64,000 nt of DNA from Psychrobacter pasteurii (GTDB lineage Bacteria > Pseudomonadota > Gammaproteobacteria > Pseudomonadales > Moraxellaceae): positions 1 through 64,000 of the forward strand of contig NZ_FUGD01000076.1 of the NCBI RefSeq assembly GCF_900162815.1, in the 5' to 3' direction. The notes below the pieces were generated by a model, which ran no database searches, was not told the origin of the DNA, and was given only the letters and a program-made list of their open reading frames with translations. Of this stretch, positions 1 through 64,000 are shown piece after piece; within the stretch, counting starts at the first letter, position 1; each line of letters opens with the position of its first letter. The translations under genes were made by a program, and so were the position numbers.

Positions 1-2
1 TA

Positions 3-290
3 GAGTCCTGGTTACAGCAAAGTGCAGACGCTTATTTTAAGCGGTTGTTAATTGCCTCTCAGGCTTGTACGCTCGTGTGGCGTATTATGCAAGCATCTGA
101 TAAACAGTCACAAGAGTTTGCTTTGTTTTTAGTGCGCCTCTCAGGTCGGCAAATGAAACGGAGCAAACCAATAACCGCACCTGCTGTGATGGCAGGATTG
201 TTCCAGTGGCTTAATTTTACCGAACTGGTAAATCATTATCCCCCTGACAAACTAAGTGAATTCGCTGATGCCGCTAGTAAATTTGTGTAG
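3..290 (+). CDS. IS4-type transposase, C-terminal fragment (runs off the left edge)
   Basis: An open frame enters from before base 3 and ends with TAG at 288-290, giving 95 visible residues. The stretch LVRLSGRQMKRSKPITAPAV followed by a hydrophobic, leucine-rich tail resembles the C-terminus of IS4-superfamily DDE transposases, where an LVRLSGRQ-like motif precedes the end of the protein. The catalytic D, D and E residues would lie outside the window, so activity cannot be judged. A truncated left end of a different insertion sequence begins nine bases after the stop, which suggests one element landed in another. The family call is from memory of the motif and is moderate. Confidence 0.6.
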   Translation, partial: ESWLQQSADAYFKRLLIASQACTLVWRIMQASDKQSQEFALFLVRLSGRQMKRSKPITAPAVMAGLFQWLNFTELVNHYPPDKLSEFADAASKFV

Positions 291-299
291 ATACCTATG

Positions 300-336
300 C
301 CCTGAAGTGGGTGGTTTTACGGCGACCGGTGATAAA
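300..336 (-). mobile_element. Truncated left end of an IS200/IS605-type element
   Basis: These 37 bases are identical to 48937-48973, the left end of the tnpB element in this window. The copy keeps one arm of the terminal hairpin (GTGGGTGG), the GGCGACC arm and the flanking TTTAT (332-336 read on the minus strand). It lacks the opposite arms, which should lie to its left. The lost part is replaced by the end of the IS4-type gene region, so the junction is at 299/300. Confidence 0.75.
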
Positions 337-357
337 CTTCAAAGCTTCATAAACTTT

Positions 358-393
358 AAAACCCAAACTGCCTTATCGCGGTTTGGGTTTTTT
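358..393 (+). terminator. Rho-independent terminator, orphan
   Basis: Perfect 10-bp arms AAACCCAAAC (359-368) and GTTTGGGTTT (381-390) are followed by a T run. It faces rightward and would end transcription coming out of the IS region before polA. Confidence 0.8.
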
Positions 394-637
394 ATTAGGC
401 TGATTTTGTGTACGGCTACTAACCAGCCCTATACTAAAGCTACTAATCCATCAGCCTGAATCAAAAAGTAATGACCCTTACGACAGTCAAAATTTTAGTT
501 ATAATGACTCTAATAAATCTTAAATGAAACAATCGACAGGTTACTAAATCCTGCTTAAATAAAAAACCTATTATCAAAAAACCGTCTTTTAAAAACCCAC
601 TTCTTATTTTTATAACTTTGATTAAAAGTGATCTGCT

Positions 638-3600
638 ATGACTGACAAAACCACTAAAGATACTACTGATATGACTGAAGCTGCCGATACCACAACGGAT
701 ACCTCTCATGCAGCATTAGATCCCAATGAGATGCCTGACTTTGAACACATGCCTAATGTTGCCTCAATGCATACTGGTCATGTGGATAAAAAGCAGCCGC
801 CTTTTATCTTGGTAGATGGCTCCTACTATCTATTTAGAACTTATCATGCCCTTCCCAAGAACATGATGAATACTCAGGGGCTAACCACCAACGCCATTCG
901 TGGGACGTTAAATGCCTTATTAAAAGTCATGCGCCGTTATAACCCCACTCATATGGCCGTGTGCTTTGATACCAAATCCCCTACTTTCCGCCACACCATG
1001 TCAGAAGAGTACAAAGCCAATCGTCCAAAGATGGACCCTGAGCTGGCAGAGCAAATTCCTTATATCCACCGCTTAGTCCGTGCTCTTGGCATTCCTTTAT
1101 TGCGCATCGAAGGCGCTGAAGCAGATGATATTATCGGAACCTTAACTTACCGTGCGGTTGAAGAAGGCCATCATGTGGTGATCTCCAGCGGCGATAAGGA
1201 CATGATGCAGCTGATTAATGACTGTGTGATATTAGAGGACAGCTTCTCAGGCAAAGTGGTAGATGTGCAGGGAGTTGAAGATAAATATGGCATCAAGCCC
1301 ACACAGATGATTGATTTACTAACCTTAATGGGTGATGCCTCTGACGGTATTAAAGGCGTGCCCAGTGTGGGGCAGAAGACAGCCGTTAAATGGCTCAATA
1401 AATACGATAGCGTGGATAATATCTTAGCCAATGCTGGTGAGATTAAAGGCAAAGTGGGTGAAAAACTGGTCGAATTTGCAGACAATATTCCCCGTGACAA
1501 ACAGCTGGCTACCATCGTTACCAACTTAGACATTGGTCAAGACTGGGATGATCTACGTATCGATACGGACCCAACTGCTCACATCGATGAGCTGCGTGAG
1601 TTATATACTGAGCTGGAATTCAAAAACGAGCTGGCTTCTCTATCTCATCCCAATCACCCAGCCAATATGGCTTCAGACAGCGTAGCCAATAGTAAAGCCG
1701 AAGCGGAATCACAAGCCCAAGTGGCTAAGACTCTACAAAACCAAAAACAGTCTGCCATCATCGATATTATTAAAGACAGCAAAGATCACGATCAAGCTTG
1801 GCATACTATTTTGGATGAACCGGCTTTTGATAGCTTATTACAAAGACTAACAACGGCCAGTCACTTTGCGGTAGATACTGAAACCACCAGTATCAATTGG
1901 CGAGAAGCAGACATTGTAGGCTTGTCTTTTTCACTACAAGCCCATGAAGCTTACTACATCCCTCTAAATCATAGCTTAGAAGAGGATGCACTGGTTGCTA
2001 AGCAATTAGATCAAGACAAAGTTCTGGCCAAGCTAAAGCCTATTTTAGAAAATCCTAAGATTGGCAAAATTGGACAAAACATTAAGTATGATGCCCACGT
2101 ATTGCGCCGCTACGGTATTGATCTAAATATCACGCCGAGCAATTGGAAAATGGACACCATGTTAGCCAGCTATGTGCTAAACGCTGCTGCCACACGTCAT
2201 GGTATGGACGATCTTGCCCGCCATTACCTACAGACCCAAACCATTACTTATGAAGATGTGGCTGGTAAAGGCGCCAAACAGGTTGCCTTCGATAAAGTAG
2301 CCGTGGACATTGCCAGTGATTATGCTTGTGAAGATGCCGATATTACCTATCAGTTATTTGAGGTTTTCCAAGCCCAGCTAAAAGACGATGAGGTCAACTT
2401 ACGCCTATTGCATGAGCTTGAAATCCCTGTGTCACAGATTTTATGTGACATGGAGGCAAGCGGTATTTTGATTAAAAGAGCTTTCTTAAACGAGCTGTCA
2501 CAGCGCTTTGATGAAGAAATTGGTGAGCTTGAAAAGCAGGCTTATTATGAAGCGGGCGAAGAGTTTAATCTGGGCTCACCAAAACAGTTGGGCGAAGTCT
2601 TATTTGATAAGCTTGGCGTTGTCGGTGGTAAAAAGACCAAGTCAGGTCAATACTCCACTGGTGAAGCGGTACTGTCAAAAATTGATCACCCTTTAGCTGA
2701 GATTGCCCTTGAATATCGCAGCTTGTCAAAGCTGAAGAGCACCTATACGGATGCGCTAGATGCGGTAGCAGATAAAGAGACTGATAGAGTTCATACCAGC
2801 TATCATCAAGCCTTGACCAGTACTGGCCGCTTGTCTTCAACCGATCCTAACTTACAAAACATTCCAATTCGCACCAAGACGGGCCGCTTAATTCGTCAAG
2901 CGTTTATTGCCCCTGAAGGTCGTGTCTTGCTAGCTGCGGATTACTCACAAATTGAGCTGCGCTTGATGGCGCATTTCTCTGGTGACAGCAACTTAACCAA
3001 AGCCTTTAACGAAGGCTTAGACATTCACAGTGCCACAGCCGCAGAAGTACTGGGCAAGCCTGTTGCCGATGTCACACCAACAGAGCGCCGTAACGCCAAA
3101 GCCATTAACTTTGGCCTGCTATACGGCATGAGCGCCTTTGGACTCGCAAAGCAGCTTGAGATGACGCGTGGTGAAGCCCAAGATTATATTGATCAGTACT
3201 TCAAGCGCTATCCTGGGGTGCGACAATATATGCAGGACACCCGCAGCAGTGCCGTCGATAACGGTTATATCGAGACTATTTTAGGGCGTAAGCTTTATAC
3301 CCCTGATATCAATCACAGCAATCAAATGGTGCGCCGCGGTGCGGAACGTGCTGCCATTAACGCCCCGCTACAAGGCAGTGCCGCTGACTTGATTAAACTG
3401 GCGATGATTGCCGTTGATAAAGTCTTGCCTGCAGATAACGCCAAGATGTTATTGCAAGTACATGATGAATTGGTGTTCGAAGTGGATGCAGATAAGGTTG
3501 ATGAAATTAGCGAACTTATCAAAAACGCCATGCAAAATGTGCTTAGCGATACTGCCAAAGAAATGGGCTGGGACGTTGAGTTCGCGGTACCGCTACTGGT

Positions 3601-3640
3601 CGAAACGGGCATAGGCAACAACTGGGATGAAGCTCACTAA
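638..3640 (+). CDS. polA: DNA polymerase I
   Basis: This is a full three-domain DNA polymerase I of 1000 aa, acting in Okazaki-fragment maturation and excision repair. The 5' nuclease domain starts near residue 56 (FILVDGSYYLFR). The 3'-5' exonuclease keeps D413-T-E415 (exo I), a KYD motif and an EDAD motif, so proofreading looks intact. Polymerase motif A (DYSQIELRL, D768), motif B (RRNAKAINFGLLYG) and motif C (VHDELVFEV, D943) are present. The protein is longer than the usual 920-930 aa because of a Thr/Asp-rich N-terminal tail of about 45 residues and a long polar linker near residues 335-390. The first ATG has no strong ribosome-binding site. In-frame ATGs at 671, 731, 752 and 770 would remove the tail, so the start is uncertain. 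A terminator follows at 3697. Confidence 0.96.
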   Translation: MTDKTTKDTTDMTEAADTTTDTSHAALDPNEMPDFEHMPNVASMHTGHVDKKQPPFILVDGSYYLFRTYHALPKNMMNTQGLTTNAIRGTLNALLKVMRRYNPTHMAVCFDTKSPTFRHTMSEEYKANRPKMDPELAEQIPYIHRLVRALGIPLLRIEGAEADDIIGTLTYRAVEEGHHVVISSGDKDMMQLINDCVILEDSFSGKVVDVQGVEDKYGIKPTQMIDLLTLMGDASDGIKGVPSVGQKTAVKWLNKYDSVDNILANAGEIKGKVGEKLVEFADNIPRDKQLATIVTNLDIGQDWDDLRIDTDPTAHIDELRELYTELEFKNELASLSHPNHPANMASDSVANSKAEAESQAQVAKTLQNQKQSAIIDIIKDSKDHDQAWHTILDEPAFDSLLQRLTTASHFAVDTETTSINWREADIVGLSFSLQAHEAYYIPLNHSLEEDALVAKQLDQDKVLAKLKPILENPKIGKIGQNIKYDAHVLRRYGIDLNITPSNWKMDTMLASYVLNAAATRHGMDDLARHYLQTQTITYEDVAGKGAKQVAFDKVAVDIASDYACEDADITYQLFEVFQAQLKDDEVNLRLLHELEIPVSQILCDMEASGILIKRAFLNELSQRFDEEIGELEKQAYYEAGEEFNLGSPKQLGEVLFDKLGVVGGKKTKSGQYSTGEAVLSKIDHPLAEIALEYRSLSKLKSTYTDALDAVADKETDRVHTSYHQALTSTGRLSSTDPNLQNIPIRTKTGRLIRQAFIAPEGRVLLAADYSQIELRLMAHFSGDSNLTKAFNEGLDIHSATAAEVLGKPVADVTPTERRNAKAINFGLLYGMSAFGLAKQLEMTRGEAQDYIDQYFKRYPGVRQYMQDTRSSAVDNGYIETILGRKLYTPDINHSNQMVRRGAERAAINAPLQGSAADLIKLAMIAVDKVLPADNAKMLLQVHDELVFEVDADKVDEISELIKNAMQNVLSDTAKEMGWDVEFAVPLLVETGIGNNWDEAH

Positions 3641-3696
3641 AGCATGAATTAACCAAAGCCAATTGGGCTTATCTGTTATTGTGAATAGCTGCTGTC

Positions 3697-3729
3697 AGCG
3701 GGATTGGTTTCTTACCAGTCCCGCTTTTT
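3697..3729 (+). terminator. Terminator after polA
   Basis: Arms AGCGGGA (3697-3703) and TCCCGCT (3719-3725) are followed by TTTT. It sits 56 bases after the polA stop. Confidence 0.8.
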
Positions 3730-3782
3730 GTTATCCTCTGGTTATGGCGATAAAAAAGCAATCAAACCCACAAAGGTGCTTT

Positions 3783-4049
3783 ATGTCTTTAGAACAAATC
3801 GGCTATTTGATGTTCATTATTTTTCTACTTATTTCTTTATATGTTAAAAGTAAAAAGATTGAGCATCTAGAAGCGAGAATCAAACAATTAACAGCCCGCT
3901 CTTCAACCAAAACGTCTCAAGATGAGCGACTGGTATATTTAAGAGCCCACTTAGCGCATCTAGATAAAGTGAAAGCGATTAAAGAGCTGCGCAAACGCTA
4001 TCCTGAGCTGTCATTGATTGAGGCACACGAGCTGTGGCAGCAAAAATAA
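3783..4049 (+). CDS. Small membrane-anchored protein with an L7/L12-like C-terminus
   Basis: An 88-residue protein starts at ATG 3783, chosen because AAAGGTG lies 5 to 6 bases upstream. The longer frame back to 3663 crosses the polA terminator. Residues about 5-22 form one hydrophobic helix (IGYLMFIIFLLISLYV), followed by a basic, helical cytoplasmic stretch. The end, KVKAIKELRKRYPELSLIEA, resembles the last helices of the ribosomal protein L7/L12 C-terminal domain (K-x-x-x-I-K-x-x-R...L-x-L-x-E-A). That fold occurs in small uncharacterised membrane proteins of gamma-proteobacteria. The function is unknown. It lies tail to tail with the gene on the other strand, one base apart. Confidence 0.75.
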   Translation: MSLEQIGYLMFIIFLLISLYVKSKKIEHLEARIKQLTARSSTKTSQDERLVYLRAHLAHLDKVKAIKELRKRYPELSLIEAHELWQQK

Positions 4050-4050
4050 G

Positions 4051-5298
4051 TTAAAGCGTCTTTTTATTGGCATAATAAGGATCGTGCTTTTTTAACCACC
4101 AGTTCATATTGTCCTGACGGGTTCGTCTAAAGCGCTCAATACGAGCTTCAAGCTTGGGATGCAGCCGGCGAGCGGTATCGATACCAAACAGCATGGGCGC
4201 ACTGATTAATACCGCTTGTCGTAGCGGTAGCTTTGGTAGATTTAGCCCATCACCCACATCATCTCCAACAAAGGTTCGAGTAACGCTGGCATTGACCAGC
4301 TCCACCGCATGCCCTCGCCAATTGGTCTCACCCATTATTTGTGACGGCAAGTCATGCAATGCCTTAGCAAGTGGTCTGCCCACCTCAAAGTCCAGCTTTT
4401 GTACTGATAAATAATGATAAAACCACTCCCATGAGGCTTCTTCCGTCTTTGGAATACGCTCTAAATCCACGCCCATCCACCAAGTCGCTAGGCGCCATAG
4501 GTGCATAATGCCCTCGGCCTCCTCTGGAGTAATACGTGCTCCAAGCCATTTAAGGCCCCTCGATATCAGCAGTGAGAACTGCAGATGAGTAGCCACCATA
4601 TCGGATTGATTAATCGGCTGCCCCCAATACTCACTGTCCCAATCGCCCTTGATAAGCCCCTTACGAATGAGACTGTGCAACTGGCGCACACGGATGGTTT
4701 GTCGCCAAGCTTCTCCGCCAATGGCTAAAACCGTATTATCTCCGGTAATTTGGGGATGCTCAGAGACCGCCATCATATAGCCATAAGTTCGATATAGACG
4801 CGCTAAGGCATCGTGCACTAAAGCTCCAGTTTTGATTAACGGCAGTGATAAGGCAGGAATACTGTAGCCTGCCATCAAGGCCACATTACGCAGTAGCCAA
4901 ACCAAAGTCAGGGGGTAGCGTCTATAAGCAATAGCACCTTTCTCAGCGAGCTTGGCATCGAACCATTTAGGATGCGTGGCAAATTGCTCATGCAGCTTTT
5001 TAAAATCAGGGTCGTTCATTAAATACGCTTTGTCGGACGACTCAAAAGCAGCTTTGTCGATTATCGACTGCTGTAAAGCATCAGCAAATCTACCGTGTTT
5101 ATTAATAATATTATCGACAGCCAGATCGGTTACTTCATAACCCTCAGCAATGTCATCAAGCCATTTGGGCTGCAATTGATAGCCTCTAGGCAATAAAAAC
5201 TTGTGCATCCGCTGCAGCACTTGCAGCTCTTTATTTTCGGTCGGGCTTGCACTGCGACCATACGCATAAATCCTTGCAGACGCTTGTGAATATCCCAT
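4051..5298 (-). CDS. DUF2236 / MpaB-like oxygenase family protein
   Basis: A 415-residue protein matches the general pattern of the DUF2236 family, which includes ER-bound oxygenase MpaB and the haem-containing rubber oxygenase Lcp. The motif R-V-R-Q-L-H at 203-208, just after GGEAWRQTI, matches the conserved Arg/His region around the haem in this family. H208 is a candidate haem ligand, but this is inference. There is a central hydrophobic stretch (about 129-165) and no signal peptide. The substrate is unknown; family members act on lipophilic polyenes or terpenoid chains. It is divergent from the outer-membrane-like gene at 5529 across a 230-bp region carrying an inverted repeat. Confidence 0.75.
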   Translation of the reverse strand: MGYSQASARIYAYGRSASPTENKELQVLQRMHKFLLPRGYQLQPKWLDDIAEGYEVTDLAVDNIINKHGRFADALQQSIIDKAAFESSDKAYLMNDPDFKKLHEQFATHPKWFDAKLAEKGAIAYRRYPLTLVWLLRNVALMAGYSIPALSLPLIKTGALVHDALARLYRTYGYMMAVSEHPQITGDNTVLAIGGEAWRQTIRVRQLHSLIRKGLIKGDWDSEYWGQPINQSDMVATHLQFSLLISRGLKWLGARITPEEAEGIMHLWRLATWWMGVDLERIPKTEEASWEWFYHYLSVQKLDFEVGRPLAKALHDLPSQIMGETNWRGHAVELVNASVTRTFVGDDVGDGLNLPKLPLRQAVLISAPMLFGIDTARRLHPKLEARIERFRRTRQDNMNWWLKKHDPYYANKKTL

Positions 5299-5420
5299 AC
5301 TAATACCTTTTATCTAAAAAATACTGGCTTAATCAATCTAATACCTTACTGATAAGCTGTCTTATACTCTACCAATTTATACTAAGTATTTGAATTTCAC
5401 TAAAAAATCTATTAAACAAA

Positions 5421-5459
5421 TACGCCAAGTTGTCTTCTATTTTGTATAAATTTGGCGTA
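5421..5459. promoter_or_regulatory. Inverted repeat in a divergent promoter region
   Basis: Perfect 8-bp arms TACGCCAA (5421-5428) and TTGGCGTA (5452-5459) are separated by 23 bases in the 230-bp divergent spacer 5299-5528. The spacing puts the arm centres 31 bp apart, about three helical turns. Either arm could be a regulator half-site or part of two opposed promoters. A TTTGGCGTA stretch also occurs at two other promoters in this window (34203-34215 and 51957-51969). Confidence 0.4.
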
Positions 5460-5528
5460 AGCTTTCTCTTTTGATATTTAGGTTTATTTACCTCAATCTT
5501 ATTTACTATCGCCGTGACCCGCTTTGCT

Positions 5529-6575
5529 ATGAATCAGTTCATCAAAACCAGAATCTTGCCCTTGGCATGCTTAGCCATTTTATCCCCTGCCCTCGCTAAT
5601 GATAATCAGGCAGAGCCCCCTAAAACCGAAAACTCTCCAGACATAACCTCAAATCTTAGTGAGCTCAATCAAGAGGCCACAGAGTGGGCAGACGATCAAC
5701 GTGAAGAGGTACAAGGCAAACTCAAAGATTGGGCGCATACCATGGATGATTGGTTTGGAGAGCCTGACCCCAATAAGCCTGCCTCTGCAAACTTACGTGT
5801 GGTGCTAGATACACGCTGGGCGGATGATCCTGTTGAGGGCAGTTATGTCACCGTTAAACCAAGAATTAGAGGTCGCTTGAAATTACCAGTCTTAGAAAGG
5901 CGCTTAAGCTTAATTATCGGTGATGAAGATCTAGATGAAGAAAGAATCCTGACCAAAGGTTCTGATAGTGCAAACTCAAATAATGACCAAGGCTATCAGG
6001 ATAAAACCTATGATCGAAAAAGAGCTCGTGAGGATAATGCCTCTATTGCATTACGCTGGTCCAAAATTGAGGAGGCCCTTGGCTTTGATGCTGATATAGG
6101 GATACGCTCAGGAGATGATATCTATCTGAAACTTAGTGCAGATAAAGACTTATATCAGCAAGACGAGTGGAAGATATCTACCCATAATTATTACCGCTAT
6201 GGTAGCGATAGTGAGCACACTGTTAAGGGCGAGCTAAACTTTCAGTACAACTTAGACCGCAACAGCTATATAAATAACAACGTCAGTATCCGCTATCGTC
6301 ACGAAGGCGATAAGGAAGAGACTGATTGGGCCAATGAACTGCGTCAAATCCACTTTTTTGGCAAAGACAAACAACTGTCTTATGGCCTATCCGCCTTTGG
6401 CGACTTTGAACATAGCGAACCTTCTTTAAACAGCTATGGTCCCACCCTCAGCTACCGCCAACCTTTTTGGCGGGATTGGTTGTTTTTGCAGACTGAGCTA
6501 AATTACTTTAATGATAAAGAGCAAGATAAAGACCACTTCGTATCCACTCTACTAAGATTAGAGGCTCTTTTTTAG
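5529..6575 (+). CDS. Predicted outer-membrane beta-barrel protein, unknown function
   Basis: A 348-residue protein is read from ATG 5529 rather than GTG 5514, because a normal signal peptide then starts at once (MNQFIKTRILPLACLAILSPALA, cleavage after ALA). After a polar, acidic region (about 25-90) the chain becomes alternating hydrophobic and polar with many aromatic residues (Tyr, Trp). It ends LRLEALF; a terminal Phe is the usual BamA-recognised end of outer-membrane barrels. I do not recognise a named family. No strong ribosome-binding site is visible at either start. Confidence 0.7.
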   Translation: MNQFIKTRILPLACLAILSPALANDNQAEPPKTENSPDITSNLSELNQEATEWADDQREEVQGKLKDWAHTMDDWFGEPDPNKPASANLRVVLDTRWADDPVEGSYVTVKPRIRGRLKLPVLERRLSLIIGDEDLDEERILTKGSDSANSNNDQGYQDKTYDRKRAREDNASIALRWSKIEEALGFDADIGIRSGDDIYLKLSADKDLYQQDEWKISTHNYYRYGSDSEHTVKGELNFQYNLDRNSYINNNVSIRYRHEGDKEETDWANELRQIHFFGKDKQLSYGLSAFGDFEHSEPSLNSYGPTLSYRQPFWRDWLFLQTELNYFNDKEQDKDHFVSTLLRLEALF

Positions 6576-6628
6576 TCAGTCTGCTCTGTTTTAGTCAGGC
6601 TATTATATGAGTGCATCTGCCATTAGCA

Positions 6629-7882
6629 CTAAGCCTGTTTGGCTTTAAAGCGACCTAACCAGTCTAGCCCCTTACGCACAGCGTCAGTAGCCTGCTGCAT
6701 ACGTGGGCTAAGTGGTTTGTCATGCTTATTAATCTTACTCATGTCACCCTTATAATGCTCAACCACTCGCTTATTCATAATCGCGAACCATAAAGGCGGA
6801 ATGTAGGCCGGTATAATCATACTGGCATAGCCACTGGGTAACTGCGGTGACTCATCGAAATGACGCAACGCTTGATACACCCGGCTTGGATGAGCATGAT
6901 GATCCGAATGACGCTGTAGCTGATACAAAAACAAGTTAGTGACAATGTTATTACTGTTCCAGCTATGGGCCGGCTGGGTACGCTCAAAGTTTCCTTGGCT
7001 GTCTTTTTGACGCAGCAATCCATAGTGTTCCAGATAGTTGACAGACTCCAGTAAGCTAAAGCCATACACTGCCTGACTCACAATAAAGGGAATGACTTTG
7101 GACCCATAAAGCTTATACAAAGCGCCATAAAGCACAGCAGTAATAGCCCAACCTTGTAGCAGTTCGTTGTCTTTACTCCAAAAGCTTTTTTTCTTACGCA
7201 GTAGACGGCGTTTTTCGATGTTAATTGAGGAGCGTAATCCCCCTATTACGGTACGGGGTAAAAACTGCCAAAAGCTTTCATTGTAACGACTGCTTGCCGG
7301 ATCTTGGGGAGTAGCCACCCAGCGATGATGACCAAAATTATGCTCGATAGCAAAGTGACCATATGCCGAAGGCGCAAGACTGATTCGAGCCAAGGTACGG
7401 TTTAATTTATCAGACTTATGCCCAAGCTCATGCGCCGTGTTAATAGCAATGCCACTACCAATACCCGCTGTAATGGCAACACCCAGCTTGTTGTACCAAG
7501 GCAATTGACGCTGAGTAAATTGATGGGCTGCGATAAATAAGGCGATATAGTTCAAAGGAATAAAGGCGTGGGCAATTTTTTGGTAATAATCATCTTTTTC
7601 TAACTGCTGATAGGCTTGTTCTGATAAGTTACTTTTATCCAGCCCCATCAGATAATCTGCCAACGGGATAAAGCCGTAAGTAAAAATACTCCCTACCCAA
7701 GCGATGGCGGTATTTTTAGCATCAAAACCTGTTTGATCTTTCACCGCCAAACACATGCCCCACCCAATCACCGGCGCCATAGGACTAAGTAGCCACAGTT
7801 TACGTTTTGGGTCTTGCCAGCTTTCAGGCTCGCTGGCACGTTTGATAAGCTCACTCTGAGGTGAGTTTAAGTTATTAGTCAT
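6629..7882 (-). CDS. alkB: Alkane 1-monooxygenase
   Basis: This 417-residue integral membrane non-haem di-iron enzyme hydroxylates the terminal carbon of n-alkanes, with electrons from rubredoxin. The AlkB histidine boxes are present in order: HELGH (151-155), EHNFGHH (180-186, followed by the family signature VATPQDPASSR), NYLEHYG and LQRHSDHHAHPSR. Hydrophobic segments occur near 31-47, 58-78, 104-120 and 131-150. Length and spacing fit AlkB rather than fatty-acid desaturases. No rubredoxin gene is adjacent. The rubredoxin/reductase fusion at 15861-17258 is the obvious partner. The gene stands alone and is transcribed leftward, converging on the 5529 gene. Confidence 0.93.
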   Translation of the reverse strand: MTNNLNSPQSELIKRASEPESWQDPKRKLWLLSPMAPVIGWGMCLAVKDQTGFDAKNTAIAWVGSIFTYGFIPLADYLMGLDKSNLSEQAYQQLEKDDYYQKIAHAFIPLNYIALFIAAHQFTQRQLPWYNKLGVAITAGIGSGIAINTAHELGHKSDKLNRTLARISLAPSAYGHFAIEHNFGHHRWVATPQDPASSRYNESFWQFLPRTVIGGLRSSINIEKRRLLRKKKSFWSKDNELLQGWAITAVLYGALYKLYGSKVIPFIVSQAVYGFSLLESVNYLEHYGLLRQKDSQGNFERTQPAHSWNSNNIVTNLFLYQLQRHSDHHAHPSRVYQALRHFDESPQLPSGYASMIIPAYIPPLWFAIMNKRVVEHYKGDMSKINKHDKPLSPRMQQATDAVRKGLDWLGRFKAKQA

Positions 7883-8060
7883 GATACATTCCCTGTATTT
7901 CTGATTTAGTGGGGTTATCCATTGCTAATCCTGCAATCAATAAACTCAAACCCCCTAATTCCAAACATTACTTCCTAAACGAAATAGCTTAACAGCTAGA
8001 TTAGATTATTTAACCAATAAGCGCAAACGGCTTGTTGTTATAGCAATAAGTTGTAGCAAT

Positions 8061-8088
8061 AAAAAGCCCAGTGCTAATGACTGGGCTT
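8061..8088 (-). terminator. Terminator after the amidohydrolase gene
   Basis: Perfect 9-bp arms AAGCCCAGT (8064-8072) and ACTGGGCTT (8080-8088), with a T run on the minus strand, 50 bases beyond the stop of the 8140-9903 gene. Confidence 0.85.
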
Positions 8089-8139
8089 AAGTTAAATTCA
8101 AGTATTAATAAGTTAAATAGCAAATAGCCATATCAGCTG

Positions 8140-9903
8140 CTACTGTGTGGCATCAGTAGCCTTAGAGTTGATCTGATAAATAGGCTTACCATTTTTGATG
8201 GTTTGGACCACCTTAATGTCTCGAATTTGCATCGGCTTCACCGTTAGTGGGTTTTTATCAAGTACCACAAAGTCGGCTGCTTTCCCCACCTCAAGCGTCC
8301 CTTTACTGTCCTCTTCAAACAATTGATACGCTGCATGGCTGGTAATTGCCTGTAAGGCTTGATAAGGACTGGCCTGTTGTTCAGCACCAATAATCTTACC
8401 ACTTCTAGAGAGCCTATTTACTGCACTCCACACCGTAAATAATGGATCAACTGGGGTAACCATTGCATCTGAGTGGTTGGTATATTTAAGCCCTAATTTA
8501 TCGGCACTTACGATAGGACTTAAGAAATTGGCTCTTTGTTTACCTAAGTTCTCAACGTGGACATCACCCCAAAAATAAGCATGATTGGTAAAGAAGGAAG
8601 GTTCAATATTGTACTTTTTAAAAGTTTCTAACTGATCGGGTCTAACGAACTGTGAATGAATCACAACGGTACGCCGGTTTTTATCTACAGGCTGCTTTAA
8701 CGCTTTAGAGGCAACCTCATGCGCCTTAATAATCATATCAATACTGGCATCGCCATTGGCATGAATGAACAGCTGATTGTCTGCTTTATAGGCCAACTTA
8801 AATAAATCATTCAACGTATCTTGCGACAGGCTCGGCAAGCCTTTACAGTCTGTTTGACACCCTTCCACCTTAGTCAAATAAGGCTGAGTAAAATAAGCAG
8901 TTTTGCCTTGTGGCGACCCATCAGCAATAATTTTAGTACCTTGAACTTTAAAGCCATTTTTGTAATCTTTAAACTTAAGACTTGCATCTTTAAGGTTACT
9001 TTCAAGCTCACTAAATCCTGCCAGCGATACCAAGTCAATTTTCAACTTACCTTGATCAGCCTGGGACTGAAAGAAGCGAATGGCTTCTCTATCGGTCATA
9101 CCATCTTGTGCTGTGGTGATACCTTTTGCAGCATAAAAGTCTTGGGTTTGCTCAAAAAACTCAGCCTGTTTGCTATTAAGCACCTGTAGCATGTGTCCAA
9201 CGAAGGGATACATCGCCGTTTCTTGTACCAAACCATTAGGCTCATTTGAATTAGGCAGTCGACCAATCATGCCTCCCTCAGGGTTCTTGGTAGCCGCTGA
9301 GACCTGCATCTTTTCAAGCGCCAGTGAGTTGGCAACGCCCATATGACCACTGGTGTGTTGAATATAAACTGGGTTATTAGGCAAAGCCTCATCTAGCTCC
9401 AACTTATTAGGGTGTCGCTTATCGGTCAGCTGACTCTCATCATAACCCCAACCATAGATCCACTCACCTTCTGCAATATTATTCTCGGCTTTATAAGCTT
9501 TTAAGGCAGCTAACATCTGCTCGATACTAGAGATAGTACCCACTGGAGGTGGGTTTAAATCCACTTGGCCCATGGTGTTGGAAACCATACCAAAGTGGCT
9601 GTGTGGGTCTATAAAGCCAGGTAATAGAGTTCTACCTTGAAGGTCGACGTGCTCAATATTGGAGAACTGATCTTTGGCCTTTGCCAAATTCCCAACATAG
9701 ACAATCTTACCTTGCTGTTCTACTACCGCTTCCACAGTGCTAGGCTGAAGGGTGCTCATAGGAATGATGTCACCGTTGTAATACAGGTGAGCTTTATCTA
9801 CCTTGGTCGCCTTAGGCTCAATACTGACCTTATTTTCAGTATTAGAGCCACATCCCGCAAGAAGACTTAGACCCACTACAGCGGGGATAATTTTTTTAAT
9901 CAT
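8140..9903 (-). CDS. Amidohydrolase (YtcJ-like), predicted lipoprotein
   Basis: A 587-residue metal-dependent hydrolase of the amidohydrolase-3/YtcJ type. The N-terminus MIKKIIPAVVGLSLLAGCGS is a lipoprotein signal with lipobox LAGC, Cys18 becoming the lipidated residue, so the enzyme should be periplasmic and membrane-anchored. The metal-site motif DPHSH (H101, H103) follows the conserved LLPGFID. Later HANGDAS, VIHSQF and TNHSDAM supply the other expected His/Asp ligands. The C-terminus closes the small beta domain (GKAADFVVLDKNP). The substrate cannot be told from sequence: family members cleave amides, N-formyl groups or cyclic ureas. It is a single gene with its own terminator. Confidence 0.85.
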   Translation of the reverse strand: MIKKIIPAVVGLSLLAGCGSNTENKVSIEPKATKVDKAHLYYNGDIIPMSTLQPSTVEAVVEQQGKIVYVGNLAKAKDQFSNIEHVDLQGRTLLPGFIDPHSHFGMVSNTMGQVDLNPPPVGTISSIEQMLAALKAYKAENNIAEGEWIYGWGYDESQLTDKRHPNKLELDEALPNNPVYIQHTSGHMGVANSLALEKMQVSAATKNPEGGMIGRLPNSNEPNGLVQETAMYPFVGHMLQVLNSKQAEFFEQTQDFYAAKGITTAQDGMTDREAIRFFQSQADQGKLKIDLVSLAGFSELESNLKDASLKFKDYKNGFKVQGTKIIADGSPQGKTAYFTQPYLTKVEGCQTDCKGLPSLSQDTLNDLFKLAYKADNQLFIHANGDASIDMIIKAHEVASKALKQPVDKNRRTVVIHSQFVRPDQLETFKKYNIEPSFFTNHAYFWGDVHVENLGKQRANFLSPIVSADKLGLKYTNHSDAMVTPVDPLFTVWSAVNRLSRSGKIIGAEQQASPYQALQAITSHAAYQLFEEDSKGTLEVGKAADFVVLDKNPLTVKPMQIRDIKVVQTIKNGKPIYQINSKATDATQ

Positions 9904-10432
9904 AACTATTTATGGATACCCTTTAAGTTCAACACAGTTTTTAAATGTTTTTTTGATGTCGCAAGCTTTTATATAGGTGCACATATATAAATACCTGGAC
10001 AATCAAGGAGTTACTCTAAAACTTGTACACCGCCGCCCTTTACAATCCTACCAAACAAAGTCTGGCCATTTGCCTCTCAGAAATAGCGGCTGCAAAGTAT
10101 AATATTGCTACAGCTATATCGTCAGCGTCCCCTAAATGCTTAATGGGCATATTTTTCAACAGGGCTCTTTAATTTCTAGCGTCAATGCGCTTTATAAAGT
10201 GTCAGGTTTAGTGTCAGAGTTATATAGATAGCAAACATAGCAAATTTAGCCTTAGCTCACGGTGATTATTTGTTCCTTTCCAGTAAGAGCTAAAGGTTTT
10301 ATTTTAGGGATAATATGATTTATAATAAGACATACTATTAAATACAATTAAACTATTAAAATAATAGGTTTAATTTTTATTAATAAAATACAAGCCCATT
10401 ATTTTCTCAAGCAAACTAAGGAGATAGCCATC
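9904..10432. other. 529-bp spacer, no gene supported
   Basis: The left end must carry the leftward promoter of the amidohydrolase and the right end the rightward promoter of the membrane protein at 10433. The DNA is AT-rich, with TATAAT-like stretches but no convincing -35/-10 pair. An open frame of 49 codons begins at TTG 10023, 12 bases after AAGGAG, but resembles nothing I know and is not annotated. Confidence 0.4.
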
Positions 10433-10942
10433 ATTACCGAAGACAGCCTCATTGAATACTTTGAGGCCTTTTTACTTGTATTATCCATCGTTCCTTGTGT
10501 GCTTTATGCCATAAAAAGCCACTTGAATGTCGCTCGATATTTTTGGATAGGCGCTACCTTAGTCTTTCTTTCTGCCCTTCGTCGTGAGCTGAGTTTTTTA
10601 TCAGACGCTTTGGTGCCTGAAGACTTTGTATTTATTGGTCAAAGCTATGATTGGTGGGAGGATGCTGCCTTATTAGTCATTACCTTAACGGCTCTTGGCT
10701 TGCTTATCTATGCTCGCCGCTATGTTTGGGCCGTCCTCAAAGAGGTCCCTAAAAAGCTGTATATCGTGACTGCTATTCTAGTTGTTGTTCAGTATGTGGC
10801 TGAAAATGAAATGGGGTTCAGTACCGTCAGCGGCAACATAATTGAAGAGCTTTGTGAGGTCATCATTTATATTATTGCTTTTGTATATTTATGGCGCTTT
10901 AAATTGGATGACTTTAACAGCAGATTTATTCATAAAAGCTAA
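10433..10942 (+). CDS. Four-helix integral membrane protein, apparent ATT start
   Basis: The frame is open from 10352 but has no ATG, GTG or TTG before GTG 10499. AAGGAG at 10418-10423 sits 9 bases before ATT 10433 (6 before ATC 10430), so translation probably begins there, giving 169 residues. The extra N-terminus (TEDSLIEYFEAFLLVLSIV) completes a first transmembrane helix that a GTG start would cut in half. Three more hydrophobic helices follow (roughly WIGATLVFLSAL, AALLVITLTALGLLIYA, LYIVTAILVVVQYVA), plus a possible fifth near the C-terminus (VIIYIIAFVYLW). Charged residues (RREL, EDFV, WWED) lie between them. No family is recognised. ATT starts are rare but known, for example infC. Confidence 0.6.
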   Translation: MTEDSLIEYFEAFLLVLSIVPCVLYAIKSHLNVARYFWIGATLVFLSALRRELSFLSDALVPEDFVFIGQSYDWWEDAALLVITLTALGLLIYARRYVWAVLKEVPKKLYIVTAILVVVQYVAENEMGFSTVSGNIIEELCEVIIYIIAFVYLWRFKLDDFNSRFIHKS

Positions 10943-11126
10943 CGTTACAACTTTTTACCTCTATCACAGAATGCGAACAACTCATAACTCAGCCTTACTT
11001 ATTAACTGAAACATTGCTTCTATAATGAAGTGTAAGGGTTAAGCACCTATAAGCAATAATGGCTACTGTGCTACTGACTTCAACTTTGAGGTCAATTTAT
11101 TTAGCCAATCACGTTAGGAGAATGTT

Positions 11127-11318
11127 ATGAAGGATCCAGAGAATAACTTAGATCAGATTGTGGCTGAAGAAGGATTAACGCCGATGCACCGTCAAAACAT
11201 TGATGAGGCGCGTATTGATGAAGTCTTGGTAGAAGAGAGCTTAGACAGCACTGATTATCCTGATATCCGTGATATTGCTGATGATGAAGCTGTACCTCAT
11301 AGTCATGAAGATGATTAG
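11127..11318 (+). CDS. Small acidic protein, unknown function
   Basis: A 63-residue protein with a good ribosome-binding site (TAGGAG, 7 bases before the ATG) and its own terminator. It is very acidic, with repeated Asp/Glu and few basic residues, and ends in a His/Glu/Asp cluster (VPHSHEDD). There are no cysteines and no hydrophobic segment, so it is likely soluble and perhaps disordered. A TATAAT at 11021-11026 could be its -10 box. I do not recognise a family. Confidence 0.6.
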   Translation: MKDPENNLDQIVAEEGLTPMHRQNIDEARIDEVLVEESLDSTDYPDIRDIADDEAVPHSHEDD

Positions 11319-11368
11319 TCTCGAGTATCTATAATCGTTAATCAATATTTGAGATTTGAGTCTTTATC

Positions 11369-11403
11369 AAAAAATCCCGCTATCCAAGATAGTGGGATTT
11401 TTT
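11369..11403. terminator. Bidirectional terminator between the acidic-protein gene and hemH
   Basis: Twelve-base arms AAATCCCGCTAT (11372-11383) and ATAGTGGGATTT (11389-11400), with one G-U pair, are flanked by A and T runs. It can end both convergent transcripts. Confidence 0.85.
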
Positions 11404-11482
11404 ATTACATTGGTTTAACTATAGTTTAGCTAAGGTTAGTTCGGCTATGACAAATAACGACTATATCCATATCTTCAAAAAT

Positions 11483-12502
11483 CTAATCCCAACCTTCTAA
11501 GGTCACTGCCCAAGCTGCAACCAAAGGCTTCGCTAAGGCTTCGATTAAGTCTATATGGGCCTCATCATCGTTTAAAGCAGGAATATAGTGATACTCTTGA
11601 CCCCCAGCGTTGATAAAGTTATCTCTATTTTCCATCGCTAGCTCTTCAAGCGTCTCTAAACAGTCGGCAGAAAACGCTGGGCTGACCACTTGAACTGAGC
11701 GCACACCCGATTTGCCCCACTCCTCTAAGGTCACATCGGTATAAGGCTTAACCCACTCTTGCTTGCCAAAGCGTGACTGGAAACTGGTAATCCACTCATC
11801 TTCTGCTAACCCTAACTCCTGGGCTACCTGAGCTGCGGTACATTTACAGCGTTTGGGATAAGGGTCACCTTTATCAGCGTAAGGCTGAGGAATACCATGG
11901 AAGCTAAACATCAGCTTCTCAGGTTTACCGTGTACGGCTTGGAAACGGCGTATCGAATCTGCCAATGCTTTGATATACAAAGGATGGGCAAAGTAATCTT
12001 TAACAATAGTGTAATTGGGCAGGTTACGCTGTTTAAGCGACCACTTGGTTAACGCATCATAGACTGCGCCCCCTGACGTGGCTGAATACTGAGGAAACAA
12101 GGGTAAGATAACAAAATGGTCCACGCCTTCACTACGCAGTTTATCCATCACATCAGGCAGACCTGGGTTACCATAAGTCATTGCTGCATGAACTGATACC
12201 TCAAAAGGTGCCATGCTACCGTCTAAACGAGCCTGTAACTTCTCAACTTGCTGGCCTAATATCTTACGGATCGGAGAGTCGCCTTCCCAAACACTGGCAT
12301 AAGCTTCTGCCACCCGCTTCGGACGAGTTGGCAGTACAAACAAGTTAAGAATAATCGCCCACAAAAACTGCGGTATTTCAATTACCCTTGGGTCAGACAA
12401 AAATTGTTTTAGATAGCGTCGTACTGCGGGGGCTGTTGGCTCATCAGGGGTTCCGAGGTTGACGAGCAAGACTGCAATACGGGGAGGCTTATTGGGTTTC
12501 AT
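11483..12502 (-). CDS. hemH: Ferrochelatase
   Basis: This 339-residue enzyme inserts ferrous iron into protoporphyrin IX, the last step of protohaem synthesis. It has the N-terminal [13 protein letters not shown] motif, the metal-site motif MFSFHGIPQ with the conserved His, then [22 protein letters not shown] and [17 protein letters not shown], which carries the conserved Glu residues. Length is normal for bacterial HemH. It is transcribed away from metX across a 386-bp spacer. The weak Fur-box-like sequence there is too poor to claim iron control. Confidence 0.96.
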
Positions 12503-12888
12503 AGTGCGCTGAGTGTCCTTGCTAAATCAAATTTAATGATTTTATAAAAGCGTAATGGGCCTAGCCTAGGCTTATATTATCTGCCTTAATTCAGCTTTAT
12601 CTCGTTATATAAATTAAAGGATTTAGTTTAAAATTGATAACTATCATTTAAGTCGCTGATTGACAACAGATATTGATTGGCCATGAAGCTTCAGTGTAAC
12701 ATTATTAACGGTCAATTTACTAAAGTAGTGCTAGATCCTAAGGGCCAAACCTTACTCTGACAATTATGGGTCTGACCCTCGCAGATGCAAGTTGTACTTA
12801 TAAGCCCTTAAGCCTACAATAGCTATGACCCAACACTTCTTTGCTCCCTTTCCTAACTGACATAGCAAATATCATTATTGAGGTAATT
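12503..12888. promoter_or_regulatory. Divergent hemH/metX control region with short palindromes
   Basis: Two exact short palindromes stand out: GCCTAG-C-CTAGGC (12559-12571), about 60 bases from the hemH start, and GGGTC-T-GACCC (12768-12778), about 110 bases before metX. A GATAACTATCATT stretch near 12636 resembles a Fur half-site only partly. No SAM riboswitch structure was recognised ahead of metX. Confidence 0.35.
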
Positions 12889-14163
12889 TTGAGTATCCAA
12901 TCGACCGCGACAGATCCAAAATTTGCCAACTCTGTGGGCATTGTAACGCCGCAGACGATGCATTTTGATACCCCCCTAACTTTAGAGTGCAACCGAACTT
13001 TGCCTGAGTTTGATCTGGTTTATGAAACTTATGGCGAATTAAATGCTGATAAATCCAATGCTATTTTGATTTGTCATGCTCTCTCAGGCAGTCATCATGC
13101 TGCCGGTTGGCACAGCGAAGAGGATAAGAAGCCTGGCTGGTGGGACAATATGATTGGCCCTGGTAAAGCCATTGATACCACACGCTTCTTTGTGGTCTGC
13201 CTAAATAATATTGGTAGCTGTCATGGCTCTACAGGCCCAACCACACCTATCCCAGAGTCTAGCGATGCCGGAACGCCTGGTAAACCTTATGGCCCAGACT
13301 TCCCTTTAATTACCATCAAAGACTGGGTAAAAACCCAAGCCATGCTCTCTGATCGTTTGGGTATAGACGTTTGGCACGCAGTGGTCGGTGGTTCTATGGG
13401 CGGCATGCAAGCCTTACAGTGGTCAGTTGATTATCCTGATCGCTTAAAGCGCTGCGTCATTATTGCCAGTACGCCAAAACTGTCGGCTCAAAACATCGCT
13501 TTCAATGAAGTCGCGCGTCAATCCATCTTATCTGACCCTGACTTTAATAAGGGCCGCTATTTGGAAGCGGGCACCTACCCTCGCCGTGGTCTAATTTTAG
13601 CGCGCATGGTGGGTCATATTACCTATCTGACTGAAGATGCCATGAAATCTAAATTTGGTCGTGACTTAAAGTCCGGCAAATTTATGTATGGCTATGACGT
13701 AGAATTCCAAGTTGAAAGTTATTTACGATATCAAGGTGAGCGCTTTAGTAAAAACTTTGACGCCAACACTTATCTGCTAATGACCAAGGCACTGGATTAC
13801 TTCGATCCTACCCGCGATTATGTCGATGATGAATCTTTGTCAGATTTAGAAGCTTTAAAACAGACATTAAAACACACTCATTGCCAATTTCTTATCGTCT
13901 CCTTTACCACAGACTGGCGCTTTGCTCCGGCCCGTTCACAAGAAATTGTCGATGCATTAATGGCCAACGACAAGCAAGTAAGCTATGTCAATGTTGATGC
14001 TCCCCATGGTCATGACTCTTTCTTGTTTGATATTCCGCGTTATATGGGCGCCATTAAAGGGTTCTTAAATGCTCCTTTTTTAAGCCCTAACCCCAAGGTA
14101 CGCCCTCAACAAACTGAGACTAAAACTGAAATTAATGCCAAAACTCAGGAGAGCCTAGCATGA
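12889..14163 (+). CDS. metX: Homoserine O-acyltransferase (MetX type)
   Basis: This alpha/beta-hydrolase-fold enzyme acylates homoserine as the first committed step of methionine synthesis. The start is taken as TTG 12889 (424 aa) because GAGG lies 5 bases upstream; the upstream TTG at 12841 has no such site. The nucleophile elbow is [10 protein letters not shown] (S169). The rest of the triad is the Asp in TTDWRF and the His in APHGHDSF. Some gamma-proteobacterial MetX proteins use succinyl-CoA rather than acetyl-CoA, and I cannot settle the donor from sequence alone. The stop overlaps the metW start (ATGA), so the two are translationally coupled. Confidence 0.93.
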
Positions 14164-14771
14164 GAATAGACCATGAACTTGCCAAACAGTGGATTGCCCC
14201 GCACTCTCGTGTCTTGGATTTAGGCTGTGGTGACGGCTCATTACTTGAGCATATGCAACACACGCTTGGCGTTACAGGATATGGGCTTGAGCTGGATGAA
14301 GAAAACATAAATGTCGGGATTGCCAAGGGTCTGAATATCATTGAGCAAGATCTAAATGACGGTTTGGCCCGCTTTGCTGACAATAGCTTTGATACAGTAG
14401 TCATGGCACGAGCATTACAGGCGGTGAAATCACCTGACACTTTATTATTAGACATGCTACGTGTGGGGAGAGAGGCGGTCATTACCTTCCCTAACTTTGC
14501 CCATTGGCAAAACCGCCTACATTTAGGTTTAAAAGGGTTAATGCCAGTCTCTGAAGCTTTGCCTTATGAGTGGTATAACACCCCAAACATTCATTTATGT
14601 ACCTTCAAAGACTTTGAAAAGCTGTGCTCGGATAATGATATTAAAATCATAAATCGCTTTGCGGTTACCGACTCTCACTCCAAGAAGCACTCTCCATTAA
14701 TGGCCTCAATAATTCGTAAAGCCCCTAACCTATTGGCTGACGTGGCTATTTATAGAGTTACCAAGTTATAG
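14160..14771 (+). CDS. metW: Methionine biosynthesis protein MetW
   Basis: A 203-residue class I SAM-dependent methyltransferase-fold protein. The SAM-binding motif I reads [13 protein letters not shown] near residues 19-31, and a later [13 protein letters not shown] matches motif II. The family pattern [12 protein letters not shown] and the conserved [19 protein letters not shown] are present. MetW is regularly found directly after metX, and this copy overlaps metX by four bases. Its biochemical role is not firmly set; it is thought to act with MetX. Confidence 0.93.
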
Positions 14772-15180
14772 AGCCACCAAGTCTAAGTAAAGCCCTAAAG
14801 ACTGTTCGAGGTAACCTTTAAAACTGAAAACATCCAAACAGCTTTAATTGTTACCTCAATCTTTCTAGTATTACTTAGTTACAAAAGTCTGAGGTAATTT
14901 GACTGTTAAATTATTGTTAAAGGCTATTTTGGCGTTAACAGCGTTTGAGTTTCGTCTTTTTGGGTGTTAAGCTATGTAAATCGTGTCGAATATATGTTAT
15001 TGACATGACCCCTCTAATCAAACTCACAGTGTAATTATCATCTTAAATGTTACCAATTTAACGCAAACCGAAGACGGTAAATTGGGTTATTTTTAGATTC
15101 TAAGTATTTTATAAATAAATTTTCGCTTTATATTTGTTTAAATTTTTTTGTTTAAATACAGTCAATTTCTGGATACCTCT
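14772..15180. other. 409-bp spacer between metW and the Sel1 gene
   Basis: An inverted repeat GAGGTAAC (14808-14815) / GTTACCTC (14856-14863) with a 40-base gap lies just after metW. Further on, arms CCAATTTA and TAAATTGG (about 15053-15083), followed by TTATTTTTA, could be a weak terminator. The last 60 bases before the Sel1 gene are strongly AT-rich, as expected of a promoter. No gene is seen. Confidence 0.35.
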
Positions 15181-15762
15181 ATGAAACTTTTAAAAGCAAC
15201 TCTATTCACTGCTCTGTTTGCAACAGCAGGTTTGGCTCAAGCAGATCTAATCGCCAACGTTCCTTTAGACGTGTCTCGTTTTGAGGTGATGGATATCAAT
15301 GAATTAACGGGTCGTGCCAATCAAGGTAATGACCATGCGCAATTTTACTTAGCAAAACGCTACCAAAAAGGGGAAGGCGTTGCTAAAAACTCATTAAAAG
15401 CAATCGAATGGTACACTCGTGCCGCTAAGCAAAACGTAACTCCAGCTCAATTAAACCTAGGTATTATGTATGCTCGCGGTGAAGGCGTTGCCGTTAACGA
15501 ACAGCAAGCCCGTTACTGGTTAGAGCGTGCTGCAAAACGTGGTGATAACCGTGCTAGCTATACTCTAGCCTTGATTGATGAAAAGCAGCGTAAACTGGTA
15601 GACGCTTATAAATGGTATGAACTTGCTGCTCGTGATGGCATGTTAAACGACGAAGTTCGCACTAAAGCACGTGGTAAGATTGGTCAATTGGCCCTAAACT
15701 TATCAAGCTCTGATGTGGCCACAGCTCGCAACCAAGCGGACAGCTGGTTCCAAAGCAAATAA
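15181..15762 (+). CDS. Sel1-repeat (SLR) exported protein
   Basis: Read from ATG 15181 (193 aa), where a signal peptide begins (MKLLKATLFTALFATAGLAQA, cleavage after AQA); the in-frame ATG at 15148 would put 11 residues before it. The mature part holds three Sel1-like repeats, with A-x-x-x-L-x-x-x-Y-x-x-G-x-G-V followed by N-x-x-x-A-x-x-W/Y signatures (YLAKRYQKGEGVAKN, NLGIMYARGEGVAVN, YTLALIDEKQRKLVD). Such repeats usually bind other proteins. The predicted location is periplasmic. The gene stands alone with its own terminator. Confidence 0.8.
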   Translation: MKLLKATLFTALFATAGLAQADLIANVPLDVSRFEVMDINELTGRANQGNDHAQFYLAKRYQKGEGVAKNSLKAIEWYTRAAKQNVTPAQLNLGIMYARGEGVAVNEQQARYWLERAAKRGDNRASYTLALIDEKQRKLVDAYKWYELAARDGMLNDEVRTKARGKIGQLALNLSSSDVATARNQADSWFQSK

Positions 15763-15800
15763 ATAGTTAATAGCTAAGAAGCATTAGCTAGCCGAATATT

Positions 15801-15831
15801 AAAAAAACCCAGCACTTAGCTGGGTTTTTTT
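15801..15831. terminator. Terminator between the Sel1 gene and the rubredoxin reductase gene
   Basis: Arms AAAAAACCCAGC and GCTGGGTTTTTT flank a short loop. A and T runs on both sides mean it can serve both convergent genes. Confidence 0.85.
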
Positions 15832-15860
15832 AATTGTAAGACTAAATGAGCATTACAAAT

Positions 15861-17258
15861 TTATTTATTTGCACTCTTAACTGTGGCTGTTGCTACTACC
15901 GTACCATCTGCTGCTACCTGCTGTAATACCAGCTCTTGACCCACCTCTGTTTCCGTATCACTAACCACTTGCCATTTACCATACTGCTCATCTGCGGTCG
16001 GCGTTCCTGTGGCACTAACAGAAATAGATTTGTTTTTTAGTCGAATCATAGGCGGTTTATGCACGTAAGCTTTGTGCTCATAAGCCTGATCTGCCTGTGC
16101 AGGGTGCTGCTCTAGATGGACCAGAAGATGCTCAGCAATCGTTGAGGCTTGAGCCCTAAGCGGTGCCACATAGCGACAAGGTGCTCCAGAAATCGACATA
16201 CAATCCCCAATGGCATAAATATCCGGATCACTACTTTGCAAGGTCGCCTCTTGTACCGATATACCACATAGCCTATTAAAGTCTAACTTGGCGCTTTGAG
16301 GCAAGGTCTCTTCTACTTTAAGCCCCGTACTCACTAATATATGGTCGACTTCAACCGTTTGTTGACTGCTATCACCACAATCAGTAACCGCTACCTGATA
16401 GCCCCCGTCTGGCAGGGAAGACACGCTATCTACTCGGCTATTGCCAATAAAATTAATACCTTGGTCGATTATTGCCTGTTTGATTTTGCTGCTAGCGACC
16501 TCCGGTAACATCAGTGCCAAAGGCGCTTTATTCATATCTAACAAGCTAACTTTGTGACCTGCTTTGGTTAAATCTTCAGCAACTTCTGTTCCCACCATAC
16601 CTGCCCCAATGATGGCAATATGCTTGGGTGTACTCGAGTTTGAGAGCGCCTGCTCAATATCATTGAAGCTACCGATATTATTAATATGCCATACGTTTTG
16701 TGCATCTATACTAGGTGGAATCGCCGGAGCAGCCCCAATAGCCATAACCAGCTTATCATAGCTAAGCTCAGCATTATCGAGTAGTACCTTGCGATTATCA
16801 CTATCAATAGCGAGCACTTTACTGTTGGCTAACAGTGTAATATCTGCTTTGTTGGCTGCCTCTTCCCCGGTAAAACGTATCAAGTCCTTGGCGCTCTTTT
16901 TTTGACTAAAGGCGGCTGACAGCATCGGCTTGTGGTAGCGATCTGCATTATCAGCAGCAATTAAAGTAATGGCCACCTCTTTATTCAAGGCTCGTATCGC
17001 ATCGACTACCGACCAGCCTGCTAGCCCTGCCCCTATAATTATAATTTGCTGACGGTTACTTTGAGCGCTCTCAGCATCAGACTCGCCTTGTTGATTGGCT
17101 TCATTAACGGGGCGAAATTCAGACTTACCTACTCCGCATAAGGGACAACTAAAACTATCCGTCAACTCAGTAAATTGAGCGACCTGTTTTGATTGATTAT
17201 CGGATTGTGGAGGGTAAATCCAGCCACAAGCTTGGCACTCATATTGGGTGATATTCAT
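15861..17258 (-). CDS. Rubredoxin / rubredoxin-NAD(P)+ reductase fusion
   Basis: A 465-residue fusion. Residues 1-50 are a rubredoxin: YECQACGWIYPP and FSCPLCGVGKSEF supply Cys8, Cys11, Cys38 and Cys41 to bind iron. The loop between the Cys pairs is about three residues shorter than usual. After a polar linker, residues 71-465 form a two-dinucleotide-domain flavoprotein: FAD motif IIGAGLAG (G76, G78, G81), NAD(P) motif IAIIGAGMVGTEVAEDL, and the FAD-ribityl motif DIYAIGDC. The expected job is NAD(P)H to FAD to rubredoxin to a terminal oxygenase; AlkB at 6629-7882 is the likely acceptor. In most alkane degraders these are separate proteins. Domain calls are firm, the partner is inferred. Confidence 0.9.
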   Translation of the reverse strand: MNITQYECQACGWIYPPQSDNQSKQVAQFTELTDSFSCPLCGVGKSEFRPVNEANQQGESDAESAQSNRQQIIIIGAGLAGWSVVDAIRALNKEVAITLIAADNADRYHKPMLSAAFSQKKSAKDLIRFTGEEAANKADITLLANSKVLAIDSDNRKVLLDNAELSYDKLVMAIGAAPAIPPSIDAQNVWHINNIGSFNDIEQALSNSSTPKHIAIIGAGMVGTEVAEDLTKAGHKVSLLDMNKAPLALMLPEVASSKIKQAIIDQGINFIGNSRVDSVSSLPDGGYQVAVTDCGDSSQQTVEVDHILVSTGLKVEETLPQSAKLDFNRLCGISVQEATLQSSDPDIYAIGDCMSISGAPCRYVAPLRAQASTIAEHLLVHLEQHPAQADQAYEHKAYVHKPPMIRLKNKSISVSATGTPTADEQYGKWQVVSDTETEVGQELVLQQVAADGTVVATATVKSANK

Positions 17259-17323
17259 TGTGCATCCTTTTTTATTTTAACTTTTTACTTCTTATTCATT
17301 GTCTATATTACTATTAATCCAAT

Positions 17324-17356
17324 AAAAAAACGCCCCAATCCTAAGAATGGGACGTT
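17324..17356 (-). terminator. Terminator of the leucine-catabolism operon
   Basis: Arms AACGCCCCA (17329-17337) and TGGGACGTT (17348-17356) with one mismatch, and a seven-base T run on the minus strand, lie 39 bases after the liuA stop. Confidence 0.75.
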
Positions 17357-17394
17357 AGTTGATTAAATATCATTATCAGACATCAACCGCCATC

Positions 17395-18582
17395 TTACTT
17401 GGTTTCGTTAAATAGCTCACGACCAATCAACATACGGCGAATCTCACTGGTACCGGCACCAATCTCATACAGCTTAGCATCACGCCAGAAGCGGCCTAAT
17501 GGATATTCATTGGTGTAGCCATTACCGCCGAAGATTTGAATACCTTCCCCTGCCATCCAAGTTGCTTTTTCGGCACACCACAAGATAACACTGGCACAAT
17601 CTTTACGCACTTCACGGCTATGACCTGCTCCGCGCTCATCAAGCATGTCTAGGTTTTTACCTACGGTATATAAGAAGCTGCGACCGGCTTGAAGAATGGT
17701 GTACATGTCAGCCACTTTACCTTGAATCAGCTGGAATTCACCAATAGATTGACCAAACTGCTTACGGTCATGAATGTAAGGGATAACGTTGTCCATTACC
17801 GCTTGCATGATGCCCACTGGACCTGCCGCCAATACTGCACGTTCATAATCCAGACCACTCATCAATACTTTGACCCCGTTATTTAGGCCACCCATGACGT
17901 TTTCTTCAGGGACAAATACGTTATTGAAGGTCATCTCACCAGTATGACTACCACGCATACCTAGCTTATCTAGCTTCTGCGCTGTGCCAAAGCCTTCCAT
18001 GCCCTTCTCTACTAAGAAAGCAGTGATACCTTTGGCACCTAATTCTGGATTGGTTTTAGCATAGACTACCATTACATCGGCATCTGGACCGTTGGTAATC
18101 CACATCTTGCTACCATTTAACACATAGCCGCCGTCTTTTGCTTCAGCACGTAGCTTCATGCTTGTCACATCAGAGCCTGCACCTGGCTCACTCATGGCCA
18201 AAGCACCGACGAATTCACCGCTGATTAATTTCGGTAAAAACTTCTGCTTTTGCTCTTCACTACCATTACGCTTAATTTGGTTCACACACAAGTTTGAGTG
18301 TGCGCCATAGCTTAGGGCAACTGAGGCTGAAGCGCGGCTAATCTCTTCCATGGCAATCATATGCGCCACATAACCCATGTCCACACCGCCGTACTCTTCT
18401 GGCACGGTAATACCATGCAGGCCTAGGTCACCCATTTTTTGCCATAAGTCCATCGGGAACTCATCACTGCTATCAATCTCAGCAGCACGTGGCATGATTT
18501 CTTTTTCGGCAAAAGCTCTAACGGTGTCACGAAGCGCCTGAATGTCTTCCCCTAACTGAAAATCTAACCCTGGTAAGCTCAT
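17395..18582 (-). CDS. liuA: Isovaleryl-CoA dehydrogenase
   Basis: A 395-residue FAD acyl-CoA dehydrogenase that oxidises isovaleryl-CoA to 3-methylcrotonyl-CoA in leucine degradation. Family signatures [13 protein letters not shown] and the C-terminal [18 protein letters not shown]...GTSEI are present. The sequence [18 protein letters not shown] matches the region where isovaleryl-CoA dehydrogenases carry their unusual catalytic Glu (helix G), rather than the C-terminal Glu used by short- and medium-chain enzymes. It is the last gene of the operon, 69 bp after liuE, and is followed by a terminator. Confidence 0.93.
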
Positions 18583-18651
18583 AAATATCCTTTTTATGTT
18601 GATTGTTAATAGTTTGCTATTAATAGTTAAGTTAACGCTTTTGGCTAAGCA

Positions 18652-19563
18652 TTATTGCTGCTTAGCCAATAAAGCTTTCGCTGTTCTCGAACCATTGGTT
18701 CGGCCCAAAAAATCACTGATTTGCTGACCGATATAGACTAGCTTATCCAAATCTACGCCAGTTTCAATACCCATACCGTGCAGCATATAGACCACGTCTT
18801 CTGTGGCAACGTTACCGGTCGCTCCTTTAGCATAAGGACAACCGCCAAGGCCGGCAACAGAGGTGTCATACTGTGCCACTCCCAAACTTAAAGAAGTTAA
18901 AATATTGGCTAAAGCTTGTCCATAAGTATCGTGGAAATGGCCTGAGATGTCTTTCACATCAATATAGTCCATTGCCGCTTTTAGGGCATTTTGAACTTTA
19001 ATTGGCGTACCCACACCAATGGTATCAGCCACCCCAATATGCTCAGCCCCAATCTCTACCAAACGCTTGGTCACATAAGCCACCTGACTAGGAGCAATCT
19101 CCCCCTCGTAAGGACAACCCACTGTACAAGAGATCACACCGCGCACTTTAATCCCGGCGTCTTTAGCTGCTGCAGCTACTGGGGCGAAGCGCTCGATACT
19201 TTCATCAATACTACAGTTGATATTCTTTTGGCTAAAAGTTTCACTGGCTGACCCAAAGATAACCACTTCGTCTGGAGAAAAAGCCAATGCGTTTTCGAAA
19301 CCACGCATATTTGGTGTTAGCACCGAGTAGCAAACTTCAGGTTTACGCGACTGATTAATCAACTGCATAAGCTCGCTGTTATCGCCCATTTGCGGCACCC
19401 ATTTTGGGGACACAAAACTGGTAGCTTCAAGCTTATTGATACCCGCATCGATTAAGCCTTCAATCAATTCAAACTTAATTTTAGTGGGTACTGTCTGCTT
19501 TTCGTTCTGTAGTCCATCACGAGGACTAACATCGATAATCTGAACCTTGTCTGGATAATTCAT
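18652..19563 (-). CDS. liuE: Hydroxymethylglutaryl-CoA lyase
   Basis: A 303-residue TIM-barrel lyase that splits HMG-CoA into acetyl-CoA and acetoacetate, the final step of leucine catabolism. Metal-site motif DVSPRDGLQNE is at residues 11-21. The HxH pair is in SGHFHDTYG, and the signature GLGGCPYAKGATGN carries the catalytic cysteine. It lies 56 bp after liuD and 69 bp before liuA on the same strand. Confidence 0.95.
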   Translation of the reverse strand: MNYPDKVQIIDVSPRDGLQNEKQTVPTKIKFELIEGLIDAGINKLEATSFVSPKWVPQMGDNSELMQLINQSRKPEVCYSVLTPNMRGFENALAFSPDEVVIFGSASETFSQKNINCSIDESIERFAPVAAAAKDAGIKVRGVISCTVGCPYEGEIAPSQVAYVTKRLVEIGAEHIGVADTIGVGTPIKVQNALKAAMDYIDVKDISGHFHDTYGQALANILTSLSLGVAQYDTSVAGLGGCPYAKGATGNVATEDVVYMLHGMGIETGVDLDKLVYIGQQISDFLGRTNGSRTAKALLAKQQ

Positions 19564-19619
19564 TGGCGTTACTCATCTTCTATGGGTTATAAGGCGTTTG
19601 TGCAGAGATTACAAAACCC

Positions 19620-21749
19620 TTATGCAGGTTCAGTCTCTAGTCTTAACAGCTCATCACCATCTGCTACCAAGTCGCCTGGAGCAAATAGAAACTCTGCCAC
19701 TACGCCATCCGCAGGAGCATTAATGGTGTGCTCAATCTTCATTGCCTCAATGACGGCTAGCGGTTGACCACGCTTCACCTCATCTCCTGCAGCTACTTTG
19801 AAAGCCACAACTTGGCCTGGCATTGGTGACTTTAAGCTACCCGCGGCTTGAGAATCCCCTTCGACATGTGCCATCGGATCAATTAGGGTAATGCTGCCAC
19901 TGCCTTCATCACTAAAGATATGGACCTTCTCATTTTCCACCCAGCTTTGTAGGCTTTTACGCTGTCCATCGATCCACAATATATAGCTATCAGAGTCGCC
20001 TGTACTGTATTCAATGGTGCCGTTATATACTGGTGATTGAGCAGCCTCTGTTTTGTCTTGCTCGTCTTTATCAGCCGCTTTTAGGGTTAAATCAAAAGTT
20101 TGACCGCCTTTGCTGTCTGAGCTTTGTGAGCTGTTGGCTTTAATATTGTTAATGGTGGCAATATAGCTTTGCTCTTCATCCCCTTGGTTTAACAATAATT
20201 CAAACTCACGCTGATAGTCGCTATAGCCTCGCCAGCCGCCCAGGGTGCTAAAGGGATCTTGGGTTTGAGTCTGATTATATGCAGATTTGGCCTGCTGCTC
20301 TGAGTTTAGCTTATTCACCACAGCGGAAGCTACCATTAGTGGTAACGATAGGGGTTGCTGATTAAAGAGCACCTCTTTTTCACGCTCAATTAAGGCGGTA
20401 TCTAACTTAGCTTGGCTAAACGACTCAGTCGCTAAAACATGGCGTAAAAAGGCTACGTTATTCGGAAGACCGACAATTCTTGTTTGTGCTAATGCTTGAT
20501 CTAATTTTGCCAATGCTTGCTCACGCGTTGGGGCATGAACAATCAGCTTCGCAATCATTGAGTCATAGAATGGGCTAATCACATCGCCCTCTTCTACCCC
20601 ATCATCAACGCGGACGGCACCAACGTCAAATTTGGCATGCTCAGGCTTACGGTAAGTAAATAAAGTACCGGTCGCAGGTAAGAATTCATTGTCTGGGTTC
20701 TCAGCACAGATACGCGCTTCGATGGCATGACCTTGAATCGATAACTGCTCTTGTTTAACCGGGATCTCTCCCCCTGCCGCTACCAATAATTGCCACTCAA
20801 CCAAGTCCATACCGGTAATGGCTTCTGTCACTGGGTGCTCTACCTGCAGGCGGGTGTTCATTTCCATGAAATAAAAGCCCATCTCGACCTTACCATCTGC
20901 ACTTGGACGCTGCTCTACGATAAACTCAACCGTACCTGCACCGACATAGTTCACTGCACGGGCAGCATTGATGGCAGCTGTTCCCATGGCTTGACGCATT
21001 TCTTCATCAACACCAGGAGCTGGCGCTTCTTCCAATACTTTTTGGTGGCGGCGCTGTACCGAGCAATCACGCTCAAATAAATGAACATAGTTGCCATGGC
21101 TATCACCAAATACTTGGATTTCAATATGACGCGGGTTTAAGGCGTATTTTTCGATAAGCATCGCATCATTACCAAAGCTAGTAATGGCTTCGCGGCGGCA
21201 AGAATCTAATAAACCCATAAAATCTTCACTGCGCTCTACCAGACGCATACCCTTACCACCACCGCCTGAGCTGGCTTTGATTAATAAGGGATAACCAATT
21301 CTATCGGCCTCTTTATGTAAAAACTCAGGGTCTTGATTGTCACCATGATAGCCTGGAATTAAAGGTACCCCAGCAGTTTCCATCAGCTGCTTTGATTCTG
21401 ACTTAAGCCCCATTGCAGTGATGGCTGAGGCTGAAGGACCAATAAACACAATGCCCGCATCTTCACATGCTTTGGCAAAAGAGGCGTTTTCACTTAAGAA
21501 GCCATAACCTGGGTGAATGGCCTGCGCCCCTGTCTCTTGCGCAATTTTAATCAGCAAGTCACCTTTAAGATAACTGTCTTTTGGCGCTGAGCCTCCTAAG
21601 TAAACGGCTTCATCACAAGCACTAACATGCTTGGCATATCGGTCAGCGTCAGAGTAGACCGCTACCGTACGTACGCCCATACGCTTCGCAGTGGCTGCCA
21701 CTCGACAAGCAATCTCTCCACGGTTGGCGATTAAAATTTTAGAAAACAT
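19620..21749 (-). CDS. liuD: Methylcrotonyl-CoA carboxylase, biotin-carrying alpha subunit
   Basis: A 709-residue protein combining biotin carboxylase (about 1-450) and a biotin carrier domain (about 635-709). The start MFSKILIANRGEIACR is standard. The glycine-rich ATP loop KASSGGGGKGMR and the EMNTRLQVEHPVTE motif are present. The C-terminal VIEAMKIEHTI carries the biotinylated lysine. Pairing with liuB assigns it to 3-methylcrotonyl-CoA rather than propionyl- or acetyl-CoA. The region 500-620 between the domains is poorly conserved, as usual for the BT-coupling region. Confidence 0.94.
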   Translation of the reverse strand: MFSKILIANRGEIACRVAATAKRMGVRTVAVYSDADRYAKHVSACDEAVYLGGSAPKDSYLKGDLLIKIAQETGAQAIHPGYGFLSENASFAKACEDAGIVFIGPSASAITAMGLKSESKQLMETAGVPLIPGYHGDNQDPEFLHKEADRIGYPLLIKASSGGGGKGMRLVERSEDFMGLLDSCRREAITSFGNDAMLIEKYALNPRHIEIQVFGDSHGNYVHLFERDCSVQRRHQKVLEEAPAPGVDEEMRQAMGTAAINAARAVNYVGAGTVEFIVEQRPSADGKVEMGFYFMEMNTRLQVEHPVTEAITGMDLVEWQLLVAAGGEIPVKQEQLSIQGHAIEARICAENPDNEFLPATGTLFTYRKPEHAKFDVGAVRVDDGVEEGDVISPFYDSMIAKLIVHAPTREQALAKLDQALAQTRIVGLPNNVAFLRHVLATESFSQAKLDTALIEREKEVLFNQQPLSLPLMVASAVVNKLNSEQQAKSAYNQTQTQDPFSTLGGWRGYSDYQREFELLLNQGDEEQSYIATINNIKANSSQSSDSKGGQTFDLTLKAADKDEQDKTEAAQSPVYNGTIEYSTGDSDSYILWIDGQRKSLQSWVENEKVHIFSDEGSGSITLIDPMAHVEGDSQAAGSLKSPMPGQVVAFKVAAGDEVKRGQPLAVIEAMKIEHTINAPADGVVAEFLFAPGDLVADGDELLRLETEPA

Positions 21750-21862
21750 AGCTATTCCTTTAGAAGTTGGCTCTTTTACAATATGGCCCTATATGTATTT
21801 ATTCCTTTATTATCTATGAATCTAGCACTCAATAAAGGGGGAGAATTTTATAATACTGAATA

Positions 21863-22684
21863 CTAACTTAACCAATTTGGCTTACGTTTTTGCAAGAAGG
21901 ATTGCACCCCTTCTTTACCTTCATCAGAGGCACGAATATCCGCAATGCCTTCCACGGTTTGTGCAATCAGCGACTCATCAATGGTCTCACCTGCAACATA
22001 TTGCACCAGTTGCTTACACTCTTTCACCGCGTTTGGACTGTTGTTACGGAGCTTTTTGGCCACAGAAGCGACTTTTTCATCCAGCTCTTCAGTGGCCACG
22101 CTTTCATGAATAAGACCGACTCGCTGTGCCTCGACGGCATCAAATACTTCTGCGGTTAAGAAATAACGGTGAGTAGCACGAGCCCCCATAGCTCTGATAA
22201 CGTAAGGGCTGATAGTCGCTGGCACTAAACCTAAACGAACCTCGCTCAAGCAAAAATTAGCAGATTCCACAGCTATCGCGATATCACAAGCAGAAATCAG
22301 TCCGACACCACCAGCATAAACGTCTCCTTGAATAGCAGCAATGGTAGGCTTTGGACAGCTATAAATCACCTTGAGCATTTGCGCCAATTTATCGGCATCT
22401 GCAAGGTTCTCTTCCCGGCTGTAATCAGCCATGGCACGCATCCAGTTTAGATCAGCACCGGCACAAAACGCTTTGCCTTCGGCTGCTAGAACAATGACTC
22501 GCACATCCTTGCTATTGCCTAGTTGAGTAAAAGCTTGGTTTAACTCTTCGATGACGTCATCATTAAAGGCGTTGCGCTTGTCTGGGCGCGCGAGTGTGAC
22601 GGTAGCAATATAATCTTCGACGCTAACTTTTAAGGTATCAAGCTCTGCTAAGGGCGCTAACTGAGAGGGTAAGCTGGTTGTCAT
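21863..22684 (-). CDS. liuC: Methylglutaconyl-CoA hydratase (enoyl-CoA hydratase family)
   Basis: A 273-residue crotonase-fold enzyme expected to hydrate 3-methylglutaconyl-CoA to HMG-CoA. The start is set at ATG 22684 (MTTSLPSQ), with GAGAA six bases upstream; the longer frame to 22759 adds a tail with no family features. Oxyanion-hole segments are KAFCAGADLNWM and IQGDVYAGGVGLISACD, and SEVRLGLVPATISPYV matches the part that holds the catalytic Glu. The substrate is inferred from its place between liuB and liuD. Confidence 0.9.
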   Translation of the reverse strand: MTTSLPSQLAPLAELDTLKVSVEDYIATVTLARPDKRNAFNDDVIEELNQAFTQLGNSKDVRVIVLAAEGKAFCAGADLNWMRAMADYSREENLADADKLAQMLKVIYSCPKPTIAAIQGDVYAGGVGLISACDIAIAVESANFCLSEVRLGLVPATISPYVIRAMGARATHRYFLTAEVFDAVEAQRVGLIHESVATEELDEKVASVAKKLRNNSPNAVKECKQLVQYVAGETIDESLIAQTVEGIADIRASDEGKEGVQSFLQKRKPNWLS

Positions 22685-22788
22685 AAGGTTCTCGTTATCT
22701 CTTATTCTTGCATTCATGAAAGTGGTTGAGTTTGCCTGTAATCTAAGGCTTTGAGGCATAAGCCGCTAAAGTTAATGAAAACCTAGGC

Positions 22789-24399
22789 TTACATTCTAAA
22801 CACGCCAAACTTAGTCTCTTCAATTTCAGCGTTATAAGCCGCGCTTAATCCAAGTGCCAATACTTTGCGAGTATCAGCAGGATCAATTACGCCGTCATCC
22901 CACAAGCGGGCGCTGGCATAATAAGGATGACCTTGTTTTTCGTACATCTCTTTATAAGGAGCTTTGAACGCCTCTTCTTCCTCGGCGCTCCACGTCTCAC
23001 CTTTGCGCTCAATATTGTCACGTTTAACTGTGGCCAATACCGATGCTGCTTGCTCACCACCCATCACTGAAATGCGCGCATTCGGCCACATCCATAAGAA
23101 TCTTGGGCTATACGCACGTCCACACATACCATAGTTACCAGCACCAAATGAGCCGCCAACAATGACTGTGAACTTAGGTACTTTGGCATTGGCAACGGCC
23201 ATTACCATTTTCGCGCCATGACGGGCGATACCTTCGTTCTCATATTTACGGCCAACCATAAAACCGGTGATATTCTGTAAGAACACCAAGGGAATATTGC
23301 GCTTACAGCACAGCTCAATAAAGTGAGTGCCTTTTTGAGCTGACTCACTAAATAAGATACCGTTGTTGGCAATAATACCGACTTTCATGCCTTCAATATA
23401 AGCAAAACCACAGACTAAAGTAGTCGCAAAACGGGCCTTGAATTCATCAAATTCACTGGCGTCCACAATACGCGCAATGATTTCACGAATATCAAACGGC
23501 TTACGGGTATCGGTTGGAATCACGCCATACAGCTCTTTGGCATCGTATTTTGGTTCGCGTGGTTCGATTTGATTGGGGATTTGTTTTGGCGGGCGGTTTA
23601 AGTTACCGACAATATCACGTGCCAGCGATAAGGCGTGCAAATCGTTTTGTGCCAGATAATCCACCACACCAGATAAACGGGTATGCACATCACCACCGCC
23701 TAAGTCTTCTGCACTCACCACCTCACCCGTAGCCGCTTTAACCAGTGGTGGACCGCCTAAGAAGATAGTGCCTTGCTCCTTAACGATGATAGACTCATCA
23801 CTCATTGCCGGAACGTAAGCACCACCTGCGGTACAGCTACCCATGACCACTGCAATTTGCGGAATACCGGCCGCACTCATGTTGGCCTGGTTAAAGAAGA
23901 TACGTCCAAAGTGCTCTTTGTCTGGGAACACTTCATCTTGGTTCGGCAAGTTAGCACCACCTGAGTCAACCAGATATACACAAGGCAGGTTGTTCTCTTG
24001 CGCGATTTCTTGTGCGCGTAAATGCTTTTTGACCGTCATTGGATAGTAAGTACCGCCTTTAACAGTCGCATCGTTACAGACAATCATACATTCAATGCCA
24101 TTGATACGGCCAATACCTGCAATCACACCTGCCGCAGGAATGTCGGCATCATACATATCAAAGGCAGCCATCGGTGCCACCTCTAAGAAAGCGGTTCCCG
24201 GATCCAAAAGACGTTCAACACGCTCACGTGGTAACAACTTGCCACGAGCTAAATGCTTGGCCCGAGAGTGCTCTGGGCCTCCTTGTGCAATCTTCTTTAG
24301 ATGCGCGTGTAAATCATCTACTACTGCCTGCATGGCTGCAGTATTGTCGGCAAACTCTTTTGAATTCGGACTCAGCTTACTGTTAATAATGGCACTCAT
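22789..24399 (-). CDS. liuB: Methylcrotonyl-CoA carboxylase, carboxyltransferase beta subunit
   Basis: A 536-residue carboxyltransferase that moves CO2 from biotin to 3-methylcrotonyl-CoA. Typical stretches are [52 protein letters not shown] and the C-terminal [20 protein letters not shown]. The last is characteristic of MCC beta rather than propionyl-CoA carboxylase beta. It is the second gene of the operon, 98 bp after the AMP-ligase. Confidence 0.95.
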
Positions 24400-24497
24400 G
24401 ACATCCCTTATCTATGATTTTACTCGCCACTATTTGTACTAAGTATTGGTTTACAGTGGCGGTTATTTATAATTAATGGTTACGCACTTCTTAGGAT

Positions 24498-26297
24498 TTA
24501 TAACCCCAATTCTTCGATCATCATCTCAGTGATTTTGTACTTCTGGATTTTACCGGTGATGGTCATTGGATACTCAGTGACAAAGCGGTAGTACTGCGGC
24601 ACTTTATAATGAGCAATGTTGTCCTTACAGAACTGCTTAACCTCATCCTCTGTTAGCTCCACACCTTTTCTTGGGATAATCCAAGCGGCCAGTACCTCAC
24701 CGTATTTTTTGTCAGGGACACCCACAATCTGTACATCACTGATTTTTGGATGACGGTATAAGTAGTTTTCAATCTCGACCGGATAGATATTCTCACCACC
24801 ACGGATAACCATATCTTTACTACGGCCAACGACTTTAATATAACCCTCTTCATCCATGGTCGCTAGGTCACCGGTGTGCATCCAGCCATCTTGAATGGAT
24901 TGTTTGGTCTTAAATCGACTACCCCAGTAGCCTTTCATCACCGAATAGCCTTTGGTTAATAGCTCACCGGTTTCACCAACTGGCACTACCTCACCAGTTT
25001 CGGTATCCACAATTTTTACTTCTAAATTTGGCTGTACTAAGCCGACAGTCGACACCTGCTTTTCAAGCGGTGTGTGTTTGTTGGTCTGACAAGATACTGG
25101 GCTGGTCTCAGTCATACCATAAGCAATGGTGACCTCACTCATGTGCATCTCATCGATAACACGGCGCATGACCTCAATCGGACAGCTTGAACCCGCCATA
25201 ATGCCGGTACGTAAGGTCGATAAGTCGTATTTATCAAAGTCTGGGTGATCTAGCTCTGCAATAAACATGGTCGGTACGCCATGCAACGCCGTACATTTTT
25301 CGCTTTGTACCGCCTCTAACACGCTTAATGGCTCAAACCCATCATTAGGATAAACGATACAACCCCCATGGGTTAAAATCGCTAAGTTACCTAAGACCAT
25401 ACCAAAGCAGTGATACAGTGGCACAGGAATACATAAGCGATCCTCCTCGCTTAAGTCCATCGCTTCACCGATAAAGTAGCCATTATTTAAGATATTGCGG
25501 TGAGTTAGCGTCGCACCTTTAGGGGTACCTGTGGTACCACTGGTAAACTGAACGTTGATGGCATCGGTGTTTTTGAGCTGTGCCTGACGCTCAGCCACAC
25601 GGGGGTCATTGGCATCACCGTCTTGCATCCATTCTGAGAACTTCTGCATAAAGCCAAACTCTTCATCACTGCCCGGCTCATCAATCCAGATGATACGCTC
25701 AACCGTAGGAATCTCGACCAGATCCAGCTGATAGTAAGGCTTGTGATAAATCTCAGGACATAATTCACGGATGATATTGGCATAGTCACTGGTCTTAAAG
25801 TGACGCATTAATACCAGCGCCGTACAGCCTAATTTGTTTAAAGCATATTGCAGCTCAAAGCTACGATAGGCAGGGTTGATGTTTACTAGAATCACACCCA
25901 CTTTCGCGGTAGCCAGTTGCATCAGTAGCCACTCAGCATTGTTATGCGACCAGATACCGACACGATCACCAATCTCCAGCCCCATTTCAATCATGGCACT
26001 GGCGAGTTGATTCACTTTTTGCTGTAGCTCACGATAAGTCCATCGGATATTTTGATGACAGACAACTAAAGCCTCTCTGTCGGGATATTTTTCAACCACG
26101 GCATCAAAGAAATCACCAATAGTGGCTTCAATGAGCGGAGTTTCTGGCCCACGATCATGGCTCATTTTTAAAGGCGCATTGGCAGATTTTGCGCCCATAC
26201 TGACGCCTTGTAAGGCGCTTAGATCAACAGGGGGATTTTTTTTTGAAACAGAAGAAGCGTTGGAGGTATTACTTGAAGAATTGACAGAACCAATCAT
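24498..26297 (-). CDS. AMP-forming acyl-CoA ligase, first gene of the leucine/isovalerate operon
   Basis: A 599-residue adenylate-forming enzyme, read from ATG 26297 because AAAGGA lies 7 bases upstream; the frame extends to 26333. Residues 1-60 are a Ser/Asn-rich, low-complexity tail. The P-loop-like A3 motif [18 protein letters not shown]5 motif [10 protein letters not shown]7 motif [17 protein letters not shown]8 motif [16 protein letters not shown] and the C-terminal catalytic Lys (TGKIQKYKI) are intact. It resembles medium- or branched-chain acyl-CoA synthetases. Its position suggests it activates isovalerate, or acetoacetate made by LiuE, but the substrate is not determined by sequence. 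Confidence 0.87.
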
Positions 26298-26840
26298 AAC
26301 GAATCCTTTCGTTGCTATGAACGTTATTACCATTAACGTTGTTGTGAAAACTACATAGCTGTTAACTATATAAAAATAGGGTTAACACTTTATCTTCCTG
26401 CACCAACGGTCGCAGTGATAAGGCGCTAACCTGCCCAAAATCCTTTTGGAAAATTATGATATCGGTGACATTTGGTGGGTCACCATAACTGTGTTGCTGA
26501 TAGGTCTTAAAACGGACTTTAGGCAAATAAGACTGCTCACCTAAACTGTTTATTTATTTCTAAAACAGTAACTTAGTCTTATAACCAAGCCATATCAGGA
26601 CACATCTGTTTACTGCCCTAATATAAAGGCTAATCATGGTCGATGTCAACCTAAGCTGTCTGCCAAATTTTATTTATCTGCTCACTTATTCTGTGAATTT
26701 GACTACGTTATCCCTAAAAAACTTATCTTTCTTCCTTATTTTTATATTGATAAACTGGACAGCATCCCCCATATAATTTTACTAACTTACTCAAAACTAT
26801 TTAATTGATAACCGCACTATACAACTGATTGAGACACTAA
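26298..26840. promoter_or_regulatory. Divergent control region of the leucine operon and hslO, rich in inverted repeats
   Basis: No gene is supported in these 543 bases. Inverted repeats seen: AACGTTA (26320-26326)/TAACGTT (26334-26340), only 23 bases before the ligase start; GGTGAC (26464-26469)/GTCACC (26479-26484); and a nested pair with outer arms ATAAGACT (26527-26534)/AGTCTTAT (26575-26582) and inner arms ACTGTTT (26545-26551)/AAACAGT (26563-26569). They are candidate operators for the leftward operon. No LiuR-type regulator gene lies nearby. Confidence 0.45.
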
Positions 26841-27770
26841 ATGACCGAACTTACTGATTTACGTCAACGCTTTTTTATCGCAGACTCACCTGTTCGTGGT
26901 GATGTGGTCCGCTTACAACATAGCTATGCCACCATCACTGCACAAAAAGAGTATCCTGAATCAATCAAGCGATTATTGGGCGAGATGTTGACGGCAGCCA
27001 GCTTATTGATTGGTACGCTTAAAATTGATGGGACTTTATCTATTCAGCTACAGTCCTCAGATGAAAGCAGTTTACTAAATTGGGCCATGGCAGAATGTGA
27101 CCAATCAGGTATCATTCGTGCTTTAGCCAGCTGGAAAAATGAGACCGAAGAGCAGCAACAAGCTTGGGCCAACAAAGCCAGTGCCGATGAGGCCTTCGCT
27201 GAATTAGGCGCTGTGGGCAAAGGGGTTATGTTCATTAATATTCAGCCTGCCAAAGGGGAAGCCTATCAAGGTATCGTTGAAAGAAGCCATAACAATCTAG
27301 CCGAGTGTTTGGCACACTACCAGCTACAATCAGCACAGATTCCAACGCTAATTAACTTAGCCTGTGATGGCCTGCAAGCTGGCGGTATCTTAGTGCAGAT
27401 GTTGCCTCGCACCGCAGAAGAGCAGTATCAAGTAGAGCAGGATGAGACCGCAGGCATCGATGATGACCTATGGACACGATTAACCCTACTGACTCGTACT
27501 GTGAAGTTTGAAGAGCTAACCACACTGGATGCCAATGAAATCATCTATCGTTTGTATAACGAAGAGAGCGTAGTGGCGCCAGATCCTGTGGCCCTAGAAT
27601 TTGGTTGCACTTGTTCTCGTGACAAATGTGAAGCAGCCATCGCTCAAATTGGGGAAGCTGAAGCCTTAGAAATCGTTGAAGAGCAAGGCGGCACTTTTGA
27701 GATGGATTGTGGCTTCTGTGGCTCTATCTATAAGTTCAATAAAGCCGATATCGAAGAGATTTTTAGCTAA
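26841..27770 (+). CDS. hslO: Hsp33 redox-regulated chaperonin
   Basis: A 309-residue holdase chaperone switched on by oxidation of a C-terminal zinc centre. The zinc motif is visible as FGCTCSRDKC and, about 30 residues later, DCGFCG, matching the C-x-C...C-x-x-C pattern of the family. The N-terminal domain has the usual AEMLTAASLLI-like segment (here GEMLTAASLLIGTLKIDG). It stands alone and shares a bidirectional terminator with the convergent hydrolase gene. Confidence 0.95.
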   Translation: MTELTDLRQRFFIADSPVRGDVVRLQHSYATITAQKEYPESIKRLLGEMLTAASLLIGTLKIDGTLSIQLQSSDESSLLNWAMAECDQSGIIRALASWKNETEEQQQAWANKASADEAFAELGAVGKGVMFINIQPAKGEAYQGIVERSHNNLAECLAHYQLQSAQIPTLINLACDGLQAGGILVQMLPRTAEEQYQVEQDETAGIDDDLWTRLTLLTRTVKFEELTTLDANEIIYRLYNEESVVAPDPVALEFGCTCSRDKCEAAIAQIGEAEALEIVEEQGGTFEMDCGFCGSIYKFNKADIEEIFS

Positions 27771-27824
27771 TTGACCTTTTGCTAATTAATGCTGAATGAC
27801 TTAATGATTTAATAATTTAGCTAT

Positions 27825-27861
27825 AAAAAAACCTCCTAGGCTAAGCTTAGGAGGTTTTTTT
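27825..27861. terminator. Bidirectional terminator between hslO and the hydrolase gene
   Basis: Arms of about 13 bases, AAAAAACCTCCTA and TAGGAGGTTTTTT, flank an AT-rich loop. It serves both convergent genes. Confidence 0.9.
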
Positions 27862-27871
27862 AGGGGTCTCT

Positions 27872-29320
27872 TTAGACCACAACTTCAATATCATCATCGG
27901 CGAATGACTCTGTACGTGGCTTTAGCGCAGAGTCACTTCGGCCATTGTCATTTAGCCACTCTATAATCTGATAGTGAATCCGGCGGTCATATTGTAGGTT
28001 TAGGTGGTTCACACCATAGAAAACCGCTTTGCGCCCTTCTGGTACATACAGCGTATGCAGCTCTCCGGCTTCCCCTAACGCAGACTCGACGGTTACTAAG
28101 CCATCGCCTACCAAGTTTGTGGCCTTAGAGTCATATATCCCCTCGGCGATAGAGCCTGCAATGAAATAAGTTCTGACATGGCGAGGCAGCTTTGTGGGAT
28201 GACGAAATTCTTCTGGTAAGACATCGCGCTGTTTTAGGTATTTCCAGTCCTCATCACGAATACTGCCATGACGCAAATCAATAATGCCCGCACTGCGGAT
28301 ATTGCCCATCTTAGACAAGGAAGCGGCAAAAGGTACCTTACCTATAATGTCTAACAAATAATGACCTGTGCGCTCAAGCAATGCGCCTTGATGAGGGGTG
28401 CCTATAGTCACTAAGTTACCGGCTCGATCTATCCAATCTAGTCCTTCTTGCTCTGCATAAAACAGCGCACTACGAGCGACCAGCCCACCCATACTATAGC
28501 CCACCAAATCAATTTGGGTGATGTCAGGATTCTCTTCAACCAACTGCTTCATAATATGCGAAAGGCGGCGTCCATTTTGCGAGATACGCTTGCCGGTATT
28601 GTAGTCTAAATAAAGTACAGTCGACTGTGGTTGAGCCAAAGCAATATTCTCGCCTAAGCTATCGTCCTCACAAGGGTGCCAATTTAGATAGCTTAAAGCC
28701 AAGCCATGACAGAGCACAACTATTCGACCCGACAGCGTATTACCCAAAGGCTGACCATATCTATCATAAAGAGTCATGGGCACAGCAAGGGGGCTTTGTT
28801 GGTCAATTAAGTGATCGCCAATCATACCGTTAATGATGTTGACTCCCTGCTTTAAAGTATTAGGCAGTCGTCGATCATGGTAGCGTCTCAAGGCCTTACG
28901 AGCCACCTTGATATTGGTCTGGGTGATACCTGTACCCACTTTTTGTACTAAAAAGCGCATGCCATTGTAAAACTTACGGGTAAACCCATTTTGCCAACGT
29001 GCCAAAGAATCTTCATTAAAGCGGCCCAAAGGTCTAAGCAGCAGCTCTGAGTGTAGAGACTCCACAATTTCAGTGACTTCTAGCACACCAGAGGTCGCAA
29101 GATGCGTCAATCCCTCAAACACATCCCCTACTGTGAGTGGCGTACTTTTACGAGGGTTGCCCATGTCGGTAGCCGCCATCTTGATAATCTCTTCTTCATC
29201 AAGAATATCAAGCGTGTCCATCTTTTCATGGAGCTCATTTAAGAACACAGGACGAGAAGAGGTGATTAGATCACACGCCTCATATAAATTATAGCTTTCA
29301 ACAGGTTTTGGGTTAGTCAT
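27872..29320 (-). CDS. Alpha/beta-hydrolase, lipase/esterase-like (PGAP1-like core)
   Basis: A 482-residue protein with no signal peptide. An N-terminal helical region of about 190 residues precedes a hydrolase core that begins VVLCHGLALSYLNWHP (oxyanion region). The nucleophile elbow is DLVGYSMGGLVARSAL. ITIGTPHQGA is typical of PGAP1/triacylglycerol-lipase-like enzymes, and the late VNHLNLQYDRR probably gives the catalytic His. The substrate is unknown; a membrane-lipid or polyester esterase is possible. It is a single leftward gene between two terminators. Confidence 0.8.
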   Translation of the reverse strand: MTNPKPVESYNLYEACDLITSSRPVFLNELHEKMDTLDILDEEEIIKMAATDMGNPRKSTPLTVGDVFEGLTHLATSGVLEVTEIVESLHSELLLRPLGRFNEDSLARWQNGFTRKFYNGMRFLVQKVGTGITQTNIKVARKALRRYHDRRLPNTLKQGVNIINGMIGDHLIDQQSPLAVPMTLYDRYGQPLGNTLSGRIVVLCHGLALSYLNWHPCEDDSLGENIALAQPQSTVLYLDYNTGKRISQNGRRLSHIMKQLVEENPDITQIDLVGYSMGGLVARSALFYAEQEGLDWIDRAGNLVTIGTPHQGALLERTGHYLLDIIGKVPFAASLSKMGNIRSAGIIDLRHGSIRDEDWKYLKQRDVLPEEFRHPTKLPRHVRTYFIAGSIAEGIYDSKATNLVGDGLVTVESALGEAGELHTLYVPEGRKAVFYGVNHLNLQYDRRIHYQIIEWLNDNGRSDSALKPRTESFADDDIEVVV

Positions 29321-29376
29321 AATCAGATAGTGTAATTTATGATAGAGGCTTCATATTAGCCTGTCTTACCCATAAA

Positions 29377-29409
29377 GTAAAAACCTCAAGTGTTACATAC
29401 TTGAGGTTT
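29377..29409 (-). terminator. Terminator after phoX
   Basis: Perfect 11-bp arms AAACCTCAAGT (29381-29391) and ACTTGAGGTTT (29399-29409), with a T run on the minus strand, 50 bases beyond the phoX stop. Confidence 0.85.
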
Positions 29410-29458
29410 CTGTAGAGTTGTTATTATTTAACTAGAGTTTAACTGTTATTTTTAGTTT

Positions 29459-31492
29459 TTATTCTAGCTTCAACCCTAGATAACCGACGGCCGCCCCATA
29501 ACTGTCCTTATAGTGACGATTAATCAATGGCAGTACTTTTTCTGCCACTTTCGGGTTGTCTGCCAGTCCTTCACCTGGGTGCTGGAAGTTACTCATAATA
29601 TAAGTGAATCCATTTACCTCATCAATGGCATGTAAACCCGTTGATTCCGCACCAGCCGGCGTAGATAGTAGACGGCTTAGCTCATGAGTATCCACGTTAT
29701 AAGCCCATAAGAAGTTATTCACATGCGTTCCTGAGTCCTCACCGATAAATAAAGTACGCATTTTTTCAGAATACTTGATGTTATCAGGGCAGGATATTTT
29801 GTCAGGATGCGACTTATTACCTAGCTCATCGGCAGCGATGTCTTGGCCTGCTAAATTCGGGGGTACCGACATAGAGACAGGCACCCATTCTGAGTTAATA
29901 GGCATCGCATTGTTGATGGTTTTTTGTCCGCCACTTAGCTTATGAGCATAGACTGCACCCGACTTGTTTAGTGCCACATGCACGCCATGGTCGCCATACT
30001 TAACGGGGTCTACCATCGACTTTTCAATTCTAGCCATAGCGGAGTAAGCCACTTTGTCTTTAATATTGATTGTGGTGCCCTCCATTTTACTAAAGGCCAT
30101 CGAAGCGCCTTTTAAAGCAGCATAACGGTGGGTTTCTAAGAAAGCTGCGGCTTTTTCGGCATGTTTATTTTTGCTATTTAACTTAACCCAGTTTGGCTTA
30201 CCCCCAAAGTAAATTTTGGTATAGCTAGGGTCTTTAGGATCTTGGTATTTAACACTCATGATCTCTTCTGGCTTGAAGGTATTGGCCATTGCCTCGATTT
30301 CATTACTGGTGGCGTGACCTAGATGAATCCACTGCGTTGTAAACTCCCCTGTTCCAATCCCTTTTGCAGAAGTCTGTTTAACTTTGGCGACATATAAGTG
30401 GCCTGAAGATAGATCACGAGGCTTGTCTGCCACAAACATAAACAGTCCGCCGTTGGTGGTATCATCCCCCATTAGGGCAGTACGCTCATCGGGCATCATC
30501 TGAATTAATTCATGAGAAATACGGCCTAGGTTATAGTGCTTTTTCACAAAACCTGTGCCATCCGGATTGACGAAAACTTCTGGCATATGACCATAATGAT
30601 AAGGGTTGGCTTTATTCTGATCGCCATATAACGCTTTACTAAAATCAAGGAATTTACCATCATCCTCTCCTGCCAAGTTATGCGCATCCGGCTCATACTC
30701 TTCAGAAGACAAATGCGTTCCCCAGGGTGACAATGAAGCGCCACACGTAATCCATAAGCCATGAACCTTAGAGGTATCAATATTGTGGTATTTAACCAGC
30801 TTTAGCTCCCCAGTAGTCGGGTTTTGATCCAAAGTTAATACCGCAATCGGAGAAGGCAGACGACCCCAAGTGTCTTTGCCTGAACGGTCCATACTGGCAT
30901 ACTCAAACTGCACCACAGCAAATACTGGATTGCCTTTCACCTCAGGAACTTTTGCCCCTTTCACAGTGATTAATGAAGAGCCATCAGGACAGTTAGAATA
31001 AAAAGGAACAGGCTGACCGGCTGAAGCATCATATAGCGGTTTATTATGGATATCGTATAGTTGGCCGGCGCGTGTTGTTCCCCCAAGACCGTCTGGCACC
31101 ATGTCTCCGGTAATAAAAAATGGCGTATAGGCCAAATCATAAACTTGCTTAGACCCATCGGTAAAATCAGCCTGCATCTTTGAATCTACATAAACTGTAG
31201 CCATCTGCTCGGGATTATCTAATGAAGGCGCCTCCATGCCGATAAACTTGACCTGCTTTACCGCTTTGGTCATAGGCATCAAAGGAGTCGAAGCTGAGTT
31301 ACGGCTAACCTGACCCATCGATGAAGCTGTGGTACAACCTGCCAAAGGCAGCATGGGCACGCCAGCCAAAAAGGTTAAAACACTTCTGCGTGTGGCCGAT
31401 GTTTGTAAGATCTTATTGGCAGTATCATGAGACACACTATTCTCGTGACTATGCAGGTTAGCTTCTCTTGTTTTCTCAGCTACTTGGGTCAT
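29459..31492 (-). CDS. phoX: PhoX-type phosphatase (DUF839), Tat-exported lipoprotein
   Basis: A 677-residue protein of the PhoX/DUF839 family: calcium- and iron-dependent alkaline phosphatases that release phosphate from organic phosphomonoesters outside the cytoplasm. The N-terminus holds a twin-arginine signal (ATRRSVLTFLAG, R35-R36), followed by a lipobox ending in Cys53 (PLAGC). It should therefore cross the membrane folded and become lipid-anchored. Core stretches such as WITCGASLSPWGTHLSSEE and LMGDDTTNGGLFMFVAD fit the family. The enzyme activity was not tested; some DUF839 proteins are uncharacterised. The Pho box directly upstream supports a phosphate-starvation role. Confidence 0.88.
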   Translation of the reverse strand: MTQVAEKTREANLHSHENSVSHDTANKILQTSATRRSVLTFLAGVPMLPLAGCTTASSMGQVSRNSASTPLMPMTKAVKQVKFIGMEAPSLDNPEQMATVYVDSKMQADFTDGSKQVYDLAYTPFFITGDMVPDGLGGTTRAGQLYDIHNKPLYDASAGQPVPFYSNCPDGSSLITVKGAKVPEVKGNPVFAVVQFEYASMDRSGKDTWGRLPSPIAVLTLDQNPTTGELKLVKYHNIDTSKVHGLWITCGASLSPWGTHLSSEEYEPDAHNLAGEDDGKFLDFSKALYGDQNKANPYHYGHMPEVFVNPDGTGFVKKHYNLGRISHELIQMMPDERTALMGDDTTNGGLFMFVADKPRDLSSGHLYVAKVKQTSAKGIGTGEFTTQWIHLGHATSNEIEAMANTFKPEEIMSVKYQDPKDPSYTKIYFGGKPNWVKLNSKNKHAEKAAAFLETHRYAALKGASMAFSKMEGTTINIKDKVAYSAMARIEKSMVDPVKYGDHGVHVALNKSGAVYAHKLSGGQKTINNAMPINSEWVPVSMSVPPNLAGQDIAADELGNKSHPDKISCPDNIKYSEKMRTLFIGEDSGTHVNNFLWAYNVDTHELSRLLSTPAGAESTGLHAIDEVNGFTYIMSNFQHPGEGLADNPKVAEKVLPLINRHYKDSYGAAVGYLGLKLE

Positions 31493-31595
31493 TTTTTATT
31501 CCTTAAATTATTTTAATCCAGACTATCAAAGTTCATTAAAAAACCAGCTTTCAAAACCGCTTAAGTTAAACATTGCCCTAGCCTAATACAGTTAA

Positions 31596-31635
31596 GTGAC
31601 ACTCTGTTTAAGGTTTTATGACACAAATATGACAA
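31596..31635 (-). promoter_or_regulatory. Pho box (PhoB binding site) of phoX
   Basis: On the minus strand, TTGTCAT (31629-31635) and GTGTCAT (31618-31624) are exactly 11 bp apart. A third half-site GTGTCAC (31596-31602) is another 22 bp on, so all lie on the 11-bp PhoB phase. The known consensus is CTGTCAT repeated every 11 bp. TATTAG about 10 bases past the last half-site can serve as the -10 box. The site is about 105 bp before the phoX start. Confidence 0.75.
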
Positions 31636-31660
31636 AATATAAGGCGTCCGTTTGCCCCAT

Positions 31661-31695
31661 AAAAAAACCGCCATTAAAATTAATGACGGCTTTTT
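31661..31695. terminator. Terminator after the FAH-family gene
   Basis: Arms CCGCCATTAA (31668-31677) and TTAATGACGG (31680-31689) with one mismatch sit between A and T runs. Read leftward it lies just upstream of the Pho box and shields the FAH gene from phoX. Confidence 0.75.
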
Positions 31696-31725
31696 ATTCT
31701 AAATGCTAGAAAACAACAAAAGCGC

Positions 31726-32421
31726 CTAGCCTACATTGGCTTGCCATTGATGCTCTCCGAGCTTCAAGGTTAATTTATCGCCTGCTTTTAGCACTCCTAC
31801 CCCGCTTGGCGTACCTGTCATAATCACATCGCCAGGCTGTAAGCTAAACGCATAACTGATTTCGCTTAACAGCTCATATAGCGGAAACAGCATCAGCTCA
31901 GTATGGCCATCTTGCGTTAACTGCTCATTGATATACAGCTGATAATTGACCGCGCTAAAGTCTGCATAAGACTCAGGCTCCACCCATTGGGCAAGCACAC
32001 ACGACCCATCGAAGCACTTGGCACGCTCCCAAGGATGACCTTTGGCTTTTAGCTCACTTTGCAGGTCACGTAAGGTTAAGTCCAGTCCCAAAGTTACCGC
32101 ATCAATGGCTTTGGGCATCGCTTTTATTTCTTCGATTGAAGCCGCTTTCAGAGGAGCGCCAATACGCACACAAAGCTCAGCTTCGTAATGCACGTCATAC
32201 GCTGTGTCTCTTGGCACATCTATGATTTGACTGGCAATAAGTGAGTCGGTACCAATCACACTAGAGGCAGGTTTAATAAATAAAATAGGTCGTGTGGGAA
32301 TTTCATTGCCTAATTCCGCAGCGTGAGCTGCATAATTACGCCCGACACACACCACCTTGCCTAGGGGTAATTCTGGCTGAGTAGTATCGGTTTTAGAAAG
32401 GCTCTCAAGGGAGGTTGTCAT
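31726..32421 (-). CDS. Fumarylacetoacetate hydrolase family protein
   Basis: A 231-residue FAH-fold enzyme of the short YcgM/FAHD1 type. Typical segments: VVCVGRNYAAHAAELGN, LFIKPASSVIG, the metal-binding YEAELCVRIG (Glu-x-Glu) followed by an Asp in VTLGLDLTLRDLQ, and the C-terminal VIMTGTPSGVG. Relatives hydrolyse acylpyruvates or decarboxylate oxaloacetate. No pathway neighbours point to one substrate. Confidence 0.9.
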   Translation of the reverse strand: MTTSLESLSKTDTTQPELPLGKVVCVGRNYAAHAAELGNEIPTRPILFIKPASSVIGTDSLIASQIIDVPRDTAYDVHYEAELCVRIGAPLKAASIEEIKAMPKAIDAVTLGLDLTLRDLQSELKAKGHPWERAKCFDGSCVLAQWVEPESYADFSAVNYQLYINEQLTQDGHTELMLFPLYELLSEISYAFSLQPGDVIMTGTPSGVGVLKAGDKLTLKLGEHQWQANVG

Positions 32422-32498
32422 ATTAAATCTCTCAATTTACAGAAGCAGTGTTTTATAGAGGTTATGGCTGATAACTACATTATTATCCATGTTTAGAT

Positions 32499-32532
32499 AA
32501 AAAAACAGCCAGCATATCAAAATAGCTGGCTG
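32499..32532 (-). terminator. Terminator after the ABC permease pair
   Basis: Perfect 8-bp arms CAGCCAGC (32506-32513) and GCTGGCTG (32525-32532), with a T run on the minus strand, 23 bases beyond the last permease stop. Confidence 0.85.
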
Positions 32533-32555
32533 CTCATTATCTTAGATTCAGACCC

Positions 32556-33281
32556 TTAAGGAATGGTATTGCTTACCACTTCAGGGGGAACGTAGCTAGC
32601 ATGACGATTCATCCGCTTTTCTATCAAACGGAAGCTTAGCAAGACAACCCAAGACAATACTAGGTAAATAACACCCGCGGCAAAGTACAATTCAAAGATA
32701 GTATAAGTACGCGCACTGATGGTTTTGGCAATACCGGTAATGTCCATTAAGGCAATGGTCATAGCTAGCGAGCTGCCTTTTAGCATAAAGATAACTTCAT
32801 TACTGTAAGCTGGAATCATGATTCCAAAGGCACGAGGTAGAGTAATGCGTGTTAGCTTCTGCAAACGAGACATACCAATGGCATCTGCTGCCTCAAGCTC
32901 CCCTGGTGGAATAGATTGAATCGCCCCACGAATAATCTCTGCAGTATAAGCACTGGTGTTTAGAGTAAAGGCAATAATGGCACACCAAAACGGCTGCTTT
33001 AATACTGGCTCCCACAAGAAAGAATCTTTGATGAATTCAAACTGAGATAAGCCGTAATAGATGAGGAATATCTGTACCAGTAACGGGGTACCACGAAAGA
33101 AGAAGATATATAAAAAGGGCAATACCTGAATCAATTTATTGGAAGATAAGCGCAATAGAGCCAAACCCAAACCAAAAATAAAGCCCAGAATACCCGAGAT
33201 CACCACAAGCTTGACCGTTAGTGCGACACCACTTAGTAAGTCCGGTAGGTATGTGAAAATTACTTGCCAATTCCAGTCCAT
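32556..33281 (-). CDS. Polar amino-acid ABC transporter permease (HisM/ArtM type)
   Basis: A 241-residue inner-membrane protein with about five helices and the EAA-type loop ELEAADAIGMSRLQKLTRITLPRA that contacts the ATPase. The N-terminal half GVALTVKLVVISGILGFIFG is typical of the HisMQ permease family. It follows the partner permease with a 9-bp gap, so the two are co-transcribed and form the heterodimeric channel. Confidence 0.93.
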   Translation of the reverse strand: MDWNWQVIFTYLPDLLSGVALTVKLVVISGILGFIFGLGLALLRLSSNKLIQVLPFLYIFFFRGTPLLVQIFLIYYGLSQFEFIKDSFLWEPVLKQPFWCAIIAFTLNTSAYTAEIIRGAIQSIPPGELEAADAIGMSRLQKLTRITLPRAFGIMIPAYSNEVIFMLKGSSLAMTIALMDITGIAKTISARTYTIFELYFAAGVIYLVLSWVVLLSFRLIEKRMNRHASYVPPEVVSNTIP

Positions 33282-33290
33282 GTCTGCCCC

Positions 33291-34031
33291 CTACCCTTTA
33301 GCTGCATTAATTGATTGCGATACGTGCTGTTTCGCAAGTTTTTTTGCATAGCGCTGAGCAGGATTAGCCCGCCACTCAAGCCACATCATAAAGGCAGTCA
33401 CCACGATGGTAAGTCCCAAGTAAATAAAAGCAGCCGCCATATAGAAAGTAAAGGCTTGCTGGGTCGCTTGAGCCCCGCGCGCAGCATGATACATGATGTC
33501 TTTTAATCCCACCACTGAGACCAATGCCGTGTCTTTTAATAACACCAAAAACAGGTTACCCAGACCAGGTAGAGCCAAGCGCCAAACTTGTGGCACAATA
33601 ATGCGGAAATAAACCTGCATGGGTCTCATACCTAAGGCTTGCGCTGCTTCCCACTGCCCTTTTGGTATCTCTTGAATCGCCATTCTAAACACTTCGGTAG
33701 CATAAGCACCAAAGGCAATAGATAAGGCCAAGACCCCTGCTAAGAATGGACTAACTTCAACATATTCGTTATAACCGAACTTCTGGAGTACCGCCATAAT
33801 GAGCATGGAGCCGCCGTAGTATAAAAATAATACCAACAGCAGCTCAGGTATACCACGCATCGTCGCAGTATAAACCGTCGCCAGTTTGCGAAATATCCAA
33901 ATCTTAGAAAGTTTGGCAGTAGCCCCTAACAGCCCCAAGACCAAACCTATTGCAAGACTTGATAAGGCAAGTTTGATCGTAATCAACGAGCCACTAAGTA
34001 AGAGATGTCCAAAACCTTGCAAATCAAACAC
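33291..34031 (-). CDS. Polar amino-acid ABC transporter permease (HisQ/ArtQ type)
   Basis: A 246-residue partner permease. LSGSLITIKLALSSLAIGLVLG opens the family domain, and the EAA loop reads QWEAAQALGMRPMQVYFRIIVPQV. It heads the two-gene permease unit. A candidate -10 (TATAAT, 34203-34208 on the minus strand) lies about 170 bp upstream, past a terminator that closes the binding-protein genes. The permeases may thus be expressed separately and at a lower level than the binding proteins. Confidence 0.93.
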   Translation of the reverse strand: MFDLQGFGHLLLSGSLITIKLALSSLAIGLVLGLLGATAKLSKIWIFRKLATVYTATMRGIPELLLVLFLYYGGSMLIMAVLQKFGYNEYVEVSPFLAGVLALSIAFGAYATEVFRMAIQEIPKGQWEAAQALGMRPMQVYFRIIVPQVWRLALPGLGNLFLVLLKDTALVSVVGLKDIMYHAARGAQATQQAFTFYMAAAFIYLGLTIVVTAFMMWLEWRANPAQRYAKKLAKQHVSQSINAAKG

Positions 34032-34405
34032 GTGAGAAGCAACCTAAATAATGAGAGTAGAATAATCGACTATATACGAAACGGGATAGTAAAACTGAGT
34101 ACTCAGTAACAGTCCTAAAGTTGGGGCTGTCATCAAGTGTATTGAGCAACACTGAGATTAAATCGTATTTTACGATTATATGCAAACGGCGAATTTTAAC
34201 ATATTATACGCCAAATAGTTAAGTATATGATGAACCCAGTGTCTGCCTCAATAGGCAGCTGATGTCATTATGAGACCCACACTTTAAGACGTAATATTTT
34301 TCATCTGTAAAAAAAGCCTCACTGTATAGTGAGGCTAATTATTTAGTTCACATCTTATTTAATTAGACCCTTTACTTAGACGCTGCTAAATGAAAACATT
34401 TAAAA
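34032..34405 (-). promoter_or_regulatory. Permease promoter region between the binding-protein terminator and the permeases
   Basis: This 374-bp spacer holds the terminator of the third binding-protein gene (34309-34336). On the minus strand it has a perfect -10 TATAAT (34203-34208) within TTTGGCGTATAAT, and downstream a perfect inverted repeat AATCGTA (34161-34167)/TACGATT (34171-34177) that could be an operator or leader hairpin. The -35 is weak. Confidence 0.5.
34309..34336 (-). terminator. Terminator after the third solute-binding protein gene
   Basis: Perfect 9-bp arms AGCCTCACT (34315-34323) and AGTGAGGCT (34328-34336), and a seven-base T run on the minus strand. It separates the binding-protein genes from the permease genes. 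Confidence 0.9.
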
Positions 34406-35239
34406 CTAAGGCATTGGGAAATGCTTGTCTTTAATAAGGTCATAAGTGCCATTGGCTTTGATCGCAGCCAATGCAGTGTCGATGTCTTGCTTTAAGGCGT
34501 CTTGCTTACGCACTGCAATAGCAAAGTTGTCATCGATTTCAATGTCTGAGCCTTTAATTTCAAACGTTGAGCGGTTCTTAGTTAACCACTCTACAGCCGG
34601 TAATTTATCAGAGACCATAGCGTCTACACGATTAGACTCTAAATCCAAAAAGGCATTATTTAATGTGTCATACATTTTCATAGTGGCTTTTGGATAATTG
34701 GTTTCTAACCACTGTGATGAAATAGTCGAGCGCTGGGCTGCAATCTCACTGTTATTAATCGCATCAGCAACACCAGGATCAAAGTCGCTGTCTTTATTAG
34801 CAATAAATACCAAAGAGTTGGTGAAATAAGGCTCAGTAAAATCTACCTGTTCAGCACGCTCAGGGGTTACTGACATCGCAGCAATAATGGCATCATACTT
34901 CTTGGCTTTTAAACCTGGAATAATACCTTCCCAGTCTTGAGCTGTGATTTCACATTTTAGCTGCATCTCTTCACACAGAGCATTGGCAATATCCACATCA
35001 AAGCCTGCTAAATTACCTTCAGCATCCGTATAGTTAAAAGGAGCGTAGGCTCCCTCAGTGGCCACGCGTAATACCTTTTGCTCTGTATCTGTACCTTCAG
35101 CTACAGGTTCACTGGTATTATCTGCATTATTACAGCCTGCTACTAAGGCAGAAACAGACAGAGCAGTAATAAGAGTGATGGCCCCTTTCTTAAGACGACT
35201 GTGCGGTACGTTGCTGTGTGCTATTGGGCTTTTAAGCAT
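34406..35239 (-). CDS. Amino-acid ABC transporter solute-binding lipoprotein (third copy)
   Basis: A 277-residue type II periplasmic binding protein of the HisJ/ArgT/GlnH family. The lipoprotein signal ends at SALVAGC. The mature core begins VLRVATEGAYAPFNYTDAEG and includes the family motif GFDVDIANALCEEM, DWEGIIPGLKAKKYDAII and TPERAEQVDFTEPYF. A good ribosome-binding site (AAGGA, 7 bases before ATG) supports the start. Compared with the other two copies it has a longer N-terminus (about 16 residues before the hydrophobic stretch). Cationic or polar amino acids are the likely ligands. Confidence 0.92.
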   Translation of the reverse strand: MLKSPIAHSNVPHSRLKKGAITLITALSVSALVAGCNNADNTSEPVAEGTDTEQKVLRVATEGAYAPFNYTDAEGNLAGFDVDIANALCEEMQLKCEITAQDWEGIIPGLKAKKYDAIIAAMSVTPERAEQVDFTEPYFTNSLVFIANKDSDFDPGVADAINNSEIAAQRSTISSQWLETNYPKATMKMYDTLNNAFLDLESNRVDAMVSDKLPAVEWLTKNRSTFEIKGSDIEIDDNFAIAVRKQDALKQDIDTALAAIKANGTYDLIKDKHFPMP

Positions 35240-35423
35240 CCTTATGTCCTTATAAAATCTAAAAAAAAGCTGGTCTGAAATCTTATCGCCTTAACTGCCC
35301 TCTCAAAACCAGAGAGCAAGTTAAAGACTTACGACTTCAGCCAGCGATACGAACATCTGCCTTTCAGCAACAATGTTCATTTGTTATCTTGCTGTTTAGG
35401 GCTAAATACTACTTAATAACAGT

Positions 35424-36269
35424 CTATTGAGCAGTCGCCTCTTGAGCAGCAGCTGTGGTACTGGTACCAAAGTAAGGGGCTGAAATCTCATCGTACTTAC
35501 CGCTGGCTTTTAAAGCTTGCAGTGCAGTATTAAACTTGCCCGCTAACTCATCGCCTTTACGTACAGCGATACCCATAGTGTCATCACTATTAAACTCTTC
35601 ACCTTTTTGCTCAAACGCCTGACCTTCATCACTCATTAACCAGTGAGCTGCTGTAACTTTATCTGAGAACAGCGCACGAATGCGGCCTGAAGTCAGATCT
35701 AGATAAGCGTTTTCTTGCGTGTCATATAGGTTAAGTTTGGCTTTTGGGTGCGTCTCTTCAATGTATTGTGCTGCAATAGTAGCGCGCTGAGCACCGACAG
35801 ACACATCACTAAAGTCATCTTCTACGCTAACTTCATCGCCTTTTTTGGCCACTAAGATAAGACCGTTACTTAGGTACGGATCAGTGAAGTCTACTTTTTC
35901 TAGACGCTCAGGCGTGATTGACATACCCGCAATAATGGCATCGAACTTCTTAGCCTGAAGACCTGGAATTAGACCATCCCACTCTTGAGAGCTGATATCA
36001 CACTTGGCTGCCATTTCGTCACAAAGTGCATTGATTAAATCAATTTCAAAGCCAATCAATTTGCCATCAGCATCGGTATAGCTTAATGGCTTGTAGCTTG
36101 ATTCAGTGGCGATTCTAATGGTTTGCTCTGTGCTATCAGTATTGGCAGCAGCAGTTGCCTCACCAGCTTCTGGAGCCTCACTGCTATTACTACAAGCAGC
36201 AAGCATTAAGCCGGATAAAGCAACAGATAGTGCAGCCCATTTACTTTTTGATTTTATTGCAGTTGTCAT
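35424..36269 (-). CDS. Amino-acid ABC transporter solute-binding lipoprotein (second copy)
   Basis: A 281-residue binding protein with lipobox LMLAAC. The core IRIATESSYKPLSYTDADG, GFEIDLINALCDEM, DWDGLIPGLQAKKFDAIIAG and TPERLEKVDFTDPYL is clearly paralogous to both neighbours. It differs at ligand-pocket positions: S-Y-K-P-L instead of A-Y-x-P-F near the start. It ends in an Ala/Thr-rich tail (TSTTAAAQEATAQ) not seen in the others. It starts 69 bp after the first copy and 184 bp precede the third. Confidence 0.92.
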   Translation of the reverse strand: MTTAIKSKSKWAALSVALSGLMLAACSNSSEAPEAGEATAAANTDSTEQTIRIATESSYKPLSYTDADGKLIGFEIDLINALCDEMAAKCDISSQEWDGLIPGLQAKKFDAIIAGMSITPERLEKVDFTDPYLSNGLILVAKKGDEVSVEDDFSDVSVGAQRATIAAQYIEETHPKAKLNLYDTQENAYLDLTSGRIRALFSDKVTAAHWLMSDEGQAFEQKGEEFNSDDTMGIAVRKGDELAGKFNTALQALKASGKYDEISAPYFGTSTTAAAQEATAQ

Positions 36270-36338
36270 GATGTGATCCTAATTTTTACTGATAGTTGGT
36301 AATAGAGATTTTATTAATAAGACTACGACGGCTTAATC

Positions 36339-37136
36339 TTATTTACTGAAGTTAGCAGCTTCAATTTCAGCCAGTTTACCATTGGCACGAATGGCTTCAA
36401 TACCTTTGCTAAATTCATCTTTTAAAGGATCATCCTTACGGAAGGCAACCCCTAAGTTGTCATCGTTATCAATCTCTTCACCAATTACTGCATAATCAGG
36501 ATTCTCTGGTAACCAATCTGCTGCTGAAACTTTCTCAGCCAATACCGCATCTACACGGCCTGATTTTAAATCAAGATAAGCATTCTCATAAGTGTCATAC
36601 AGACTTACTTTGTTGCCATCTTTTTTGTCAAAGTTAGCTAGTAAGTATTCGCCTAAGGTTGTTGAGCGTTGACTACCTAAATCTTTATTGGTGATGTCGT
36701 CAGGACTAAAGGTACCGTCTTTTTTCGCCAACCAAACCATGGTGTTTGAGAAGTAAGGAGCACTAAAGTCAACGGTTTCTGCACGCTCTGGAGTGATAGA
36801 CATACCCGCGATGATGGCATCGTATTTGTTGGCCAATAGACCTGGGATAATACCGTCCCAGTCTTGAGCAACAATCTCACAATTGGCTTTGATTTCATCA
36901 CAAACAGCGTTGATAACGTCTACGTCGAAGCCGCCTAAGCTACCATCATTGTTGGTGTAGTTAAATGGAGGGTACGCACCTTCAGTAGCGATACGAACCG
37001 TTTTGCCTTCTGCAGAAGTCGCGCCTTCTCCTTCTGCCGTGGTATCAGACTGTGAACAGCCTGCTAGTCCAACCATACCCGCCATAACTAGGACAGGTAA
37101 AACCTTGCGCGATAACTGGATATCAAATAATGACAT
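36339..37136 (-). CDS. Amino-acid ABC transporter solute-binding lipoprotein (first copy)
   Basis: A 265-residue binding protein with lipobox VGLAGC after a hydrophobic segment. The core VRIATEGAYPPFNYTNNDG, GFDVDVINAVCDEI, DWDGIIPGLLANKYDAIIAG and TPERAETVDFSAPYF is closest in pattern to the third copy. It opens the three-gene binding-protein block, downstream of a strong terminator that ends the ATPase transcript. It therefore needs its own promoter in 37137-37434. Confidence 0.92.
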   Translation of the reverse strand: MSLFDIQLSRKVLPVLVMAGMVGLAGCSQSDTTAEGEGATSAEGKTVRIATEGAYPPFNYTNNDGSLGGFDVDVINAVCDEIKANCEIVAQDWDGIIPGLLANKYDAIIAGMSITPERAETVDFSAPYFSNTMVWLAKKDGTFSPDDITNKDLGSQRSTTLGEYLLANFDKKDGNKVSLYDTYENAYLDLKSGRVDAVLAEKVSAADWLPENPDYAVIGEEIDNDDNLGVAFRKDDPLKDEFSKGIEAIRANGKLAEIEAANFSK

Positions 37137-37542
37137 TTCTTATTTCTCCGAAGCCAAAAAGTGGCCTATACAAAACTGAGTGGGCTAAAATTTTAGGGGG
37201 TGCTGCCAACCGAATCAATGGCTCTATAAACCCATCCAAAACCCAAGCTAGTATAGTGATTATGAGGGATATACGATAAGGTTTGTGTAATCTTTATAAA
37301 CAAAAATAATACATGAGGGTTTGAGTAAAGACAAATCATTTTATTCTCTAACTTTGAGTCAATCTCATAACCCCTGCTTAATTAAGACTTTTTTACTCTA
37401 TACAGCTATGGTTTTTTTATAGTTTACCTAAATAAAAAAGAGTGAGTATCGATTGATACTCACTCTTTTTAGCCCACTGTTTATTAATTATTAAGCAATC
37501 AAGAAACAAATAGTCAGGCAGTGCATAAATTAGCTGACGCTA
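37137..37542 (-). other. Spacer between the ATPase gene and the binding-protein block
   Basis: The 406-bp spacer contains the perfect terminator hairpin 37435-37470 and then about 300 AT-rich bases that should hold the leftward promoter of the binding-protein genes. TATACT and CATAAT -10-like boxes occur on the minus strand near 37246-37264, but no clear -35 does. No gene is seen. Confidence 0.45.
37435..37470. terminator. Perfect 16-bp terminator hairpin after the ABC ATPase gene
   Basis: Arms AAAAAGAGTGAGTATC and GATACTCACTCTTTTT are perfectly complementary around a 4-base loop (GATT). It is the strongest hairpin in the window and works in both directions. Confidence 0.9.
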
Positions 37543-38352
37543 TTACAAAGCAATTTTGTTGGCATCAGCACGATGAGAAGCCATAAACTCACGCACTCGA
37601 GGCGAAGTCGGGTTATCAAATACTTGCTCTGGTGTGCCCGCCTCTTCAATACGACCTTGGTGTAAGAACACCACTTGCGACGAGACATCACGAGCAAAGC
37701 GCATTTCGTGAGTTACGATAAGCATGGTGCGGCCTTCTGCTGCCAAGTCGCGCATAACGGCCAATACTTCATTCACAAGCTCTGGGTCTAGCGCTGAAGT
37801 CGGCTCATCAAATAACAGTACTTGTGGGTTCATCGCCAAAGCACGTGCAATAGCCACACGTTGACGCTGACCACCGGATAAGTTGTCGGGATAAGCATCT
37901 TTTTTATCAAGCAGGCCCACTTTTTTTAACAGCTGCTCCGCCTCTGTGATGGCTTGATCTTTACTTATCTTCAAGACCTGAGTCGGGCCTTCAATAATGT
38001 TTTGTAAAATAGTCTTATGCGGCCATAAGTTAAAGTTTTGGAAAACAAAGCCAACACGAGCACGGAATTTTTCAAGCTGTCCTCTATTAGCAGCTTCTAG
38101 CTCCCCTGATTTACCAGGCACTAAATCCAATGATTCACCGCCTAAGGTAATGGTGCCTTGATTGGGATGTTCTAAAAGGTTAATACAGCGCAGTAGCGTT
38201 GACTTACCTGAGCCTGATGAGCCCAAAATAGAAATCACATCACCATCATAGGCTGTGAGCGAGACCCCTTTTAATACCTCAAGCGAGCCGTAGCTTTTAT
38301 GAATGTTTTGCAAATCAAGGGCAATAGGTCGATCTGAAGTAGAGTGTGGCAT
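37543..38352 (-). CDS. Polar amino-acid ABC transporter ATP-binding protein
   Basis: A 269-residue ATPase, read from ATG 38352 ([14 protein letters not shown]); the longer frame to 38487 adds a hydrophobic tail unlike any family member. Walker A is GSSGSGKST, the signature is [15 protein letters not shown], Walker B is [12 protein letters not shown], and the switch is [10 protein letters not shown]. This last is typical of the HisP/GlnQ group that works with HisMQ permeases. The operon continues leftward only after a strong terminator. Confidence 0.93.
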
Positions 38353-38770
38353 AACAGTGGCTGGTGTCCGAAATAAGTTGAAAGCAATAAAGGGTATAAC
38401 ATAAAAATAGGCAGGCAACCCTAACCTATAAGTTTTAATAGCGTATTGTCTCTTAAAACCCAGTGCATAAGCAAATATTTTGCCCAATTCAGTGCCAAAA
38501 CCACCACATTATTTGTAAATTTATTAAGCGCCAAAACAAATCTACTGTTGTACTGTCCATTCATTGCTTTGAAAATTAAGCTCTAACTCTCCATAACTAA
38601 CTCTCCATAACAGACCCTTTAATTTATCGGGGTCCTTTTTATAATTAACTTAATCCCATGTTACCCAAGCTTACTATAAAGCTTGCGTTTGGCTTTACTA
38701 TTGCCTATATCTGCTTTATGTTATAAGCGAATGACTCTTATTTTTATATTTACAGGCAGGAGAACTATAA
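38353..38770. other. Divergent spacer between the ABC ATPase gene and proA
   Basis: A perfect 14-bp tandem duplication (TAACTCTCCATAAC at 38584-38597 and 38598-38611) is followed by a short GACCC/GGGTC hairpin and CTTTTT near 38613-38639, upstream of proA. This could be a weak attenuator. Promoters for both genes must lie here; none is clear enough to call. Confidence 0.4.
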
Positions 38771-40069
38771 ATGGCACAAGACATCACGGACGTCAAAGAG
38801 TATATGCAACAAGTGGGGCAACAAGCCAGACAGGCTTCAAGACTGCTAGCCGCTGCCAATACCGGGGCAAAAAATGACGCGCTTTTGTGTATTTATGACA
38901 AATTAAAACAAGCAAAGCCTGAAATCTTGGCCGCTAATAAAATTGATATGCAAAATGGTCATGATAATAATTTAGATGCTGCTCTATTAGATCGCTTAGA
39001 GCTAACAGATGACCGTTTTGAGGGCATGCTACAAGGCTTAAAAGATGTGTCTGCTTTACCAGACCCTATCGGTGAGGTGGCAGACATGACTTACCGCCCC
39101 TCTGGTATTCAACTGGGTAAAATGCGAGTGCCCCTAGGCGTCGTTGGTATGATTTATGAATCACGTCCAAACGTCACTCTTGAAGCCGCTTCTCTAGCTT
39201 TAAAGTCAGGGAATGCCATTATCTTGCGTGGTGGCTCTGAAGCTTTTGAATCCAACCAAGCCATTGCTAAGTGCATTTTAGAGGGCTTAAAAGAAGCTGG
39301 CTTGCCAGAGCATGGCGTGCAAGTACTGCAGACTACGGACCGCGCTGCTGTGGGTGAGCTAATTACTATGACTGAATTCGTCGATGTGATTGTTCCTCGT
39401 GGCGGTAAAGGCCTGATTGAGCGTATCAGTAATGATGCTCGTGTACCGGTCATTAAGCATTTAGACGGGAACTGTCACACCTTTATCGACAGTGATGCCG
39501 ACCCTGAAGTGGCTATTAAAGTGAGCGTTAACGCTAAGACCCATCGCTATGGTACTTGTAATACGATGGAGACCTTACTGGTCGATAATACCGTTGCCAA
39601 TGAACTGCTTCCAAAGATTGCAGAAGCCATTGTCGACGCCGATGATGCGATGCAGCTGCGCTTAGATGCTGAATCAAAAGCCATCTTACAAGACAATGCT
39701 AAACTTGCTGGTCATTTAAATGATGCCAATGAGGAAGATTGGGATACAGAGTATTTAGCGCCTATTTTAGCGATTAAAATTGTGGCAGGCATTGATGAAG
39801 CTATCTCTCACATCAATACTCACGGTAGCCATCACACAGATGTCATTATCACCAACAATTACACTAAGTCACAGCGCTTCATCCGTGAAGTAGACTCTTC
39901 TAGTGTCATGATTAACGCCTCTAGCCGCTTTGCGGATGGTTTTGAATATGGTTTGGGTGCTGAGATTGGTATCTCTACAGACAAAATCCATGCCCGTGGT
40001 CCTGTCGGTCTAAATGGCCTGACGTCACAAAAATGGATTGTTTATGGTCATGGTGAAGTACGTGGCTAA
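38771..40069 (+). CDS. proA: Gamma-glutamyl phosphate reductase
   Basis: A 432-residue NADPH-dependent enzyme reducing gamma-glutamyl phosphate to the semialdehyde in proline synthesis. [16 protein letters not shown] and [17 protein letters not shown] form the cofactor side. [11 protein letters not shown] carries the catalytic cysteine. The C-terminal [31 protein letters not shown] is diagnostic. AGGAG lies 8 bases before the ATG. The gene has its own terminator; proB is not in the window. Confidence 0.96.
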
Positions 40070-40125
40070 GGGTTATAGTTAATACTGTAATTAACGCCCT
40101 ACTCCCTACCCCTTTGCTTCTTATA

Positions 40126-40156
40126 AAAACGTCAACCTTACGGTTGGCGTTTTTTA
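40126..40156 (+). terminator. Terminator after proA
   Basis: Arms AACGTCAACC (40128-40137) and GGTTGGCGTT (40142-40151) with one G-U pair, then a T run, about 57 bases after the proA stop. Confidence 0.85.
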
Positions 40157-40625
40157 TTTATGTTTACTTAACTGCCTGTTAAATATAACAAACCACTATC
40201 TGCTTAAACTAAGAGCTAACCTAAATTAGCTGACTTTATTGTTTGATGTTTTGGGCAGATATAGGGTGCTTTAAAATGCCAAATTTAGTAATATAGTCCC
40301 TTCAATTTGGACATAGATAAGGCCATTTTAAGTCAGCGCCTTTTTAAATCTTGTCACACAATATATAGACAACTGATCTATTTGAGCCGTTAGCAATAGC
40401 CAGTTGCATAATTATCAGAATGTTGCCGCTTTGGCACTCTCAGAAAATTCAGCTTTGTGGCTTTTGCTAATACGACAATGCCTACTTTTATCACTCTCAG
40501 ATACTACGGTATGAAGGCATTCTATTTTCAAAATTAAGCCAACAATAATAAGCCCTAGATATAACTGGCCTGTTATTAATCGCTTAAAAGCAATCTTATG
40601 AAACACTAAAACTTAGCTAAGTACA

Positions 40626-40671
40626 CCTTAATTTGGGATGCAGCAACCCCGTTTTACATTCCAAATTAAGG
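40626..40671. promoter_or_regulatory. Long inverted repeat in the gltS leader
   Basis: Fifteen-base arms CCTTAATTTGGGATG (40626-40640) and CATTCCAAATTAAGG (40657-40671), matching at 14 of 15 positions around a 16-base loop, end 17 bases before the gltS ribosome-binding site. There is no T run, so it is not a classic terminator. An operator or an mRNA hairpin controlling translation or stability is more likely. Confidence 0.55.
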
Positions 40672-40700
40672 TGGCTTTATACTTATTAGAGGAGCAACTT

Positions 40701-41975
40701 ATGGAAGTTACTTTAAATGGCTACTATACGCTTATATTAGCCACACTCGTCCTACTTATGGGGCGTTTTTTGGTAAAGAAAGTGAAGTTTTTAGAAGACT
40801 TCAACATCCCTGAACCTGTGGCAGGTGGCCTAGTGGCTGCGGTCATTGTTTATGCACTCAATATCGTATGGGGCTATAGCTTCAACTTCCATCAAGACCT
40901 GCAAACCGCTTGTATGTTGATGTTCTTCGCCTCTATCGGCTTAAGTGCTGACTTTGCCCGACTCAAAGCAGGTGGCACACCACTGCTTATCTTCACTGCC
41001 GTGGTTTCAGTATTTATTATTCTGCAAGACGTGGTTGGTGTTTCTATGGCCAAACTGCTAGGCCTTGACCCGCTACTAGGCTTGGTAACTGGGTCTATCG
41101 CTCTAACAGGTGGTCACGGTACTGCCGGTGCTTGGGGCATCACTTTAGAAGAGCAGTATGGCGTAGTGGGTGCGACCACCTTGGGTATCGCTGTGGCTAC
41201 TTACGGTCTGGTAGCAGGCGGTGTTGTCGGGGGTCCAGTGGCTCGTCGTCTGATTAACCGCTTAGGCGTTCAACCTTCTGCTGTTAATCCCAATCCAACT
41301 CCTACTGAGGAGCTGGCAGGCAAGCAGTCTCTATACAGCACCAAGCATGATGAAGAAGATGTTTATAGAAACAAAGAAATCTTTGAGAAGCCAGATAACA
41401 TTCGTCTAATTACTGCCTCTTCAACCATTGAGTCTTTGGCCTTATTTGCTGCGGCTCTAGCTTTTGCTGACATCATGACTAATGTTGGTCAAGGCACTTG
41501 GTTTGAGCTACCTACCTTCGTTTGGGCGCTGGCTGGTGGTGTGATTCTGCGTAACGTATTAACTATGGTATTTGACTTCCATATGTTCGATCGTGCCATT
41601 GACGTCATTGGTAACGCTTCATTGAGCTTGTTCTTAGCAATGGCATTATTGTCTCTAAAACTGTGGCAATTAACCGACCTAGCAGGTCCAGTACTGATTA
41701 TCCTACTGGTGCAAACCTTAGTCATGATTGGCTACGCTTATCTGGTTACCTTTAGAATTATGGGTAAAGACTACGACGCTGCCGTGTTATCAGCAGGTCA
41801 CTGTGGTTTTGGTATGGGTGCAACCCCAACTGCTATTGCCAACATGCAAGCAGTAACCGACCGCTATCAGCCTTCGCACAAAGCCTTCTTGATTGTGCCT
41901 ATGGTTGGCGCCTTCTTCGTGGATATCGTCAACGCCACTGTGTTGCAAATTTTCACTAAACTGCCCTTTATGTAA
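40701..41975 (+). CDS. gltS: Sodium/glutamate symporter
   Basis: A 424-residue inner-membrane Na+-coupled glutamate transporter. The start at ATG 40701 is fixed by AGAGGAG six bases upstream; the longer frame to 40638 runs through the leader hairpin. GltS features are the two pseudo-symmetric halves, GxxPEPVAGGLVAA (residues about 35-50), GSIALTGGHGTAGAWG and, in the second half, SAGHCGFGMGATPTAIANM. About ten helices are visible, with a polar loop around residues 190-245. Confidence 0.95.
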   Translation: MEVTLNGYYTLILATLVLLMGRFLVKKVKFLEDFNIPEPVAGGLVAAVIVYALNIVWGYSFNFHQDLQTACMLMFFASIGLSADFARLKAGGTPLLIFTAVVSVFIILQDVVGVSMAKLLGLDPLLGLVTGSIALTGGHGTAGAWGITLEEQYGVVGATTLGIAVATYGLVAGGVVGGPVARRLINRLGVQPSAVNPNPTPTEELAGKQSLYSTKHDEEDVYRNKEIFEKPDNIRLITASSTIESLALFAAALAFADIMTNVGQGTWFELPTFVWALAGGVILRNVLTMVFDFHMFDRAIDVIGNASLSLFLAMALLSLKLWQLTDLAGPVLIILLVQTLVMIGYAYLVTFRIMGKDYDAAVLSAGHCGFGMGATPTAIANMQAVTDRYQPSHKAFLIVPMVGAFFVDIVNATVLQIFTKLPFM

Positions 41976-42003
41976 GCCAGTTTAGTACAAGCTTAGATAA
42001 CGC

Positions 42004-42041
42004 AAAAAGGGCGAGATTGGTTTTAATCTCGCCCTTTTTTA
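42004..42041. terminator. Bidirectional terminator between gltS and pepF
   Basis: Arms AAAAGGGCGAGATT and AATCTCGCCCTTTT are perfect over 14 bases, flanked by A and T runs. Confidence 0.9.
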
Positions 42042-42076
42042 TATTTAAAACTTGCCCTTAATTTACTCGACTGCCT

Positions 42077-43912
42077 CTATTTCAACTGCTCAGTTAACCC
42101 CACAGCCTGATCAATCAGCTCTTCAATAAAGCTAATGCTATCAATCAAAGTGGCGTTATCTGTGATATCCACTCCTATCATTTGCGCCAATTCGGCTGGG
42201 GTTTTGGTTCCGCCAGCGCGTAACACTTCTAACCAGTCCTCAATGACATCTTCGCCTTTGCGTAGTTTTTTAAACAGCTGAGTAGCGATACTTAGACCAG
42301 CGCTATAAGTATAAGAATATAGACCTAGATAATAGTGCGGCTGACGCATCCAAGTTAACGCTGCATCCTCATCAATCTCTACTTCCTCACCCCAGAACTG
42401 TTGCAACGTGGATTGCATGAGCTGATGCAAATCATCGGTACTTAAGTTCTTACCCGCATCCACCGCACGGTACACTTCACGTTGGAAGTGCGCTTCTAAG
42501 TAATGGGTCACAAAGTTATGATAATAGGTATTTGATAATAATGAGGACACCACATAACGCTGAAACGCCTTATCGTCTGTATTTTGCTGTAATAAATGAT
42601 GGCCCAATAACAGCTCGTTACAAGTTGACGGGGCTTCAATAAAGTACAGTGACGGCTCATAACTTAAGTAGTTTTGATACTGGCCAGCATTATATAAATG
42701 TCCGGCGTGGCCTATTTCGTGAATTAAGGTAAACACATCGCCTAGGTTTTGTGTCCACGACATCAACACATATGAGTGCTCGCCATAGGGTGACGCACAA
42801 AATCCACCGGTAATCTTGCCTTTATTTTGAGCAAAGTCATACCAGCGCTCATCAAACGAGCGTTGCACCATGTCAGTATAATCAGCACCCAATAAAGATA
42901 ACGCATCCAAGCAATATTGCTTCGCCTCATCAATACTAACCTGCGTCACAAAATTGGCATCAAGTGGCACTTTTAAGTCAGCAAAGGTCATTTTGTCGAT
43001 ACCATTGGCTTGCTGCAATAGCTTGGCGTAACGTCGCATTGGCGGTGCAAGATGCTGCATTATGGTATCGATGTGCTCGTCATATACCTCGCGCGACACT
43101 TTCTGATCGTGCAAAAGATAGTCAAATACCGAGTCATAGCCGCGCATATCGGCCATGATTTTCTCTTTTTTAACTTGGGTCAAATAGTTACTGGCTATGG
43201 TGTGCTGTGATTCGCGTAACCGTTTTGAAAATGCCTTAAACGCATTACGACGAAACTCGGTATCGACTGCCGTTTCATACTCATTTTCAAAGGTAGAAAA
43301 ACTTAATGGATACGTCTGACCCTTGGCCTCAAAGTCATCAAAACTCATATCTGCCAGTTTGCACTGCTCGTAGTTTTGATACGGCAAATCTAATACCGGT
43401 GATAACGAAATAAGCGCCGTTTCTAACTCTAAGCTTAGGGTGTATGGCTTTTGCGCCAATAAGTCGGATAAAAAGGGACGATACTTATCGTTATCCACCA
43501 TCGCTTGCTTAATTAGCAGCTCATCTGCCTGCTTTAAGGTTTGCTCTACTATCGCAGTTTGGCTATTTAACTGGGCTACTTTTGAATCAAAATCTCTAGC
43601 TCTGATTTGTAGCTCGCTGTCACTCATATCTACTGCACTTTGCGCGCCAGCATAAGTACCTGCTTTAGACAAAATGGTCAAATAGGATTCATAAGTCTGT
43701 AGCAGACGTATGATGCTATTGCCATCTGTTAAGGTCAGCATCGACTCTGAAGTTAATTCATCAGTAAGCTCACTAGCTTTGTCTAGGTCTGCATAGAAAT
43801 CTTCTGGCGTGGCATAAAGCGCTGTCATATCCCAGGTTAAATGTTGTGGCACGTCTTTACGATTTGGTAGTGACTGAACTTGTTTTTCCGTAGTTTCGAG
43901 AACTTGAGTCAT
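42077..43912 (-). CDS. pepF: Oligoendopeptidase F
   Basis: A 611-residue cytoplasmic M3-family zinc peptidase cleaving medium-size peptides. The zinc motif is FTLIHEIGHAGH (HExxH). The downstream YEPSLYFIEAPSTCNE supplies the third ligand Glu. The conserved GKITGGFCASPYGEHSYVLMSW precedes the zinc site, as in other PepF proteins. The length is normal. It is a single gene, convergent with gltS. Confidence 0.94.
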   Translation of the reverse strand: MTQVLETTEKQVQSLPNRKDVPQHLTWDMTALYATPEDFYADLDKASELTDELTSESMLTLTDGNSIIRLLQTYESYLTILSKAGTYAGAQSAVDMSDSELQIRARDFDSKVAQLNSQTAIVEQTLKQADELLIKQAMVDNDKYRPFLSDLLAQKPYTLSLELETALISLSPVLDLPYQNYEQCKLADMSFDDFEAKGQTYPLSFSTFENEYETAVDTEFRRNAFKAFSKRLRESQHTIASNYLTQVKKEKIMADMRGYDSVFDYLLHDQKVSREVYDEHIDTIMQHLAPPMRRYAKLLQQANGIDKMTFADLKVPLDANFVTQVSIDEAKQYCLDALSLLGADYTDMVQRSFDERWYDFAQNKGKITGGFCASPYGEHSYVLMSWTQNLGDVFTLIHEIGHAGHLYNAGQYQNYLSYEPSLYFIEAPSTCNELLLGHHLLQQNTDDKAFQRYVVSSLLSNTYYHNFVTHYLEAHFQREVYRAVDAGKNLSTDDLHQLMQSTLQQFWGEEVEIDEDAALTWMRQPHYYLGLYSYTYSAGLSIATQLFKKLRKGEDVIEDWLEVLRAGGTKTPAELAQMIGVDITDNATLIDSISFIEELIDQAVGLTEQLK

Positions 43913-44095
43913 GGATGTCCTTTAATTTTTTGTCTGTAGTAAGATGGCATAACAATTATAAGTCGTCAGTCTAAATGGCTTTTATATATAGCCCTGTCAT
44001 AGACTGAGTTTGATAATCATAAATAGTACCACACCCTGCCTGAGCCTTGAGTTATCTTCAAGTGCTCTACTTTCTAGAGACTGACTGAGTTAATT

Positions 44096-44344
44096 ATGAA
44101 ACATAAAAAACTGTTGCAATTGGATAAAGAAGAGGAAGAGGTTCTGCTCGATGAATTACGAGAGTACATGAGTGATGAACTTGATATGGATCTTGGCAAC
44201 CTGCCAGCTAAGTTCTTACTGGATTTTATGGTCAGTTTAATTGGGCCAAAGATTTACGACCAAGCCATTGAGGATGCTGAGCCTTGGCTGTATGACCGCT
44301 TTACTGGGATTTTAGAAGACCTGTCTGCTTTAAAGAAAGATTAG
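44096..44344 (+). CDS. DUF2164 family protein
   Basis: An 82-residue acidic protein matching the DUF2164 pattern: an N-terminal LDKEEEEVLLDELREYM helix, the D-x-x-L-G-x-L-x-A-x-F-L-L-D-F motif (LGNLPAKFLLDF) and GPKIYDQAIEDA near the middle. There is no signal peptide or cysteine. The family's function is unknown. It is convergent with glyA across a shared terminator. Confidence 0.85.
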   Translation: MKHKKLLQLDKEEEEVLLDELREYMSDELDMDLGNLPAKFLLDFMVSLIGPKIYDQAIEDAEPWLYDRFTGILEDLSALKKD

Positions 44345-44382
44345 ACCAGCCTGTAATTTATTATCGGCTTATTATCGGCCAC

Positions 44383-44419
44383 AAAAAAACCGCCTAGCGA
44401 CAAGCTAAGCGGTTTTTTT
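44383..44419. terminator. Bidirectional terminator between the DUF2164 gene and glyA
   Basis: Arms ACCGCCTAGC (44389-44398) and GCTAAGCGGT (44404-44413) with one mismatch, flanked by seven A and seven T. Confidence 0.88.
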
Positions 44420-44450
44420 ATTTAAAACGTATCAGTAATAATAAAACTAA

Positions 44451-45707
44451 TTACTGGTTACGCTCATAAACTGGTAACTCTTTGCAGATTTTCTCAACTT
44501 TAGCGCGAGTTTCTGCTAGTACTTTTTCGTCACCACGGCTGTCTAATACGTCACAGATCCAGCCCGCTAGATCAGCAGCTTGTGCTTCGTTGAAGCCGCG
44601 AGTGGTAATGGCTGGCGTACCGATACGGATACCAGAAGTTACGAATGGTGATTTTGGATCGTTTGGTACGGCGTTTTTGTTCACAGTGATGCCCGCGTCG
44701 CCCAACCATTTGTCCGCTTCTTTACCCGTCATTTCTTGCTTAACTAGGCTGATAAGCATTAGGTGGTTTTCAGTTCCGCCAGAGATGATTTCATAACCAC
44801 GCTCTTGGATAACTTTTGCCATTGCTTGAGCGTTTTTAACCACTTGCTGCTGGTAAGTCTTGAAGTCGTCCTGAAGCGCTTCTTTGAAACAAACCGCTTT
44901 AGCAGCGATAGCGTGCATTAATGGGCCACCTTGGTTGCCTGGGAATACCGCTGAGTTTAGTTTCTTAGCTAACTTGTCGTCACGAGATAGGATTAGACCT
45001 GAACGTGGACCACGTAGTGTTTTGTGAGTCGTCGTTGTTACCACATCAGCAAATGGTACTGGGCTCGGGTATACGCCAGCTGCAACCAGACCGGCAACGT
45101 GAGCCATGTCTACAAATAGATACGCGCCAACGCTGTCTGCGATGTCACGGAAACGCTGCCAATCAACCACTTGTGAGTACGCTGAGAAACCAGCAATGAT
45201 CATTTTTGGCTTGTGCTCTTTGGCCAAACGCTCAACTTCGTCATAGTCGATTAGGCCAGTTTCTTCTACTAGGCCGTACTGAACTGCATTGTAGTTGATG
45301 CCTGAGAAGTTTACGTGTGCGCCGTGAGTTAAGTGACCACCAGCGTCTAAGCTCATGCCTAGAACTGTGTCGCCTGCTTCTAGTAACGCTAAGAATACTG
45401 CAGAGTTTGCTTGGCTACCCGCGTGTGGCTGTACGTTTGCGTATTCAGCGCCAAATAATTCTTTAGCACGGTCAATCGCTAATTGCTCAACGATATCAAC
45501 AAACTCACAACCGCCGTAGTAGCGTTTGCCAGGATAACCTTCAGCATATTTGTTGGTTAGGTCAGAACCTTGCGCTTCCATAACTGCTTGTGAGCAGTAG
45601 TTTTCTGAAGCGATTAGCTCGATATGGCTTTCTTGACGCTTGGTTTCTGACACCATGGCTTGATATAAATCAGGATCATAGTCTTTAATGCTAATATCTT
45701 TAAACAT
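44451..45707 (-). CDS. glyA: Serine hydroxymethyltransferase
   Basis: A 418-residue PLP enzyme interconverting serine and glycine while charging tetrahydrofolate with a one-carbon unit. The PLP lysine is K229 in [23 protein letters not shown] near the N-terminus, [14 protein letters not shown] and [16 protein letters not shown] are standard. Codon choice is biased, as expected of a highly expressed gene. No glycine riboswitch was recognised in the 290-bp upstream spacer. Confidence 0.97.
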
Positions 45708-45911
45708 AGTTCTATCCTATTAATAAGTCACATACGACATATAAAAAAATACAAGCGCCGAACCCACCAACCGCTCTATATCCTAAAAACAATCGTTCAA
45801 TCAGGCAATATTTTGCTATTACCGCATAGATTTGAATGAAGTATTTTTAGGAGGGGGCAACTCTGCACAATTAGAAGATAAGTGTAACATGAAATCTTGT
45901 CGACTAAAGCG

Positions 45912-45941
45912 AAAAAACACCCTAAAAAGAGGATGTTTTTT
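45912..45941 (-). terminator. Terminator after ubiC
   Basis: Arms AAAAAACACCCT and AGGATGTTTTTT with one mismatch, giving a T run on the minus strand, about 60 bases past the ubiC stop. Flanking CTAAA/TTTAG extends the stem. Confidence 0.8.
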
Positions 45942-45999
45942 GAGTTTAGCTAACTTATAGGGTATTTAAAATACAGATTATAAGCAAAACCCCTTTGAC

Positions 46000-46470
46000 T
46001 TAAGAAGCCTCTGTAAAAAAATCAGCCAAAAAAGTTTCACTAATTAACAAGTCTCGATTATACCAGTTATAAAGAGTACTTCGGCGCCAACCCAAGTCCG
46101 TAGACTCAATTACTCGGCTATTGGGCAAGCAGTTTTGACGCTTAAATAACACATAACCAATGGGAGTGCCGCGTAAGTACTGTAGACGCTTAGCCTCTCC
46201 TTTTAAGCTAATCAAAGGAAAGATACTTTGCGCCGCCACCCAAGGCTTCTCACTATTTCCATATAATAAAGACTCTCGCACCCAAGCCATTACCGGCCTA
46301 TTTAACTGCGCACCTTGATAGCCCATTTGCTTTTTTTGGGCCAAAGTTAAGGCCCGATACCCCTCAAAGGTAGGCTCTACTTTTAGCGACTGCCCTGCCT
46401 TAGCTTCTAATAAGGCAGTTAATGAGCCGTCTGAGGTCAGCCAATATAGCGCCTCTGCTGATATAGACAT
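46000..46470 (-). CDS. ubiC: Chorismate-pyruvate lyase
   Basis: A 156-residue enzyme making 4-hydroxybenzoate from chorismate, the first step to ubiquinone. The pattern WLTSDGSLTALLE, the conserved Arg in MAWVRESLLYG, then RGTPIGYVLF, and RRSTLYNWYNRDLLISETFL with the late conserved Glu, match UbiC. AAGGA lies 7 bases before the ATG. It follows the GNAT gene by 27 bp and is probably co-transcribed with it. Because an insertion sequence interrupts the head of that unit, ubiC expression may now depend on transcription through or from the element. ubiA is not adjacent. Confidence 0.85.
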   Translation of the reverse strand: MSISAEALYWLTSDGSLTALLEAKAGQSLKVEPTFEGYRALTLAQKKQMGYQGAQLNRPVMAWVRESLLYGNSEKPWVAAQSIFPLISLKGEAKRLQYLRGTPIGYVLFKRQNCLPNSRVIESTDLGWRRSTLYNWYNRDLLISETFLADFFTEAS

Positions 46471-46497
46471 GCTTTATCCTTGAACCAAGTATGATGC

Positions 46498-47655
46498 TCA
46501 GCCTTTAAACTGAGGCATGTTGTCAATATTAAAGGGGAGCGCGTTATGGGCTTGCTGACGATATTGCTGCATATACTGACGATCTTGCTCACAAAAATTC
46601 GCAATTGCTGGCTCAAAGCGCGCATCATAAACACGATGTAGCGAGTGGGTCTTATGGGGTATAAAACCTCGAATCAGTTTGTGCTCACCTTGCGTACCTG
46701 GGTCAAAGTACTGCAATCCTTTTTCGATAGCAAACTCAATGCCTTGATAATAACACAGCTCAAAGTGTAGGCTGTCATACTCATCTAATGAGCCCCAGTA
46801 GCGACCATATAATGTCGCATCAGGCTGATTTGGGTCATCATAAAAGAACAAGCTGCTGGCCACGATATCCCCATTTTCATCTAGACCCTGCGCCAACATT
46901 AAGTGTTCAGGCATAGTTTGGGAAATTTTCTCAAAAAACTCTGGGGTTAAATAAGGATGACGGCCACGCACCGCGTAAGTCATGGCGTAACATTGATAAA
47001 ATACCGCCCAATCTTCATCAGTAATCTGATTCCCAGTTTTAATTTGACAGGTCAGGTTTTGCTTGGCAATCTTCTTACGCTCAGCCCGGATATTTTTGCG
47101 CTTTTTGGCGGTCAGCGTACTTAAGAAGTCATCAAAGTTAGAAAACGGTTTTGGGCGACCCTCTTCGTCAATATCAGTCAGCTTTTGGTTTTGCCATAAA
47201 AACTGACAGCCTTCACGCTCAAGTAACTGCTGCTCAAACAAAGGGTTAGATAAGACATTAAACGCTTGTTGCTGCTCATCATTGACAAACAAACCATGCC
47301 AGCTTGAAGCTCCTGTTTGTTTTGCCACATCATCGATTGCAGTGATCGCCACTTGCCAAATTGCTTGGTCTACTGTAACTCCCTCCGCCAACCAAAAGCG
47401 CTGCCCACTCACTGGGGTATAAGGCACACTGGTCACGAGCCTAGGATAATAGTCCACACCATAACGCGCATAAGCATCCGCCCATGCATGGTCAAACACA
47501 TACTCCCCTTGATGATGACCTTTAATAAACAGAGGAAGTACCGCAACTGGCGACTGCTCTTCATCTTGATAAATAATAATATATAACGGCACCCAACCTG
47601 ATTTTTGACCAATAGCGCCCGTCTCTGTCAGCGCTTGCCAATAAGCAAAAGACAT
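46498..47655 (-). CDS. GNAT/FemAB-like acyltransferase (DUF482), 5' end interrupted by an IS element
   Basis: From ATG 47655 this is a 385-residue protein of the DUF482/COG3146 group (GNAT N-acetyltransferase with a FemAB-like fold): FWQAL-like start, VLPLFIKGHHQGEYVFDHAWADAY, KKRKNIRAERKK, and the C-terminal FDPGTQGEHKLIRGFIPHKTHSLH. ATG 47655 has no ribosome-binding site. The frame stays open upstream for 31 codons, and the part encoding KIYSYAITQDLTWQ...DTPFM looks like the true N-terminus of the family. The right end of the tnpB element abuts it at about 47731. GGAGG of the element lies 5 bases before ATT 47730, so a 410-residue product starting there is possible. The substrate is unknown. 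Confidence 0.85.
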   Translation of the reverse strand: MSFAYWQALTETGAIGQKSGWVPLYIIIYQDEEQSPVAVLPLFIKGHHQGEYVFDHAWADAYARYGVDYYPRLVTSVPYTPVSGQRFWLAEGVTVDQAIWQVAITAIDDVAKQTGASSWHGLFVNDEQQQAFNVLSNPLFEQQLLEREGCQFLWQNQKLTDIDEEGRPKPFSNFDDFLSTLTAKKRKNIRAERKKIAKQNLTCQIKTGNQITDEDWAVFYQCYAMTYAVRGRHPYLTPEFFEKISQTMPEHLMLAQGLDENGDIVASSLFFYDDPNQPDATLYGRYWGSLDEYDSLHFELCYYQGIEFAIEKGLQYFDPGTQGEHKLIRGFIPHKTHSLHRVYDARFEPAIANFCEQDRQYMQQYRQQAHNALPFNIDNMPQFKG

Positions 47656-47748
47656 AAAGGGGGTGTCTGGCTGCTGCCAGTTAGCGTCTGCCTGCCAAGT
47701 TAAGTCTTGCGTGATTGCGTATGAATAAATCTTGACCTCCTCCCCTCG

Positions 47749-48855
47749 CTAAACCGAGGGGATTCCTACAGCTAGACGGTCAAGCCCGACCGCAAGGATG
47801 TTCTTAGCAGCATTGATATCTCTATCATGCCATGAGCCACACTCAGCACACCTCCATCCTCTTATTCGCAAACCTGCTCTACCTTTCGGACTACTGTCAC
47901 TTATATTAAGGCAGCACGAGCAGGTCTGGGTAGTGTAACTCTCATTTACCATCTCAAACTGACAACCTGCATGCTTGCATTTATATTCCAGTTGTCGTTT
48001 AAGTTCAAACCATCCGGCATCGTATGTCGATTTAGCCAGTTTGGTCATCGAATTGGTAAATGAGCGTGATTTAACATCACCAACCACAATCAAGGCATTA
48101 TTCTGCACAAGCTTGGTGGTGAATTTATGAATTAAGTCTAATCTTGTATTTTTTATTTTGGCATGAATTGCTTTGACACGTTTTTTATTCTTAGCACGCT
48201 GGGCTACTGCTAATTTATTCGCCCACTTTTGCGTTTGCTTAATAGTTAGCTTGTCACCATTTGAGGTGGTAGCAGACTCTTTTAAACCTAAGTCAATACC
48301 AATGCTGCCCATACCACTTGCTTGTTTGGGGGAGTCTTTAACAGTAATACACGCATACCAACGATTACGACTGTCTTGTACTATCTCAAGCGTGTTGATT
48401 TGATACAGGCTTAGGTTGTAGCTATCGAATACATCTATAATAAGCTTTTGACCTTTGGATAGTGATAATTGAAGGGTTGATTTAAGTGCTTTCTTTCCCG
48501 TTTGTCTTGTGCTTAGATGCTTGATAGCAGATTTTTTAAAAGGTATCCAGCCCAGTGATTTACGTTTGGCATCAGGACGGTTGGTACGCCAGTTAAGTTT
48601 GGCCTTTTTAAACTGTTTGCGAGCCTTGGCGTGAGTCTCATTGATAGCTTGTAAGGTCTGACTGTGTAATCCTAAATACTCACCGCTTCCTTTGGTGTAC
48701 TCACTTAGATCATAAGCACTAAAAAACTTACCGGTACGTTTTAGATGCTCAAAACTTAGAGCATTAACATAGTTCCACACGAAGTTTACCGAACCGCTTA
48801 GCTGATTCAGCTCTTTTATGTGCTTGTCTTTAATGCGTAGCTTGAGGGTTTTCAT
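47749..48855 (-). CDS. tnpB: TnpB, RNA-guided endonuclease of an IS200/IS605-type element
   Basis: A 368-residue OrfB/TnpB protein, the presumed ancestor type of Cas12. The N-terminal OrfB helix-turn-helix region is followed by RuvC-I GIDLG (D188), a zinc ribbon (C312, C315, C336, C339) and RuvC-III SWHDRDINAAKN (D346). At the RuvC-II position, where most TnpBs have Glu in an I-x-x-E-D-L motif, this protein has VVGDVKSR (G259-D260). A nearby conserved-looking Glu is E305 in VNESYTTQTC. The reading frame is otherwise intact. The stop codon overlaps the right-end hairpin, which should also encode the omega RNA scaffold. Confidence 0.93.
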   Translation of the reverse strand: MKTLKLRIKDKHIKELNQLSGSVNFVWNYVNALSFEHLKRTGKFFSAYDLSEYTKGSGEYLGLHSQTLQAINETHAKARKQFKKAKLNWRTNRPDAKRKSLGWIPFKKSAIKHLSTRQTGKKALKSTLQLSLSKGQKLIIDVFDSYNLSLYQINTLEIVQDSRNRWYACITVKDSPKQASGMGSIGIDLGLKESATTSNGDKLTIKQTQKWANKLAVAQRAKNKKRVKAIHAKIKNTRLDLIHKFTTKLVQNNALIVVGDVKSRSFTNSMTKLAKSTYDAGWFELKRQLEYKCKHAGCQFEMVNESYTTQTCSCCLNISDSSPKGRAGLRIRGWRCAECGSWHDRDINAAKNILAVGLDRLAVGIPSV

Positions 48856-48930
48856 ACCTTTAGTATGCCGAGGTTAATTTTAACTTACAACCCTTTAAGT
48901 ACTACTCACGACAGTATACGTCGCCTTATA

Positions 48931-48973
48931 TCCACCCCCTGAAGTGGGTGGTTTTACGGCGACCGGTGATAAA
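48931..48973 (-). repeat. Left-end hairpin of the tnpB element; 37-bp copy also at 300-336
   Basis: Inner arms CCACCC (48932-48937) and GGGTGG (48945-48950) lie inside outer arms GTCGCC (48920-48925) and GGCGAC (48958-48963). Bases 48937-48973 recur exactly at 300-336. Confidence 0.8.
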
Positions 48974-49033
48974 TAAGCTGTTGCCTGAACTTGTTAATAA
49001 CAGTAGTCATAGAGTTTTTCAATAACAGGAGAA

Positions 49034-49065
49034 TAAAAAAATCCCCCTTACCAGAAGCAAGGGGG
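49034..49065 (-). terminator. Terminator after the desaturase gene
   Basis: Arms CCCCCTT (49043-49049) and AAGGGGG (49059-49065), with a seven-base T run on the minus strand. It lies only about 60 bases upstream of the tnpB element's left end. Confidence 0.85.
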
Positions 49066-49145
49066 TGGAGAAAGTTTGCTGTTATTATTATTTTAGTTCT
49101 TATTTTTAGTTTTGTTATTATTATTTTTTTGTTTAAAGCTTTGGC

Positions 49146-50627
49146 TTAAGCCGTTTTAAAGCTTATTTCTTTAAAAGCCTGCTTTAAGTTGTGGTTGTGT
49201 TTTAAGATGCGTTTTTCAATCATGTGGTACTGATCTTTAAGCGCCTCATCTGCCTCGTGCAAACGCTCAGCAAATTCATTTTTCTTCAGCTGCATGGCTT
49301 TGGCTTTTAAAGCTTGCCATTCTTTAACGGTGTCATTAAATAACTGATATTCAAAATGAACACGGTCGCTAAAGTTTTGCAGGCTACGTGGCAGGTTACT
49401 GTCAGTAATTAGACCTTGCTCATCACTGATTTTTTCAATCTTTTTCTGAGCCCGCTTAAACATCATATTTACTTCAGCGTGTTTAATGGTCATGTTGTCT
49501 ACCGTACGTAGATCAGAGGCCAATCCTACTTTTGCTAACGCGGCAATAAGCCATTTGGTTGGGTCGTATTGCCACCATTTAACCCCATTACGGTAGTCAT
49601 ATTGGAAGAAGTGATGGTAGTTATGATAGCCCTCACCCCAAGTCGGTATAGCCAATAAGAAGTTATCTCTGGCAGTGTTGGTATCCGTATAAGGACGGGT
49701 TCCAAACATATGGCATAAAGAGTTAATAAAGAAGGTAAAGTGGTGGTTGATAACCAAACGCACTAGACCTGCTAGCAATAAAGTTCCCCAGACATCGCCA
49801 ATTAACCAGCCAATAGCACCGATTAGACCAACGTTAGTGGCCACTACCCATAATCCATAATATTTATGCTGGATTTGGAGCACCTTGTCTTTGGTTAAAT
49901 CTGGGATGTTTTTGTAGTCAAAGTTACCACTGGGGTAATTTTTTAACATCCAACCAATGTGACTAAACCAAAAGCCGCGTTTGGCTGAATAAGGATCATC
50001 CATAGGGTCATCTACATGTCTATGGTGAGTTCGGTGACCTGAGCACCAATCAAATGCTGATCCTTGAACCGCCAGTGTGGCTCCTAATAAGAAGAAGTTA
50101 CGCACTGCAGGATGTGCCTTATAAGTGCGATGTGACATCAATCTATGATAGCCGGTGGTAATACTCATCCCTGTCCAAATGGCAATAGCACCAAAAGTTA
50201 TCCAGACAGGTTTGCTGACTTCATGAGTAGCGAGATACCAAGGAGTAATCACTGCTGCGGCAATCGGAGTTGCTATCAATACTGCTGCAGGAATCCAGTT
50301 AATGGGAGCACGTTTAAAGGCAAGTTCTTTGGCCAGTTGCTCTTGTTTGAGTTGTTCCTCAGCCGTTAATGGCTCTGAAGAATTACCAACAGATTCTGAC
50401 TCTAACTCTGCTGTATTTTGACGCTCATCTTTGACAGTCTTCATAGAAGTAGGAATAGGCAAAGGGCTGCTAGAGTTCAGCTGTTTATTAATTAGCTGAA
50501 CTAATGGCGAACGAGACAATGCGCCTGCTACTTTTTTGCCGGAGTTAACTGCTTTGCTGGCATTGTGTAGTGAACGTTGTCCGACAGCACGCAAGGAAGA
50601 TAAAAGACTTCCATTTCTTATTTTCAT
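49146..50627 (-). CDS. Membrane fatty-acid desaturase (acyl-CoA delta-9 type)
   Basis: A 493-residue di-iron desaturase with the three histidine boxes HRLMSHRTY, HRTHHRHVD and HNYHH, in the order and spacing of the stearoyl-CoA (delta-9) desaturase family. Hydrophobic pairs lie near residues 110-155 and 265-300. It is longer than usual: about 95 residues of polar N-terminus (Ser/Lys-rich, then QEQLKQEQ-like) and about 100 residues of charged, helical C-terminus follow the last box. Introducing double bonds would keep membranes fluid in the cold, fitting a psychrotolerant host. Regiospecificity is inferred. Confidence 0.9.
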   Translation of the reverse strand: MKIRNGSLLSSLRAVGQRSLHNASKAVNSGKKVAGALSRSPLVQLINKQLNSSSPLPIPTSMKTVKDERQNTAELESESVGNSSEPLTAEEQLKQEQLAKELAFKRAPINWIPAAVLIATPIAAAVITPWYLATHEVSKPVWITFGAIAIWTGMSITTGYHRLMSHRTYKAHPAVRNFFLLGATLAVQGSAFDWCSGHRTHHRHVDDPMDDPYSAKRGFWFSHIGWMLKNYPSGNFDYKNIPDLTKDKVLQIQHKYYGLWVVATNVGLIGAIGWLIGDVWGTLLLAGLVRLVINHHFTFFINSLCHMFGTRPYTDTNTARDNFLLAIPTWGEGYHNYHHFFQYDYRNGVKWWQYDPTKWLIAALAKVGLASDLRTVDNMTIKHAEVNMMFKRAQKKIEKISDEQGLITDSNLPRSLQNFSDRVHFEYQLFNDTVKEWQALKAKAMQLKKNEFAERLHEADEALKDQYHMIEKRILKHNHNLKQAFKEISFKTA

Positions 50628-50819
50628 TCTTAGAGCATCCTTACTTGATATAAAGAATTGAGATTGGAGATTTCGATGTAAGTAGAATACCTTAAATAAA
50701 GATTAAAGTGAACACTTATACACTCGAATTTTGTTGAGAAAGGGAGGTTTTGGGGCTTTTTTACTTTTATATAACAGTTGATTAATAGGGTGGAAACAAA
50801 TTTAGCCTAAGCACTTTTT

Positions 50820-50855
50820 GTCAGGTTAATTGTGCAAGTCAGGTTAATTGTGCAA
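50820..50855. repeat. Exact 18-bp tandem duplication at the end of the phosphodiesterase gene
   Basis: GTCAGGTTAATTGTGCAA occurs at 50820-50837 and 50838-50855. It covers the last three sense codons and the stop of the gene, leaving a second copy of the gene end in the 3' flank. Confidence 0.9.
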
Positions 50856-51737
50856 AAAGGCGGTAGGGTAGTCGGTAATAAGATAGCTCACCCCAAGTTT
50901 GGTTAGCTGCTTGGCATAATCCACATCATTAACTGTCCAGGCTGTGCTGCTAAGGCCGTATCTTTGACATTGAGCAATCAAATTTGAATCAAATAAAGGA
51001 TAAAACAAACCAATAGAAGAACAGCCTAGTCGTAACGCAATTAACACAGTATCGGCTAGGGGCTGGCCCGTACTCATCGCTGCATTTTTTATATCAATTT
51101 TCATATCAATAATGGGGCGTTTTGAGGGGTTAAGAGCAGGGCTTCTCATAAGGTCAATCGTTAATTGAGGACAGGTAGGCTCAACTAAAAGGCCTCTTTT
51201 AAAGTGACTAAGTACAGAATCTGCCTGTAACTGCTCAAGTAACCGAATATCGAAGCTGGTCAAGGTCAAAGGTAAACTACTCAAGTTTGGGTCTACCAAA
51301 CACTGCTTTAATGATTGAATCAGCTGGGCATAGTTGGTGCGTTCGTGAGTTTTAATTTCCAGTTCAATATGGCTATAACCTTTAAGGTGCTTTGGCATCT
51401 GTTGCAGCAGCAAAATAGAGTCACTTTTTTCGGCTCTAGCAGAGCGGCTGATACGCTGGATCTGTGCCGCGGTTAATTGGTCTATTCTAGATTGATGAGA
51501 AAATAGCCTAAGCAGGTTTTCATCATGAAATACCACCAATTTGCCATCTAGCGTTAACTGAACGTCAAACTCTATGCCAACTAATTTACTTTTAGCCAAG
51601 TAGCTTGTCGACTTTTGACTGAGCTGCTGGGTATGGATAAAGCCAGCCTTAGTGTTTTCTAATTGCTCACCACGAGCGCCTCGGTGACCTAATAGATAGG
51701 TTTTATGAGTATCGAGTAAGGTAGCTAGGGAAGTCAT
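50844..51737 (-). CDS. Glycerophosphodiester phosphodiesterase
   Basis: A 297-residue TIM-barrel enzyme (GlpQ/UgpQ family) hydrolysing glycerophosphodiesters to glycerol-3-phosphate. The start at ATG 51737 (MTSLATLLDTHK) has AAGAG nearby; the frame extends to 51764. Catalytic/metal motifs are LLGHRGARGEQLENT, FDVQLTLDGKLVVFHD and HIELEIKTH. A late AWTVNDVDYAKQL and SYLITDYP close the barrel. With no signal peptide it is likely cytoplasmic, like UgpQ. Its end is tandemly duplicated. Confidence 0.92.
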   Translation of the reverse strand: MTSLATLLDTHKTYLLGHRGARGEQLENTKAGFIHTQQLSQKSTSYLAKSKLVGIEFDVQLTLDGKLVVFHDENLLRLFSHQSRIDQLTAAQIQRISRSARAEKSDSILLLQQMPKHLKGYSHIELEIKTHERTNYAQLIQSLKQCLVDPNLSSLPLTLTSFDIRLLEQLQADSVLSHFKRGLLVEPTCPQLTIDLMRSPALNPSKRPIIDMKIDIKNAAMSTGQPLADTVLIALRLGCSSIGLFYPLFDSNLIAQCQRYGLSSTAWTVNDVDYAKQLTKLGVSYLITDYPTAFLHN

Positions 51738-52088
51738 AAACACTCTTTGAGATTGAACCAACATTTTTTTTGGCTAAAACGGAACAAGATAAGTAGTAAA
51801 TAATGGCAGATAATAAAAACAATTAACAGCCCAATTAACTCAATTAGCCCAATTGATAGGGGGTTAATCAGCCTGCTTTACAAAGTATAGATATAAATTG
51901 TGATAAGGCTTCATTAAAATAGGATAACTGAAATATGAATTAACAAATTTTTATGCTTTGGCGTATAATACGCAACAATACTGGCTAGTAGGGTTAAGGC
52001 GCTTGTCTTACATCAAAGACCTATAAGCTCTTTATTAAATATATCAATTGCCATGCGATAGCCAAAGCAGGTCTTAAAAGAGGTTATA
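51738..52088. promoter_or_regulatory. Divergent spacer with the lipoprotein gene promoter
   Basis: A good sigma-70 promoter faces right: -35 TTAACA (51940-51945), 18-base spacer, -10 TATAAT (51964-51969). The -10 lies inside the exact palindrome GCGTAT-A-ATACGC (51961-51973), so a repressor could bind over it. The leader would be about 110 nt. Nothing else is evident in the 351 bases. Confidence 0.6.
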
Positions 52089-53081
52089 ATGAAGTTAAGT
52101 TTTGATCGTGTTTCTCGTCCTGCCGGCTTGGTAGGAGTGATGTTGCTATGCGGATTAACCGCTGTGGGTTGTAGCAAAAAAGAGGAGTCTACTGATAAAT
52201 CAGATGAGGCCAAAGTTGAAGTAGTCACCACTGATCCAGTAGTTCAATGTGATGATCAAGTCGCCTTAACTCAGCTGACACAAACTGTGCAGTCTACCTT
52301 AGGGTCTCAGTCACAAAGACTATTTAATAGTTATGCAGAAAGCAATGGCGAGACATTAAGTCTAACCAACCTTAAGAGTGCGGTAGGGTCAGTGTTGGTT
52401 GATGTTGCTAATCCAAGAGAGATCCAAGGGGCCAATGCACAAGGTATGATTACTTGTAGTGCGAGCCTAAGCTTAACTTTACCAAACCAAGACGTGAGTC
52501 GTGCCAACCGTGTGTACACACAAGTTGAAGACCGTAGCCTAGCTGATTTGTTACGTTCTGAAGGTATTATCTTAAATAACAACATGTTAGTTAGCGATAA
52601 CTTTAATTATGTTGTGGGCATGCAAGGCGGTCAGTCTGTTGCTCGAGTTGTGGGTCAGCCTGCTATCTTAATGGCTGCGGCAGATATTATCTCTAAGTCT
52701 CAGTACCAAGCTATTATTGATGCACGCCGTTCTGCTCCAGATACCAATAAGCCAAGACCAGCTCCAGCGTTACCTGCTGAGCCAAGACAGCCTACGCAGC
52801 CTCGTGTTCGTCCAGAGCCTGAACAAAAGCAAAAAGCGCCTGTACGTCAAACTCAGCCTGCCCGCAGTGCTGAAGCACAGACGCAAGCTCAACAAAAGCC
52901 AGCTGCTAAACCCGCTGAGCCTGCTAAGCCGCAACCTGCTGAAACGCCAAAGCCAAGTAAGCCTGCAGCTGAAGAGGCGAATAATACAGCCGCTAAGCCA
53001 GTTGAAGCTCCGAAGAATCTAACCACGCCTAAAGATGACAGTATCGAAATGGTCATCATTGAAGAAGACGGTACTTACTAA
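52089..53081 (+). CDS. Lipoprotein with a Pro/Ala/Lys-rich C-terminal half
   Basis: A 330-residue protein with a lipoprotein signal (VMLLCGLTAVGC, lipidated Cys28). The N-terminal domain (about 45-215) is conserved-looking with two Cys residues (QCDDQ and ITCSAS) that could pair. The C-terminal 110 residues are rich in Pro, Ala, Gln and Lys (PAKPQPAETPKPSKPA-like) and should be an extended, cell-wall-spanning tether. It ends in an acidic IEMVIIEEDGTY. AAGAGG lies 5 bases before the ATG. I do not recognise the family; the architecture suits an envelope structural or interaction protein. Confidence 0.75.
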   Translation: MKLSFDRVSRPAGLVGVMLLCGLTAVGCSKKEESTDKSDEAKVEVVTTDPVVQCDDQVALTQLTQTVQSTLGSQSQRLFNSYAESNGETLSLTNLKSAVGSVLVDVANPREIQGANAQGMITCSASLSLTLPNQDVSRANRVYTQVEDRSLADLLRSEGIILNNNMLVSDNFNYVVGMQGGQSVARVVGQPAILMAAADIISKSQYQAIIDARRSAPDTNKPRPAPALPAEPRQPTQPRVRPEPEQKQKAPVRQTQPARSAEAQTQAQQKPAAKPAEPAKPQPAETPKPSKPAAEEANNTAAKPVEAPKNLTTPKDDSIEMVIIEEDGTY

Positions 53082-53136
53082 GTTTAAGAAAGCTAAGTTT
53101 AACAAAGCTTGAAGTAAGTAAAGCTTCTAGGTTTGA

Positions 53137-53174
53137 TAAAAAAAAGGTCCAACATAGTTTGTCGGACCTTTTTT
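53137..53174. terminator. Bidirectional terminator between the lipoprotein and adenosyltransferase genes
   Basis: Arms AAGGTCC (53144-53150) and GGACCTT (53164-53170), extended by long A and T runs on both sides. Confidence 0.85.
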
Positions 53175-53229
53175 ATTGTAAGCGGTTTTTGTAAATAGTT
53201 TTAATTTAAAGTCTGTATTAACCGAAAGC

Positions 53230-53826
53230 TTAGCTGCTAAATTTGTCCAGTATGGTTTTGTTCCATAACACCTCTTTTGAGCCCTCAACTTTAGCGCAAT
53301 ATCTTGAGAGGACAAATAACCAGTCTGATAAACGGTTTAATAGCTTAAGTGCGTTGGCGCTAATGGCTTTGTCATTGACCAGCTGCAGGTTAACTGCTTG
53401 ACGCTCTGCGCGGCGACAGACAGTACGAGCAATATGAACTTGGCTAACTAAGGTTGAGCCGGCAGGTAAGATAAAGTCTTTCAAGGCAGGCAGGTCTTGG
53501 TTAAAAGCATCAATTTCAGATTCTAGCCAGCCAATATGAACCTCACTAATGCCTTGGTACTCAGGCATGGCAAGCTCGCCGCCAACATTAAATAATAAGT
53601 GTTGAACGGTGCTTAAGCTATCAGATATCGCATCAAAGTTTTTTATCTGCTCAGCGGCTAGGCTGTTTATCTGTGCCAAAATCATGCCGATATGGGCATT
53701 TAATTCGTCAACATCGCCCATCACGACAAAGAGGGCATCTGCTTTACTGACACGGCTACCATCTGCCATGCCTGTAGTGCCATCATCTCCGGTGCGGGTG
53801 TAAATTTTGGTCAATCGATTGCCCAT
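53230..53826 (-). CDS. ATP:cob(I)alamin adenosyltransferase, PduO type
   Basis: A 198-residue PduO/MMAB-family enzyme that attaches the 5'-deoxyadenosyl group to cob(I)alamin. The N-terminal TKIYTRTGDDGTTGMADGSRVSK is the ATP-binding signature; GDVDELNAHIG and the C-terminal RRAERQAV...LLNRLSDWLFVLSRY complete the pattern. No cobalamin synthesis genes or B12-riboswitch are visible nearby, so it more likely salvages B12 for a dependent enzyme elsewhere. Confidence 0.93.
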   Translation of the reverse strand: MGNRLTKIYTRTGDDGTTGMADGSRVSKADALFVVMGDVDELNAHIGMILAQINSLAAEQIKNFDAISDSLSTVQHLLFNVGGELAMPEYQGISEVHIGWLESEIDAFNQDLPALKDFILPAGSTLVSQVHIARTVCRRAERQAVNLQLVNDKAISANALKLLNRLSDWLFVLSRYCAKVEGSKEVLWNKTILDKFSS

Positions 53827-53993
53827 AACGGGAGCTCCAGTAAAGTTAAGGTCATTTTAGTAAAAAAGTTAAGTTGGCATCATATCCTATGCCGATGAAA
53901 TATAGCAATTTTTGCCAAGCTTAGGTAATATGAGCCTCGCTAAGAATAATACTTGATGTCATAATTCATCAGTTTTCATTATAAGGTTTTAAT

Positions 53994-55523
53994 ATGTCTG
54001 TATCCGCCAAAATCACACAAACTCCTGAATTCTTGTCAAAACAACTGGTCGAAAGTCAGGCCACGTTGAAGATTTATGATTCAATGACCACCGACAAACG
54101 TAAGTTTGAACCGCTACAAGCGGGCAAGGTAGGTATGTATGTGTGTGGTATGACGGTCTATGATTATTGTCATATTGGTCATGCTCGTGTCATGGTTGCT
54201 TTTGACGTGGTGTCACGTTGGATGCGTCACTTAGGTTTTGACGTGAACTATGTGCGTAATATCACCGATATCGATGACAAAATCATTGCGCGTGCTAATG
54301 AAAATGGCGAAAAAATTGGCGATTTAACCGAACGTTTTATCAAAGCTATGCATGAAGATGCTGCGGCTTTAGGCTGTGCGGATCCAAACTCAGAGCCACG
54401 CGCCACAGAGCACATTGATGAAATGCTGCAAATGATTGATACCCTGGAACAAAAAGACCATGCGTATGCTGCAGCTAACGGTGATGTTTATTATGCCGTT
54501 GAAACCTTTGAAGGCTATGGCAAATTATCTAAGCGTAAACTAGATGATTTACAAGCAGGATCACGTGTCGATGTCGATACCGATAAAAAGAACCCATTTG
54601 ACTTTGTGTTATGGAAAGCTGCTAAGCCAGGTGAGCCGCAGTGGGATTCTAACTGGGGTGGTGGACGTCCAGGCTGGCACATTGAATGTTCTGCCATGTC
54701 GACCAAGTGCTTAGGGAACAGCTTTGATATTCATGGCGGCGGTCACGACTTACAGTTCCCACACCATGAAAACGAGATTGCCCAGTCAGAAGCAGCAACA
54801 GGCTGTACTTATGCCAATAACTGGATGCATGTGGGTTTCATCAACGTTGATGGCGAAAAGATGTCTAAGTCTTTAGGTAACTTCTTTACCATTCGTGAAG
54901 TGATGGAGAAGTTCCACCCTGAGACCATTCGTTTCTTCATTTTATCAAGCCATTATCGCAGTCAGGTGAACTTCTCAGACGCTGCCCTAAAAGAAGCGCA
55001 CTCAGGTTTAACGCGTGTTTATCAAGCGTTAAAAGCGGCTGAAGCTGTCTTGAATGAAAAACTAGCCGGCCAAGCGGGTGAGTCGGTAGAAGCTTCAACC
55101 GAAGTGGTTAATGAAATTAGTGGCTATAGTGCTAACTTTATCAAAGCCATGAATGATGACTTTAATACACCACAAGCCATTAGTGTTCTATTTAGCTTGG
55201 CAAAAGAAGTTAATAAGCTGGCACGTGAGACACAAAGCGAACAAGACATCGCGAAACTACAAACCGCTGTGGCAACTTTAAAAGCACTGGCAGCTACCTT
55301 AAATATTGGTCAAGTAAACCCGACCGAATTTTTACAAGCTCAAATTGGTGCAGTAAGTGAAGATCAGATGAGCGATGAGCAAATTGATGCCCTTATTCAA
55401 GAGCGTATTGATGCTAAGGCCAATAAGGACTTTGCTCGTGCTGATGAGATCCGTGATTTACTGCAGCAAAACAGCATTGAGCTTGAGGACAGTAAGCAAG
55501 GGACAACTTGGAGACGTATCTAG
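53994..55523 (+). CDS. cysS: Cysteine--tRNA ligase
   Basis: A 509-residue class I aminoacyl-tRNA synthetase. HIGH is at 60-63 (CHIGHARV), KMSKS at 289-293, and zinc ligands include Cys in [17 protein letters not shown] and the HHENE motif ([13 protein letters not shown]). Compared with typical CysRS it has about 22 extra N-terminal residues before LKIYDSMT; an internal start is possible, but AAGG precedes the annotated ATG. No terminator follows. Confidence 0.96.
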
Positions 55524-55629
55524 TTTAACTTTAAAAGAAGGTCATAAATGACAAGTCCATACTAGGTGGGTAGAGTCTTTGTTTCACACAAAATGCTAGG
55601 GATTGGCAACCAAAATATTTGGAGTGTGT

Positions 55630-57582
55630 ATGAATAACTTACCGTACAAAGGTAATGTGGCTCAGCATAAGTCATCAGCTTCTCATGCTGATGACGATGC
55701 TATGGTCACTCCGATCATGACTAATTGGAATAACCGTCTTGTTAGGGCGCTCCAATTAGCTGTGGTCGTGTTGTTTATGACCTTTACACCCATTTTATCT
55801 CAAGCTAAAGCTTCTGCTGAAACCGCACAGACACAAGAGCAGCAGAGTGATGAAGAGCCTGATAACATCATTGATTACGCTATTCAGCAGATTCAACAAG
55901 ATAATCCAGAGACTGAAGAAGAGGATCCAACCCGCCCTTTATTGGCTGAAAATGAGCTTACCGGAGAGTTCAATGAAGCCTATTATGTCCTAAATACGCT
56001 GAATTCCGGCCTTCCTGCATTATCCACACCGCCCAATCTTGAAACACCTCTGGCTACTTTAGAGTTCTTTAATAGTGCCAGTATGCAAAAGGACTTTGCC
56101 TTAGCGGCCTATGCTTTAAACTTAAATTTATTGCCTGAAGCTGACCAAAAAAATGAGGCGGCAGAGTTAGCTGAGAAGCTAGATTACTTAATGACCGAAA
56201 AATCGCTTTACGCTTTCGATGAGCTTCCAGATCGCTCCGATGGCTTGATTGAGCCGTCACTGGGTACGGACAGCCCTGTTCATGGGGTGCCAAGACGCTC
56301 TATTAAGCTAGGTAGCATTGACTACAAAAATAGAAGTGTTCCGTTATACCTTGAGCGAGTTCGAGTCGGTGAGCAGGCCCCAGTTTGGGTGTTTTCATCA
56401 CAATCTGTGGCTAATATCAATGCCTTGTATGACATGCATAAGCCGGCGGATTTTGAGCGGTTTTTACCCAAAGCCATGACCACCAAAGTTTGGGGCGTGA
56501 GTGTTTGGGAAGTATTGACCCTATTTTTATTTATGTTGGCCACCATGGGGATAGGCTACCTGATTAGTATAGGCGTCACTAAATTGGTATCTCTCTATTC
56601 TGATGTCATTATTAAGCGGACTAAGACAGATCAATTATCGCTGCGAAGTAAAGGGCTAACGGATTTATTAACCAAAATTACGGTGCCCTTAACGGTTACT
56701 CTTAGCTTCTCTATGATGTTTGCTTTGGTTTCGGGCAGTTTGCCGAGAGTGGATGCCATTGCTACCTCCACCCGAGCCTTTATTTGGCTGTGTCTGGTAG
56801 TCAGCGGATTGTGGTTGGGGGTTAGAATTATTAACTTTTTTGCAAACCGCTATCAGGACTATCACATTGACTCTTTGAGTGAAGAAGAGTTCAATACCCA
56901 GCGCATACGCATGACCTATGTCTCAATTTTTAGACGTATTTTTATTTTTGTCATGGTGCTTGGGGGGATGTGGATTGGCTTAGCCGAGTTTACAGATTTA
57001 GAAGGCTTAGGCACCACATTATTGACCTCTGCAGGTATCGCTGGGGCGATTATTGGTATCGCAGCTCAGCCGACATTAGGTAATATTATCGCCGGATTTC
57101 AGGTGGCAATTACTCAGCCCATTAGAATAGGCGATACCATATTTGTCGACGGTATTTGGTGTGAAGTAGAGGATTTACGTTATACCTATGCGGTTCTGAA
57201 AACTTGGGATGATAGAAGGCTTATTGTGCCGATGAAGTATTTTGTCACCGAAGTGTTAGAAAACTGGTCTCACACCTCGGGCCACCAATCTACTGCGGTC
57301 TATTTATATGTCGATTATGGGGCGGATATTGAAGCCATACAAAAAAAGTTTTTTGAACTGGCTTTGGCACATGAGCTTTGGGATGAAGAGATGGAGCCTG
57401 AAATGAAGGTCACGGCCGTTGATAAAGACAGTATTACGCTTCGAGGCAAGGTAAGCGCTGATGGTCCACTTAATGCTTGGTATTTAGAGTGTGATATTCG
57501 TAAGCAAATGCTGGATTACTTAAATGAAGAGCACCGTGACTATCTACCGACAGACCGTATTACTTATGCGCCCAGATCATAG
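55630..57582 (+). CDS. Mechanosensitive ion channel, MscS family (large type)
   Basis: A 650-residue channel, read from ATG 55630 with GGAG five bases upstream. A hydrophobic segment near residues 37-58 (LQLAVVVLFMTFTPILSQAKA) could be a signal or first membrane span. A long acidic, glutamate-rich periplasmic region follows. The membrane core starts near 300, and the MscS pore helix and beta domain read TLLTSAGIAGAIIGIAAQPT then GNIIAGFQVAITQPIRIGDTI and VLKTWDDRRLIVPMKYF. Such channels release solutes under osmotic downshock. A large N-terminal domain is known in YbdG/YnaI/MscM-like members. Confidence 0.92.
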   Translation: MNNLPYKGNVAQHKSSASHADDDAMVTPIMTNWNNRLVRALQLAVVVLFMTFTPILSQAKASAETAQTQEQQSDEEPDNIIDYAIQQIQQDNPETEEEDPTRPLLAENELTGEFNEAYYVLNTLNSGLPALSTPPNLETPLATLEFFNSASMQKDFALAAYALNLNLLPEADQKNEAAELAEKLDYLMTEKSLYAFDELPDRSDGLIEPSLGTDSPVHGVPRRSIKLGSIDYKNRSVPLYLERVRVGEQAPVWVFSSQSVANINALYDMHKPADFERFLPKAMTTKVWGVSVWEVLTLFLFMLATMGIGYLISIGVTKLVSLYSDVIIKRTKTDQLSLRSKGLTDLLTKITVPLTVTLSFSMMFALVSGSLPRVDAIATSTRAFIWLCLVVSGLWLGVRIINFFANRYQDYHIDSLSEEEFNTQRIRMTYVSIFRRIFIFVMVLGGMWIGLAEFTDLEGLGTTLLTSAGIAGAIIGIAAQPTLGNIIAGFQVAITQPIRIGDTIFVDGIWCEVEDLRYTYAVLKTWDDRRLIVPMKYFVTEVLENWSHTSGHQSTAVYLYVDYGADIEAIQKKFFELALAHELWDEEMEPEMKVTAVDKDSITLRGKVSADGPLNAWYLECDIRKQMLDYLNEEHRDYLPTDRITYAPRS

Positions 57583-57727
57583 ATTGCGCCTTGAGTTATC
57601 AGATTTTGTATAAATAATTGAAAGTAAAATGCTACTTAATATTAACAATTACTTAAGGTCGAATTAATACCGAGTATTAACACAAAAAACTCATTAAATT
57701 CAACTGCTCACAAAGCCAATAATTTTG

Positions 57728-57740
57728 TTATAATAGGTTG
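57728..57740 (+). promoter_or_regulatory. Extended -10 promoter of guaB
   Basis: TATAAT at 57729-57734 is preceded by TG at 57726-57727 in TGTTATAAT, an extended -10, 33 bases before the guaB start. The -35 region is weak, as is usual for such promoters. Confidence 0.6.
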
Positions 57741-57767
57741 CTTATTTTCCCTAGCCAAGAGGTCTGT

Positions 57768-59240
57768 ATGTTGCGAATCGTAGATGATGCCCTAACTTTT
57801 GATGATGTTTTACTCCTACCTGCATATTCAAATGTGCTTCCTAAATCAGCTTCACTGACGACGCGATTAACTGAAGAGATTTCTTTAAATCTTCCTCTAA
57901 TATCGGCCGCAATGGATACCGTAACAGAATCAGAAATGGCAATCACCATGGCTCAGCTTGGTGGTATGGGTATTGTACATAAGAATATGGACATTGACCG
58001 CCAAGCGATGCAAGTGCGTCGTGTTAAAAAATTCGAAGCCGGTACTGTGGTAGATCCTATCACTGTAACTCCAGACATTACTGTGGGTGAACTGCTTCGT
58101 ATCACTAAAGAAAATAACATCTCTGGTGTGCCTGTTGTAGAGTCAGGTAGTGGTCAAGTTGTGGGTATTGTTACTCACCGTGATGTGCGTTTTGAAACCA
58201 ATCACAGCCAGCCTGTTAGTAACGTGATGACGCCTCAAGATAAGCTTGTCACTGTTAAAGAGGGCGAAACCAACGAAAATATTAAAAAGCTGCTTCATGA
58301 GCATCGCATTGAAAAAGTGTTGGTGGTAGATGATAACTTTGGTCTAAAAGGTATGATCACCGTTAATGACTTTAACAAAGCAGAAAACAACCCTAACGCT
58401 TGTAAAGACTCACAAGGTCGCTTACGTGTGGGCGCAGCAGTAGGTACAGGTCCAGACACCCAAGCCCGTGTTGAAGCTCTAGCAGAAGCGGAAGTAGACG
58501 TAATCGTTGTTGATACAGCGCACGGTCATTCTCAAGGCGTTATTGATAAAGTACGCTGGGTGAAAAAGAACTTCCCACATATCCAAGTTATCGGCGGTAA
58601 CATTGCTACTGGTGATGCAGCGCTGGCTTTACGTGACGCAGGTGCTAACGCGGTAAAAGTGGGTATCGGTCCAGGTTCAATCTGTACTACTCGTATTATC
58701 GCTGGTGTGGGTGTGCCTCAGATTTCAGCCATTGATAATGTGGCGTCAGCACTTAAAGATAGCATTCCATTAATCGCTGATGGCGGTATTCGCTTCTCAG
58801 GTGATATGGCTAAAGCCATTGTCGCTGGTGCTTCGTGCATCATGGTAGGCTCGTTACTAGCAGGTACTGAAGAGGCCCCAGGTGAAGTGGAACTATTCCA
58901 AGGCCGCTACTACAAAGCTTACCGTGGTATGGGTAGCTTAGGCGCTATGTCAGGCTCTAATGGTTCATCAGACCGTTACTTCCAAGATGCCAAAGATGGT
59001 GTTGAGAAATTAGTACCAGAAGGTATCGAAGGTCGCGTTCCTTATAAAGGCCCTGTTAGCGGTATCGTAAACCAAATGGTAGGCGGTTTACGCTCATCAA
59101 TGGGTTACACCGGTTGTGCTACTATCGATGAGATGCGTACTAAGCCTGAGTTTATCAAAGTAACTTCTGCAGGTATGAAAGAGTCGCATGTGCACGATGT
59201 TCAAATTACCAAAGAAGCACCTAACTATCGCATCGGCTAA
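57768..59240 (+). CDS. guaB: Inosine-5'-monophosphate dehydrogenase
   Basis: A 490-residue NAD-dependent enzyme converting IMP to XMP, the committed step to GMP. The start at ATG 57768 ([21 protein letters not shown]) has AGAGG upstream; the longer frame begins at TTG 57738. Two CBS domains lie at about 90-205. The catalytic loop is GPGSICTTR with C306. The flap [26 protein letters not shown] and the C-terminus are complete. It has its own promoter and terminator; guaA is not adjacent. Confidence 0.97.
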
Positions 59241-59298
59241 TGAGAAATCGTTAATACGATAGAAGTTGTTTTATTGGTTAACCTGTTAGTGGACAGCC

Positions 59299-59336
59299 AA
59301 AAAGACCAAAAGACAATATCTTTTGGTCTTTTTTTT
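59299..59336 (+). terminator. Terminator after guaB
   Basis: Perfect 12-bp arms AAAGACCAAAAG (59301-59312) and CTTTTGGTCTTT (59320-59331), then a T run. Confidence 0.92.
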
Positions 59337-59416
59337 GTAGTATATTAGGACATAATAAATTTGATTATCATTGATTTAACGGTTACTTATTTGATTACTA
59401 TTTAATTGAGGTATAT

Positions 59417-60772
59417 ATGAGCTATTTCGGTACAGATGGTATACGTGGTCTTTTTGGAAAATTCCCAATTACCCCAGATTTTGTTTTAAAGCTAGGCTAT
59501 GTAACCGGTCAGGTTTTAGTAGAACATCACAGCTCTTCAAAGAAAAAGCCGAGTGTGGTGATTGGTAAAGACACGCGTTTATCAGGCTATGTTATCGAAG
59601 CCGCTCTACAAGCAGGATTTAACTCAGCAGGTGTTGATGTGCATATGGTTGGCCCTTTACCAACTCCAGCCATTGCTCATTTAACCCGCAGTTTCCATGC
59701 TGATGCAGGTGTGGTGATCTCAGCTTCGCACAACCCTTATTATGACAACGGCATCAAGTTCTTTGCTGCAGATGGTCGTAAGCTTAGCGATGAGATGCAA
59801 GATGCTATTAATAAAAAACTAGATGGCATTGTGGAAGGCCATGCTGACTACACTCAAGAAAATCCCGCCCAACTGGGTAAGCACTTTAGAATCAATGACG
59901 CTAAAGGCCGTTATATCGAATTTTGTAAAGGCAGCTTTCCGTACCAATATGACTTGTCCAACCTAACCATCGTTATTGACTGTGCCAACGGCTCAGGCTA
60001 TAGCGTAGGTCCTCGTGTGTTACGCGAGCTTGGGGCGGAAGTTATTGCTATCCATAATAAACCTGATGGTATTAACATCAATGACAAATGTGGCTCTACT
60101 TACCCAGAAGCCATTCAGCAAGCTGTGGTTGAGCACAAAGCCGATGTAGGTATTGCTTTAGATGGTGATGGTGACCGTATCATCATGGTAGATGAAAACG
60201 GCGACTTGGTAGATGGAGATGGTATTTTATATATTCTAGCCACTAAATCTGAAACTAAAGCTGCTGGCGTTGTGGGTACCCAAATGAGCAACATGGGTCT
60301 ACAGCTGGCACTTGAAGCCGAAGGCATTGCTTTAGAACGAGCCAAAGTGGGCGACAGATACGTAATGCAGGGGTTAGAGGCCAACAACTGGATCTTAGGC
60401 GGCGAGCCTTCAGGTCATATCTTGTGCCTAGATAAGAGCCGTACCGGTGATGCTATTATCGCAGGCCTTCAGGTATTAGCCGTCATGGCGCAGACCAAAC
60501 AAACCTTAAGTCAATTGACCAAAGGCTTTAAACTATTGCCACAGACGCTTGTGAATGTGCGATTAGAGCAGATGGCAGATCCGTATGACTTCCCAGAGTT
60601 AGCACAAGCCTTTGATGAAGCCTCAAAAAGCATTGAAGGCCGTGGCAGAATATTGATTCGTAAGTCAGGTACTGAACCGCTTATTCGTGTCATGGTTGAG
60701 CTAGACAATATTGAAGAGTGTGACAAATTAGCGAATGAGCTGGCTGCCAAAGTTAAAGCGGTTATGGGTTAA
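59417..60772 (+). CDS. glmM: Phosphoglucosamine mutase
   Basis: A 451-residue enzyme interconverting glucosamine-6-P and glucosamine-1-P for UDP-GlcNAc synthesis. The phosphoserine loop [12 protein letters not shown] (S104), metal loop [11 protein letters not shown], sugar-binding GGEPSGHI and C-terminal phosphate-binding [12 protein letters not shown] are all present. The start [11 protein letters not shown] is standard. Next is pdxH, 125 bp on, in the same direction. Confidence 0.97.
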
Positions 60773-60897
60773 GCTAAGTCATCAGCTTTTGGATTGTTGA
60801 TAGTTTTGTTAAAAGTATGAATTCCCCTATATAGCAAAATTGCCTTTATACCAATAAGGTTGGGTAAATTGTTAATAGGGGAGATAACGGGGTCAAT

Positions 60898-61542
60898 ATG
60901 GATTTTAGTGATCAAAGAGTTTCTTATGAAAAAGGCGAGCTTCATGAAGAGGTGCTGTTAGACAGTCCCTTCGAGTTATTAACCTTATGGTTAAATGAAG
61001 CCATTGCCCAAAAGGTTCCTGAGCCTTATGCCATTAGTTTGGCCACTTGTGGTTCAGACAATATGCCAGCGGTTAGAACGGTTTTGGTAAGAGAGGTTAA
61101 TGATGAAGGGATTGTTTTTTATACCAATTACCTAAGTCATAAAGGTCAAGACATTGACCAAAATCCTCATGCGGAAAGTTTATTTTTTTGGCATGACATG
61201 CAGCGCCAGGTAAGAGTACGTGGCACTATCGCCAAGATCGACCGTGCGAAGACAGAAGCTTATTTCCAAAAACGTCCCTATGAAAGTCAGATAGGCGCTT
61301 GGGTGAGTCAACCACAAAGTGGCCCTGTACAAAGCCGCCAAGCGATGGATGATAGATTTGCTGAGCTAAAGCAGCAATATCCAGAAGGCAGTGTGCCGAC
61401 ACCTGATTTTTGGGGTGGCTATCAGATTACAGCCACTGAGATAGAGTTTTGGCAAGGCAGAGCCAATAGACTGCATGATAGAATTGTCTACACCAAAGAT
61501 GCTGATAGTGACAAGTGGCATATCAAGCGCTTATTGCCATAA
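60898..61542 (+). CDS. pdxH: Pyridoxamine 5'-phosphate oxidase
   Basis: A 214-residue FMN enzyme forming pyridoxal 5'-phosphate. Family stretches: MPAVRTVLVREVNDEGIVFYT, GQDIDQNPHAESLFFWHDMQRQVRVRG, SQIGAWVSQPQS, and the C-terminal FWQGRANRLHDRIVY with the conserved R-x-H. Length and start are normal. Confidence 0.96.
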   Translation: MDFSDQRVSYEKGELHEEVLLDSPFELLTLWLNEAIAQKVPEPYAISLATCGSDNMPAVRTVLVREVNDEGIVFYTNYLSHKGQDIDQNPHAESLFFWHDMQRQVRVRGTIAKIDRAKTEAYFQKRPYESQIGAWVSQPQSGPVQSRQAMDDRFAELKQQYPEGSVPTPDFWGGYQITATEIEFWQGRANRLHDRIVYTKDADSDKWHIKRLLP

Positions 61543-61654
61543 TAGCTAAGCTAGTCTGTCACTTATAACAATAGCACCGACTAATAACAGTACCAACTAA
61601 CAATAGTATAAAAACGATTAGCAACTCACTTTTTACCTTGGGATATTTAGGTTT

Positions 61655-62470
61655 ATGATCCGTTTTGTCAGTTTTAATATTAATGGAATTAGAGCACGCC
61701 AACATCAATTAGAAGCCGTCAGAGATATCATCGATCCAGATGTGATGGGCCTACAAGAAACCAAAGTACATGATGAGCAGTTTCCCCTACAGGACGTAGA
61801 GTCATTGGGATATCATGTAGAGTACTTTGGTCAGAAGGCACATTATGGGGTGGCTTTGGTATCAAAGCAAAAACCTATCTTCGTGCAAAAAGGCTTTCCA
61901 GGTGAAGCAGAAGACGCACAAAAGCGTTTTATTCATGCCCGCTATGTATTTGATGGCAAAGAGGTAGATGTATTAAATGGGTATTTCCCACAAGGGGAGA
62001 ACCGTAAGCATGAAACCAAGTTTCCTATGAAGCGTGCTTACTATGCTGACTTAAATGTATATATTGATGCGCTAAAAGCAGAAGGGCGTACTTTGATTAT
62101 CATGGGCGATATGAATATTGCCCCTGAAGACAATGATATCGGTATTGGTGAAAAAAATGCCAAGCGCTGGTTAAGCCAAGGTAAAACCTCTTTCTTGCCT
62201 GAAGAGCGTGAGTGGTACACGGCGTTAATGAGCCGCAATCTGTTTGATACTTACCGTATTCATAGACCAGACTGCAATGAGATGTTTAGCTGGTTTGATT
62301 ACCGCAGTCGCGGCTTTAACGATGACCCTAAACGCGGTCTTAGAATTGACCATATCTTGTGTACCGAAGATATTAAAGACAACTGTATTGACGCCGGCAT
62401 TAGTTACGAATTAAGAGCGATGGAGAAACCATCAGATCACGCACCTATTTGGGCCTCTTTCAAATTCTAA
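61655..62470 (+). CDS. xthA: Exodeoxyribonuclease III (AP endonuclease)
   Basis: A 271-residue metal-dependent DNA repair nuclease of the endonuclease/exonuclease/phosphatase fold. SFNINGIRAR, DVMGLQETKVHDEQFP (catalytic Glu), GDMNIAPEDNDIG (Asp/Asn pair), LRIDHILCT and SDHAPIWASF (catalytic His) appear in order. It removes 3' blocks and cleaves at abasic sites. Confidence 0.95.
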   Translation: MIRFVSFNINGIRARQHQLEAVRDIIDPDVMGLQETKVHDEQFPLQDVESLGYHVEYFGQKAHYGVALVSKQKPIFVQKGFPGEAEDAQKRFIHARYVFDGKEVDVLNGYFPQGENRKHETKFPMKRAYYADLNVYIDALKAEGRTLIIMGDMNIAPEDNDIGIGEKNAKRWLSQGKTSFLPEEREWYTALMSRNLFDTYRIHRPDCNEMFSWFDYRSRGFNDDPKRGLRIDHILCTEDIKDNCIDAGISYELRAMEKPSDHAPIWASFKF

Positions 62471-62545
62471 TAAATAGCCTAAGCAAAAAAACCAACTTCA
62501 AAAAGCCTGAATAGACAGCTTTTAACCAACAAATAAGGGACTTTT

Positions 62546-63787
62546 ATGCCAGTAGGAAACATAGCACCACCAGACATTATTCATGCCATTAAAGGCGTTG
62601 AAGTAGGCATCACAGCTGCTGGCGTGCGCTATAAAGACCGTGATGATTTGGTTGTGTTTCGTTTGAGCGAGACGGCCACTGTTGCTTGTGTTACCACTAC
62701 CAATAAGTGCTGCGCAGCCCCTGTGTTAGTCGTTCGTGAGCATTTACAGCAGCTTGCTGGTACGGATAAATCAGCAAGATATTTACTGATTAATACCGGG
62801 AATGCAAACGCGGCTACTGGAGATGATGGCTATCGCCGCGCACTGCAAACTTGTGAAGCCTTGGCTAAAAAAGTAGAAGTAGACGTCAATCAGGTAATGC
62901 CTTTTTCTACGGGTGTCATTGGTGAGGTGATTAATAGTGAAGCCATTATCAATGGTCTGGATAACTGCTTGGCTAATTTATCTGAGGACAACTGGTTGTC
63001 AGCCGCCAATGCGATTAGAACCACAGATACCATTCCTAAGGTTGCCAGTACCAGTGTTGCCGTAGATGACAATACAAATTATAAAGTCACTGGTATCTCA
63101 AAAGGGGCGGGCATGATTCGTCCCAATATGGCGACAATGTTAGGCTATGTGGCGACAGATGCGCCTATTGCTCAGCCGCTACTACAAAAGATGCTTTTAG
63201 AGTTAACCAATCAGTCTTTCAACCGCATTACCATTGACGGGGATACCTCAACCAACGACTGCTGTGTTTTGGTAGCCACAGGTGATGAGCAGGCAAACTT
63301 AATTGACTCTAAGCAGCATCCACACTATGAAGCCTTGTATCAAGCTTTAAAAGAAGTCTTTATCCGCTTAGCCACTTTAATTGTTAGAGATGGGGAAGGG
63401 GCAACTAAGTTCATCACAGTTAAAGTTACAGGTGGTCAGACCGTTGAGGACTGCTGTGATGTGGCCTACGCTGTGGCTCACTCTCCTTTGGTTAAGACCG
63501 CTTTCTTTGCCAGCGATCCAAACTGGGGTCGTATTGTTGCAGCGGTAGGCTACTCAGGAGCACAAAATCTTGATGCCAACCAAGTGAGCGTAACACTAGA
63601 TGATGTGGCCATTTGTACTCGAGGCCAGTTAGACCCAAGCTATACCGAGGAACAAGGCCAGGAGGTTATGAGCCGTCCTGAAATTATCATTAATATCGAT
63701 TTAGGTATGGGCGAGGCAACAGATACGGTTTACACATGTGACCTGTCACATGAGTATGTCAGCATTAATGCCGACTATCGCAGCTAA
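62546..63787 (+). CDS. argJ: Bifunctional ornithine acetyltransferase / N-acetylglutamate synthase
   Basis: A 413-residue arginine-pathway enzyme that recycles the acetyl group from N-acetylornithine to glutamate. It self-cleaves at the conserved Ala-Thr in SKGAGMIRPNMATMLGYV; T197 becomes the nucleophile of the beta chain. GNANAATG, TTDTIPK and RDGEGATKF are also characteristic. Whether it also accepts acetyl-CoA (bifunctional) cannot be read from sequence. Its terminator overlaps the end of the next, convergent gene. Confidence 0.96.
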   Translation: MPVGNIAPPDIIHAIKGVEVGITAAGVRYKDRDDLVVFRLSETATVACVTTTNKCCAAPVLVVREHLQQLAGTDKSARYLLINTGNANAATGDDGYRRALQTCEALAKKVEVDVNQVMPFSTGVIGEVINSEAIINGLDNCLANLSEDNWLSAANAIRTTDTIPKVASTSVAVDDNTNYKVTGISKGAGMIRPNMATMLGYVATDAPIAQPLLQKMLLELTNQSFNRITIDGDTSTNDCCVLVATGDEQANLIDSKQHPHYEALYQALKEVFIRLATLIVRDGEGATKFITVKVTGGQTVEDCCDVAYAVAHSPLVKTAFFASDPNWGRIVAAVGYSGAQNLDANQVSVTLDDVAICTRGQLDPSYTEEQGQEVMSRPEIIINIDLGMGEATDTVYTCDLSHEYVSINADYRS

Positions 63788-63817
63788 GCCCTGCATATTT
63801 CGTAATTTATATAATGT

Positions 63818-64000
63818 TTAGTTTTTAAAGGCAGTTTCATCGTTATCGATGACTGCCTTTTTTGCATTAAAGTACTCGGCAAATAAGTCAGCCAAATAAC
63901 GAGCTAGGATATCTGGGATATCATGCCCCAGACCGGGTATTAGCTTAAAATCAGAGTGTGGAATAGTTTTTGCTAAGCTATGACCATGGGCAGGAGGCAG
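63818..64000 (-). CDS. Alpha/beta-hydrolase family protein, C-terminal fragment (runs off the right edge)
   Basis: A leftward open frame enters at 64000 and stops with TAA at 63820-63818, giving 60 residues. PPAHGHSLAKTIPHSDFKLIPGLGHDIP matches the C-terminal part of an alpha/beta hydrolase, where G-x-G-H supplies the catalytic histidine. The tail AKKAVIDNDETAFKN is encoded by the argJ terminator region. The nucleophile lies outside the window. Confidence 0.75.
   Translation of the reverse strand: MPPAHGHSLAKTIPHSDFKLIPGLGHDIPDILARYLADLFAEYFNAKKAVIDNDETAFKN
63827..63863 (+). terminator. argJ terminator lying inside the convergent coding sequence
   Basis: Perfect outer arms AAAGGCAGT (63827-63835) and ACTGCCTTT (63852-63860), inner arms CATCG (63838-63842) and CGATG (63847-63851), then more T. 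On the other strand the same bases encode the last residues of the hydrolase. Confidence 0.88.

What the first reader, a model, noticed from the sequence alone, without database searches (positions are those of the whole stretch)
46498..48975. tnpB element inserted in the head of an acyltransferase gene, possibly giving it a new translation start
The right end of the IS200/IS605-type element (about 47731) directly abuts codons that look like the authentic N-terminus of the GNAT/FemAB gene, upstream of its first ATG. ATG 47655 has no ribosome-binding site. GGAGG from the element lies 5 bases before ATT 47730, in frame, which would restore about 25 residues. Upstream of the element only about 60 bases remain before the desaturase terminator, and these include TTGAAA and TATTAA-like promoter boxes that are now 1.2 kb away. 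The insertion thus either disables the gene (and perhaps ubiC behind it) or rewires its start.
Basis: partly seen in the sequence, partly recalled or inferred. Interest (0 to 1): 0.55.

Follow-up and report, generated by a model that had tools for sequence, protein, structure and literature searches.

The report
Mobile element splitting a start codon
A common mobile element sits exactly inside the start codon of a conserved bacterial gene, where its own end may now serve as a makeshift ribosome-binding site, and the DNA on its other side belongs to a different neighbourhood in related species.

Summary
The sequence facts are right. A 1,237-bp tnpB-only IS200/IS605-type element (window 47732-48968, minus strand; 63 right ends in this Psychrobacter-like genome) lies after its target TTTAT inside the start codon of a FemAB-like gene, splitting ATG as AT|G. 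In 22 of 26 relatives' loci read, ATG occupies exactly that codon; none needs ATG 47655. The best initiation context left is the in-frame ATT 47730, behind the element's GGAGGAGGT (-12.7 kcal/mol) and 18 nt after the tnpB stop.

The 60 bases beyond the element are not this gene's old promoter. In relatives icd lies upstream of FemAB, and selO follows the desaturase. Here those partners lie beside element ends on other contigs (C78, C145). The element therefore joins halves of two insertion sites, through an inversion between copies or an assembly chimera; I favour the inversion, unproven.

Whether the gene is rewired or silenced stays open. Its ORF is intact and shows no excess amino-acid change, but that test has no power if the insertion is recent. 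Known kind of element, neat configuration, modest interest.

The parts
47732..48968 (-). tnpB-only IS200/IS605-type element, 1,237 bp; left end at 48968, right end ...GGAGGAGGTCAA at 47732
   Evidence: 63 right ends in the own genome; of 41 left-end junctions held, 39 follow TTTAT and 2 follow GTTAT
47749..48855 (-). tnpB, 368 aa; canonical RuvC-II Glu position is Gly (IVVGDVKS), alternative Glu six residues before the zinc finger (NESYTTQTCSCC)
   Evidence: Pfam PF07282 and PF01385; alignments to 9yyg and ISDra2 TnpB 8bf8; E_alt definition in PMC10711439 (passages)
47731..47731 (-). G, third base of the former ATG start codon of the FemAB-like gene (the AT was the end of the TTTAT target)
   Evidence: all 41 left-end junctions held end in TTAT; ATG at this codon in 22 of 26 relatives' loci read
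47731..47748 (-). 18-nt spacer between the tnpB stop (TAG 47749-47751) and ATT 47730; holds the Shine-Dalgarno-like GGAGGAGGT and the element end TCAA
   Evidence: duplex with anti-SD -12.7 kcal/mol, spacing 4 nt
46498..47730 (-). FemAB-like (PF04339) open frame, 410 codons from ATT 47730, no stop or frameshift; the only match in the genome
47653..47655 (-). first ATG in the frame, residue 26, no ribosome-binding site found; not the native start
46000..46470 (-). ubiC (chorismate lyase PF04345), 27 nt behind FemAB
   Evidence: a UbiC match lies behind FemAB in 30 of 34 loci searched, three of which repeat a genome
48969..49145 (-). left flank: desaturase terminator and interval that in relatives leads to selO; not FemAB's ancestral upstream DNA
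49146..50627 (-). fatty acid desaturase (PF00487); followed by selO in 5 of 7 relatives with a match, by FemAB in none

Best explanation
A tnpB-only IS200/IS605-type element inserted after TTTAT at the start of the FemAB-like gene and split its ATG as AT|G (shown, from the right flank, the fixed target and the relatives). The element now found here joins the right half of that insertion to the left flank of another insertion, between the desaturase and selO (shown as a non-ancestral adjacency). The likeliest cause is homologous recombination between two oppositely oriented copies, giving a large inversion (inferred). The gene thus lost its start codon and its own upstream region. Its full-length frame can now be read only as a second cistron behind tnpB: a transcript that enters or starts in the element, an element-borne Shine-Dalgarno within the 18 nt after the tnpB stop, and initiation at the AUU that was codon 2 (inferred). 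Expression is probably lower than before, but not nil (inferred).
For: Relatives' ATG at exactly this codon, 22 of 26 loci read. Target TTTAT in 39 of 41 left-end junctions held. icd is the next gene upstream of FemAB in 4 of 6 genomes read and one ORF further in a fifth; icd lies beside a left end on own contig C78. selO behind the desaturase in 5 of 7 relatives with a match, and selO beside a right end on own contig C145. Joining the C40 left flank to the C145 right flank gives an interval colinear with the desaturase-selO interval of G038. FemAB and the desaturase lie on opposite strands of one contig, about 1.0-1.1 Mb apart, in G055 (shorter way round, taken as circular), G046 and G044, as an inversion needs. 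SD duplex at ATT 47730 -12.7 kcal/mol, against -3.5 for the C78 context and 0 to -2.1 in four relatives. infC of the same genome probably starts at ATT behind GGAG. The frame is intact, and the gene has a match in 104 of 105 genomes of the genus, the own one included. Nonsynonymous distances to four outgroups are no larger than those of G055.
Against: No transcript or protein data. The assembly is a draft of 229 contigs, C145 begins inside an element and C78 ends soon after a left end, so a chimeric join is possible. An intact frame is also expected if the insertion is recent, and dS to the nearest relative is 1.2, so one search has no power over recent time. In the minimum-energy fold the SD is largely paired (first bases in a hairpin, AGGUC with downstream bases); the centroid leaves the latter part open; the fold is no better than shuffles, z -0.81. 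The promoter scan found no site on this strand within or just before the element. AUU is a weak start codon (recalled). TnpB maturation of its guide RNA could cut this transcript (recalled mechanism). The 60 bases nearest the left junction align only loosely with G038.
Confidence: 0.5

Rival explanations
1. The insertion silenced the FemAB-like gene, and perhaps ubiC behind it; the frame is intact only because the event is recent.
For: Native ATG destroyed and native upstream region displaced. AUU starts are weak (recalled). The last 103 bp of the element are identical to other held copies, as in a young or gene-converted copy. No promoter-like site on this strand within the element.
Against: Gene with a match in 104 of 105 genomes. 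No excess nonsynonymous change (no power over recent time). Of the matches scored (40 of 132 candidates), the best other full-length copy is 93% identical and the best partial one 95%, which would suit an older insertion if no closer copy was missed. Strong SD in frame with an AUU.
Confidence: 0.33
2. The C40 join is an assembly chimera: icd still precedes the element at FemAB, and the desaturase element is followed by selO. The start-codon split would stand. (This rival concerns the left flank only and does not exclude the others.)
For: Draft of 229 contigs. C145 begins inside an element, and C78 ends in other DNA that starts 32 bases into a left end, so neither partner junction is closed. 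Successive stretches of the C40 copy match different copies best.
Against: The C40 copy shares no exact stretch above 113 bp with any other copy held, though many of those are partial. Opposite orientation of the two loci in three relatives is what a viable inversion needs.
Confidence: 0.35
3. Translation restarts at ATG 47655 (or GTG 47592), giving a protein that lacks 25 or more N-terminal residues.
For: ATG 47655 is the first ordinary start codon in the frame.
Against: No SD pairing found before 47655. The Met is also an internal Met in the five relatives aligned. All 26 relatives' loci read have a start upstream of it.
Confidence: 0.1

Closest known systems
Solo-tnpB IS200/IS605 elements with a TTTAT motif (Sulfolobus islandicus, PMC10640517, passages read)
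   Same: tnpB without tnpA, TTTAT at the left end, putative guide RNA at the 3' end of tnpB
   Different: Bacterial, alternative active-site Glu, 63 right ends in one genome; here the flank that would be the guide is the start of a host gene
TnpBs with alternative RuvC-II glutamate (PMC10711439, passages read)
   Same: No Glu at the canonical place, Glu six residues before the first zinc-finger Cys
   Different: RuvC-I motif is DLG, not the DPG of pro-Fanzors, so not of that clade by the paper's definition
Rearrangement by recombination between IS copies (PMC11708052, abstract read)
   Same: A copy whose two flanks come from two places
   Different: IS200/IS605 elements make no target duplications (recalled), so the origin of the flanks had to come from gene order in relatives
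infC-type AUU initiation
   Same: Strong SD followed by AUU; infC of this genome probably has it
   Different: infC uses it for autoregulation (recalled); here it would be an accident of insertion

Membership tests
IS200/IS605 superfamily, tnpB-only type | TnpB (OrfB_IS605 / Cas12f1-like TNB) protein | tested here: met
   PF07282 3.1e-22 and PF01385 2.1e-11
IS200/IS605 superfamily, tnpB-only type | Fixed short target left of the left end, no target duplication | tested here: met
   TTTAT in 39 of 41 junctions held, GTTAT in 2; 0 of 63 right flanks begin with TTTAT
IS200/IS605 superfamily, tnpB-only type | Y1 transposase available in trans | tested here: inconclusive
   8 PF01797 matches in the own genome, 3 without internal stop, one of these a fragment; no test that they move this element
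TnpB with alternative RuvC-II Glu | ExxxxxxCxxC and no canonical Glu | tested here: met
   NESYTTQTCSCC; canonical position is Gly in the alignments to 8bf8 and 9yyg
pro-Fanzor | DPG motif in RuvC-I | tested here: not met
   GIDLGLKES
TnpB guide RNA (omega RNA) | Transcript of the right end plus about 16-20 nt of flank | not testable with these tools
   No RNA data; only a weak full-length HgcC-model match at 47719-47855, 28.1 bits against a gathering score of 50, E 7e-4
AUU-initiated gene | Translation starting at AUU | not testable with these tools
   Only sequence context available

The most novel reading that the evidence does not exclude
The right end of a TnpB element, which is also the 3' end of its guide RNA, acts as a portable ribosome-binding site. 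The FemAB-like gene has become an AUU-started second cistron of the tnpB message, and maturation of the guide RNA, whose guide is the gene's own first codons, competes with its translation, so that TnpB regulates a host gene in cis.
Probability: 0.15. Interest if true: 0.65.

Novelty: new member of a known kind. Interest (0 to 1): 0.33.

Why it matters
If the gene is still made, this is a natural case of a mobile element that destroys a start codon and supplies a working substitute (SD plus AUU) from its own end. It would also put a TnpB guide RNA and a host coding sequence on one transcript. Even if silent, the locus shows that the two flanks of a high-copy tnpB element must not be assumed to be one interrupted site.

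Tried and rejected
1) Recurrent start-codon splitting. In the own genome one other right flank begins G-ATT (C27:195, L077) and looked like a second split start. The 90%-identical homologue in G039 has a longer N-terminus in the same frame, so that copy interrupts a gene internally. Start-codon splitting is thus 1 of the 63 right flanks read here. A flank in another genome, G011 C1:115765 (L198), opens a 290-codon frame one base after the junction (G AAA GTG ATG ...) and could be a second case; Pfam gave it no name and I did not follow it.

2) Conversion of TTG starts to ATG. Several G039 right flanks begin TG, which with the element's last A gives ATG. In the 15 TG-type flanks fetched and read (9 from G039, 6 from other genomes, chosen from the capped list) the frames from that ATG were 2 to 47 codons long, so rejected.

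3) Dating the insertion by divergence of element copies. Successive stretches of the C40 copy match different copies best, and the partner contigs give no whole element. Rejected as uninformative.

4) dN/dS as evidence of continued function. Values 0.06-0.09 for this gene against five relatives, but dS is 1.2 or more, so no power for recent time.

5) Orientation of neighbouring genes at the 63 copies: both orientations are common; no claim made.

6) Literature. Searches for tnpB with start codon and Shine-Dalgarno, Psychrobacter with TnpB, insertion sequence with AUU or ATT start and IS605 with inversion listed nothing that I recognised, from titles and the abstract openings shown, as this configuration. 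HgcC with TnpB gave 0 papers. led to the papers cited. Only open-licence PMC papers were searched, lists were capped, and I opened four papers (PMC10711439, PMC4247193 and PMC10640517: passages; PMC11708052: abstract and section list).

Full report
What is there. The window is contig C40:1-64000 of a 2.94-Mb, 229-contig draft genome. Among named records the gene's best match is Psychrobacter phenylpyruvicus DSM 7000 at 77%, in a list that may leave out records very near the window's own genome; the nearest unnamed relative is G055 at 85%. On the minus strand lies an element of 1,237 bp, 47732-48968, with one gene, tnpB (368 aa; PF07282 and PF01385). The own genome holds 63 right ends at up to 3 mismatches, against 3 matches of the reversed control pattern; 63 distinct right flanks were read. 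The element's DNA has a match in 39 of 105 genomes of the genus. Of 41 distinct left-end junctions held, 39 follow TTTAT and 2 follow GTTAT. The left ends listed for G032, G039 and G044 also mostly follow TTTAT (capped list). This is the motif reported for solo-tnpB elements of Sulfolobus islandicus (PMC10640517, passages read).

The start codon. The host base after the right end is G 47731, followed by ATT TAT TCA TAC. Since the element follows TTAT in all 41 junctions held, the empty site read ...TTATGATTTATTCATAC, so ATG was split as AT|G. This does not depend on the present left flank. In relatives the residue aligned to Ile 47730 is preceded by ATG in 22 of 26 loci read. The other four (L013, L016, L018, L023) have an in-frame start further upstream, and none needs the Met at 47655. 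The FemAB_like match begins at residue 12 of the junction frame and profile position 10.

The left flank is from elsewhere. Upstream of FemAB in relatives lies a divergent monomeric isocitrate dehydrogenase gene (icd): it is the next gene in 4 of 6 genomes read (G055, G038, G073, G032), lies one ORF further in Psychrobacter sp. GP33 (L211), and is absent in the 3.5 kb read of the bin11 MAG (L210). In the own genome icd (PF03971) sits on contig C78, about 720 bp from an element left end; the four relatives have about 620 to 850 bp between icd and FemAB. The C78 intergenic DNA itself aligns only weakly with theirs, so this link rests on gene order, orientation and spacing. Thirty-two bases into that left end other DNA begins, perhaps another insertion sequence; Pfam gave no name for its short frame. 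The desaturase is followed by selO in 5 of 7 relatives with a desaturase match (not in G032, G074). In the own genome selO (PF02696) follows a right end on C145 (L003). The C40 left flank joined to the C145 right flank is colinear with the desaturase-selO interval of G038: clear identity at the terminator on the left and from about ten bases beyond the junction on the right, with the 60 bases next to the junction aligning only loosely.

Inversion or assembly chimera. In G055, G046 and G044, FemAB and the desaturase are on opposite strands of one contig, about 1.0-1.1 Mb apart, the shorter way round in G055 if its single contig is circular. Elements co-oriented with these genes would be inverted to each other. 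Crossing over between them would invert the segment and create the C40 join together with an icd-element-selO join, which fits the contig ends of C78 and C145 without proving it. The C40 copy has no exact stretch above 113 bp in common with other copies held, many of them partial, which argues against a careless join. I put a real rearrangement somewhat above an artefact.

How the gene may be read now. tnpB stops at 47749; 18 nt later comes ATT 47730 in frame, with GGAGGAGGT between. Duplex energy with the anti-Shine-Dalgarno is -12.7 kcal/mol at a 4-nt spacing. The context on C78 has -3.5, four relatives 0 to -2.1, and before ATG 47655 none was found. The GGAGGAGG form is carried by 13 of the 63 right ends; most others have GGAGGAAG, so it is not peculiar to this locus. 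An 8-bp hairpin, present in the minimum-energy and centroid folds, takes in the first bases of the SD match; the minimum-energy fold also pairs AGGUC with downstream bases, the centroid leaves that part open, and the fold is no better than shuffles (42 of 200 as good). For infC in the own genome the frame after the last stop reads GGA GTA ATA CCT ATT AAA ..., with no ATG, GTG or TTG before a TTG six codons after the ATT. An AUU start is therefore probable there, as in E. coli infC (recalled). The FemAB-like gene has a match in 104 of 105 genomes of the genus and one match here. Its nonsynonymous distance to L011-L014 (0.139, 0.145, 0.156, 0.158) is no larger than that of G055 (0.144, 0.165, 0.163, 0.161). 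These points fit continued function but do not prove it, since a recent insertion would look the same.

The TnpB. Aligned with ISDra2 TnpB, the RuvC-II Glu position is Gly (IVVGDVKS), and NESYTTQTCSCC carries Glu six residues before the zinc finger, the E_alt arrangement described in PMC10711439 (passages read). So it need not be dead. The element lacks tnpA; 8 Y1-transposase matches exist elsewhere in the genome, 3 without internal stop.

Verdict. The start-codon split is as good as shown. The foreign left flank is shown, its cause inferred. AUU initiation is the best reading of the anatomy but untested. Ordinary type of event, unusually neat geometry.

Noticed in passing
L041, L043, L046, L073, L117 (own-genome copies): 5 of 63 copies lie exactly at the stop codon of an opposing open frame of 90 codons or more (the 97-codon one at L046 has no start codon). 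The lost NNA-TAA is replaced by NNT-TGA because the element end TCAA reads TTGA on the other strand, so the opposing protein keeps its length with at most one residue changed. No test against chance was made.
   Followed up: partly
window 47719-47855 minus; L290, L293, L294: The right end of the element matches the Rfam model HgcC (RF00062) full length but below its gathering score of 50: window 28.1 bits (E 7e-4), and 3 of 6 related loci at 21.9-25.1 bits (E 0.04-0.29). HgcC1-3 of Thermococcus kodakarensis are transcribed from within transposase genes in the same direction, HgcC4 and 5 are not (PMC4247193, passages). HgcC may in part be an archaeal TnpB guide RNA.
   Followed up: partly
G000 C27:195 (L077) and C42:419: Another copy interrupts an accessory gene internally (homologue in G039 at 90%; matches in 6 of 105 genomes, the own included); its left-end half appears to be on contig C42.
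   Followed up: partly
G000 C110:11542 with G039 C169:9048; G000 C38:6144 with G039 C197:17486: Two right-end junctions have the same 30-31 flanking bases in two species, so some insertions of this family predate their split or moved with their surroundings.
   Followed up: no
G011 C1:115765 (L198): A right end is followed after one G by a 290-codon frame (AAA GTG ATG ...), possibly a second start-region insertion in another species; no Pfam family.
   Followed up: no
window 309-330: A second left end of the same element family lies near the start of the contig.
   Followed up: no
own genome, 14 of 63 right flanks: In 14 of 63 copies, the FemAB and C27 copies not counted, a same-strand frame of 90 codons or more has its first start codon within 64 nt of the right end, so the element often sits in leader regions.
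   Followed up: no
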